Part shown: one piece after another, positions 1-37,270 of the stretch
Numbering within the stretch: position 1 is the first letter of the stretch
How the letters are laid out: every line of letters begins with the position of its first letter
DNA from: Deltaproteobacteria bacterium RIFCSPLOWO2_12_FULL_60_19
GTDB lineage: Bacteria > Desulfobacterota > Binatia > UBA9968
Direction of reading: 5' to 3'
Assembly (NCBI GenBank): GCA_001798595.1
Contig: MGSS01000152.1
Coordinates: forward strand, 13,397 to 50,666
DNA: 37,270 bases
The notes under the pieces: generated by a model
What the model was told of the DNA's origin: nothing
Database searches by the model: none
The model's input: the letters and a program-made list of their open reading frames with translations, nothing else
Position numbers and translations under genes: made by a program

Positions 1-966
1 GTCGCCGACCGGGAGAACCCCGAGCCTCTCCCTCCCCTGCGCATCGACGAGCCGACGATCGCGATGATCTTCAGCTCCAACAACTCTCCGTGGGCCGGGC
101 GCGAGGGAGATTTCGTCACCTCGCGCAAGCTGCGCGAGCGGCTCGTTTACGAACAGCGCAAAAACGTCAGCCTCCGCATCGAAGAGACCGACTCGCCGGA
201 CGCCTTTCGAGTCACCGGGCGGGGCGAGTTCCAGCTCGCGATCGTGATCGAAACGATGCGCCGCGAAGGCTACGAGCTGCAGGTATCGAAACCGACCGTC
301 ATCACCCGCGAGAGCGGCGGCGTGGTCCAGGAGCCGATGGAGCTCTTGTTGATCGACATCCCGGAGGAGCACATCGGCATCGTCTCCCAACTCCTCGCGA
401 CGCGGCGCGGCAAGATGACCAAGATGGTCCACGGCGGCTCGGGCCGGGTGCGGCTGGAATTCTCCGTGCCGTCGCGGGGGCTGATCGGCTTTCGCTCCCG
501 CTTTCTCACCGACACGCGCGGCACGGGCATCATGAACGCGCTGTTCGACGGCTGGGCGCCGTGGCACGGGCCGATCCAGGCGCGGAGCAACGGCGCAATG
601 GTGGCGGACCGCGAAGGCATGACGACGCCGTACGCCGTATTTCATCTCCAGGAGCGCGGCACGCTCTTTATCGCGCCCGGAACGCAGGTGTACGAGGGCA
701 TGGTGGTCGGCGAGTATTCCCGCGACAACGACCTCAACATCAATATCACGCGCGAAAAGAAATTGACCAACATCCGCGCCGCCGGCCGGGACGAGAACAT
801 ATTGATCACGCCCCACCGCGAGATGGGGCTGGAACAGGGCATCGAGTGGATCGGCGACGACGAGTTGGTGGAGGTGACCCCGCAATCGATCCGCCTGCGG
901 AAAAAAATCCTGCGGCAAGCTGGCCGGCCGCGGAGGCGCGGGGAGGAATTGAGTCAAGATCAATGA
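1..966 (+). CDS. typA: Ribosome-associated GTPase TypA/BipA, C-terminal half (5' truncated by window edge)
   Basis: The reading frame is open from base 1 to the TGA at 964-966, so the gene starts outside the window. The visible 321 residues correspond to the end of domain III, domain V and the TypA-specific C-terminal domain of a protein normally about 600 residues long. The GTPase domain is therefore not visible. Recognisable stretches are DEPTIAMIF...SPWAGREG near the start, the SVPSRGLIGFRSRFLTDTRG block in the middle and the basic tail LRKKILRQAGRPRRR. TypA is a translation-factor-like GTPase that binds the ribosome and helps 50S assembly and stress or cold adaptation (known for the family). 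It converges on the lyase gene ending at 980, with only 13 bases between the stops and no obvious terminator hairpin. Confidence 0.95.
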   Translation, partial: VADRENPEPLPPLRIDEPTIAMIFSSNNSPWAGREGDFVTSRKLRERLVYEQRKNVSLRIEETDSPDAFRVTGRGEFQLAIVIETMRREGYELQVSKPTVITRESGGVVQEPMELLLIDIPEEHIGIVSQLLATRRGKMTKMVHGGSGRVRLEFSVPSRGLIGFRSRFLTDTRGTGIMNALFDGWAPWHGPIQARSNGAMVADREGMTTPYAVFHLQERGTLFIAPGTQVYEGMVVGEYSRDNDLNINITREKKLTNIRAAGRDENILITPHREMGLEQGIEWIGDDELVEVTPQSIRLRKKILRQAGRPRRRGEELSQDQ

Positions 967-979
967 CGGGTGCGGACTC

Positions 980-1879
980 TTAACTTGGCGTAAAGCGAGC
1001 CTCCAGCTCCATATAATCCCGCAGACCCAAAAGCTCGTTGTAGTCTTTGAGGGTGGCCATCCGGTCGCCGATGGCGGTGGTGCACCAGTCTCTTTTTAAA
1101 ACCTGAAGCATGTCGGCGACCGCCTTGACCACCGTATAACGGATCGAATTGCAGGAGCCTATGACGAAGCCCATCTCGCGGACCTCGTCGATGGTGGCGT
1201 TGCCGGCGCCGATGACCTCGTCGGAAAACATGAGTGAGACGGGCGCCTTGACTTCGCGTCCGATACGGCCGAGCGCATTGAGCGTTTGCTCCCGCTTGCC
1301 CTTCTCGCGCGACCAGCGCAGCGCGATCGAGATCAGGTCGGCGCCGGCCGCCGCGTAGGCGTTGGCCCGCTTGATGGCTTCGTCGAGACCGAGCGATTCT
1401 TCGGCGTCCGTTCGCGTCCCGATCACGAAATCCTTGTCCTCCCGCGCGTGAACCGCGGCTTCGATTCTCTTCGCGTGCTCCTCGACCGGGACCACGCGCG
1501 TGGCGCCCTCGATGAGGGCGCATTTTTTCGGCCAGGCCTGGTCTTCGAATGAGAGGCCGGCGAGCCCGGCCCGCTCGAATTCCCGCACCGTGCGGATAAT
1601 GCCCAACGGGCCGCTCAAGAAGCCCGTGTCGGCATCGACCATCAAAGGGATATTGACCGCCGCCGCTACGTTGCGGGCATGATTCACGACTTCCATGAGA
1701 CTCAGAAAACCCAAGTCCGGCATCCCAAGCAGGCTCGCCGTCGTGGCGTTGCCGAGCAGCTTGACCGCCGGAAATCCCGCCTGCTCGACCAGCCGGGCGG
1801 TCATGGCATCGTAGGCCCCCGGCGCTATAAAAAACTCTTTCCGCGCCAGCAGCTCCCTTAACTTTCTCGCCTTCGACAT
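980..1879 (-). CDS. Isocitrate lyase/PEP mutase-family carboxylic acid lyase (2,3-dimethylmalate lyase-like?)
   Basis: 299 residues, the usual length for the bacterial PEPM/ICL subfamily of TIM-barrel lyases. Visible motifs are APGAYDAMTARL at the N-terminus, the Mg-binding DADTG at about residue 83, SFEDQ, and the catalytic-loop sequence WPKKCALIEG. The loop keeps the catalytic Cys that marks C-C lyases, but the usual GH after it is replaced by AL. The ATG at 1879 is chosen because AGGAGAG sits just upstream; the longer open frame to 1984 has no support. It is the last gene of a four-gene minus-strand operon, 22 bases after the binding-protein gene. Family members cleave 2-methylisocitrate, 2,3-dimethylmalate, oxaloacetate or phosphonates. 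Co-operonic aconitase-type subunits favour a branched hydroxy-diacid substrate (inference); the exact substrate is unknown. Confidence 0.85.
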   Translation of the reverse strand: MSKARKLRELLARKEFFIAPGAYDAMTARLVEQAGFPAVKLLGNATTASLLGMPDLGFLSLMEVVNHARNVAAAVNIPLMVDADTGFLSGPLGIIRTVREFERAGLAGLSFEDQAWPKKCALIEGATRVVPVEEHAKRIEAAVHAREDKDFVIGTRTDAEESLGLDEAIKRANAYAAAGADLISIALRWSREKGKREQTLNALGRIGREVKAPVSLMFSDEVIGAGNATIDEVREMGFVIGSCNSIRYTVVKAVADMLQVLKRDWCTTAIGDRMATLKDYNELLGLRDYMELEARFTPS

Positions 1880-1901
1880 ATGGCTCTCCTCTGTATCAGC
1901 G

Positions 1902-2924
1902 CTACTTTTTGCCGAATATCCCTTGAAACTCTTTGTAAAGCCGGTCGTAGCTCCGGGCCAGCGCGAGATTGCTGGGATGAACATTCAGTCCATCGACCAG
2001 CCTGGGCGGATTGGGTTTGACGTCGGGCCGCATCGAGATGCGCCGCGACTCGGTAACCTCCGTCTGTCCTTCCCGCGAGAGCGCAAAATCGATCAAGAGT
2101 CGCGCCGCGTTGGGGTGCGGGGCTTTGTCCGCCAGGCCGACCAGATAGAGGAATCCGATCACCGGGTCGCTGCGCACCCACTCGACGGGAGCGCCCTTGG
2201 ACTTGAGATCCTCGATACGCGGGGCGTAGAGCGATATGCCGATCGGGTGCTCGCCCGCCGCGACGAGCTGGGCCATCAATGTGTGGCCCTCCCACATGGT
2301 CGGCCTCTGTTCGGCCAGCCGGCGCATGTATCTGAGCCCGTTTTCCCTGCCCATGACCTCCAGCATGTTGGCGAACCATTCGGTCTCCTCCCGGTCGATC
2401 ACCATTTGCCCCTTCCATTTCGGGTTGAGGAGATCTTCCCAATTTTTAATTTCGCCAGGTTTTACGAACTTCGTGTTGTAGGCGATAATAGAGGTTTGAA
2501 CGTACATGGTGGCCCATCGGCCGTCGGGATCCTTGAACCCTTTTGGATAAGCTTGACTCTCGGGAGAAAGATATTTTGTGAACACCCCTTTATCCAGCAT
2601 GACCTGGGCCGGAAAGCCGCGCGCCTGAATCACGTCCGCGGTGTGCTTGCCCGCCTGCCTCTCCGTCAGGACGCGCGTCATGAGTTTTTCCGCGCCCTCC
2701 CTCAGATGATTGACCTTGATGAAAGGGTATTTGCCGTTGAACTTCTTGATGAAGCCCGCGACATCGGAGACGCTGAAGCCGCCGTAAAAGACCACCTCGC
2801 CCTCTTTTTTGGCCGCTTCGATCATCCGGTCCCGTTCCGACTGCCCTTCGGTAGGCGCCGGGAAGGCGAACAGCGAGGCGATAAAGATGGCGATGAGCGA
2901 CCCTGCGGTGATTTTTCTGTTCAT
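1902..2924 (-). CDS. Periplasmic ABC-type substrate-binding protein (iron/Fbp-type fold)
   Basis: 340 residues with a clear Sec signal peptide: MNRK, then a hydrophobic run, then AFPAPTEGQ around residues 20-28. The mature part begins ERDRMIEAAKKEGEVVFYGG, typical of the Fe(3+)/AfuA-like family of extracellular solute-binding proteins, with conserved ADVIQARG and YAPRIEDL-type segments. No permease or ATPase is nearby, so it is a stand-alone binding protein inside an enzyme operon. It lies 23 bases after the small dehydratase subunit and 22 bases before the lyase. Despite the 'iron' family name, many members bind organic acids or phosphate esters. In this operon it probably captures the substrate of the encoded dehydratase and lyase (inference). 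The ATG at 2924 has AAGGA about ten bases upstream. Confidence 0.85.
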   Translation of the reverse strand: MNRKITAGSLIAIFIASLFAFPAPTEGQSERDRMIEAAKKEGEVVFYGGFSVSDVAGFIKKFNGKYPFIKVNHLREGAEKLMTRVLTERQAGKHTADVIQARGFPAQVMLDKGVFTKYLSPESQAYPKGFKDPDGRWATMYVQTSIIAYNTKFVKPGEIKNWEDLLNPKWKGQMVIDREETEWFANMLEVMGRENGLRYMRRLAEQRPTMWEGHTLMAQLVAAGEHPIGISLYAPRIEDLKSKGAPVEWVRSDPVIGFLYLVGLADKAPHPNAARLLIDFALSREGQTEVTESRRISMRPDVKPNPPRLVDGLNVHPSNLALARSYDRLYKEFQGIFGKK

Positions 2925-2947
2925 AGGCGCGGTTTCCTTTTCGACGC

Positions 2948-3409
2948 TTACTTGAGCTGTCCGCCGTTCTTCAAATAGGGCATCAGTCCGCCTTTTGCGA
3001 GAATCTGCAGGGCGAAGTCGGGAAGCGTATCGCCCCGCAGCGTTTGGCCGGAGCGGAGGTTCCGGACGCTTCCGGCGACGTAATCCACCTCTATCTCATC
3101 GCCTTCGCTTACGGCCGCCGCTATGCCGCCGCACTCCATCGCGGGAACGCCGATGTTGATCAGGGTTCTAAGAAAAATATTGGAAATCGACTCTGCCACG
3201 ACTCCGGCGATTCCCGCTTCCTTAAGCGACCTGGGCGCGTGCTCATCGCTGGCGCCCATGCCGAAGAATTTGCCTGCGATCAGAATATCCCCCGGCTTGA
3301 CCTTGTTCTTGAATTCCGGATCGACGCCGCTCATGACTCCGTCGATGTTTCCGGAATCGATGGAGTCGCCGAATTTCCAGATGCGTCCTTTAACCGCCAA
3401 TGCGCTCAT
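2948..3409 (-). CDS. Aconitase-family small (swivel) subunit, LeuD/DmdB-like
   Basis: 153 residues, the length of free-standing 3-isopropylmalate dehydratase-type small subunits. The swivel-domain loop appears as GKFFGMGASDEHAPRSL, where classical LeuD has FGCGSSREHAP. Near the N-terminus FGDSIDSGNIDG replaces the usual FGDNVDTD. These departures argue against leucine biosynthesis. The ATG at 3409 is preferred over a GTG at 3427 because AGGAG precedes it at good spacing. The gene follows the large subunit by 14 bases, so the two should form one heterodimeric [4Fe-4S] hydro-lyase. The family includes isopropylmalate, homoaconitate, methylaconitate and 2,3-dimethylmalate dehydratases; the lyase downstream in the operon makes the last an attractive but unproven assignment. 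Confidence 0.85.
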   Translation of the reverse strand: MSALAVKGRIWKFGDSIDSGNIDGVMSGVDPEFKNKVKPGDILIAGKFFGMGASDEHAPRSLKEAGIAGVVAESISNIFLRTLINIGVPAMECGGIAAAVSEGDEIEVDYVAGSVRNLRSGQTLRGDTLPDFALQILAKGGLMPYLKNGGQLK

Positions 3410-3423
3410 CGTAAGCTCCTGTT

Positions 3424-4701
3424 TCACAGATAGTCTCTAGGGTCGGTGATTTGGCCGGCGACCGCGGAAGCGGCGACCGTGGCGGCATTGCTGAGAAATA
3501 CGCTCGACTCTTTGGGACCCATTCTTCCCCGATAGTTGCGGTTGCCCGACGAGACGCAAACTTCTCCCGCCGAAAGAGAAGGCCTGACGCAGAGGCCGCA
3601 TTCGGAGCCGGTCACGACCGCGTCGGCCTGCTGAAAAATCTCCAACAGCCCTTCCTTTTCGGCGAGGCGATAGGCCATGAAAGAGGCGGGCGTGATGATC
3701 AGCCGCACGCCGGGTTTGACCTTTCGGCCGCGCAAGATCTCGGCCGCCATCCTGAGGTCTTCGATCCTGGCGTTCGTGCAGGTGCCGATAAAGCCTTGAT
3801 GGATTTTGACTCCCTTGAATTCGCCGACCGGATGGGCGTTGGCGGGGTACTCCGGCGCCGCCACCTGCGGCTCGATTTGTCCCAGGTCCACGGGGTGGAC
3901 TTGCTCGTAGCGCGCGCCGGGGTCGCTCGCCACGGGGGAGAACTCGCCGGCGCCGATTTCACTGGCGTAGGCGGCCGTGCGCTCGTCGGGAGGAATGATG
4001 GCGTTGACCGCGATCATCTCGACCGCCATGTTGCAGATCGTCAGCCGGCTCTCGATAGAGACTTCTTGGATTCCCGGTCCGCTGTATTCCAAAGTCCGGT
4101 TGATAGCGCCTTTGTACCCGATCTTGCCCGCCACCCAGAGCACGATATCCTTCCCGACCACGAACGGCCCGGGCGCGCCGGTCAAATCAAAGCGTATCGT
4201 CGCCGGAACCTTGAGCCAGATTTGGCCCGTGGCCAAAACTCCGACCGTTTCGGTAAATCCTATGCCCGTGGCGAACGCGCCGAGGGCGCCGTAGGTGCAG
4301 GTATGCGAATCGCCTCCGACGATGAACTCACCGGGCGTTACATGGCCGTGTTCCACCATAACGTTGTGGCCGATGCCGCCGTCCTCTCCGGCGTGGAGTA
4401 CGGCGCGCTGCTCCCGCGCGAAGTCGCGCGCTCTGTCCTGGCCTTCGGACCGCCTCTCGGTGCGCGGCGGCTGCTCGTCCAGATTGACGACGATATTCTT
4501 GCCGTTCCACACGTTTCGTTTTCCCATGCTTTCGAGGACTTCCAGTAGGACTCCATAGAGCCCCTTGGCGTCTTCCTTCTTCGAGAAGCGCAAATCTTTT
4601 ATGTACAGCTTGTCCACGTTGGCGACGACGATGTCTCCGGCGCCGACGCTGTCGCGATTTGCCGCTCGCGCGATGATCTTCTCTGTAATGGTCATTCCCA
4701 T
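3424..4701 (-). CDS. Aconitase-family large subunit, LeuC/HacA/DmdA-like dehydratase
   Basis: 425 residues, matching the archaeal-type LeuC/HacA length. Iron-sulfur ligands are visible as GTCTNARIEDL (first Cys) and GSECGLC (Cys-x-x-Cys), followed by EVCVSSGNRNYRGRMG, the conserved aconitase-superfamily tail. GDSHTCTYGALGAFATGIG is also diagnostic. The start is set at the ATG at 4701 (MGMTITEK), with GGGAG upstream; the open frame continues to 5013 but that part crosses the promoter and is not coding. It is the first gene of the operon, 58 bases below a good promoter. The expected reaction is reversible dehydration/hydration of a hydroxy-diacid, together with the small subunit. A leucine-pathway role is unlikely because leuA and leuB are absent and a lyase is present. 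Confidence 0.88.
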   Translation of the reverse strand: MGMTITEKIIARAANRDSVGAGDIVVANVDKLYIKDLRFSKKEDAKGLYGVLLEVLESMGKRNVWNGKNIVVNLDEQPPRTERRSEGQDRARDFAREQRAVLHAGEDGGIGHNVMVEHGHVTPGEFIVGGDSHTCTYGALGAFATGIGFTETVGVLATGQIWLKVPATIRFDLTGAPGPFVVGKDIVLWVAGKIGYKGAINRTLEYSGPGIQEVSIESRLTICNMAVEMIAVNAIIPPDERTAAYASEIGAGEFSPVASDPGARYEQVHPVDLGQIEPQVAAPEYPANAHPVGEFKGVKIHQGFIGTCTNARIEDLRMAAEILRGRKVKPGVRLIITPASFMAYRLAEKEGLLEIFQQADAVVTGSECGLCVRPSLSAGEVCVSSGNRNYRGRMGPKESSVFLSNAATVAASAVAGQITDPRDYL

Positions 4702-4758
4702 AAAGCGCTCCCGGGCGATTGAATGGCTTTCCGAAAGCCCGGCTAAGGGCTGGTGGCG

Positions 4759-4787
4759 ATCATAGTAAGCGGGTACCGAGCCGTCAA
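4759..4787 (-). promoter_or_regulatory. Sigma70-type promoter of the dehydratase-lyase operon
   Basis: On the minus strand TTGACG (4787-4782) and TATGAT (4764-4759) are separated by exactly 17 bases, close to consensus. The start codon of the large-subunit gene lies 58 bases below the -10 box. The leader contains short GC-rich inverted repeats (4715-4755), which could pause or fold but show no clear attenuator. Confidence 0.65.
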
Positions 4788-4874
4788 CCTTTGCGCCTTG
4801 GATAATCGCGTGGCGGGGGCAAATGCCGGCGCAAAGAAACCCATGCGCAAGGGAAAAAAGAGCTCCGGAGACGG

Positions 4875-4903
4875 TTGACTTGGCAGTGTAACCCCAATAG
4901 GCT
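4875..4903 (+). promoter_or_regulatory. Possible promoter of the dienelactone hydrolase gene
   Basis: TTGACT at 4875-4880 is followed after 17 bases by TAGGCT, a weak -10 box. It lies about 35 bases upstream of the ATG at 4937 and diverges from the operon promoter at 4759-4787. The poor -10 box makes it tentative. Confidence 0.35.
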
Positions 4904-4936
4904 GCGTTTGAAAATTCAAAGAACAGGGAGGTAGCC

Positions 4937-5695
4937 ATGTACACGACCGATAAATACGAAGGCATGACGGCGGAGACCGTCACCATGCAGGGCGCCAAAG
5001 GGGGCAAGATCAACGCTTACTTCGCCAAGCCGCTGGGCGAGGGCCGCTTTCCGGGAATGGTCCTGATTCACCATGCTCCCGGCTGGGATGAATGGTACAA
5101 AGAGTGCACTCGCCGGTTCGCCCACCACGGCTACCTGACGATTTCACCCAATCTCTATTTTCGCGACGGCCACGGCACCCCAGAAGACGTCGGCGCCAAG
5201 GTGCGCGCCGCGGGCGGCGTCGCGGACGAGCAGGTCCTGGGCGACCTCGAAGGGGCGATGCAGTTCCTGCGCGCGCAATCCAATCTCAACGGGAAGATCG
5301 GCGTCTTCGGCACCTGCTCCGGCGGCCGCCACGGGTTTCTCGCGGCCTGCCGCCTCAAAGGCGTCAGCGCGCTGGTCGAGTGCTGGGGCGGGCGCGTCGC
5401 GGCGTCGAAGGAAGAGCTTACGGCCAAGCAGCCGGTCGCGGCGATCGATTACACCAAAGATCTCTCCTGCCCGATGATCGGGCTTTTCGGCAACGACGAC
5501 AAAAGCCCGTCGCCCGAGCAGGTCAACAAACATGAAGAGGAACTGAAAAAGCACGGCAAAAACTATGAGTTCCATCGCTACGACGGCGCGGGCCACGGCT
5601 TTTTCTACTACGACCGCCCGGCCTACCGGCAGGAGCAGGCGGTGGACGGCTGGAAAAAGATCTGGGCGTTTCTGCCGAAGCATCTCGGCGCATGA
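4937..5695 (+). CDS. Dienelactone hydrolase family protein
   Basis: 252 residues, an alpha/beta-hydrolase of the dienelactone hydrolase (carboxymethylenebutenolidase) family. The Cys nucleophile sits in GTCSGG (Cys127), the acid in GNDDKSPSPE (Asp187/188) and the His in GAGHGFF (His220), so the triad is complete. No signal peptide is seen, so the product is cytoplasmic. The ATG at 4937 follows GGGAGG with a six-base gap. Family members hydrolyse dienelactones in chlorocatechol breakdown or other small esters and lactones; the actual substrate cannot be read from sequence. It is transcribed away from the dehydratase operon and lies 116 bases before a small DUF6295-type gene. Confidence 0.9.
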   Translation: MYTTDKYEGMTAETVTMQGAKGGKINAYFAKPLGEGRFPGMVLIHHAPGWDEWYKECTRRFAHHGYLTISPNLYFRDGHGTPEDVGAKVRAAGGVADEQVLGDLEGAMQFLRAQSNLNGKIGVFGTCSGGRHGFLAACRLKGVSALVECWGGRVAASKEELTAKQPVAAIDYTKDLSCPMIGLFGNDDKSPSPEQVNKHEEELKKHGKNYEFHRYDGAGHGFFYYDRPAYRQEQAVDGWKKIWAFLPKHLGA

Positions 5696-5703
5696 TGGTA
5701 AAA

Positions 5704-5796
5704 TGCCGTGATCGTGCTCGTGGCTCGTGCTCGCGAGAAGGAGTCGAACACGAACACGAAAGTCCAGAGGACCACTTCGAAGTAACACGAACACGT
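5704..5796. repeat. Stuttered-word intergenic element (ACACGAACACGA / CGTGCTCGTG)
   Basis: The left part repeats CGTGCTCGTG-like words and the right part repeats their near-complement CACGAACACGA, giving an imperfect palindrome between two genes. A related element with the same words lies at 16240-16322. Confidence 0.6.
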
Positions 5797-5811
5797 TTTT
5801 AGGAGGCTAAG

Positions 5812-6102
5812 ATGTGCACGATGATCGCCAAGCAGATAAAGATCGCGGGCAGCGGCAAAGCGGCGGATAGCTGGTTCAAGGTGGCCGAGGCCAATGTCTC
5901 CTATGACCACCCCTACGAGGTTCCGCTGGAGCACGCGCTCAACATCGACTTCGTCAATGAAGCGCAGGGGCCCGGCGCGCGCGTCGCCGTGGAACTCGAC
6001 GTCGCCTCGGCGCGCAGGCTCGTGCAAACTATCCTGGATGTCTTAAAGCAGGCCGAGACCGGCGGCCATTTAGATGAGGCGGATCGCGCCGAGGGCCGGT
6101 GA
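5812..6102 (+). CDS. Small DUF6295-type conserved protein
   Basis: 96 residues starting MCTMIAKQIKIAGSGKA, with later blocks SYDHPYEVPLEHALNIDF and ARVAVELDVASARRL. This pattern matches my memory of the uncharacterised DUF6295 family, small cytoplasmic proteins of unknown function; no catalytic residues are evident. The ATG is preceded by AGGAGG at good spacing. The last 42 codons are duplicated at 6912-7037, on the other side of an inserted toxin-antitoxin pair. The family name is from memory and should be confirmed with a profile search; the coding status is well supported by that mostly synonymous duplicate. Confidence 0.75.
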   Translation: MCTMIAKQIKIAGSGKAADSWFKVAEANVSYDHPYEVPLEHALNIDFVNEAQGPGARVAVELDVASARRLVQTILDVLKQAETGGHLDEADRAEGR

Positions 6103-6127
6103 AAGAGATAAGAGCGCTCGCCCGCTC

Positions 6128-6562
6128 TTAGCCGACCCAAACAACATCCAATTTCATCTGCTCCGCAGCATCGCGCTGCCTGCCGTCACCGGTGACGAAT
6201 GGGATGTGAATTCCGGAAGTCCCCTGAAAGGCCATCAAGGATGCGATGTGAATGGCATCCAAGGACCTTAGTCGGAGGCTTCCTTGAACGACCTCTTCAG
6301 CCCGGCTTAGGACCATCGCGCCAACTTCGACCAACTCCCACCGTATTCGGTCGTTCCGAACCCTATGCAACGCCGCCGTGAACTTATCGTCCGATAAATC
6401 GCCGTTCTGCCTGCGTCTGCATAACGCGGACATCACTTCGACGGGTGTTATCGCCGAGGACAAGAAGTCATGCCGGCGCAGTAGTGCGGTCACCCGGGAC
6501 GACCCCGGCTCGCTCACGTATCGCTTTACCAGAGCGCTGGTGTCGAAGTAGGCAAATGTCAC
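6128..6562 (-). CDS. vapC: PIN-domain ribonuclease toxin (VapC-like)
   Basis: 144 residues, the normal size of a VapC toxin. The PIN acidic residues are visible: Asp7 in FDTSALVKRY, Glu42 in TPVEVMSAL, Asp102 in RSLDAIHIAS and Asp126 in FVTGDGRQ. Such proteins are Mg-dependent ribonucleases, often cutting tRNA or rRNA, and are neutralised by the antitoxin encoded upstream. The start codon overlaps the antitoxin stop by four bases (ATGA), so translation is coupled. The gene ends 25 bases from the stop of the convergent DUF6295 gene. The pair is regulated by the operator at 6857-6880. Confidence 0.9.
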   Translation of the reverse strand: MTFAYFDTSALVKRYVSEPGSSRVTALLRRHDFLSSAITPVEVMSALCRRRQNGDLSDDKFTAALHRVRNDRIRWELVEVGAMVLSRAEEVVQGSLRLRSLDAIHIASLMAFQGTSGIHIPFVTGDGRQRDAAEQMKLDVVWVG

Positions 6563-6843
6563 CGCTCGTCGCGCTCCTCACTGATCGTCTGCGATAACGG
6601 CTTGCCCTTTATGCGGACCGGCTTCCAGGTCGGCGCCGGCATAGGCCCTCGCTTCAACGCCGGCCGCAATATCCCCTCGGCTTCCAATCGTCGGATGATC
6701 GCCTCCTGATCCTCCTTCGCCTCCAGCGATTTAATCACCGCGATGGGCTTCCCTCGCTCCGTCAAAACCACCTCTTTCCCGGCCTTAACCGCCTTGATCG
6801 CTTTTGAAAACTGATGATTTGCCTCTCTCAAGCCCATACGCAT
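6559..6843 (-). CDS. Phd/YefM-family antitoxin
   Basis: 94 residues. The N-terminal half (MGLREANHQFSKAIKAVKAG, then EVVLTERGKPIAVIK) is the Phd/YefM DNA-binding fold. The C-terminal part (ILRPALKRGPMPAPTW onwards) is the extended, basic and proline-rich toxin-wrapping tail. The ATG at 6843 follows GGGAGG; an in-frame ATG at 6837 is an alternative. It is the first gene of the toxin-antitoxin operon and overlaps the PIN toxin gene by four bases. It probably binds the 24-bp palindrome that covers its own -10 box. Confidence 0.88.
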   Translation of the reverse strand: MRMGLREANHQFSKAIKAVKAGKEVVLTERGKPIAVIKSLEAKEDQEAIIRRLEAEGILRPALKRGPMPAPTWKPVRIKGKPLSQTISEERDER

Positions 6844-6856
6844 GGCCGGCCTCCCT

Positions 6857-6880
6857 TAATGTAGTGACGTAACTACATTA
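6857..6880. promoter_or_regulatory. 24-bp palindromic operator of the toxin-antitoxin operon
   Basis: TAATGTAGT-GACGTA-ACTACATTA is a palindrome with a single mismatched pair near the centre. It lies directly upstream of the antitoxin RBS and its outer TAATGT is the -10 box, as expected for autoregulation by the Phd-like antitoxin. Confidence 0.7.
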
Positions 6881-6903
6881 CAGACTTAGGCTTCTTGAGT
6901 CAA
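6875..6903 (-). promoter_or_regulatory. Promoter of the toxin-antitoxin operon
   Basis: Minus-strand TTGACT (6903-6898), a 17-base spacer and TAATGT (6880-6875). The -10 box is the outer arm of the operator palindrome. The -35 box lies within ten bases of the truncated DUF6295 copy. Confidence 0.7.
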
Positions 6904-6911
6904 ACCCAACC

Positions 6912-7037
6912 GCGCGCGTCGCCGTGGAGCTCGACGTCGCCTCAGCACGCAAGCTCGTACAGACCATCTTGGATGTTCTAAAGCAGGCCGAGACCGGGGG
7001 CCATCTGGAAGAAGCGGATCGCGCCGACAGCCGTTGA
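6912..7037 (+). pseudogene. Truncated 3' copy of the DUF6295-type gene
   Basis: These 126 bases repeat the last 42 codons of the gene at 5812-6102 (bases 5977-6102), including the stop. I count 18 differences; 14 of them are silent, in 13 codons, with four amino-acid changes (R to K, D to E, E to D, G to S). No 5' half, start codon or RBS is present: similarity stops abruptly at 6912. The excess of silent changes says this copy evolved under selection before it was truncated, so it is either an old paralogue or came from a related genome. Confidence 0.8.
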
Positions 7038-7100
7038 CGGGTTGAGGCTACGCAGCCCTGCCCGGAACAGCCTTTATCGCCGTACACTTATTTCAATCCT

Positions 7101-7122
7101 CGCCCGCTCCTCAGAGCGGGCG
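7101..7122. repeat. Perfect 9-bp stem hairpin
   Basis: CGCCCGCTC-CTCA-GAGCGGGCG forms a perfect nine-base stem with a four-base loop. No T-run follows, so it is not a standard terminator. A second small inverted repeat (CGACCAG/CTGGTCG) lies at 7132-7154. Confidence 0.6.
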
Positions 7123-7162
7123 CTACGCGGACGACCAGGATTATAAGCTGGTCGTAAAAAAA

Positions 7163-7420
7163 GTGCCGTTTAAGCTCCAGCGGCCGCGCCACAAGCCAAA
7201 TTTCAACCAGAGCTACCTTGTGGATCAGATCCTCGAAGTGAGAGGGGACGCGCACTCCCGGCCGTATCATGAGCAGAAGGTGAGGGAGCTTCCCGAAGCC
7301 ACCATTTGGATGCTCCTTTCGGAAACCAAGCAGGCCCGCCTTGAAAGCCGGATCCAGACGAGTCCGGCCCGGTACTTCACAGATATCGTCGAGCGCCAGC
7401 TCGGTCACAAGGCGAAATAA
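7163..7420 (+). CDS. Hypothetical protein, possibly a gene remnant
   Basis: 85 residues from a GTG at 7163, but without a Shine-Dalgarno sequence. The frame is open back to 7046 with no ATG, and the residues just upstream (DDQDYKLVVKK) look protein-like, so the real gene may have been longer and lost its 5' end. The composition (charged, helical, e.g. NFNQSYLVDQILEVRGD and LLSETKQARLESRI) looks more natural than the antisense frame. I do not recognise the family. It lies just after the truncated DUF6295 copy, in the accessory zone. Confidence 0.35.
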   Translation: MPFKLQRPRHKPNFNQSYLVDQILEVRGDAHSRPYHEQKVRELPEATIWMLLSETKQARLESRIQTSPARYFTDIVERQLGHKAK

Positions 7421-7507
7421 TCAAGAGCCCAGCCAACCCCAACCCGGCTAAAAGCAGGGTAGGGGGCGACCGACCTAGACCTAAATCAACTCCCAATTCA
7501 GGAACTA

Positions 7508-7817
7508 TCTGATTTATATCAGGCGGCGAATCGTCGCTCCGTCTCCTCACCTAAAAACCCTTGAAACTAAAGGGTTTTTCCGTCCCTGGAATCGTATGGA
7601 CGGCGGTTCGTCGCCTCCGCGACCACAAACTCGAATGCCGCCTACGGCGGCACTCCGCTTACTTCGTTCGCTTCGGGATTGCGCTCCGCCCCCCTGCGGG
7701 GGGTCGGTGCTCACCTTCGTGTTTGTAGTCGCGGAGCACGATTTTCTACGCCCCTGCGGGGCTATGCCGCTTTCAACGGCAAAAAAAATCGGCTCGCGAC
7801 GATTCGCCGCCTAGATA
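7508..7817. repeat. ~300-bp nested inverted-repeat element
   Basis: Outer perfect 17-bp arms AGGCGGCGAATCGTCGC (7521-7537) and its complement (7796-7812) enclose a second pair of 16-bp arms with one mismatch (7615-7630 and 7721-7736). Inside are further hairpins: a 10-bp stem at 7553-7579, TGCCGCC/GGCGGCA at 7636-7652, and two C5-G5-type stems near 7690 and 7752. A small palindrome CTGAT-TTAT-ATCAG (7508-7521) abuts the left arm. No transposase or convincing coding frame is inside. It could be a MITE-like element or a structured DNA/RNA. The gap 7421-7810 otherwise shows no gene. Confidence 0.65.
7553..7579. terminator. Bidirectional rho-independent terminator-like hairpin
   Basis: AAAAACCCTT-GAAACTA-AAGGGTTTTT: a perfect 10-bp stem with A and T runs on both sides, lying inside the nested inverted-repeat element. 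Confidence 0.6.
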
Positions 7818-8284
7818 AGGTATCCCCCTTGCGCTGTCCCTCGACAATGCTCGGGAACGCTCCCTCGGGGCTCAGCGGCCGGCTTTTTGTTGTGAAAATA
7901 AACCGGAAGCGCTACCAAAATTACCCACTCTGAGGGACCACCGGGAACTGTACGACCTCCGCGGCCGTTTGCGCTTTCTTTACTCTCCCCGCCATCGGTT
8001 CCTCCGGAAGGCAGCTTCCCTACGATCTTCTCCAGTGCTCCGCTGCCGCTGGACTCTGGAGCTTCTCCGGGCAGATAGAGAATCACCCCGCCGCGCGTGG
8101 GCCGTTTCTCGATGACACGCTTAGCGGCCAGCCCTCTTGTGGCTTCAACAGGGTCCTCGTGGAAATAACCCCTGAAGGCTTCATTGAACCTGGAATAAAC
8201 CGAGTGAATCCCCTTGCGGCCAGGCTCCCGAAGCGTCTCTATAGCCCTGAGCACAAACTCCTCCTGGCTGATTTTGTCACTCAT
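7811..8284 (-). CDS. Hypothetical protein with winged-helix-like N-terminus
   Basis: 157 residues from the ATG at 8284, which has GGAGGG six bases upstream. Residues 1-75 (KISQEEFVLRAIETLRE..., then ATRGLAAKRVIEKRPTRGG and VILYLPGE) look like a small helix-rich, winged-helix-type domain ending in a beta hairpin. From about residue 80 the sequence becomes low-complexity and glycine/serine-rich. The last residues and the TAG stop lie in the right arm of the inverted-repeat element at 7796-7812, so the native C-terminus may have been replaced. A -10-like TATTAT (8361-8356) lies beside direct repeats upstream. Function unknown. Confidence 0.55.
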   Translation of the reverse strand: MSDKISQEEFVLRAIETLREPGRKGIHSVYSRFNEAFRGYFHEDPVEATRGLAAKRVIEKRPTRGGVILYLPGEAPESSGSGALEKIVGKLPSGGTDGGESKESANGRGGRTVPGGPSEWVILVALPVYFHNKKPAAEPRGSVPEHCRGTAQGGYLI

Positions 8285-8359
8285 AGCCAACCCTCCTTTT
8301 TTTTGGAAAATTTGGGGGCTTATCGATCCCCCTAACCAAAGGCGTTGACCACCGAATAA

Positions 8360-8386
8360 TACCTAGTTACGTACCTAGTTACCTAG
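8360..8386. promoter_or_regulatory. TACCTAGT direct repeats, possible operator
   Basis: TACCTAGT begins at 8360 and 8372, and TACCTAG recurs at 8380. They lie 75-100 bases upstream of the gene starting at 8284, next to a minus-strand TATTAT (8361-8356) that lacks a consensus -35 box. They may be binding sites for an activator or repressor. Confidence 0.4.
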
Positions 8387-8744
8387 CCGTAGGACATAGA
8401 TGCAGGGATAGGCAGGCTACCTTAGGATTCCCCCCTTTCACCTGCCTCGCGTCGCTCCATTGTACCAGCCGGCTCAAGGCCGCTTTTTAGAGATTTGTCG
8501 CCAAAATGACAAAATTTTCTGCCGCATTTGCTGTATAATGCATTTTCTCGGACCGGGCCTTACCAGATGGTAGGGGTATTTTCGGGTTCGCGGCCTTGAC
8601 CTCGGCCGGTGTGTCGCTCCGCGGGCGAGGCAGGTTTTCGCCGAGCAAAGGTCGATTTGACAGCTCTCATTATCCGCTTAAGCTTAAAGTATGCCCTAGA
8701 AAAATATCGCCACAATCCAGGAGCTCGACAGTTCAAAAAGTTCG
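8387..8744. other. Gene-free stretch with a promoter-like TATAAT
   Basis: No convincing gene is seen. TGTATAAT at 8532-8539 is a good -10 box on the plus strand, but no -35 box is correctly spaced. The inverted repeat TTTGTC/GACAAA (8494-8513) lies just upstream and could be an operator. No believable coding frame follows. Confidence 0.3.
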
Positions 8745-8910
8745 ATCGGCACCGTTCAAGCCGCCTACCCACCCTAGCTTCCACGGTTCAACGGGTTCCC
8801 CCCTTCGACTTCGCTTCGCTCCGCTCAGGACAGGCAAAGTTGTTTAACGGCAGTCCCCCGACCGACCGCCCGCCTCCGTTCGAGTCGTTCAAAAGGTTCA
8901 ACGGTCGCGT
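8745..8910. repeat. GTTCAA-word repeat block with the GCTTCGCTCCGCTCAGGACAGG unit
   Basis: GTTCAA/GTTCGA words recur irregularly around a core (about 8803-8833) rich in CTTCGACTTCGCTTCGCT followed by CCGCTCAGGACAGG. The same units are found at 10540-10835 and 11836-11955. The block abuts the 3' end of the AlbA_2 gene. Confidence 0.65.
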
Positions 8911-8916
8911 CTCCCC

Positions 8917-10368
8917 CTACCCGCCCTCCCGCGCGATGGCTTCGCGACCGGCCTCGGTCGTCCGGTACCGCTGCATACGGCTTCTCGGCTTATCGGGAAT
9001 GGTCATCTGGAGCAAGCGCAAGTCTAAAAGCGGCTTGATGAACTGCTCACGGAATTTGGTGCGGTTCTTGCGGCCGACGGAGTTCATAAGTTCAAGCAGG
9101 GTTCCTTCTTTACGGCAGAGCCGAAGAATCTTGACTTGCTCCCTACTTAGTCCCGACTTAGTCCCGACTTGGTGCCGACTTGGTCCCGACTTGGTCCCGA
9201 CTTGGTTCGTGACTTCCTCGCTCGCTGCGAGCGCCTGTCTGCGCACTTCGGGGTTGGGATAGAACGTCGCAGTGAAAAAACCCGTGGTCTCGAATTTAGG
9301 TTCGGGGCTGCCGCATTTTTTGGCCTCCTCGCGCATGCGCTTGATGCCGGTACCCGCCTTCTCGATAAATTCGATCCGGTGCAGCAGGTCCGCGATCAGC
9401 GGATTGCGCCGCACGCTCTTGTGGCCTAGGTCGGAAGGCAGCATCCCTTTGGGCAGACCGCCGGGGTTCGAGACCTCGATGCGGTCCGTGTAAATCTCTA
9501 CGAAAACGTTGGCTCCCTCGTTGAACCAGTCGCGGTGCATGACGGCATTGGTGACCGCCTCGCGCAGGGCGGCCAGGGGGTACTCGGGGATCTCCTCGCG
9601 GCGCAGCCGCTCGATGCGATAGGCCACGCGGGTGTTGCGCTCGATGAAGCGCAGGGCCTCTTCGATGTCGGCGACGATCCCTCCGTCGAAGTCCTTGCGG
9701 TCGAGGATGTGCGTCTTGTCCGTGCCGCGGGCGAGCAGGCAGGTGATATAGGCATGCGGGAAGAAATGCCTCACGTTCTTTGCGAAGAAAAGGACTCCGG
9801 CATTGCGGAAGATGAGCTTGCCGCCCGAGCGCTCGGCCGCCTCGATATTTACGAGAACATCCTCGATTCGCCCTCTACGCGTGATCCGGCTTTCATGAAT
9901 CCACGCGTCGAATTTCGCGCGATCGAAATCCTCAGGGTAACGAAACTTTGGATAAACGGTCAGGTCGAAGCGGATCGCACCCTCGCTGCGGAAGAAATCC
10001 CGTATCTCATCCCGCGAGAGCTTCTGGGTGCTTGCTCCCTGACGCCAGAAAAAGCCGTCACGGCATTGAACGGGTTTGCTTTCGCTCTCTCGCACAACGA
10101 CGGCCAGCACATTTCCGACCGCTTCCACGAGGACGTTAACCGGCGGATCGCAATTTCGCGCTATGTCCTGTATCTGGGCTCTCAAGTCGTTGGTATCGCG
10201 CATTCCGACCACTGTGCCGTCATTACGAACGCCGAGCAGGATCTTGCCGCCGGCGCTGTTGGCAAAGGCCGCCAACTCCCGCGCCAAAGAGGAGGACAGG
10301 GACTCCTTATACTCAAGCATGGAACCTTCGCCCTCGTGAAGAAGAATATCAAGGTCTCTCTGGTTCAC
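8917..10368 (-). CDS. AlbA_2 (Schlafen-type) / GHKL ATPase putative transcriptional regulator
   Basis: 483 residues. Residues 10-125 form an AlbA_2 domain (EYKESLSSSLARELAAFANS, then GGKILLGVRNDG). Residues 260-370 form a GHKL-type HATPase_c_4 domain: N-box LREAVTNAVMHRDW, G1 RIEVSNPGGLP and G2 IEKAGTGIKRM. Residues 410-480 look like a winged helix. This is the 'RecG-like/Schlafen' regulator architecture, predicted to bind nucleic acid and ATP; some members act in defence or as antitoxin-like regulators. The linker at residues 386-411 is encoded by an 11-bp tandem repeat. Translation starts at GTG 10368, with GAGGAG close upstream. It stands alone between repeat blocks in the accessory zone. 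Confidence 0.85.
   Translation of the reverse strand: MNQRDLDILLHEGEGSMLEYKESLSSSLARELAAFANSAGGKILLGVRNDGTVVGMRDTNDLRAQIQDIARNCDPPVNVLVEAVGNVLAVVVRESESKPVQCRDGFFWRQGASTQKLSRDEIRDFFRSEGAIRFDLTVYPKFRYPEDFDRAKFDAWIHESRITRRGRIEDVLVNIEAAERSGGKLIFRNAGVLFFAKNVRHFFPHAYITCLLARGTDKTHILDRKDFDGGIVADIEEALRFIERNTRVAYRIERLRREEIPEYPLAALREAVTNAVMHRDWFNEGANVFVEIYTDRIEVSNPGGLPKGMLPSDLGHKSVRRNPLIADLLHRIEFIEKAGTGIKRMREEAKKCGSPEPKFETTGFFTATFYPNPEVRRQALAASEEVTNQVGTKSGPSRHQVGTKSGLSREQVKILRLCRKEGTLLELMNSVGRKNRTKFREQFIKPLLDLRLLQMTIPDKPRSRMQRYRTTEAGREAIAREGG
9138..9214. repeat. 11-bp tandem repeat inside the AlbA_2 gene
   Basis: Five adjacent 11-bp units (9149-9203; consensus GGTCCCGACTT on the plus strand) are flanked by one degenerate unit on each side (9138-9148 and 9204-9214). 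Because 11 is not a multiple of three, three units encode an 11-residue peptide period (QVGTKSGPSRH, then QVGTKSGLSRE). No stop codon appears within the unit in any of the three forward frames of the gene strand. Confidence 0.85.
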
Positions 10369-10470
10369 GGCTCCTCATTGACGGCGTTCAAAACCGACGA
10401 TTCCCCGTCAGGTCTCTCAGGAATAGATTTCGCAGGCAGTGTCATTTGCGAATCTTATACAACAAGCATT

Positions 10471-10612
10471 TGACAGATCAGGTCATTTCATTTTTCCCGT
10501 TTTGACATCCAAGGTCACGATTGCCAAGAAAAAATACCGTTCAAGCCGCCTACCCACGCAAGCTTCCCCGGTTCAACAGGTTCAACCTCGTTCAACGGTA
10601 GTCCCCCGGCCG
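10471..10612. repeat. Composite ~142-bp repeat, copy A
   Basis: Begins TGACAGATCAGGTCATTT, continues CCCGTTTTGACATCCAAGG and GAAAAAATACCGTTCAAGCC, and ends in GTTCAACGGTAGTCC. It is nearly identical to copy B at 11769-11912. The two copies lie in the same orientation on either side of the nucleotidyltransferase module. Confidence 0.75.
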
Positions 10613-10838
10613 CCCCGGTTCAAAGGGTTTCCTTCGACTTCGCTTCGCTCCGCTCAGGACAGGCAACCTTGTTCAACGGCAGTCCCCCGACCGCCCCGGT
10701 TCAAAGGGTTCCCTTCGACTGCGCTTCGCTCCGCTCAGGACAGGCAAGTCGTTCAAATGGTTCAAAACGTTCAACCGTTTCAAGAGTTCAAAGTTGGAAC
10801 AGTTCAAGTCCTCCGTGCGGTTCACATCGTTTAAGAGC
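10590..10838. repeat. 81-bp tandem duplication and GTTCAA stutter
   Basis: An 81-bp unit (10590-10670) is repeated directly (10671-10751). Each unit contains GTTCAACGG, CCCCCGRCCGCCCC, GGTTCAAAGGGTT and CTTCGCTCCGCTCAGGACAGG. From 10750 to 10835 GTTCAA words follow at about 8-9 bp intervals. No gene is present between 10374 and 10839. Confidence 0.7.
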
Positions 10839-10839
10839 G

Positions 10840-11061
10840 TCAGCCGGAATATCGCCGAGCACGTTTAACCTTGTCTTTTCCCTTTCCGCCATACCTCGCC
10901 CCTTTTTCCCGAACGGCATCGGGCCCGGCGAGGTCGGACAGCCGATCCAAGGCCTCCAGACGCTGCCGCAGGCTCAGCGCATGCCAACGTCGCAACTGCT
11001 CGCGGCGGCTGCCTTCAAAAGTGGTCTTGGACCAATCTATCGTCTCGTCGGATTCGCTCAT
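10840..11061 (-). CDS. Small protein paired with the nucleotidyltransferase
   Basis: 73 residues, charged and helical: MSESDETIDWSKTTFEGSRR at the start, then SLRQRLEALDRLSDLAG. Its ATG overlaps the nucleotidyltransferase stop by four bases (ATGA), so the two are translationally coupled. The motif DWxxTTxEGSRRE recurs in the tiny frame at 11564-11647, upstream of the same nucleotidyltransferase. The pairing with a possible AbiEii/DUF6036-type enzyme suggests a partner or antitoxin role (inference). The C-terminus is strongly basic (KGKDKVKRARR). Family not recognised by name. Confidence 0.65.
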   Translation of the reverse strand: MSESDETIDWSKTTFEGSRREQLRRWHALSLRQRLEALDRLSDLAGPDAVREKGARYGGKGKDKVKRARRYSG

Positions 11062-11567
11062 TTTTTGCTCTCGTCTTCGAGTATCCAGCGCAAGTGTTGG
11101 ATGTCGTCCAGATCACGGGGCCGCCCAGCCGCCTCCTTCATTCGAATCAGCGTCGGAATAGAGACAAAGCGCACCGATAGCCCCGGCAAAACTTCGCCCA
11201 CCATCGCGGCGGTAAACTCCTGGTGAAAGTCAAACGGCTCGTACACAAATATGTCCACGGAGCTTTCCGGGTGCTGATCACTGAAGAAATTGAGCACTTG
11301 CATTCCTTTTTCCGCGATCCAACGCTGTCGCTGGTTGGCATCGGCGAATTGCTCGGCTCTGATCGGCACGGTGGGCCGGTATCCGACCTTTGACAAGGCG
11401 CCGAACGTCCGCAAGATATTGCGGGCATCCAGCGCAATGACGAAGTCCATATCGGCCGTGAAGCGCAGATACCCATGAGCGTTCACAGCCAGGCCGCCAG
11501 CCACAAGATAGCGCACCTGGGCATCGTGCAACGCCTGCGCTACAGCTTCAAAGGCGCGCAGCTTCAT
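11058..11567 (-). CDS. Nucleotidyltransferase-fold protein (DUF6036/AbiEii-like), possible toxin
   Basis: 169 residues. The nucleotidyltransferase signature is GGLAVNAHG followed by TADMDFVI, giving a GG motif and a DxD metal site, and later VDIFVYEPFDF, which supplies the third acidic residue. The C-terminal IPTLIRMKEAAGRPRDLDDI is characteristic of AbiEii/DUF6036-like enzymes. The family covers antitoxin-controlled toxins (AbiE-type) and uncharacterised enzymes. The ATG at 11567 overlaps the stop of a 27-codon upstream frame, and the gene's stop overlaps the start of the 73-residue gene. The module is bracketed by the direct repeats at 10471 and 11769. No strong Shine-Dalgarno precedes the ATG, consistent with coupling to the upstream frame. 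Confidence 0.8.
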   Translation of the reverse strand: MKLRAFEAVAQALHDAQVRYLVAGGLAVNAHGYLRFTADMDFVIALDARNILRTFGALSKVGYRPTVPIRAEQFADANQRQRWIAEKGMQVLNFFSDQHPESSVDIFVYEPFDFHQEFTAAMVGEVLPGLSVRFVSIPTLIRMKEAAGRPRDLDDIQHLRWILEDESKK

Positions 11568-11647
11568 GCTTGTCGCTCGCGGCGCGAGCCTTCGACGGTG
11601 GTCGCGCGCCAATCGAACCCCGGTTTGCGCGGTTCATATTTCGGCAT
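11564..11647 (-). CDS. 27-residue upstream frame related to the downstream small protein
   Basis: Minus-strand ATG at 11647, stop TGA at 11566-11564, overlapping the nucleotidyltransferase ATG. The sequence begins MPKYEPRKPGFDW and ends TTVEGSRRERQA. The latter matches the N-terminal motif of the 73-residue gene (DWSKTTFEGSRREQ). The frame is open further upstream without an ATG, so it may be the 3' end of a longer gene that has lost its start. Either way it is likely a leader or partner peptide coupled to the nucleotidyltransferase. Confidence 0.45.
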   Translation of the reverse strand: MPKYEPRKPGFDWRATTVEGSRRERQA

Positions 11648-11768
11648 CGTCTTCCACTTGATTCGCAGATGCGCGCGGACGATGGCTTCGAAGTGTTCAG
11701 TTTCACGGCTCGGTTCCCCTCCTCTGCGCCCGGCGCTTTGTTGTTGGCTCCACTATACCAGCCCTGTG
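11648..11768. other. Upstream region of the nucleotidyltransferase module
   Basis: On the minus strand AGGAGGGG (about 11716-11709) precedes a GTG at about 11699, a good translation signal. The frame entered by that GTG does not look natural, while the frame that leads into the 27-residue peptide has no start here. A -10-like TATAGT lies near 11757. A frameshift in the original first gene would explain this. Confidence 0.35.
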
Positions 11769-11958
11769 TGACAGATCGGGTCATTTTATTTTTTCCCGTT
11801 TTGACATCCAAGGTCACGATTACAAGAAAAAATACCGTTCAAGCCGCCTACCGACGCAAGCCTCCCAGGTTCAACAGGTTCAACCTTGTTCAACGGTAGT
11901 CCGCCGCCCGACCGCTGGCCGCCCCTCCGTGGTTCAACAAGTTCAAATAGTTCAATGA
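11769..11958. repeat. Composite repeat copy B and GTTCAA stutter
   Basis: 11769-11912 matches copy A (10471-10612) almost base for base, from TGACAGATCGGGTCATTT to GTTCAACGGTAGTCC. 11930-11956 continues with GTTCAA words. A partial word, ACATCCAAGGTCC, follows at 11998-12010. Confidence 0.75.
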
Positions 11959-12017
11959 TTCCAGCCCCAGCGGGCCCACAATACGGCAAAGCCATAACAT
12001 CCAAGGTCCTTCTCCCG

Positions 12018-12046
12018 TTGCATCATTTTGGACACTCTTGTACACT
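12018..12046 (+). promoter_or_regulatory. Promoter of the second antitoxin-PIN pair (leaderless)
   Basis: TTGCAT (12018-12023), a 17-base spacer and TACACT (12041-12046). The ATG at 12054 begins only seven bases after the -10 box, so the transcript should start at or next to the start codon. This fits the lack of a Shine-Dalgarno sequence. The near-direct repeat ACACTCTTG/ACACTTG overlaps the -10 box and may be an operator. Confidence 0.55.
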
Positions 12047-12053
12047 TGCCTTC

Positions 12054-12320
12054 ATGAAACTCTCCGTCAATCAGGCGCGAAAGAAGCTGCCGGAACTGGT
12101 CCGGCAGGTGCGGAAGGACCCCGGCGCCGCCGTTCAGATTACCGTGCGGAACGAGATCGTCGCCGAGCTGCGCGCGCCGTTGCCCGAGCCGGAGCCCGGC
12201 GCCGCCGCCAAAAAACTGGTTGAGCTGATGCGTAAGCTGCCGAAGCATCGGGGACGAAAAACGGATGTCTCGGCGCACGTCAAAGAGCATCTTTATGGTT
12301 CCGACGCAAAGAGCCGCTGA
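12054..12320 (+). CDS. Phd/YefM-like antitoxin
   Basis: 88 residues: MKLSVNQARKKLPELVRQVR, then VQITVRNEIVAELRAP. This is a Phd/YefM-type beta-alpha DNA-binding head followed by a charged tail (KKLVELMRKLPKHRGRK, then DVSAHVKEHLYG). The open frame extends upstream to 11886, but that part runs through repeats; the ATG at 12054 fits the promoter just above it. The stop TGA shares its A with the ATG of the PIN gene (TGATG), so expression is coupled. It should neutralise the PIN toxin and autoregulate the operon (family knowledge). Confidence 0.8.
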   Translation: MKLSVNQARKKLPELVRQVRKDPGAAVQITVRNEIVAELRAPLPEPEPGAAAKKLVELMRKLPKHRGRKTDVSAHVKEHLYGSDAKSR

Positions 12321-12736
12321 TGGCGCTTCCCGCCCGTCTTTTCTGTGATACATCGTTCTTCTACGCCTGCTTCGATCAGGGGGATGTCAACCACCAACAA
12401 GCCAACGACCTCTCGAAAGACGCCGCTGCGTCCGGGGCCGGTCTCTATGTCACCTGGGACATCGTCAGTGAGACCGTAACCCTGCTGCGCTATCGGCGAA
12501 GCCACCGCGATGCGCTGACGTTCCTCGCCGAAATCAAGCCCCGTCTCCATATCGTAAATTACGCCGACAACACCCGCGCCGAAGCGGAACGAATCTTCCG
12601 CCGGTACGGGCGCGACCATAAACTTTCTTTCTGCGACGCGATATCATTTGTGGTTGTTACCACGCTTCTCGATGATATTCCCGCTCTCGCCTTTGACGAT
12701 GACTTCCGCGCTCTGGGGCTTACAGTAATTCCTTAG
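12320..12736 (+). CDS. PIN-domain ribonuclease toxin
   Basis: 138 residues. PIN acidic residues: Asp10 in LFCDTSFFYACF, Glu51 in DIVSETVTLLR, Asp106 in LSFCDAISF and Asp126-128 in LAFDDDFRALG. The fold and length are typical of VapC-like ribonucleases; DTSFFYA and FDDDF place it in a different subgroup from the PIN toxin at 6128. It is co-translated with the preceding antitoxin. It converges on the WYL gene with 84 bases between stops, which contain a copy of the TTTGACATCCAAGG word. Confidence 0.88.
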   Translation: MALPARLFCDTSFFYACFDQGDVNHQQANDLSKDAAASGAGLYVTWDIVSETVTLLRYRRSHRDALTFLAEIKPRLHIVNYADNTRAEAERIFRRYGRDHKLSFCDAISFVVVTTLLDDIPALAFDDDFRALGLTVIP

Positions 12737-12806
12737 CTGAACTTCCTTCCGTCGCTTCATCGCAGATCTCCGCCCGTCTCAACTCGAACGCATCATAGCA
12801 CGGAAC

Positions 12807-12826
12807 TTTGACATCCAAGGTCACGA
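12807..12826. repeat. TTTGACATCCAAGGTCACGA word, third copy
   Basis: The same 20-base word occurs within composite repeats A and B (near 10502 and 11800), with a shorter relic at 11998. Here it overlaps the last codon and stop of the WYL gene. Confidence 0.7.
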
Positions 12827-13801
12827 CCGAAAGATTTTTCTCGCCTCTTCTTTGACCTTTTGCCTCAATGCATCCGGCCGGACTACCCGCACCTGGCTGC
12901 CGAAGCTCAAGATCCAGCCGACAAGCTCGGCCGTATCGGCGACCTTCAACGCCATCCTTAGCCGTCCGTTCTTTAACACGTTTGTCTCCTGGCTCGGGTG
13001 CCAGACCTTATCTTTAACCCAGGCGGCTGTGGCTTTGGAAAACAGAAGCTCCACTTCGATCCGCCGGCCGCGCATCACCATGAGCGCGTCCTGGACGTAC
13101 TCTTCCACGTTGAAACCCAAAGGCAGTTGATAGGGATGGTCGGTCAGCGCGATGGAGCGAATCCGCTCTACGGCGAACATCCGCACGTCCTTGCGCAGAT
13201 GGCAGTGGCCGATCAGGTAAAGCCCGCCGGCCGCATACCACAGGCGATACGGGTCTACTTCACGGCGCGTCGTGGTGTTCCGAGAAGCCGAATAGTAGCG
13301 GAGTTGGGCGGTTCGCGCTTTGTCTATCGCCTGGGTTATGACGTCGATCGTTCCTCGATGCCGCTGGTAACTCTTATGCGGCCCCAAGCCGACGGAAAAC
13401 ACCTTCTCCAACGCTCGAACATACTCATGGCCTTGCGGGGGCAGCGCCGCCGCCATCTTGTTCAGCGCCGAGTTAAGAGAAGATTGAATTTCCGTGCCTT
13501 CCAACGGCTTTAGGAGATTTCGGCTGAACACGAGAGACATGAGCTCCGTGGGCGAAAAGCCTAAGGCCGGAATGTGACGGAACCCGTCCATGAGCTTCCA
13601 GCGCGTCTGTCCATCGAAACGCTCCGTGACAAGCGGCACCCCTACGATTTCGAGAGCCTCGAGATCTCTGTGAATTGTGCGCAGATTTTTGGGGTAATCT
13701 TCGGGAAGACCGTCCATGAGTTGTTGGAGCGTCATCCCCGCGGAACTCTCCAGTTTCTGGAGCAGCAACCACTGGCGCGTGACCTGAGTGTTCCTCGGCA
13801 T
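12821..13801 (-). CDS. WYL-domain transcriptional regulator
   Basis: 326 residues. The N-terminal winged helix (residues 1-60: TRQWLLLQKLESSAGMTLQQ, then NLRTIHRDLEALE) is followed by the WYL domain (VDPYRLWYAAGGLYLIGHC at about 200-220) and a WCX-type C-terminal extension. Such proteins are DNA-binding regulators that sense nucleic-acid ligands and often control defence or repair genes. Here it neighbours toxin-antitoxin modules. The ATG at 13801 lies about 14 bases below a TTGACA/GAGAAT promoter, so the leader is very short. The TGA stop lies inside the 20-bp repeat word at 12807-12826. Confidence 0.9.
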   Translation of the reverse strand: MPRNTQVTRQWLLLQKLESSAGMTLQQLMDGLPEDYPKNLRTIHRDLEALEIVGVPLVTERFDGQTRWKLMDGFRHIPALGFSPTELMSLVFSRNLLKPLEGTEIQSSLNSALNKMAAALPPQGHEYVRALEKVFSVGLGPHKSYQRHRGTIDVITQAIDKARTAQLRYYSASRNTTTRREVDPYRLWYAAGGLYLIGHCHLRKDVRMFAVERIRSIALTDHPYQLPLGFNVEEYVQDALMVMRGRRIEVELLFSKATAAWVKDKVWHPSQETNVLKNGRLRMALKVADTAELVGWILSFGSQVRVVRPDALRQKVKEEARKIFRS

Positions 13802-13814
13802 GGCGGCAGGGCCG

Positions 13815-13843
13815 ATTCTCCTACAGCCTTCCAGCGGTGTCAA
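13815..13843 (-). promoter_or_regulatory. Promoter of the WYL regulator gene
   Basis: TTGACA (13843-13838), a 17-base spacer and GAGAAT (13820-13815). Transcription would start only a few bases before the ATG at 13801, which excludes the upstream TTG at 13843 as a start codon. Confidence 0.5.
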
Positions 13844-13909
13844 ACTACTCTATGCCGGTAATTTGGCAGGAAAAATGAACTCTGGGGAACGAGAGAAGGC
13901 GAAGGGAGT

Positions 13910-16204
13910 CTATTTTCTCTTAGCCTGCAAGGCGCGCCAGACTTTTTCGGGAGTGATCGGCAGATCGTAGAAACGGATGCCGATCGTATTCGCGATCGCG
14001 CCGCTGATGGCGGAGGCGACCGGCAGCAGGCCGCCCTCGCCCATGCCCTTGGCGCCGAACGGCCCGGGGCCGTTCCCGTTCTCGATCAGCGTTGAAGCGA
14101 ACTCCTCCGGCAGGTCGCCGAATTTAGGCACGCGGTAGTCCACGAGATTCGGATTCAACAACTGCCCGTCCTCGTAAACCATCTCCTCGAACAGCGTATG
14201 GCCGAGGCCGAAGACGACGCCGCCCTCGTCCTGCCCTTCGCACTGGAGCGGGTTGATCGCCTTGCCGACGTCCGCCACGGAGACGTACTTGCGAAGCTGA
14301 ATCGCGCCGGTCTCGCGATCCACTTCGACCTCCGCGCCGCCCCAACCCACTTCCCAAAAAGTCGTCGTCGCGCCCAACGCGGCTTTCTTCGTCCTGATGT
14401 CGCGGTAGATTCCTCTGCCGATGATCTCTCCGGCTTTGCTGCCGAAATATTCCGTGATGACGCCGCCGTAAGCGAGCGACTTTCCGCGCCCGGCGTGAAC
14501 CTTGCCGTCTTTCAACTTTAACTCCCTGATTTTGCAGCCGAGCGCCCCGGCCGCGGCTTCGAACAGTTGTTTCTTGGCGTCCTGCGCCGCGCGCTGCACC
14601 GCCAGCCCCATGACCGTCATCGAGCTGCTGGCGCTCGTCGAGACATCGTAGGGCGTTACATCCGTATCGAGCTGAGCCACGGAAATCCGCTCCAGGCCCA
14701 GGGACAACTCTTCGGCCACCACCTGGCTGAGCGCCGTCTTCGATCCTTGACCGACCTCAACCGTGCCGGTCAAAAGAATGACGCTCCCGTCGGAAGACAT
14801 CCTCACCGTGGCGCCCGCGATCTTGAACGTGCCGCCGGCATCCTTGAGACAGACACTCAAGCCCTTTCCGGCGCCGGGCTTCGAGCGGCCTGTCCAATTC
14901 AACGCCTTGGCGACCTTGACCAACCCTTCTTTTAAGTCGCAATCGACCGGCGTGTCGCCCGGCGTGTATGGCTCCCCTTTTTTGAGCAAGTTTTTGAGAC
15001 GAAACTCCACAGCGTCGATCCCGAGCCGCTCGGCGATGAGATCGGTATGCGATTCGTAGGCCCACGCCACCTGCACCGAGCCGAAGCCGCGGAACGCGCC
15101 CGCTGGAACGGTATTAGTGTAAACGCAGTAGGCGTCGATCTTCGCGTCGGGGATTCGATAGGGACCGAGCGCGCGGTATCCGGCCTTCTGCGTCACCCGC
15201 GGCCCCGCGTCGGCGTACGCGCCGGTGTTCATGTAGATCTCGCACTCGCGCGCGAGCAGACGGCCGTCTTTGGTCAGGCCGCTCTTTATCCGCACGCGCG
15301 CCGAATGGCGGGTGACGGTTTTGAAGCTCTCGCCGACGCCCATGACGAGCTTCACCGCACGGCGCGCCTTCCACGAGAGCGCCGCGGCGATCGGCTCCGC
15401 CTTGACGTAGAGCTTGCCGCCGTAGCCGCCGCCGACGTAGGGCACGACGATCCGCACGTGGCTCAGCGGGAGATTGAATATCCCGGCGAGCTGGTCGCGC
15501 AGGCCGAAGGGGTCCTGACAGGAGCTCCAGACCGTCAAATGGTCCTGGTCGAAATTTGCGATCATCGTGTGCGGCTCGAGCGAGTAGTGCTGGACTTTCG
15601 GAAAGCGGAAGACATCTTCGAAAACATAGGCCGACTTTGCAAACGCCGTCCCGACATCACCCCGACTATAACCGAAGTGCGAGCAGATATTCGTCCCCTT
15701 GAATTTGTCCGGCGCGCCGTAGCTTGAGCCGCGCAGTTCCGCCTTGCCGAACCATTGCTCGTGGACGAGCGGCGCCCCTTCGGCAATCCCCTCTTCGATG
15801 CTCGTGATCGCGGGGAGATCTTCGTACTCGACGTCGATCAGGCTCAGCGCCTCCTCCGCGGTCATCTCATCCATCGCAAGCACGGCGGCGACGGGATCGC
15901 CCGCGTACCGGACTTTATCCGTCGCGACGATCGACTGATCCTTGTGGATTGCGCCGTAGCGAGAGTTGATCCCTTTGAAGTCGTCGCGCGTGAGGACCGA
16001 AAAAACTCCCGGCAGGCTTTCCGCCTTGCGCGCGTCGATCCGCGCGAGCCTGGCGTGCGGCACCGGGCTGCGAAGAACTTTCGCAAAGCCCATCCCCGGC
16101 AGCGTGACGTCACCGGTATAAATCGCCTTGCCCGTGACCTTCTCGACTCCATCGAGACGCGCGAGTGAAGTGCCGACGATTTTGAGATCGTGGTTTCGTT
16201 TCAT
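13910..16204 (-). CDS. Xanthine dehydrogenase-family molybdenum-binding large subunit
   Basis: 764 residues, the length of a free-standing molybdopterin subunit (as in 4-hydroxybenzoyl-CoA reductase or CO/aldehyde dehydrogenases). Seen: LARLDGVEKVTGKAIYTGD at the N-terminus, SCQDPFGLRDQLA, PYVGGGYGGK, PAGAFRGFGSVQ, VEVGQGSKTALSQVVAEEL, and the C-terminal GAKGMGEGGLLP carrying the catalytic-type Glu. The enzyme would hydroxylate or dehydrogenate an aromatic ring, aldehyde or acyl group. The usual [2Fe-2S] and FAD subunits are not adjacent, so it must borrow them or has lost them. The ATG at 16204 lacks a clear RBS. It follows the zinc-ribbon gene on the same strand by 118 bases, which hold a stuttered palindrome. 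Confidence 0.92.
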   Translation of the reverse strand: MKRNHDLKIVGTSLARLDGVEKVTGKAIYTGDVTLPGMGFAKVLRSPVPHARLARIDARKAESLPGVFSVLTRDDFKGINSRYGAIHKDQSIVATDKVRYAGDPVAAVLAMDEMTAEEALSLIDVEYEDLPAITSIEEGIAEGAPLVHEQWFGKAELRGSSYGAPDKFKGTNICSHFGYSRGDVGTAFAKSAYVFEDVFRFPKVQHYSLEPHTMIANFDQDHLTVWSSCQDPFGLRDQLAGIFNLPLSHVRIVVPYVGGGYGGKLYVKAEPIAAALSWKARRAVKLVMGVGESFKTVTRHSARVRIKSGLTKDGRLLARECEIYMNTGAYADAGPRVTQKAGYRALGPYRIPDAKIDAYCVYTNTVPAGAFRGFGSVQVAWAYESHTDLIAERLGIDAVEFRLKNLLKKGEPYTPGDTPVDCDLKEGLVKVAKALNWTGRSKPGAGKGLSVCLKDAGGTFKIAGATVRMSSDGSVILLTGTVEVGQGSKTALSQVVAEELSLGLERISVAQLDTDVTPYDVSTSASSSMTVMGLAVQRAAQDAKKQLFEAAAGALGCKIRELKLKDGKVHAGRGKSLAYGGVITEYFGSKAGEIIGRGIYRDIRTKKAALGATTTFWEVGWGGAEVEVDRETGAIQLRKYVSVADVGKAINPLQCEGQDEGGVVFGLGHTLFEEMVYEDGQLLNPNLVDYRVPKFGDLPEEFASTLIENGNGPGPFGAKGMGEGGLLPVASAISGAIANTIGIRFYDLPITPEKVWRALQAKRK

Positions 16205-16239
16205 TTTATTGACCAGGGAAACGGCGCTGCTTTTGCGAT

Positions 16240-16322
16240 CAGTACTAGCCGTGCTCGTGAGGCGTGCTCGTGGAAAAAGCAATCAACCTTCCTGACGAGC
16301 ACGAAACACGAACACGATCACG
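16240..16322. repeat. Stuttered-word element (CGTGCTCGTG / ACGAACACGA)
   Basis: CGTGCTCGTGAGGCGTGCTC on the left is answered by GACGAGCACGAAACACGAAC on the right, an imperfect palindrome. It uses the same words as 5704-5796. Confidence 0.6.
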
Positions 16323-16469
16323 TCATTTGCGAATTTTCGGGCTTTCCTTTTCCGGAAAATACAGATCGCAGTAGGGACAATGGAAATCCATGCCGGAGTT
16401 GAGCATGTGCGGATGCGCGACAAACATCTTGTTGCATTTCGGGCACGTCACTTCGATGGTCTGACCCAT
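16323..16469 (-). CDS. 48-residue zinc-ribbon protein
   Basis: Minus-strand ATG at 16469, with GGAG five bases upstream; stop TGA at 16325-16323. The peptide starts MGQTIEVTCPKCNKMFVAHP and later has DFHCPYCDLYFPEK. Two CxxC pairs 22 residues apart form a rubredoxin/zinc-ribbon knuckle. It lies between the UbiD decarboxylase and the molybdenum hydroxylase on the same strand. It is too short for many gene finders. It may be a metal- or nucleic-acid-binding accessory protein, or an electron-transfer partner if iron is bound; the function is not determinable. Confidence 0.75.
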   Translation of the reverse strand: MGQTIEVTCPKCNKMFVAHPHMLNSGMDFHCPYCDLYFPEKESPKIRK

Positions 16470-16475
16470 TGTCTA

Positions 16476-16583
16476 CTCCATTTTCGATTTTAGATTTTGG
16501 ATTTTAGATTAATCGGAAATTGGTAATCAAGCGGTTTTAGCTTCTGGATTCAATCGAAAATCGGAAATCGGCAATCTAAAATT
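16476..16583. repeat. AT-rich stuttered element (GATTTTAGATTTTGG)
   Basis: GATTTTAGATTTTGG words on the left are answered by AATCGGAAATCGGCAATC and TAAAATTG on the right, forming an AT-rich imperfect palindrome that begins right after the UbiD stop codon. It contrasts strongly with the GC-rich surroundings. Confidence 0.6.
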
Positions 16584-16584
16584 G

Positions 16585-18030
16585 TTAGGCCCAGTACGTC
16601 GTCCGGTCCATGGGAATGTGCTGCAAGACCTCGCCGGGGATAAAATCCTCCAGCTTGATCCGCGCCAGCGCGTCGTCGGGGCACTTCGACACGGGCGAGA
16701 ACGGGCGGTCCAACGGCCGGGTGGCGTCGATGATCATCCCCGAAGTTTTGATCTCGTCGAGCAGCGACGGGTCGAGATAGTTGCCGCGAAAGAGCGGCTT
16801 TAGGATCGAAACCTGCGCGTGCGGCTGCACTCGCGTCGCCAGCGCCCAGAGGATCTCCGTGGGATTGAAAACGTCGATGTCGTCGTCGAACACGAAAACG
16901 TTCTTCGTGTGGTCGAAGCTCAGCGCCGCGGCCGCCGCCCGTCCGGGATCGCCCTCCGACATCTTCTTCATCGAAATAAAAATATTGTACTGCGCGTGGC
17001 GCCCGAATTTGCACACCGCCGTCACGCCGGGGATCGCCTCGCGGATTCTTCTGAGATACGCCCCCTCGCGCGGCAAATCCATCCACGGCTTGTCCCCTTC
17101 CGGCGTGATCACCGACTGGTACATCGCTCCCTTGCGATAGTTGATCGCGCGCACTTCGTAACGGGCGCAGCTGGTGTAGCGCTGGGGGCCTAAATAGCCG
17201 GGCGCTTCGCCGAACGGCCCCTCGACCACGCGCCCGCCGGGAATCAGCGCGCCTTCGATGACGATCTCCGCGTCGGCGGGAATCAGCAGATCGTCGCTCC
17301 AGGTCTCCGACGGCGTGAGACGCAGAGGCTCGCGGAGATAGCCGCCGATGACTTCATACTCGCTGACGTCGAACGGCCCGGTGTAACAGGCGCCCATATG
17401 ATAGGCCGGATGGTGGCCCAACACCGTCGCAACCGGGCATTCCTGCTTGTTGTCTTCGTAGTCGCGGTAGATCCGCCACAGGTGGCGCGGCGAGGCATAG
17501 CAGGCGGTCGTGTTCTTCGACTTGACCTCCATGCGATGATACGACGTGTTGTAGATGCCGCTCTTGCGGTCCTTCGTGATCGTCGAGAGCGTGATGTAGG
17601 GTCCTCCGTCCATCTCGTGATGGCGCATGATCGGCAGTTGAAAGAGATCGACCTCTCCCCCCTTCTTCACGATCTCCTTCACCGGCGCGTCCTTCTTCTC
17701 CACGATCACCGGCGGAACTCGCTGCCCTTCCAGCTTGAGGCAGGCCTCGGCCATCTGGCTGCGGTTCATCTCTTTCGGCAGGCCGAGCGCGATTTGAACC
17801 TTGCGCTGAGAGATCTCGCAATTCATGACCAGCTTCACGTCGCTGACTTTGCCGTGGAGGTTCAGCGGCCGGTCGAAGACGATAATGGGAAATTTTTTTA
17901 GCGCGCCCAGGTGCTTGATGATCGCGGTCACGTCGTAGTGCGCCGGGTCCACCTGCTTCGCGATATGGATGATCTCGCTCGGAATCTCCCTGCGGCAGTC
18001 TTCCAGAAATGTTCTTAGACTCTTCGGCAT
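16585..18030 (-). CDS. UbiD-family prenylated-FMN decarboxylase
   Basis: 481 residues, normal for UbiD. Visible landmarks are YNTSYHRMEV (residues 160-169, the prFMN/metal-binding Asn-Arg region), RHLWRIYRDYED, and VVEGPFGEAPGYLG with the catalytic Glu pair (Glu270 and Glu275). C-terminally FDDDIDVFNPTEILWAL is typical. These enzymes use prenylated FMN, made by a UbiX enzyme not found in this window, to decarboxylate or carboxylate aromatic or alpha,beta-unsaturated acids. The ATG at 18030 follows AGGGGG. The gene starts 10 bases after the stop of an amidohydrolase gene, so the two are co-transcribed. It is probably a catabolic (de)carboxylase rather than a ubiquinone enzyme (inference from neighbours). 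Confidence 0.93.
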   Translation of the reverse strand: MPKSLRTFLEDCRREIPSEIIHIAKQVDPAHYDVTAIIKHLGALKKFPIIVFDRPLNLHGKVSDVKLVMNCEISQRKVQIALGLPKEMNRSQMAEACLKLEGQRVPPVIVEKKDAPVKEIVKKGGEVDLFQLPIMRHHEMDGGPYITLSTITKDRKSGIYNTSYHRMEVKSKNTTACYASPRHLWRIYRDYEDNKQECPVATVLGHHPAYHMGACYTGPFDVSEYEVIGGYLREPLRLTPSETWSDDLLIPADAEIVIEGALIPGGRVVEGPFGEAPGYLGPQRYTSCARYEVRAINYRKGAMYQSVITPEGDKPWMDLPREGAYLRRIREAIPGVTAVCKFGRHAQYNIFISMKKMSEGDPGRAAAAALSFDHTKNVFVFDDDIDVFNPTEILWALATRVQPHAQVSILKPLFRGNYLDPSLLDEIKTSGMIIDATRPLDRPFSPVSKCPDDALARIKLEDFIPGEVLQHIPMDRTTYWA

Positions 18031-18040
18031 TCCGTTCCCC

Positions 18041-19135
18041 CTACAGATTCAACAGCCGCGCGGCGTTTTCCCCAAGGATTTTGTCTTTCTGCTTCGCCGT
18101 GAGATCCTTGCGCTCCCGGATACTGGACACCGTGTGCGGATACTCGGAGTCGAAGTGCGGGTAGTCCGTCGCCATCAGGATGTGGTCCTCTCCGACTTCT
18201 TCGATCGGGCGCGTCAAATCCTTCTCGTCCGCTTCGCAGGTGAAGTAGCAGTTGCGCTTGACGTATTCCGACGGGGGCATCTTGATCCCGCCCGTCAGTT
18301 GGGAGAAATCCTTGGCCCATTCGTAGTCGTCGTCCATCCTGTGCATCCAGTAGAGCGGGAACTCCGCGCTGCACTCGAAAAAGGCGACCTTCAGCTTGGG
18401 AAATTTCTCGAAGACGCCGCCCAGGACCAACGCTATGAGGGCGGGGGTGCAGTTCATCGGCCGTCCCAAAACGTGGGTCTTGAAAAAGTTATCGAAGCGG
18501 TCGACCAGATCGCCGTTGCTGTTGGGGTGGCAGAAGAGCGGAACGTTCAGCTCCTGCGCCGCCTCATAGTAAGGATAGTAGGCCGGATCGTCCAGGTTGC
18601 GAGTGCCGCAGTAAGGAACCAGGTGGCCGACCTTGAAGCCGAGTTCCTTCACGCAACGCCTGAGCTCGTCCGCCATCGCGTCCGGGCAACCGCCGGGCGC
18701 CATCGCTACCGGCCAGAAGATGTCCTCGTAGCCCTTGACCAGCTTCGCCACCCAGTTGTTGTACCCCCGTGCGAGCGCCAGGCCCAACCGCCCGATGTTT
18801 TGCGTCGCGATGCTGATCCCCGTCGGAAAGATAATCTGCTTGTCGACGCCTTCTTTCTTGATACCCTCGCGGCGAAACTGCATGTCGTAGCCCGCTTGCT
18901 GACGGTCGGCGATATCTCCCCCGCGCCACCTGACCTCGGGGTCGTAGATATAAGGATGGGCGTGCGCCGCGCGCCCCTGCGGGCTGATGGGATCGAGCGA
19001 GTGAATGAATTTAGTCTTGTGGCCGCGCTCGCCGCCCACTCTCACCGGCGTCAGCCTGGCATAAGGCCCGTCGAGCTTGTAGATCTCATCCAGAAAGTAA
19101 CCTTCGCGCAGGTGCGAGTCCAGGTCGATAATCAT
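18041..19135 (-). CDS. Amidohydrolase-family (COG2159-type) metal-dependent hydrolase or decarboxylase
   Basis: 364 residues from the ATG at 19135, which has GAGGAGGG eight bases upstream; the open frame to 19768 is not coding there. It is a TIM-barrel enzyme of the amidohydrolase-2/ACMS-decarboxylase branch. Seen: MIIDLDSH (the D-x-D-x-H replacement of the usual metal-binding D-x-H-x-H), VPLFCHPNS (metal His), FECSAEFPLYWMHRMD, and MATDYPHFDSEYP with the catalytic Asp. Members decarboxylate or hydrolyse aromatic-derived acids. It sits between another amidohydrolase (32 bases upstream) and UbiD (10 bases downstream), forming one transcription unit. Confidence 0.9.
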   Translation of the reverse strand: MIIDLDSHLREGYFLDEIYKLDGPYARLTPVRVGGERGHKTKFIHSLDPISPQGRAAHAHPYIYDPEVRWRGGDIADRQQAGYDMQFRREGIKKEGVDKQIIFPTGISIATQNIGRLGLALARGYNNWVAKLVKGYEDIFWPVAMAPGGCPDAMADELRRCVKELGFKVGHLVPYCGTRNLDDPAYYPYYEAAQELNVPLFCHPNSNGDLVDRFDNFFKTHVLGRPMNCTPALIALVLGGVFEKFPKLKVAFFECSAEFPLYWMHRMDDDYEWAKDFSQLTGGIKMPPSEYVKRNCYFTCEADEKDLTRPIEEVGEDHILMATDYPHFDSEYPHTVSSIRERKDLTAKQKDKILGENAARLLNL

Positions 19136-19167
19136 CTTTCCGTCCCTCCTCTGTGAACTTGTGAATA

Positions 19168-20271
19168 TTATGCCATCCCGAACAGCCGCATCGCATTGCC
19201 GCCGAGAATGTTTTCCTTGTCCTCTTCCGACAGCCGCCCCATCTCCTTGATCGGCCTCACCGTCCTGGGCCAGGTCGAGACGGCGTCGCCGTGGTCGAAG
19301 TCGCTGCCGACGATAATGTTGTGATTCGGCCAGAACTTCACGATCTCCGGCAGGTAGTCCTCCCACGAAACCGCGGCGATGTAGAACTGGCTGAAATATT
19401 CGCTCGGCGCTTTTTTCGGCCAGGAGCGTTCCTTCAAAAATGCGCTCTGGGCCGCCGAGACTCTCGTGGCCTGTTTGGGGATGTGATGGTCGAGCGTCCG
19501 CATCAGCCACGGCACCCAGCCGATCCCGCCTTCGAAGAAAGCAAGGCGGAGATCGGGAAAACGATCGAGCACGCCGCTGAATATCAGGCGCGAAGCGGTG
19601 ACCATGTAGGTGAGCGGGAAACCCAGCGCCGTCGGAAACAGCGGGAAGCCCTGGTAGCGTTCCGCGCCGATCAACCAGGGATGGCTGTGCTGCGCGTCGA
19701 AGACGCGCGCGCCGGGATGAACGAGGATCGCCACGTCGAGCTTGCAGACCTCCTCGTAAAACGGCCACAAGACCTCGTTGTCGAGGTCGCCGTCGGCATA
19801 GCCGCCCATCAGCTTGACCGCTTTAAGACCGAGATCCTTGACGGCGCGCCTGAGTTCCCTCACCGCTTCAGCCACGTCGGGCAGGTAGACCCAGGCGACG
19901 CCGATGAATTCCCGCTTGCCTGCGATGTCCTCCGCCACCGTATCGTTGTACGCCCGCGCGAGTTGCCGCCCGAGCTCCGGGTCGAGCTCGTAGATCAGCT
20001 GGCGGTTATCGGGAATCAACACCTGAACATCGAAGCCGTCTTTTTTCATGTACTCGCGGCGAATGTCGAGATTCCAACGGCCCTCTTTGAAGGAATGCAC
20101 CAGTTGGCCGTCCCGGTAGTACGACGCCACGGCCCCCGGGACCGGCTCGCCGTAGCGCATCCAGGTGCCCGGATCCTTAACGACCTTCAAATAGCCCCTG
20201 CCGGGATGCTTTACTCGATCGAGAAAGCGCAGCGGCCAGTAATGCGTATCGCCGTCGATGTACATGGTCAT
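19168..20271 (-). CDS. Amidohydrolase-family (COG2159-type) protein
   Basis: 367 residues. The ATG at 20271 is preferred over 20277 because GGAGG sits right against the first ATG but seven bases from the second. Seen: MYIDGDTHYWPLRF (D-x-D-x-H), VAILVHPGAR (metal His), AFFEGGIGWVPWLMRTLDHH, and IVGSDFDHGD with the catalytic Asp. It is a paralogue of the next gene downstream with similar length and signatures, and the two likely act on related substrates or form a pair. It is the first gene of the amidohydrolase-amidohydrolase-UbiD unit, with an inverted-repeat element upstream. Cytoplasmic; substrate unknown. Confidence 0.9.
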   Translation of the reverse strand: MTMYIDGDTHYWPLRFLDRVKHPGRGYLKVVKDPGTWMRYGEPVPGAVASYYRDGQLVHSFKEGRWNLDIRREYMKKDGFDVQVLIPDNRQLIYELDPELGRQLARAYNDTVAEDIAGKREFIGVAWVYLPDVAEAVRELRRAVKDLGLKAVKLMGGYADGDLDNEVLWPFYEEVCKLDVAILVHPGARVFDAQHSHPWLIGAERYQGFPLFPTALGFPLTYMVTASRLIFSGVLDRFPDLRLAFFEGGIGWVPWLMRTLDHHIPKQATRVSAAQSAFLKERSWPKKAPSEYFSQFYIAAVSWEDYLPEIVKFWPNHNIIVGSDFDHGDAVSTWPRTVRPIKEMGRLSEEDKENILGGNAMRLFGMA

Positions 20272-20291
20272 CGACATTCCTCCAAATGCGA

Positions 20292-20606
20292 GGCCTCACG
20301 GCGCGAGTCTTCGGGCCGCGGCCAAGCCCTTCGGGATCTCAAATTTCAAATCTCAAATCTGAGATATGAAATCTGCTATCTGAGATTCCGAGCATCGCGA
20401 GGACTTGGCCCTCTCCCTCGCGCCCATCGGCCTCGCGGGGAGCGTCGTCGCCCGTTCGAGGAGCCTGCGCATCCGATACTGCCGATGGGACTAAACAGCT
20501 ACTTATTGCGCAGGCTCGGAGAGCGGGTGGCGGCGCTCATCGTCAAGCGTAAACGACAATGAGCATCCGCGCCGTGAGGCCGCGCTTTCGGAAGCCTCAC
20601 GGCTAC
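20292..20606. repeat. Nested inverted-repeat element upstream of the amidohydrolases
   Basis: Outer perfect 14-bp arms GGCCTCACGGCGCG (20292-20305) and complement (20568-20581), inner perfect 11-bp arms GAGCCTGCGCA (20461-20471) and complement (20507-20517), plus GGAAG/CTTCC around 20590-20610. This resembles the architecture of the element at 7508-7817, with different sequence. It holds the stutter at 20334-20388. The gap 20278-20738 has no convincing gene; a short minus-strand frame near 20620-20715 ending in ...QATYSGK resembles the tail of a binding protein. Confidence 0.55.
20334..20388. repeat. AT-rich stutter (AAATCTCAAATCTGAGAT)
   Basis: Words CAAATTTC, CAAATCTC, AAATCTGAG, ATGAAATCTG and ATCTGAGATT follow one another, with internal palindromes. 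It is an AT-rich island in GC-rich DNA. Confidence 0.6.
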
Positions 20607-20738
20607 TTCCCGCTGTATGTGGCCTGAAGCCCGTCGATGGCGCCGCTCTCGTCGAGCCGCCGCAATATCCGCGCGAATATTAGGTGCTTCAGGGGTTAAC
20701 TCCCGATACGGCCCCGCGCCACATCCTCCGCCGAACGA

Positions 20739-21689
20739 TCACTTTCCCCCGATCGCCTGGATGAACGACCGGTCGATCAGCTCGTCCAGGGAGATCTTGC
20801 GCTTGATCCTTGCGTTTTCGAACTCCTGCTCGATGACCACGGGGATCGGCTTCTCGGCGATCTTGCCGTTCACGGGAAACGAGTCGCGGTACTCGTCGTA
20901 GCCCGCGGGCGCATAAGCAGGGTCCATCCTCACGTACTTTCGAATCGCCCTGACGGCGTCTTCCTTGCTCTCGTGCGTATGGCGAACGGCGCGCTGATAC
21001 GCGCGCAGGAACCTCGTGACCTGGTCTTTTTGCTTGGCCAGCCATGATTCGCGCGCCGCAAAAGTTTCATACGGCCATTCCGGGAAAACTTCTTTCAGAT
21101 CGAACAGTTTGTTGTAGCCCTTGGATTTGGCGATCTCGGTCACCGGAAACCAGACGATGCTCGCATCAACGCCGCCGGCCTCAAGCGCGGCGAAGCGCGC
21201 GGGCGTGCTCCCGATCTGAAGGATTGTCACGTCCTTCGGATTGATGCCGAAGTGCCGCACGGTGGCGCGCGTGAGAAAGTCCGTAAGCGAGCCGAACCGG
21301 CTGATGGCGAACTTCTTCCCCTTGGCGTCCTTCATCGACTTGAAGCCCGGCTGGGAGTAGAGTTGAAACGGCATGAGATTGCAGATGCCCCAAAAATTCT
21401 TCACATCCACGATGCCGCTCGCCCGGCCGCCGATCGTCTCGACGAAGGCGCTGCCCATGATCTGCACGTCGCCGCCGGCCAGGGCCTGGAGATTGGTCGA
21501 GCCGGCGTTGAACATGACGGGAACGATCTCCAGCCCTTCGTCCTTAAAAAAGCCCTTCTCCTGAGCCACGTAGAACGGCAAAAAGGCGATGTTCACGGAC
21601 GACAAGCCCACGACGATTTTTCCCTGCGCGAACGCCGAAGACGCGCCAAGAAGCAAGAAAAACATCAACAAGCCTGTTAAGCGTCGCAT
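20739..21689 (-). CDS. NMT1/SsuA-type ABC transporter substrate-binding protein
   Basis: 316 residues with a signal peptide (residues 1-21, cut after SSAFA). Mature sequence: KIVVGLSSVNIAFLPFYVAQ, EKGFFKDEGLEIV, ALAGGDVQIM and AISRFGSLTDFLTR, typical of the NMT1/THI5-like family that binds taurine, nitrate, pyrimidine precursors or aromatic acids. GGAGG lies seven bases before the ATG. It follows the M19 dipeptidase gene by 18 bases and is probably co-transcribed with it. No permease or ATPase of this family is adjacent. The ligand is not predictable; the aromatic-type catabolic genes downstream are suggestive only. Confidence 0.9.
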   Translation of the reverse strand: MRRLTGLLMFFLLLGASSAFAQGKIVVGLSSVNIAFLPFYVAQEKGFFKDEGLEIVPVMFNAGSTNLQALAGGDVQIMGSAFVETIGGRASGIVDVKNFWGICNLMPFQLYSQPGFKSMKDAKGKKFAISRFGSLTDFLTRATVRHFGINPKDVTILQIGSTPARFAALEAGGVDASIVWFPVTEIAKSKGYNKLFDLKEVFPEWPYETFAARESWLAKQKDQVTRFLRAYQRAVRHTHESKEDAVRAIRKYVRMDPAYAPAGYDEYRDSFPVNGKIAEKPIPVVIEQEFENARIKRKISLDELIDRSFIQAIGGK

Positions 21690-21707
21690 AAATTTTCCTC
21701 CAATTCT

Positions 21708-22739
21708 TCAGATCACGGACTGTTCCGGCAAGATCGTTTTTAACACCCGCAGATAATTCCCGCCGAGAACAAGAGCGATATCCTTCTCCTTGTAGCCCCG
21801 GCGGATCAACCCATCGAGCAACTTGGGCAGATCTTCAATCTCCTCGAAGTCTTTCACATAGGTCCGTTGGTGCAGCGGATGGTGCTGGTCTTTGAGCGTG
21901 CGCGGCCCGTCGTACTTGATAAAATCGAGCCCCAGCGCCACGTGCTCGATGCCCGCCAACTCCACCATGTAGTCGAGATGCTTGAGCAGATCGTCGAGCG
22001 TGGCGTCTTTCTTGGTCACCCGCTCCGGCAGGGCGAGAATGCCGACCAGCCCGCCCTGATCCGCGATCGCCTTGATCTGGTCGTCCGCCAGGTTGCGCAC
22101 ATTGTCGAGCATGCCGCAGGCATTGGCGTGGCTGACGATCAACGGCGCCTCCGCCACTTCGAGCGACTGGAAAAATCCTTCACGGTTCATGTGAGCCAAG
22201 TCCGCGACCATTCCCAGCCGGTTCATCTCTTTGATGACCTGCACGCCGAAGCGCGTGAGCCCTCCCTTGGTGCGATTCTCCCAAACGCCGTCCCCCAGCT
22301 CGTTGCGGAAGTTCCACGTAAGCTGCATCGACCGCAGCCCGAGCCGGTAGAAATTCCGGAGCTGGTGGATGCTCCCCTGGAGCGGCATCCCCCCCTCGAA
22401 ATGGAGCAGGAACGATATCTGCCCCGGCTTCACGTTGTCCGGCAGGTCCGAGCGCGTGCGGATCATCGAGATCATCCCTTCGGACCTGGGCGCCTCTTCC
22501 AGGAACATGTCGATGTTCTCGAGCGTCGTTTCGAGATAGCGGCCGGTGTTCTGCGAGTGCGAGTAGGAATCCCCGCCGATCGCGTAGACGCAGACATTGA
22601 TGCCGTCGCGGATCAGCCGCGGCGCGATCGCGTCGCGGATCGGGCTCTCTTCGCCGACCGATTTCCGGTAGAGTTGTTCGTAGACATCCCGGTGTCCCTC
22701 GACGACGATATGTTTTTTCAGCAGCTCCTGACCTTCCAT
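21708..22739 (-). CDS. Membrane dipeptidase family (peptidase M19) hydrolase
   Basis: 343 residues from the ATG at 22739, with AAGGAAAG upstream; the longer frame to 22793 overlaps the divergent promoter region. M19 binuclear zinc features: VEGHRDVY (His-x-Asp), LLHFEGG (bridging Glu), LIVSHANACG (His), ADLAHMNREG (His) and ALGLDFIKYDG (Asp). The fold is a TIM-barrel renal-dipeptidase type that cleaves dipeptides, D-amino-acid dipeptides or related amides. It has no signal peptide, so it is cytoplasmic. It is divergent from an oligopeptide-type uptake set (72 bases apart), an arrangement that suggests hydrolysis of imported dipeptides. Confidence 0.92.
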   Translation of the reverse strand: MEGQELLKKHIVVEGHRDVYEQLYRKSVGEESPIRDAIAPRLIRDGINVCVYAIGGDSYSHSQNTGRYLETTLENIDMFLEEAPRSEGMISMIRTRSDLPDNVKPGQISFLLHFEGGMPLQGSIHQLRNFYRLGLRSMQLTWNFRNELGDGVWENRTKGGLTRFGVQVIKEMNRLGMVADLAHMNREGFFQSLEVAEAPLIVSHANACGMLDNVRNLADDQIKAIADQGGLVGILALPERVTKKDATLDDLLKHLDYMVELAGIEHVALGLDFIKYDGPRTLKDQHHPLHQRTYVKDFEEIEDLPKLLDGLIRRGYKEKDIALVLGGNYLRVLKTILPEQSVI

Positions 22740-22811
22740 AGACTTTCCTTTTCCCTTGAAGAACCCTCTCGCTTGGGGTACTAATAGCCGCAAAACGAAT
22801 CCGACGCAAGC

Positions 22812-24431
22812 GTGAATTTAACTTTGGTTTTCTTATTCAGAAAAGGCCGGCTCAGGCCCGTTTTCGCCCTCCTGATTCTACTCATTTTCTCCGGCTGCAA
22901 CCCGTTTTCCCGCGGCGGCGACGACAAAGTCTTTCGCGTCAACCTCAGCACCGAGCCTCCCAGCCTCGACTGGTCTTTGGCCACCGATCATGCCTCCTTC
23001 AACGTCATCGCCAACCTGATGGTCGGGCTGGCGGATTTCGACAAGAGCCTGAAACCCGTGCCGATCGTCGCTAAATCGTGGAACGTCCTCGAACGCGGCC
23101 GGCGAATCGTCTTTCATTTGCGGGACGACCTGACCTGGAGCGACGGAAAAAAGGTGACGGCCGAGGATTTCGAATATTCCTGGAAGCGGCTGCTCGATCC
23201 AAAAACCGCGTCGCAGTACGCCTATATCCTCTTCGATATCGTCAACGCGGAGGAATTCAATCAGGGGAAACTCGCCGACGCGGATCAGGTGGGAGTGAAG
23301 GCGACGGACGAGCGGACGCTGGAGGTGCGCTTGAAGCATCCCGCGCCCTATTTTCTCTCGATCGCCACTTTCGAGGTGACCTACCCGCAGCGGCGGGACG
23401 TGATCGAGAAGCACGGCACTAAATGGACCGATCCGGAGAACATCGTCACCAACGGGCCGTTTCTGCTGGCCTCGTGGAAGCACGAGAATGAAATCCAGCT
23501 CAAAGCCAATCCCAACTTTTTCCTCGGCAAGCCCGCCATCGAAACGGTCGAGATGTATATGATCACCGAAAAGACGACGTCTCTGGCGTTATACGAGCAG
23601 GGCAAGCTCGACTTTCTCGACAACTACAGCATCCCGACGTTGGAGAAGCCCCGTCTCTCCAAGGGCCCCGGCTTCCGGCGGGTGCCGCAGCTGAGAGGAG
23701 AGTATTACGGCTTTGCGGTGGACAGGAAGCCCTTCGACGACGTGCGGGTGCGCAAGGCGTTTGCCATGGCGATCGACCGCAGCGTCTTTCCCAGGATTCT
23801 TCACGGCGGAGAGCAGCCTGCGACCTCGTGGATTCCGCCCGGCATGCTCGCTCACAATCCCAAGATCGGCCTGACCTACAACCCGCCTGAAGCCCGGAGG
23901 CTGCTGCGCGAGGCCGGCTATCCGGAGGGAAAAGGTTTTCCCAGGGTCACGGTCAGCTACAACACGCTCGAACACCACAAGCTGGTCGCCGAAGCGATCC
24001 AGGGCATGTGGCAGCGCAACCTGGGCGTCGTGGTGCAACTGGAAAATCAGGATTGGAAAGTCTATCTGAAGAAACTTGAGACCGATCCGCCCCCGGTCTT
24101 TCGCAGCGGCTGGGGCGCGGACTATCCCGATCCCGACAACTTCATGAAACTTTTCACCTCGCTCAGCGGGAATAATCACGGCCGCTGGAAAAGTCCGCGT
24201 TATGACGAGCTGTTGGAGGAGGCGGCGAGAGAGATGAGCGAAAAGAAGCGCATCCGCCTGTACGACGAGGCGCAGAAGATTCTGTGCGAAACCGAGGTCG
24301 CGATCATGCCGCTCTTCGTCGTAGTCGAGAGCACCGTGCTGAATCCGCGATTCACCGGCCTCGAATATAACTCGATGAGCCGGATGGTCCTGCGCCACGT
24401 GAGACCAAAAAAAGTGAGCAGTGAGAAGTGA
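22812..24431 (+). CDS. Oligopeptide/dipeptide ABC transporter substrate-binding lipoprotein
   Basis: 539 residues, SBP_bac_5 (OppA/DppA) family. The GTG start at 22812 is taken because it gives a complete lipoprotein signal: basic N-region, hydrophobic stretch, lipobox IFSGC with Cys29. Family landmarks: NLSTEPPSLDWSLATDHAS, VFHLRDDLTWSDGKKVTAED, NGPFLLASW, RVRKAFAMAIDR and SGWGADYPDPDNFM. It would be anchored to a membrane and deliver peptides to the permeases encoded next. The last codons (KVSSEK and stop) are formed by a GTGAGCAGTGAG stutter element. The gene diverges from the dipeptidase gene. Confidence 0.93.
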   Translation: MNLTLVFLFRKGRLRPVFALLILLIFSGCNPFSRGGDDKVFRVNLSTEPPSLDWSLATDHASFNVIANLMVGLADFDKSLKPVPIVAKSWNVLERGRRIVFHLRDDLTWSDGKKVTAEDFEYSWKRLLDPKTASQYAYILFDIVNAEEFNQGKLADADQVGVKATDERTLEVRLKHPAPYFLSIATFEVTYPQRRDVIEKHGTKWTDPENIVTNGPFLLASWKHENEIQLKANPNFFLGKPAIETVEMYMITEKTTSLALYEQGKLDFLDNYSIPTLEKPRLSKGPGFRRVPQLRGEYYGFAVDRKPFDDVRVRKAFAMAIDRSVFPRILHGGEQPATSWIPPGMLAHNPKIGLTYNPPEARRLLREAGYPEGKGFPRVTVSYNTLEHHKLVAEAIQGMWQRNLGVVVQLENQDWKVYLKKLETDPPPVFRSGWGADYPDPDNFMKLFTSLSGNNHGRWKSPRYDELLEEAAREMSEKKRIRLYDEAQKILCETEVAIMPLFVVVESTVLNPRFTGLEYNSMSRMVLRHVRPKKVSSEK

Positions 24432-24506
24432 GCCGTGAGCAGTAACCGCAAAACGCCACGAACCGAATGCCTGTTAACTTCTCACTACTCACCCCTCACT
24501 GCTCAC
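24414..24506. repeat. GTGAGCAGTGAG stuttered palindrome
   Basis: GTGAGCAGTGAG (24414-24425) is matched by its perfect complement CTCACTGCTCAC (24495-24506), with more GTGAG/CTCAC words between. The left arm encodes the C-terminus and stop of OppA; the right arm ends seven bases before the OppB start codon. Confidence 0.7.
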
Positions 24507-24513
24507 TAATTTC

Positions 24514-25431
24514 ATGATCCGCTTTTTAGCAAAGCGTCTGCTTCACGGCCTGGCCGTTCTCTGGGTCGTGGTGACGCTGACTTTCGTGCTGCTCCGCATT
24601 TTGCCGGGCGGCCCGTTCGACAGCGAGCGACGTCTGCCGCCCGAGATCATGGCCAACATCCAGGCCAAGTACCATCTCGACGAGCCCTGGCTGAAGCAGT
24701 ACGCGCGCTATCTCGCGGGCGTCGCGCAGGGTGACCTCGGTCCGTCTTACAAATACATCGACCGGACCGTGAGCGATATCATCAAAGACACGCTTCCGAC
24801 CTCGACCCTGTTGGGCGTGCTGGCGCTTGTCTTCGCCGTCGTTCTTGCATTTCCGCTCGCCGTCGCCGCCGCGGCGTATCACAACCGCTGGGCCGACCGC
24901 GGCTGCGTCTTCCTGGCGACGCTCGGCATCTCGCTGCCGCATTTTCTGCTCGGCGCCGCGTTGATTTGGGTGTTCTCTCTCAAGTTGGGCTGGTTTCAGG
25001 CGGCCCGCTGGGGCTCGCCGGACAGCGCGGTGCTACCGACGATCACTCTCGGCGCGATGCCGTGCGCCTACTTCACCTACCTGCTTCGCTCTTCGCTGCT
25101 CGAAACCCTGGGCGAAGATTTTATCCGGACAGCCCGCGCCAAAGGACTCAAGGAACCGTTCGTGCTCTTCAAGCATGCCGTGCGTAATTCGCTGATTCCG
25201 GTCCTGACCCTCCTGGGCCCGCTCTTCGCGACTCTGGTCGCCGGCTCCTTTGTCGTGGAATACGTCTTCGCCATCCCCGGCATGGGCCGCTTTTTCATCT
25301 CCGCCGTCACCGACCGGGACTACCCGCTGATCACCGGCGTGACGCTCGTGTACACGGCGATTCTCGTCTGCGCCAATCTTTTGGTGGATATGTGCTATTC
25401 GCTGGTCGATCCGCGGATCAGGGTTCGTTGA
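24514..25431 (+). CDS. Peptide ABC transporter permease, OppB/DppB type
   Basis: 305 residues, about six membrane segments, starting MIRFLAKRLLHGLAVLWVVV. The conserved N-terminal LRILPGGPFD and the EAA loop (LLETLGEDFIRTARAKGL) for ATPase contact are present, followed by GSFVVEYVFAIPGMGR and the final DPRIRVR. No Shine-Dalgarno is visible because the stuttered repeat lies directly upstream. Inner-membrane pore half for peptide import, partnering with OppC. It follows OppA by 82 bases. Confidence 0.94.
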   Translation: MIRFLAKRLLHGLAVLWVVVTLTFVLLRILPGGPFDSERRLPPEIMANIQAKYHLDEPWLKQYARYLAGVAQGDLGPSYKYIDRTVSDIIKDTLPTSTLLGVLALVFAVVLAFPLAVAAAAYHNRWADRGCVFLATLGISLPHFLLGAALIWVFSLKLGWFQAARWGSPDSAVLPTITLGAMPCAYFTYLLRSSLLETLGEDFIRTARAKGLKEPFVLFKHAVRNSLIPVLTLLGPLFATLVAGSFVVEYVFAIPGMGRFFISAVTDRDYPLITGVTLVYTAILVCANLLVDMCYSLVDPRIRVR

Positions 25432-25441
25432 GGACAACGCG

Positions 25442-26290
25442 ATGAAACTCTTTCAACGACTGGCCGGCGAGTTCCGGCGGAATCGCCTGCTGACGGCGAG
25501 TCTCGCCTTCATCGCGCTCGTCACCCTCGCCGGTTTTCTCGCTCCGCTCATCTCGCCCTATTCGCCGGGAGGATTCGAGGAGCAGCGGCTGCTCGAAGTG
25601 CCGAGCGCAGCCCACTGGCTGGGGACAGATGAGCTGGGACGCGATGTGCTGACGCGCATCCTCTACGGCGCGCGCGTCTCCATCGCCGTCGGGCTTGGGA
25701 CGGCGCTGATCGCGTTGCTCATCGGAACATTCTACGGCCTAGTCTCCGGCTACGCCGGCGGCGCGCTGGATAGTTTTCTCATGCGCGTCGTGGATATCTT
25801 CTATGGCCTGCCCGACCTGCTGATCTTCGTCCTGCTGTCGCTCTTTTTGGGCCGCAACATCACCGGTGTTCTGATCGCGCTCGGACTCATCACCTGGGTC
25901 CGCTTCGCTAGAATCACGAGAGGACAGGTCCTTCAAGCAAAAGAGCTGATCTACGTCGAAGGCGCCAGGGCGATCGGCGCGTCCCACGTGAGGATTCTCC
26001 TGCGCCACATTCTCCCCAACATCTTCGCGCCGCTCCTGGTCACGCTTACCTTCAGCATTCCCGCCGCGATTCTCTCGGAGTCCACGCTGAGCTTCATCGG
26101 CCTCGGCATCAACGACCCCTACAACGCCTGGGGCACGAGCTGGGGAACGCTAGCGCAGGACGGCTGGCGCGCCATGCGCACCTACCCGCACCTGATCTTC
26201 TTCCCGGCGCTGGCGATCTTTCTCACCATCCTGGCATTTAATTTCTTAGGCAACGGGTTGAGGGATATTTTGGACCCGAAGAGAAATTAG
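25442..26290 (+). CDS. Peptide ABC transporter permease, OppC/DppC type
   Basis: 282 residues with N-terminal OppC cytoplasmic segment and membrane helix (LAGEFRRNRLLTASLAFIAL), periplasmic HWLGTDELGRDVLTRILYGA, the EAA loop (YVEGARAIGASHVRILLRHI) and ESTLSFIGLGINDP. GAGGA lies seven bases before the ATG, ten bases after OppB. The ATPase genes (oppD and oppF) do not follow; the next genes are a toxin-antitoxin pair. The transporter must use ATPases encoded elsewhere. Confidence 0.94.
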   Translation: MKLFQRLAGEFRRNRLLTASLAFIALVTLAGFLAPLISPYSPGGFEEQRLLEVPSAAHWLGTDELGRDVLTRILYGARVSIAVGLGTALIALLIGTFYGLVSGYAGGALDSFLMRVVDIFYGLPDLLIFVLLSLFLGRNITGVLIALGLITWVRFARITRGQVLQAKELIYVEGARAIGASHVRILLRHILPNIFAPLLVTLTFSIPAAILSESTLSFIGLGINDPYNAWGTSWGTLAQDGWRAMRTYPHLIFFPALAIFLTILAFNFLGNGLRDILDPKRN

Positions 26291-26341
26291 AAAGTGCTTC
26301 TCTCTCTTGTCGAACCCTTCGCCGGAGCCGTATGCCCGAAT

Positions 26342-26370
26342 TTGACAATGGGGAATGCTTTTCTTACTAT
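26342..26370 (+). promoter_or_regulatory. Sigma70 promoter of the DUF433/DUF5615 pair
   Basis: TTGACA (26342-26347), a 17-base spacer and TACTAT (26365-26370), a near-consensus promoter 43 bases above the antitoxin ATG. Confidence 0.75.
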
Positions 26371-26412
26371 CAGGGACAGGCGCTCCGTAGGTTCCGTGGA
26401 GGAGGCTGAATC

Positions 26413-26697
26413 ATGACGCAGGCTGCAATAAAGACACTCCACCCTCACATCGACGCTCGCGCGGACTACTGCGGTGGACATCCCATCATCACAGGAACAA
26501 AATTTCCTGTGCACTCCGTAGTGAATTACGTCCTACGGCAAGGGCTTTCTCCGGAAGAACTGGTCAAGGAATTCTCGCACCTGACCTTGGCGCAAGTCTA
26601 TGACGCCCTCTCGTACTATTACGACCACAAGGAAGAAATCGACCGAGAGCTGGACGAGTCCACCGAGGACAAGCTTAGAGCAGCGAAGCACATCTAA
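26413..26697 (+). CDS. DUF433 antitoxin
   Basis: 94 residues. The DUF433 helix-turn-helix core is visible: HPIITGTKFPVHSVVNYVLR, then SPEELVKEFSHLTLAQVYDA and LSYYYDHKEEID. These small DNA-binding antitoxins pair with PIN-like DUF5615 toxins. GGAGGAGG lies seven bases before the ATG. The stop TAA overlaps the toxin ATG (TAATG). A strong promoter lies directly upstream. Confidence 0.9.
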   Translation: MTQAAIKTLHPHIDARADYCGGHPIITGTKFPVHSVVNYVLRQGLSPEELVKEFSHLTLAQVYDALSYYYDHKEEIDRELDESTEDKLRAAKHI

Positions 26698-27044
26698 TGG
26701 CGGACATCACCCTGCTGTTGGATGAGGATGTACGGGTAGTTCTCGGCGAGATCCTCCGGCAGCGTGGTTATGATGTTATCCATGTCCTGGAGGTGGGTCG
26801 GACCGGGAGAAGCGATTCGGAGCAACTCGATTACGCTACCATCCAAGGGCGCGCGATACTAACTCACAATATCCGCCACTACATACTGCTGGACAACCAG
26901 TACCGTCGGGAAGGCAAAGACCACGCCGGAATTCTCCTCTCCGACCAGATTCCGCTAAGGGATCTGCTGCAGAGAACTCTACGGTTCCTGAGCCGTCACA
27001 GCGCCGACGAAGTAGCAAACATGGTGATGTGGTTAAAAGATTAG
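26697..27044 (+). CDS. DUF5615 PIN-like toxin
   Basis: 115 residues: LLLDEDVRVVLGEILRQRGY at the N-terminus (PIN-like acidic pair), HVLEVGRTGRSDSEQLDYA, and ILTHNIRHYILL, where the usual ILTxNxxDF has His in place of Asp. Family members are PIN-like nucleases (Mut7-C relatives). The Asp-to-His change at a normally acidic site is worth noting and could reduce activity. Translation is coupled to the antitoxin. Confidence 0.88.
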   Translation: MADITLLLDEDVRVVLGEILRQRGYDVIHVLEVGRTGRSDSEQLDYATIQGRAILTHNIRHYILLDNQYRREGKDHAGILLSDQIPLRDLLQRTLRFLSRHSADEVANMVMWLKD

Positions 27045-27096
27045 CAGGCCGCTGAGATGTAGAGCGCCTGCTGTCGGAAGAATAGGAGGACCGACG

Positions 27097-27312
27097 AAGA
27101 TCAAAAGAGTAAAAATTAACCTGAAGTCGCTGGAAGATGTCGGCAAGGAGACGGCACACGTGATGCGATCGCTTGCGAGCGGCAAGAAAGTCGCGCCTAA
27201 ATCCCACGAGGTTATCTTTGCCGACTTTGTGGCGCTGCGAAGCTTTCTTACGCCAAAGCGTCTTGAGCTGATTCGCCTGATCCGTAAGCACGCTCCCAGC
27301 TCCATCGCTTGA
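27097..27312 (+). pseudogene. Remnant of a winged-helix (HVO_A0114-like) DNA-binding protein
   Basis: The frame from 27097 to the TGA at 27310-27312 reads KIKRVKINLKSLEDVGKE, then KSHEVIFADFVALRSFLTPK and RLELIRLIRKHAPSS. This is the N-terminal half of small HTH proteins that normally continue into the rest of the winged helix. AGGAGG (27084-27089) is spaced seven bases from AAG at 27097, exactly where an ATG should be, so the start codon seems mutated (ATG to AAG). It is also cut short after HAPSS. Start loss plus truncation indicate a decaying gene, perhaps an antitoxin relic. Confidence 0.6.
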
Positions 27313-27375
27313 CCGGGGACATACTTTCTTCTAGGCTTTCACCAAACGTTGAAACGGATAAGGGAGGAACGACAG

Positions 27376-27732
27376 ATGAACTACCGTCTCGAGCATGTGG
27401 CGATTCAGTGCAAGGACTTGCAGGAGTCGATCAAATTTTACCAGAAACTTTTCGGCGGGGAGCCGACGCCGATCCGCAAAGGCGGCGCGGGTTACGGCTT
27501 TTGCTTTCTCAAGGTCAACGGCGAGGCGCCGTTGCAGCTGATGGAGTCCGACGGCCCGATCGGAGTACACCACTACGGATTTGTCACCGACGACGTGGAG
27601 GCCGTGGCCAAGGAGTTCAAGGAGAAAGGAACGAAAATTCTGCGCGAGAACCGCGACGCCGCCGGCAAGCTCACGACGATCTTTTTCCAGGACCCGAACG
27701 GCCTGCAAATAGAGGTGAGGGTTCCCAGGTAA
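27376..27732 (+). CDS. VOC-superfamily (glyoxalase/bleomycin-resistance fold) protein
   Basis: 118 residues, one complete VOC domain of two beta-alpha-beta-beta-beta modules. Start ATG 27376 with GGGAGG eight bases upstream. Metal-ligand positions: His7 in RLEHVAIQC, His in GVHHYGFVTDD, and Glu in GLQIEVRV. FFQDPNGLQIEV is the usual C-terminal signature. It could be a lyase, isomerase, dioxygenase or lactoylglutathione-lyase relative; the substrate is not predictable. It stands alone between toxin-antitoxin remains and a MITE-like element. Confidence 0.88.
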   Translation: MNYRLEHVAIQCKDLQESIKFYQKLFGGEPTPIRKGGAGYGFCFLKVNGEAPLQLMESDGPIGVHHYGFVTDDVEAVAKEFKEKGTKILRENRDAAGKLTTIFFQDPNGLQIEVRVPR

Positions 27733-27782
27733 AGTCTCGGTCGTTCGTATTGGTATTTAGGCTGCGGTAGATTAAAGATTTC

Positions 27783-28089
27783 CAGGCTGGTCAAAAAGGT
27801 CCAAGTTGAGATAGTCACAAGGCGCGCGAAAGACCGCCCTTCGACTAGGCTCAGGACAGGTGTGCGGAGGCGTACTTTTTAGTACGTTGACGCGAAGCGG
27901 GCCGAGCGCAACTATCACCACCGCCCGCCTGGGGGTCTCTTGGAGGGCCTATGCGTGGGACGAGGAACGCCAACCGTACCTCCTGGTTACTCTTATCTCC
28001 TGGGAGCAGCGTAATATCGACGTATCGCATCGGCCCGGAGAGAGATTCCCAGGCGGGCTGACGGCAGATGAGCTTTTTTCAACAGCCTG
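27783..28089. mobile_element. MITE-like palindromic element
   Basis: Terminal inverted repeats CAGGCTGGTCAAAAAGG (27783-27799) and GCTTTTTTCAACAGCCTG (28072-28089), with a central hairpin CGTACT-TTTT-AGTACG at 27871-27886. The left arm has been interrupted by a CCCTTCGACTAGGCTCAGGA unit (27837-27860), relatives of which occur at 8803, 10628 and 10711. The right arm has grown by about 150 bp. There is no transposase; it is probably a non-autonomous element. The stretch 27733-28190 has no other gene. Confidence 0.65.
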
Positions 28090-28126
28090 AACAAAGCCAG
28101 CTTTTACAAACGGTTAGGTCCCAAAG

Positions 28127-28155
28127 TTGACTTTTCGTATCGGGATGTATAACAT
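28127..28155 (+). promoter_or_regulatory. Promoter of the rhodanese-ThiF gene
   Basis: TTGACT (28127-28132), a 17-base spacer and TAACAT (28150-28155), 37 bases above the ATG. Confidence 0.5.
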
Positions 28156-28191
28156 AGACTCACAAGGTCCAAGAACTGACTCGGAGGATTC

Positions 28192-29370
28192 ATGGCCAAG
28201 ACCTTCAAAGACTTAATGAATGAGGCGCGGAAAGAGGTGAAAGAAATCTCGCCTCAAGAGGCCAAAGGGCTCCTCGAAAACAACGGCAAATACACGCTCC
28301 TGGACGTGCGCGAGAAGGACGAGTATCGCGAGGGGCATCTTGAGCGCGCCGTCTCCCTGCCGCGCGGCTTTCTTGAATTAAAAGTCGAGACCACCGTTCC
28401 GGAAAAGTCCACGCCGATCATCGCCTATTGCGCCGGCGGCGTCCGCTCGCTTCTGGCGGCCAACGCGTTAAAAGAGATGGGGTATCGGAACGTCATCTCG
28501 ATGTCGGGCGGCTTCACCGCCTGGAAGACCGCGGGCTACAAATGGGTGCAGGACCATCAGTTTACCCAGGAACAAACGACGCGCTACAGCCGCCATTTCC
28601 TGTTGCCGGAGGTCGGTGAAGAAGGCCAGGCGAAACTACTCAAGGCGAAAGTTCTTATGGTAGGCGCGGGCGGGCTTGGCTCGCCGTCGGCCTATTATCT
28701 GGCGGCGGCCGGCGTGGGAACGCTCGGCATCATCGACAACGACGTGGTCGATCTCTCCAACTTGCAGCGCCAGATTCTCCACACCAACGACCGCATCGGC
28801 ATGCCCAAGGTCGAGTCGGCGAAGCTGACGCTGCAAGGGCTGAACCCCGATGTCCGCGTCATCCCTTACCAGGACAAGCTCACGTCGAAAAACATCATGG
28901 AGATCATCAAGGACTACGATATTATCGTGGACGGCTGCGACAATTTCCCCACGCGTTATCTGGTCAACGACGCCTGCGTCCTGGCGAACAAGCCGAACGT
29001 CCACGGCAGCATCTTCCAGTTCGACGGCCAGGCCTCCGTCTTCTATCCCGGTAAAGGCCCCTGCTACCGCTGCCTCTACCCCCAGCCGCCCCCGGCGGAA
29101 ATGGCGCCGAGCTGCGCCGAGGCCGGGGTGCTCGGCGTGCTGCCGGGGCTGATCGGGACGATTCAGGCCTTGGAGACGATCAAGCTGATCCTCGGCAAGG
29201 GAGACCCGTTGGTCGGAAGGCTTCTCTGCTTCAATACGCTCACGATGGAAATCGCGATGCTGAATCTGAAGCGCGACCCCGGTTGCCCGATGTGCGGCGA
29301 CAACCCGACCATCAAAGCGCTGATCGACTACGAGGAGTTCTGCAGCCTGCGGGCCGCGCACGCGGCGTAA
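28192..29370 (+). CDS. Rhodanese-ThiF/MoeB-type sulfur-carrier adenylyltransferase fusion
   Basis: 392 residues. Residues 15-120 are a rhodanese domain with active-site loop YCAGGVRS (Cys80). Residues 125-385 are an E1-like ThiF/MoeB domain: ATP-binding GAGGLGSP (about 158-165), DNDVVDLSNLQRQ, catalytic-type Cys308 in APSCAEAGVLG, and zinc ligands Cys291/Cys294 and Cys365/Cys368. It should adenylate the C-terminal Gly-Gly of a ThiS/MoaD-like carrier and hand over sulfur. Known fusions such as MOCS3 place rhodanese at the C-terminus; here it is N-terminal. GGAGG precedes the ATG and a strong terminator follows. Confidence 0.92.
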   Translation: MAKTFKDLMNEARKEVKEISPQEAKGLLENNGKYTLLDVREKDEYREGHLERAVSLPRGFLELKVETTVPEKSTPIIAYCAGGVRSLLAANALKEMGYRNVISMSGGFTAWKTAGYKWVQDHQFTQEQTTRYSRHFLLPEVGEEGQAKLLKAKVLMVGAGGLGSPSAYYLAAAGVGTLGIIDNDVVDLSNLQRQILHTNDRIGMPKVESAKLTLQGLNPDVRVIPYQDKLTSKNIMEIIKDYDIIVDGCDNFPTRYLVNDACVLANKPNVHGSIFQFDGQASVFYPGKGPCYRCLYPQPPPAEMAPSCAEAGVLGVLPGLIGTIQALETIKLILGKGDPLVGRLLCFNTLTMEIAMLNLKRDPGCPMCGDNPTIKALIDYEEFCSLRAAHAA

Positions 29371-29389
29371 GCGCGATGCGCGCCAACTG

Positions 29390-29422
29390 AAAAAAGGCCG
29401 GCGGCAACGTCGGCCTTTTTTT
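29390..29422. terminator. Rho-independent terminator
   Basis: AAAAAGGCCG, a ten-base loop region, then CGGCCTTTTTTT: a 10-bp stem followed by a T-run, 20 bases after the fusion gene's stop. Confidence 0.85.
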
Positions 29423-29446
29423 GTTCAAGGGTTCAAAAGTTCAAGG
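29423..29446. repeat. GTTCAA words at 8-bp spacing
   Basis: GTTCAA at 29423, 29431 and 29439. It is a short relative of the blocks at 8745, 10540 and 11836, starting right behind the terminator. Confidence 0.5.
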
Positions 29447-29521
29447 GGGGCCATCCCGTCACCGGTTCGCCGATTCCCCGATGCGGGAGAAACGGAGAAG
29501 AGTGAAAGAAACCAAGGTGGG

Positions 29522-30244
29522 CTACAGTCCCACGATTTTCCTGAGCGCGGTAATTTCCCGCGGGGAGAGCGAACGATACTCCCCCGGCCCCAACGAGCCC
29601 AGGCGCAGCGGCCCCATGCGGACGCGGACCAGCTTTTCGACGAAGTAGCCGAGCGTTTCGAACATCCGCCTGACTTCGCGGTATCGCCCCTCGTGGATTT
29701 CGATTTCCACCCAGGCCTTTTTGTGCAGCCGCTCCACCACGCTGACTTTGGCGGGCGCGGTCCACCCATCTTCCAGCCGAATCCCCTTTCTCAGCCGCTC
29801 CAGCTCGCTCTCCGAGGGATGGCCGCTGACTTTCACGCGATAGAGCTTGCGCACCCCGTAGCGCGGATGCGTAAGTCTCTGGGCAAGCGGTCCGTCGTTG
29901 GTCAGCAGCAGCAGGCCGGAGGAGTTGAAGTCCAGCCGCCCGACCGGAAAGAGACGCCCTTTTCTACCGAGCGACTCGAGCCAATGGCCGAGATCCGGGC
30001 GGCCTTGCGGATCGCGCATTGAAGTCAAAAGACCGGGAGGCTTATGGAATAAAATGTAACTCAGCGCGGGACGCGGGATGAGCTTGCCATCGACTTTGAT
30101 TTTGTCTCGATCGGCGTCGGCCTGCGAGCCCAACTGCTTCACCACCGCGCCGTTGACGGTCACGCGGCCCTGTTGAATCCACGTCTCCGCTTCCCGGCGG
30201 GAGGCCAGACCCGCGCGCGCGATGATCTTCTGCAAGCGCTCCAT
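29522..30244 (-). CDS. rluB: RsuA/RluB-family 23S/16S rRNA pseudouridine synthase
   Basis: 240 residues. N-terminal S4 RNA-binding domain (residues 1-60: MERLQKIIARAGLASRREAE) and a catalytic domain with Asp105 in VGRLDFNSSGLLLLTNDG. C-terminal YREVRRMFETLGYFVEKL is typical. It converts a uridine in rRNA to pseudouridine; RluB-type by length and by its place after scpA-scpB, though RsuA or RluF specificity cannot be excluded. Its stop faces the terminator of the fusion gene. It is separated from scpB by a palindromic stutter. Confidence 0.92.
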   Translation of the reverse strand: MERLQKIIARAGLASRREAETWIQQGRVTVNGAVVKQLGSQADADRDKIKVDGKLIPRPALSYILFHKPPGLLTSMRDPQGRPDLGHWLESLGRKGRLFPVGRLDFNSSGLLLLTNDGPLAQRLTHPRYGVRKLYRVKVSGHPSESELERLRKGIRLEDGWTAPAKVSVVERLHKKAWVEIEIHEGRYREVRRMFETLGYFVEKLVRVRMGPLRLGSLGPGEYRSLSPREITALRKIVGL

Positions 30245-30255
30245 GTTTAAAGACC

Positions 30256-30319
30256 GTCAGGGGTAAGGCGTCAGGGGTGAGGCGTCCCCACCCCTTACCC
30301 CTCACCTTTCACCCCTCAC
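30256..30319. repeat. GGGGTAAGGCGTCAGGGGTG stuttered palindrome
   Basis: GTCAGGGGTAAGGCGTCAGG and GGTGAGGCG words on the left are complemented by CCCCTTACCCCTCACC and CACCCCTCAC on the right. The final codons (REG) and stop of scpB lie in the right arm. Confidence 0.65.
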
Positions 30320-30881
30320 GATTAAGCGGTTGGGCTTCCGGGTCGGGTGGAGGCGGGGCCGCCATCTCCTCCATCTCTTTCAGCGTCGGCAGATGGCTCA
30401 AGTCTTTGAGGTTGAACAGTTCGAGGAACTCGGGCGTCGTGCCGTAGAGGAAAGGCCTCCCCGGTATATCCTTGCGCGCCACGATCCGGATCAGCCGCCG
30501 CTCCAACAGGGTCGCCACGACTCCATCGACGTCCACTCCGCGAACCGCCTCGATCTCCGCCCGCGTGATCGGTTGGCGGTAAGCGATGATCGCGAGCGTT
30601 TCGAGCGTCGCGCGCGTCATGCGCGCCGGTTTCTCCCGATAGAGCTTCTTCACCCATTCGGCGTTCTCCCGGGCGGTCCGTAGTTGATAGCCGCCGGCGA
30701 CCTCCGTCAGCCGAAAGCCCCGTCCCGCCGCGTCGTATTCGGAGATCAGCTCCTCGACGGCCGAGACAATCTCTTTTCGCTCGACGCCCGTGAGTATCTC
30801 TCCCAATTGCGCCGGCGTCAGCGGCCCCTCGGAAGCGAAAAACAGACTCTCCAAAACCGATTTCAACTGCTCACGCTCCAT
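30309..30881 (-). CDS. scpB: Segregation and condensation protein B
   Basis: 190 residues from the ATG at 30881, after GAGGGAG; the longer open frame to 31022 lies inside scpA. It has two winged-helix domains: KSVLESLFFASEGPLTPAQL at the start and MTRATLETLAIIAYRQPITR plus GRPFLYGTTPEFLELFNL in the second. ScpB is the kleisin-binding partner of the SMC-ScpAB chromosome condensin. It overlaps scpA by 11 bases. The C-terminal REG and stop are supplied by the adjacent stutter element, so the native tail may have been different. Confidence 0.95.
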   Translation of the reverse strand: MEREQLKSVLESLFFASEGPLTPAQLGEILTGVERKEIVSAVEELISEYDAAGRGFRLTEVAGGYQLRTARENAEWVKKLYREKPARMTRATLETLAIIAYRQPITRAEIEAVRGVDVDGVVATLLERRLIRIVARKDIPGRPFLYGTTPEFLELFNLKDLSHLPTLKEMEEMAAPPPPDPEAQPLNREG

Positions 30882-31641
30882 CGCCGTCTCCCTCGATCTC
30901 CTCCGTTGCGATCTTCTGCTGCACCTCTTCCAGCGGCGCCGCCAGTGCCAGGACGATGGGGCCGACAACCTCCTCCTGCCAGATTCGGATCGCGCGCATC
31001 TTGACCAGCTCCAGCATGGCAAGGAAGGTAACGATCACCTCCATGCGCGACGACGCCCCCTCGAAGACGCTCTGGAATACCACCTTCTCCTCCTGGCGCA
31101 GGCGGTCCAGCAGCTGGCTCATCTTCTCGCGCACGGAGACCTTCTCCAGCGCGACCTCGTGCACCGAGTCCTTCGGCAGACGGTCGAGCACCGTTCTCAG
31201 CGCCGAGATCAGATCGAACAGCGACACGCTCTCGAACCCGCCCGTCTCGACCTCCTCGGGCGGCTCCGGCGCGCGCGTGAAGACATCGCGCCTGAGAATA
31301 TCCCGCCGCGCCAGCTCTTCGGCGGCCTCTTTGAAGCGCTGGTATTCCAACAGCCGCCGCGCCAGCTCCGCGCGCGGATCGCCCTCTTCATCCTCCTCCA
31401 GGTCCGACTCGTCCGGCGGCAGCAGCATCCTCGACTTAATGTGGATCAGCGTTGCGGCCATCACCAGAAATTCTCCGGCGACGTCGAGGTTCAGGTCCCC
31501 CATCAGCTCGATCGTCGCCAGGTACTGCTCGGTGATCGGGGCGATCGGAATATCGGTGATGCTGACTTCGCTTTTCTTGATGAGGTGAAGCAGCAGGTCG
31601 AGAGGCCCCTCGAATATTTCCAGTTCGACTTTCGATGTCAT
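30871..31641 (-). CDS. scpA: Segregation and condensation protein A (kleisin)
   Basis: 256 residues. The N-terminal kleisin motif EIFEGPLDLLLHLIKKSEV, then AGEFLVMAATLIHIKSRMLL, and the C-terminal winged helix (VTFLAMLELVKMRAIRIWQE) are diagnostic. ScpA bridges SMC heads and binds ScpB. An acidic linker (ESDLEEDEEGD) lies near residue 80. The gene overlaps trpS upstream by four bases and scpB downstream by 11, a tightly coupled operon. Confidence 0.96.
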   Translation of the reverse strand: MTSKVELEIFEGPLDLLLHLIKKSEVSITDIPIAPITEQYLATIELMGDLNLDVAGEFLVMAATLIHIKSRMLLPPDESDLEEDEEGDPRAELARRLLEYQRFKEAAEELARRDILRRDVFTRAPEPPEEVETGGFESVSLFDLISALRTVLDRLPKDSVHEVALEKVSVREKMSQLLDRLRQEEKVVFQSVFEGASSRMEVIVTFLAMLELVKMRAIRIWQEEVVGPIVLALAAPLEEVQQKIATEEIEGDGDGA

Positions 31642-32615
31642 AACCCGACGGCGCTTCTCACCTGCTCCATCGTTTCAGCGGCTTTTTCCTGGGCGGCCCG
31701 GTTGCCCGCGGAGAGCGCGTCCTCCGCGTCGCCGGGCCGTCGATCGTACCCCGCTCTTTTTTCCTGAAACGGTTGAAGCTCCTCGACCACGTGCTTGATC
31801 ATGATTTTCTTACAATCGAGGCAGCCGATCCCGGCAGTGCGGCATCCTTTAGAAACGTAGTCGATCTCATCCGGCGTGCAATAAATTTTGTGCAGATTGA
31901 ACGCCGGGCATTTTTCCGGCTCGCCCGGGTCCTGACGCCGCACCCGGGCAGGATCGGTCATCATCCGGCTCAACTTCCGATCGATCTCCTTCGGCGAATC
32001 CGTAAGAAACACCGCGTTGCCGTAACTCTTGCTCATCTTTCGCCCGTCGAGGCCCGGCACTTTGGGGATTTCGGTCAAAAGAACTTCAGGCTCGGGAAAT
32101 ATTTGCCCGTAAAACTGGTTGAAGCGCCGGACAATCTCCCGCGTCAGCTCCAGGTGCGGCGCCTGATCCGCGCCCACCGGCACTTTATGCGCCTTGTACA
32201 TGACGATATCCGCCGCCTGCAGCACCGGATAGCCGAGAAAGCCGTAGGTCGAGAGGTCCTTGCCCACGATCTCCCGGATCTGTTCCTTGTAGGTCGGATT
32301 GCGCTCCAGCCACGGAACCGGCGTGATCATCGAAAGCAGCAGGTGAAGCTCGGCGTGCTGCTTGACCGCCGACTGGCGAAAGATCACGCAGCGCTTGGGG
32401 TCCAGGCCGACGCTCAGCCAATCCTTCATCATCTCCAGCCCGCTCTCCTGAATTCCCTGCGGCGTCGCATAGTCGGTCGTGAGCGCGTGCCAGTCGGCGA
32501 CGAAGAAAAAACACTGATAGCTCTCCTGCAGCCGGAGCCAGTTCTTAAGCGCCCCGTGGAGGTGGCCGAGATGAAGATTGCCCGTAGGGCGCATGCCGCT
32601 GACGATCGTCGCCAT
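31638..32615 (-). CDS. trpS: Tryptophan--tRNA ligase
   Basis: 325 residues, the bacterial TrpRS length. Class I signatures: the HIGH-type NLHLGHLHGAL (His15-His18) and GRKMSKSYGN (KMSKS, residues 193-197). An additional Cys-rich region near residues 250-270 (CRTAGIGCLDCKK) resembles the TrpRS subgroup that carries a metal or Fe-S site. It charges tRNA(Trp). The stop overlaps scpA by four bases. The M50 protease gene lies 11 bases upstream. Confidence 0.97.
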   Translation of the reverse strand: MATIVSGMRPTGNLHLGHLHGALKNWLRLQESYQCFFFVADWHALTTDYATPQGIQESGLEMMKDWLSVGLDPKRCVIFRQSAVKQHAELHLLLSMITPVPWLERNPTYKEQIREIVGKDLSTYGFLGYPVLQAADIVMYKAHKVPVGADQAPHLELTREIVRRFNQFYGQIFPEPEVLLTEIPKVPGLDGRKMSKSYGNAVFLTDSPKEIDRKLSRMMTDPARVRRQDPGEPEKCPAFNLHKIYCTPDEIDYVSKGCRTAGIGCLDCKKIMIKHVVEELQPFQEKRAGYDRRPGDAEDALSAGNRAAQEKAAETMEQVRSAVGL

Positions 32616-32626
32616 AGACTCTCTTT

Positions 32627-33286
32627 CTACAACAGTAGTTCGAAAATGCCGAGGAGAAAACGCACGGCCGGCCCCATCAGGGCGTCCAGCGCGTCGGTCA
32701 TCAGGAGAACCATGATAATCAGGAAACCGTACGGCTCCACCCGTGCCACGATCGAAGCGTGCGGCTCAGGCAAAAGCCCGACCAGGACGCGGCCACCGTC
32801 CAACGGCGGAACCGGAAAGGCGTTGAAGACCGCTAAAACGAGATTGATGATGATGCTGCCTTTCGCCATGAGTGCGAGCGGCATGATGACCGCCGCCGCG
32901 AGAGAGGACGAACCCGGGTCCAAGCCAATCAGCAGCTTCAAAGCCGCCAGGCTGCCGAACGCCAGCAGGATATTCGTCGCCGGCCCGGCGAGCGCGACCC
33001 AGATCATGTCCCGCTTGGGATTCTTCAGGTTATGGTAATTGACCGGCACGGGCTTGGCGTAGCCGAACAAGAAGGGCGCGCGGACCAGAATCAACAGAAG
33101 CGGCAAAATGATCGTCCCGAACAGGTCGATGTGCGGGATCGGATTGAGCGTCAATCTCCCCAGCTGCTTCGCCGTCGGGTCCCCCAGGCGGTTGGCGACC
33201 CAACCGTGCGCGACCTCGTGAAACACGATCGCCGCCAGGACAGGCAACGCCCAGATTGCAATCTGTTGTATCGTTTCCGCAACCAC
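32627..33286 (-). CDS. Site-2 protease (M50) family integral membrane protease
   Basis: 219 residues with about five or six membrane segments. Zinc motif HEVAH (residues 23-27) and the third ligand in NAFPVPPLDGG (residues 155-165). GTG start at 33286 with GAGG upstream. Members cut transmembrane substrates; this short form without PDZ is the type often found beside trpS and scpA. Eleven bases separate it from trpS, so it heads the operon to rluB. Its substrate is unknown. Confidence 0.93.
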   Translation of the reverse strand: MVAETIQQIAIWALPVLAAIVFHEVAHGWVANRLGDPTAKQLGRLTLNPIPHIDLFGTIILPLLLILVRAPFLFGYAKPVPVNYHNLKNPKRDMIWVALAGPATNILLAFGSLAALKLLIGLDPGSSSLAAAVIMPLALMAKGSIIINLVLAVFNAFPVPPLDGGRVLVGLLPEPHASIVARVEPYGFLIIMVLLMTDALDALMGPAVRFLLGIFELLL

Positions 33287-33377
33287 TCTCGCCTCGCTTT
33301 ATCTGTCGAAAATACGGGACTTATGGCGAAAACACAAGGAAAACTTCGCAGCGATCCTGCGACCGGCGCCGAGGGGA

Positions 33378-33911
33378 TCATTCAACAGGCGTCTCTGTGG
33401 ATGAAGCGGGCTGGACCATCGAGCGAGTCAGTTGGTGGACGATGCTCGATTCGCGTTTGTAGAAGCCTTCGGTGTGTAACGATTCACGCAGCTCGAGCAG
33501 CTCGTAGTCGAGGTGATGACAGATCTCATGAATGAAAGTTCGAAGCAAGGTCTTAAACGCAACGACCTGCTTTCGCTTGGCCGTGCGCATCCAGACCGTG
33601 ATCGTCGGCAGCGCCCCGCCCTACCGCACGCGATAGAGGCCGTGCAGCTCTCCCCACCGGCGCGACGGGCGAGTCGCCAGCACTTCGACGCGCACCGGAG
33701 CGATTCTAAAACTCTTCGCCAGCGCGCTCGCCAATCCCTGGCAGGCCTCCTCCACGATTCGGCGATCGTCGCGCACCAGCGCCTGCGCGACGCCATCCAC
33801 CAGACAGTCGAGCGCCGGGATCGCCGGCAGGCGAATGGCGGCAATCTCGTCGCTGCGCTGGTAAACGCGCTGCTGCGTTCGATTCAAGCGGCGGTAGTAG
33901 GCGAAGGGCAT
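33378..33911 (-). pseudogene. HExxH metallopeptidase-like gene interrupted by one amber codon
   Basis: A single minus-strand frame runs from the ATG at 33911 to the stop at 33378 and is broken only by TAG at 33623-33621. Upstream part: MPFAYYRRLNRTQQRVYQRS to RRWGELHGLYRVR. Downstream part, same frame: ITVWMRTAKRKQVVAFKTLL, then RTFIHEICHHLDYELLELR with a zinc-type HExxHH, and HTEGFYKRESS. The continuity in both sense and phase shows one 177-codon gene. It could be a recent pseudogene, a sequencing error or a readthrough codon. It is a small zinc-peptidase-like protein of unknown role, in the conserved xerD-M50 neighbourhood. Confidence 0.75.
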
Positions 33912-33962
33912 GACTCTGGGACGAGCTAGAAGCTAAGACTGAAGAAATTTCCGTAACCGCTA

Positions 33963-34084
33963 AACTCCATGACTCCGAGTTGGACAAAATGTCCAGCCAT
34001 ACTTGGAAACCGCCCGCGCGTTGACATAGAAGGGCGTTATCGGATACTCTCTCCTCCGAAACGGCGATCCGAACGGGCTCGACC
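33963..34084. repeat. 122-bp direct repeat, copy 1
   Basis: Aligns over its whole length with 36808-36929 without gaps; I count 26 mismatches (about 79% identity). A 26-bp core beginning TATCGGATACTCTCTCCTCC is identical in both. On the minus strand the frame beginning VEPVRIAVSEERVSD parallels that of copy 2 but has no start codon. Confidence 0.75.
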
Positions 34085-34377
34085 TATTTCCTCCGGTCAC
34101 TTGAGCCCCTCAAGGGATGCGGCGGCGCGGGGTCGCCGGGAAAAATCCGGCGCTTCGAGCTTGTAGTCGAAAAACAAATTCCTGTCACTTAAAGCAAAAT
34201 ACTACGGCAGTAAAACGCGGTCTTCAATGGAGCTTCTTGCAATGCCTCGTCGTTTTAAATAGCATCCCGCGTGATAGCTTACGTGACGGCTTTTTGTTTT
34301 CGAAAATCGCCGGCTCTTTAACCGGGAAACCTTCACTCCGATCAACATCGTCATAATCATTTTTATGGAGGGTTACG
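34085..34377. other. Gene-free leader before the cyclodeaminase gene
   Basis: Nothing certain. A minus-strand frame without ATG ending at 34097 (NLFFDYKLEAPDF ... ASLEGLK) looks like the last residues of a lost gene and is followed by GGAGGA just before repeat copy 1. No convincing promoter for the cyclodeaminase gene is seen; GGAGGG lies five bases before its ATG. Confidence 0.3.
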
Positions 34378-35472
34378 ATGCTGCTCATCAATAATCAAGA
34401 GGTTGAGAGCTTGCTGCCGATGAAAGACTGCGTCGAAGTCATCGAAGAGGCCTACCGGGAGCTCGGCGCCGGTCTCGCAGCCAATTTCCCCGAGGGCGGA
34501 CGAATGGACGTGCAGGCTCCCTCGCCGGGGGACCAGCCGGAGAGATGCTATATTTGGGGAGGGCTCGCGGGAGTCATTCCCAAGAGGGAAATCTTCGCGC
34601 TACGAATCAAAAGCGATATCCGATACCCGGAGCTCAATATAAACGGCGTGCCGACGCATAAGAAGTTTTGCATAGAGCCGGGGACATACTGCGGCCTGGT
34701 GTTGTTGTTCAGCACTCGAAACGCGGAGCCTCTGGCGATCATCAACGACGGCGTCATCCAACACCTGCGTGTCGCGGCTACCAGCGGAGTGGCCGGTAAA
34801 TTCTTGGCCCGCAAGAACAGCGAAACCCTCGGCATGATAGGCTCGGGCGGAATGGCCGGAACCCACGCCCTTGCCTTTTGCGCGGTGCTACCGATCAAGC
34901 ACATCAAGGTCTTCAGTCCCACCCCTGCACATCGGTTGGAGTTTGCGCGGAAAATATCCGACCGGATCGGCATCAAAGTCGACGCGGTGGATACAGCAGA
35001 AGAGGCCGTGAAAGGCGTGGACGTTCTTTCCAGTTGTACGGATTCACTCTCTCAAGTAGTCAAGGCGAGCTGGCTGGAGCCTGGAATGCACGTTGCCTGC
35101 GTGCTTCCCTTCGAAGTCGAGCCAGAGGCTGTAAAGAAAGCCGACGTCGTGGTGCGGCATCTCAACGGCGGCGCGGTGGGCGTGAAAGCGGCGGCGGCCG
35201 AATTAAACGAGCACGAACGCGTCCGGCGAAAACTCTATGAGCAGTACGGACCTCCATTGGAAGAACGACGGGATTTGCCCACGCTGGCTGAGATCATGAG
35301 CGGCAAGAAACCCGGAAGAACCGGCGATCGCCAGATAACGTATTTCCATAATGTGCCGGGCTCCGGAATTCAGTTTGCCGCCGTCGGCGCGAGGATATTG
35401 GAATTAGCCAAGAAAGCGGGAGTCGGCAAGGAGCTTCCGACAGACTGGTTCCTGCAAAATATTCGCGACTAG
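34378..35472 (+). CDS. Ornithine cyclodeaminase / mu-crystallin family protein
   Basis: 364 residues, slightly longer than typical (about 320-350). NAD-binding Rossmann motif GMIGSGGMAG (residues 152-161), preceded by the family signature HLRVAATSGVAGKFLARK. N-terminal substrate region MLLINNQEVESLLPM, with RIKSDI at about 76-81. The family includes ornithine cyclodeaminase, ketimine reductase, alanine dehydrogenase and lysine cyclodeaminase; specificity is not clear. GGAGGG lies five bases before the ATG. It is probably co-transcribed with the binding-protein gene 16 bases downstream, and lies between the two 122-bp direct repeats. Confidence 0.88.
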   Translation: MLLINNQEVESLLPMKDCVEVIEEAYRELGAGLAANFPEGGRMDVQAPSPGDQPERCYIWGGLAGVIPKREIFALRIKSDIRYPELNINGVPTHKKFCIEPGTYCGLVLLFSTRNAEPLAIINDGVIQHLRVAATSGVAGKFLARKNSETLGMIGSGGMAGTHALAFCAVLPIKHIKVFSPTPAHRLEFARKISDRIGIKVDAVDTAEEAVKGVDVLSSCTDSLSQVVKASWLEPGMHVACVLPFEVEPEAVKKADVVVRHLNGGAVGVKAAAAELNEHERVRRKLYEQYGPPLEERRDLPTLAEIMSGKKPGRTGDRQITYFHNVPGSGIQFAAVGARILELAKKAGVGKELPTDWFLQNIRD

Positions 35473-35488
35473 AGCAAGGGAATCAAAA

Positions 35489-36532
35489 TTGAAACCCAGG
35501 CATTCTTTTCGGATATCGATTCCGGGCGATGACTCAAAAACCCCGTTCGGCGTGTTACTTCTCCTATCGGCCGTCCTTTCTCTCCCGCTTTTTTCTGTAC
35601 GAGGCGAGGCGCAGGAAATCAGAAAAGTTCACGTCGCTGTGCCCGGGATCTCTCCGGGAGCGGCGAGCGCTTTCGTCATCGCCAGGGAGATGGGGTATTA
35701 CCGCGAGGAAGGCTTGCAGGCGGAGCTTGTCGTGATGCCCGCCGCCCTGAGCGCGCAAGCCTTAATCGGTGGCAGCGTAGAATTTACCAGCGCTGGCGGA
35801 GCCGTGCTCCCGCCTGCGCTTCGCGGTGCTCCGCTGCGATTTCTTTTTACCGCGTTCTACCGGCCTATGTACTGGCTTTTTTCCAAGCCCGAGCTTCGCA
35901 CCATAAAAAGCCTGAAGGGAAGAAAAGTCGGAGTCTCCAGCATCGGCAGCGGGCCGGATTCCCTGCTACGACAAATCCTGAAAGACAACGGAATGGACGG
36001 CGGGCGGGACGTAACGGTCATGGCCCTGGGCGCGAGCACCGCGCGGTTTTACGCCTTACAGGCGGGATCCGTGGATGCTTCGATGCTCGGTATTCCCGCC
36101 AACCTCATGGCCCAAGACGCGGGGTATAACGAGCTTATCTCATTCATCCGGCAGGAGTTCCTTGAGTTCCAGGGGAACATTGTCGCGCGAGAAGCGCTGC
36201 AGCAATCCGAGCCCGCCCTGATCGAAAAATTTCTTCGAGGCACCCTCAAAGGATTTCTGTACTACCGAGCCAACCGTTCGGGAACGATCAAGATATTCAG
36301 CCGTTTTATGAAAATAAGCGAAGACCAAATGGCCCGAATCTACGATTCGATTCTGCTTGGGCTTACCCACGATGGGACGGTGAGCGAGGAACTGCAGAAA
36401 AAATCCGTTGAGCACATTCTGGAAAGGGTCGGACTCAAAGAGCCCCCGCCTATGGACAGGATTTTCAACTACGGGCTGAGTAAAAAGATATACGACGAGT
36501 TGCAAATCAAAGGTTGGAAACCGGGTCGTTAG
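35489..36532 (+). CDS. NMT1/SsuA-type ABC transporter substrate-binding protein
   Basis: 347 residues from a TTG at 35489, with AAGGG upstream. It has a signal peptide with a long N-region (about residues 1-41, hydrophobic GVLLLLSAVLSLPLFSV, cleavage near GEAQ). Mature landmarks: VHVAVPGISPGAASAFVIA, EMGYYREEGLQAELV, ALIGGSVEFTSAGG and SLKGRKVGVSSIGSGPDSLL. The same family as the protein at 20739 but clearly diverged. It follows the cyclodeaminase-like gene by 16 bases; together they suggest uptake and conversion of an amino-acid-like or imine compound (inference). No permease or ATPase is adjacent. Confidence 0.88.
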   Translation: MKPRHSFRISIPGDDSKTPFGVLLLLSAVLSLPLFSVRGEAQEIRKVHVAVPGISPGAASAFVIAREMGYYREEGLQAELVVMPAALSAQALIGGSVEFTSAGGAVLPPALRGAPLRFLFTAFYRPMYWLFSKPELRTIKSLKGRKVGVSSIGSGPDSLLRQILKDNGMDGGRDVTVMALGASTARFYALQAGSVDASMLGIPANLMAQDAGYNELISFIRQEFLEFQGNIVAREALQQSEPALIEKFLRGTLKGFLYYRANRSGTIKIFSRFMKISEDQMARIYDSILLGLTHDGTVSEELQKKSVEHILERVGLKEPPPMDRIFNYGLSKKIYDELQIKGWKPGR

Positions 36533-36608
36533 GATATGCGGTCGCCTGAAGAATCGAATAGTTCCCGGATTGAAGCGAGCCATCGTTAAAGGATAGCCTT
36601 CGCCGGCG

Positions 36609-36692
36609 AAGACGATCATCAGCTTCATTGACCAACCTGACCTGATTCAAAAAATCCTTGCGCGCTTCGGTCTATGGGAAGAGTGTACTTAG
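36609..36692 (+). pseudogene. C-terminal remnant of an IS91-type transposase
   Basis: The frame KTIISFIDQPDLIQKILARF then GLWEECT and stop (36690-36692) resembles the conserved tail (IIAFIxxxxVIEKILxHLGLW) of IS91-like transposases, as I recall it. A stop codon lies just upstream and no other part of the gene remains. It indicates past transposition in the segment between the 122-bp direct repeats. Confidence 0.5.
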
Positions 36693-36807
36693 AAAAATGC
36701 TTGGTGGGTATATGACCTTTACTTGGAAGTTCTAATTGGCGAAAGGCAACAATGGAAGGCTTGAAAAAAGAGATCACTCTCGACTCATCCTATTCTCAGT
36801 TGGCCTG

Positions 36808-36929
36808 AACTCCATTACTCCAACCTGGGGCAAATGTCCATTTCTATCTGGAAACCGCCCACAAGTTCACATACGAGCGCCCTATCGGATACTCTCTCCT
36901 CCGAAACGCTAATCCGAACCGGCTCGACC
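36808..36929. repeat. 122-bp direct repeat, copy 2
   Basis: Ungapped match to 33963-34084 (about 79%). It starts 24 bases beyond the xerD stop codon and overlaps the 40-residue frame at 36815-36937. Confidence 0.75.
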
Positions 36930-36937
36930 CCACTCAT
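36815..36937 (-). CDS. 40-residue possible small gene downstream of xerD
   Basis: ATG at 36937, stop TAA at 36817-36815; the peptide begins MSGVEPVRISVSEERVSDRA and ends MDICPRLE. It begins 16 bases after the xerD stop. The same frame, without a start codon, is present in repeat copy 1. The first 16 shared codons are nearly identical; later ones differ mostly by amino-acid-changing substitutions, so selection for protein sequence is not demonstrated. No RBS is obvious. Not recognised. Confidence 0.35.
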   Translation of the reverse strand: MSGVEPVRISVSEERVSDRALVCELVGGFQIEMDICPRLE

Positions 36938-36953
36938 AGGACGCCAATCCGGA

Positions 36954-37270
36954 TTACTTCCCCGCTCCCCTCTCCCTCGGATGATACTTCCTATGGACGT
37001 CTTTCAGATGGCTGCGGGTCAGGTGCGTGTATATCTGCGTCGTCGAAATGTCGGCGTGGCCGAGCATCGACTGGACGGAGCGGAGATCGGCGCCGCCTTC
37101 CAGGAGATGCGTGGCAAAGGAGTGGCGCAGCATGTGCGGCGTCACGCGCTGCTCGATCCCGGCGGCCAGCGCGTGATGCTTGAGCGCTTTCCAAAACCCC
37201 TGCCGCGTCATTGCCTTGCCGGAGCGCGTGACGAACAGATAGACGCTCAGCCGCCCGCGAAGGAACTTGG
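36954..37270 (-). CDS. xerD: Tyrosine recombinase XerD/XerC, C-terminal part (5' end beyond window)
   Basis: The frame continues to the window edge; the visible 105 residues include the catalytic-domain end: [20 protein letters not shown] (His-x-x-Arg), [20 protein letters not shown] (catalytic His/Tyr region with the Tyr nucleophile) and the typical tail [13 protein letters not shown]. It resolves chromosome dimers at dif with its Xer partner. XerD is favoured over XerC by the KxxHPR tail and by its position ahead of the trpS-scpAB block (inference). Confidence 0.9.

Follow-up and report, generated by a model that had tools for sequence, protein, structure and literature searches.

Dif-like sites on IS91-type relics flank cyclodeaminase and binding-protein genes in an uncultured Binatia bacterium: a possible case of Xer-dependent gene exchange

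The Locus Between xerD and the M50 Series

The window, i.e., the whole 37,270-nucleotide stretch of DNA from Deltaproteobacteria bacterium RIFCSPLOWO2_12_FULL_60_19 that was analyzed, stops at a contig end inside xerD, so that only the 3' part of this gene is visible (36954-37268, minus strand; TIGR02225, E=5e-44). Further inside lies the conserved series M50-trpS-scpA-scpB-rluB (29522-33286, minus strand), which xerD adjoins in relatives, with an SprT-like gene next to M50 (33378-33911, minus strand). Alignment with one-frame relatives in genomes G004 and G006 shows the SprT-like gene to be split by an in-frame stop, at codon 97 of the read-through frame; the gene is open in the G006 relatives, and in G004 it likewise carries a single stop, near the beginning of the gene.

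Between xerD and the split SprT-like gene sits a block flanked by repeats. A preliminary description had reported two ungapped 122-bp repeats, about 79% identical, around a cyclodeaminase-like gene, a binding protein and an IS91-type transposase tail. The direct repeat is recovered as 125 nt at 78% identity (33960-34084 and 36805-36929), and copy 1, used as a query against the whole genome, retrieves copy 2 at E=2.5e-23. The domain matches agree with the two gene assignments: an ornithine cyclodeaminase/mu-crystallin family gene (34378-35472, plus strand; PF02423, E=2e-42) is followed by an NMT1/SsuA-type substrate-binding protein gene (35489-36532, plus strand; PF09084, E=2e-18). The transposase tail is present as a relic only, two C-terminal pieces on the plus strand (36615-36802) that tblastn with the IS91-family transposase tail of a relative (contig G004:C93) places at 36615-36683 (74% identity) and 36767-36802 (92%). 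Cyclodeaminase-family genes are abundant in the lineage, with 25 matches in the genome itself and up to 34 in G007, and NMT1-type binding proteins often lie alongside.

Relatives carry the uninterrupted order that the preliminary description had supposed: xerD-M50-trpS-scpA-scpB-rluB, without the cyclodeaminase, is found in 11 family genomes, where the gap between xerD and the M50 series is mostly 67-320 bp and reaches ~640 and 1,070 bp in two. G004 and G002 share with the window an SprT-like gene adjoining M50; the G006 gene is 3.1 kb off, behind another insertion. The contrary arrangement, a cyclodeaminase pair at the same place with no repeats around it, was not found in the syntenic relatives. 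The pair does occur elsewhere, in G007 (86% and 81% protein identity), where the repeat is absent and the neighbors, read from their translations, are xanthine-dehydrogenase-type genes; DNA similarity between the window and G007 is confined to the two cargo genes. The pair is therefore an insertion in the window. Beside the SprT-M50-trpS series of G004 (C193, L153) there is a reverse transcriptase-like gene (75-1535) with an Asn/Arg-rich, GGSF-containing stretch ahead of it, an arrangement resembling, by its sequence, a diversity-generating retroelement.

A Dispersed Repeat Family Derived From IS91-Type 3' Ends

Both repeats belong to a dispersed family, which a search for further copies traced to numbers of up to ~70 per genome. 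A profile that uses sequence alone, made from 20 copies, matches 19 of 25 family genomes, with at least 70 matches in G004, at least 59 in G006 and at least 13-14 in the window's own genome; these are minimum counts, as scoring covered a portion of the candidates. When 145 genomes were drawn from the class, those matched by the profile were 16 genomes of the source family and one from another family of the same order. An exact 27-mer of the core had no match in named genomes.

The longer copies reveal the origin of the family: the C-terminus of an IS91-family transposase is followed by its stop codon and then by the repeat, most copies being cut off on the transposase side. The G004:C93 copy retains a nearly whole transposase with Zn_Tnp_IS91 (PF14319) and Y2_Tnp (PF04986) domains and a frameshift near the end; in the window's own genome, no Y2_Tnp match was found at E<=1e-5. 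The same G004 contig has a layout like that of the window, with a cargo hydrolase gene between two same-facing tail-plus-repeat units. Conservation over 35 copies ends sharply past a terminal motif like TCAAAAACAAGTTCCTATCATT, an oriIS-like terminus that contains TTCCTAT and lies 226 bp past the transposase stop codon. TTCCTAT is common to known oriIS sequences, e.g., those of ISCR27 (GCGGTTGAACTTCCTATACC, at 236 bp past the stop codon; PMC8894482) and ISCR1 (GTGGTTTATACTTCCTATACCC; PMC13023784). A check for IS91 ends in the window succeeded in part: the oriIS-like terminus is present in copy 1 (AACAAATTCCTGTCACT, 34173-34189, plus strand) and missing from copy 2, and a ter end was not identified. 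Judged by these features, both window repeats are non-coding 3' ends of an IS91-family element, copy 1 with a dif-like box and the oriIS-like terminus (33954-34189, plus strand) and copy 2 with the same 3' end minus that terminus (36793-36929, plus strand).

Other identities for the repeat were considered and rejected. The window segment matches no Rfam family, and the weak matches in L214 lie away from the repeat; alignments of 20 and 24 copies contain no covarying pairs that would mark a conserved RNA, a folded DNA or an integron attC fold; and a coding repeat is contradicted by broken frames and by the intergenic position of the copies, with genes around them called by a simple codon-usage script.

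The Conserved Core Resembles the Host dif

The most conserved part of the repeat reads, on the minus strand, GTATCCGATAA-N7-TTATGTCAACT; this core is found in 79 of 86 copies, with a 7-bp spacer in 73. Over a set of 131 copies the spacer is 7 bp in 123, 6 bp in six and 8 bp in two, within the 6-8 bp range of central regions in known Xer sites (PMC5357621) but unlike the 6-bp spacer of the host dif. Box 1 of the window, GTATCCGATAA CGCCCTT CTATGTCAACG (34019-34047, minus strand), has two mismatches to the consensus and is the best site in the window; its XerC-like arm, spacer and XerD-like arm occupy 34037-34047, 34030-34036 and 34019-34029. Box 2, GTATCCGATAG GGCGCTC GTATGTGAACT (36864-36892, minus strand; arms at 36882-36892 and 36864-36874, spacer at 36875-36881), is second best with three mismatches. 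No other site in the 37-kb window comes within six mismatches, the next best having seven. The two spacers agree at only 4 of 7 positions, so that any cassette integration here would be old or would have been followed by sequence change.

The pattern CGATAA-N6-TTATGTCAA occurs once in the genome, as ATGTCCGATAA-GATATA-TTATGTCAACT, located at a local change of GC-skew sign; this sequence has the form expected of a chromosomal dif. The Proteobacterial dif consensus had no convincing match in the family genomes, where dif emerged instead with CGATAA/TTATGTCAA arms; the dif of Frankia is CACGCCGATAATGCACATTATGTCAAGT for comparison (PMC3025954). Host dif spacers in relatives are the same GATATA in G006, TGTATA in G030 and GGTATA in G032. 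In the two 11-bp arms, which are in inverse orientation, the box consensus and the host dif are identical at 19 of 22 positions; the spacer of the box differs, being 7 bp, GC-rich and varied, unlike the 6 bp of dif. Allowing one mismatch, the spaced pattern has up to 27 matches per family genome, whereas the reversed pattern, used as a control, has none in 145 genomes. All 25 family genomes contain XerC-family genes; the xerC match of the genome itself (G000:C14:75591-76481), like those of some relatives, contains one stop, possibly simply the gene end.

Some additional observations accompany the box. A second conserved block, AAATGTCCA... followed by CTGGAA, lies ~10-40 bp to its left, on the transposase side (33990-34012 in the window, and in other copies), and is perhaps an accessory protein site. 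In a genome of another family, G078, four identical dif-like boxes, TCCGATAATCTCGCGTTATGTGAA, are found on C477 (6190, 8065 and 12483) and C335 (104). Three of the four face the same way within ~6 kb, and this may be an independent system of similar type. G052, from yet another family, has seven matches to the spaced dif-like pattern.

Orientation of Neighboring Sites and Exchange at the Box

Boxes 1 and 2 of the window face the same way, and so do most neighbors elsewhere: copies within 15 kb of each other are same-facing in a ratio of 18:1 (two-sided binomial P=8e-5), and those within 5 kb in a ratio of 13:1. Other lists contain opposite-facing pairs 7.8, 8.6 and ~15 kb apart, so the bias is strong, not absolute. 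The same-facing intervals hold amidohydrolases, NMT1 binding proteins, an enoyl-CoA hydratase, a TPP enzyme, an MmgE/PrpD protein and an X-Pro-type peptidase.

The flanks of the copies are mosaic. Among 25 copy pairs that are alike in the far left flank, which are not mutually independent, the near left flank is alike in 17 and the near right flank in one. In per-position profiles, the similarity of pairs alike on the left has dropped close to baseline in the spacer (0.48 vs. 0.43) and stays at baseline from 12 bp to the right of the box onward, and that of pairs alike on the right extends through the spacer (0.69) and falls to baseline ~20 bp to the left of the box. Across 32 copies, similarity is correlated within the left (0.35) and within the right (0.25) flank, and across the box the correlation is ~0; a stricter version with 19 copies was underpowered.

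At two loci, synteny also breaks at the box. In two sister genomes, the loci G014:C97 and G006:C97 are collinear over 4.46 kb at 91% up to the box and unrelated past it, and G014:C104 and G006:C220 are collinear over ~5.6 kb at 76-79% up to the box and again unrelated past it. A third genome (G019:C463) agrees with the first locus, where G006 and G019 share some cargo in rearranged form; a rare right-arm base is common to G014, G006 and G019, which puts the break just right of the spacer, not within it. At the G014:C97 locus (L358, ~8180-10400), the right side leads to xerC-hslV-hslU, and the window box abuts xerD, possibly a coincidence. All in all, the breaks in similarity and synteny fall at the box or within ~12 bp of it (about +29 to +41), with the exact base of exchange hidden because the box is common to all copies, and the oriIS terminus lies ~140 bp further. 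The genomes compared are metagenome bins; an assembly error behind the breaks would be unlikely, since the copies are too different to be confused.

Candidate Mechanisms

On balance, these observations make it somewhat probable that host Xer recombination uses the dif-like sites left on IS91 relics, and that the cyclodeaminase and the binding protein are one cassette moved in this way. An IS91-type element with a dif-like site has scattered its 3' ends across the chromosomes, and recombination at the site has swapped the adjoining DNA; host XerC and XerD, the simplest candidate agents of exchange at the box, would act on the two near-dif arms and the 7-bp GC-rich spacer between them. A circle with one site and a cargo would integrate at a resident site, leaving the cargo between two same-facing sites, and excision would be the reverse. 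The order of parts in the window segment, from a site and an oriIS end through cargo and transposase tail to a second site, fits a cassette integrated in this way. Neither a circular nor an excised form of a cassette was seen in this analysis, and we infer the circles and the route of this particular cassette from the arrangement of sites and flanks.

The preliminary description had pointed to one-ended transposition by an IS91 element. Its components stand, i.e., the insertion into a conserved neighborhood, the terminal direct repeats and the link to the IS91 family; as the sole mechanism it is not supported, since the most conserved part of the repeat is a dif-like site and the breaks lie at or near the box, not at the oriIS terminus. 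A rolling-circle IS91/ISCR transposition would start at the ori of copy 2, proceed through the tail, the binding protein and the cyclodeaminase with no stop at a ter, and insert the unit beside the ori of copy 1, with the box belonging to the ori region or serving its targeting. The transposase and its tail are genuinely IS91-family, the oriIS-like terminus ~226 bp past the stop is near the 236 bp of ISCR27 (PMC8894482), the transposase side is missing from most copies, and, as in the similar G004:C93 layout, the cargo is found on that side of copy 2 where the transposase tail is. Yet this model predicts junctions at the oriIS terminus, not at the box where they are found; copy 2 has no such terminus; no tetranucleotide of the GAAC/CAAG target type stands out beside the terminus in 35 copies; and the equality of the core with the host dif arms is left unexplained. 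We regard this route as rather unlikely, although it is the main rival, and one-ended transposition may have been what originally dispersed the sites.

It is improbable that the arrangement is a coincidence of a repeat-rich genome, with two 3'-end relics landing independently, or dispersed copies recombining by homology, around a pair that arrived otherwise. The family is indeed common in these genomes, and the window copies are old (78% identical) and degraded, with some similarity between them on both sides of the box, but independent landings should face either way and neighbors are same-facing 18:1, and homologous recombination at 60-78% identity over ~100 bp would be unlikely. Least probable is that the core is an outward promoter, TTGACA-N16-GATACT, kept on the IS91 3' end for driving downstream genes: hexamers at 34021-34048 score 10 of 12, copy 1 faces the cyclodeaminase and outward promoters occur in the oriIS region of ISCR1 (PMC6218425), but in gaps between co-directional genes the box points toward a gene start in only 24 cases to 15, too weak an orientation for a pure promoter family, and the match of the arms to the host dif and the swap of flanks at the box go unexplained. 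Promoter and dif-like readings of the core are compatible, not exclusive.

Comparison With Known Systems and Implications

Movement of genes by additional dif-like sites is known mainly in Acinetobacter, with its resistance modules, and in phages and islands that make use of Xer recombination. In Acinetobacter, plasmid and chromosomal dif/pdif modules are, as here, genes bounded by additional dif-like sites that have XerC and XerD arms, arranged in rows, with variable spacers and associated insertion sequences; their sites are opposite-facing with 6-bp spacers, whereas those described here are same-facing with 7-bp spacers and differ from the modules in this defining orientation (PMC12907356, PMC10132070). 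Also unlike the Acinetobacter modules, the present sites are embedded in an IS91-type 3' end, surround metabolic genes and reside on the chromosome of another lineage. The IMEX (CTXphi, VGJphi, TLCphi and the gonococcal island) are mobile DNAs with a dif-like site and same-facing end sites, and the attP of VGJphi is 29 bp, the length of the present box; IMEX use host XerC/XerD, a use that is proposed here, and integrate at the chromosomal dif itself, in contrast to boxes that lie far from dif in tens of dispersed copies (PMC5357621).

With IS91/ISCR elements the family shares the zinc-binding and Y2 transposase, a non-coding 3' end with a TTCCTAT-containing terminus and adjoining cargo; unlike them, it has a dif-like site in its core and has lost the transposase in almost all copies, with no ter end identified. 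As in integrons, cargo lies between same-facing recombination sites in arrays, but the repeat has no conserved fold, no integron integrase was seen in the segment and the arms match dif, not attC. Among the papers searched, none mentions IS91, XerCD and dif-like sites together.

More tentatively, the genomes of this one bacterial family could have an integron-like cassette system that spans the chromosome: dif-like sites would be distributed by IS91-type elements, and the housekeeping XerC/XerD would shuffle metabolic cassettes of binding proteins, amidohydrolases and cyclodeaminases between them. If this is true, chromosomes with tens of same-facing sites each, borne on IS91-type 3' ends and flanking metabolic genes, would represent a new route to changing gene content in an uncultured lineage. 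It would also raise a testable question, namely how a cell with many near-dif sites avoids deleting segments of its chromosome; the extra base of the spacer is a candidate answer.
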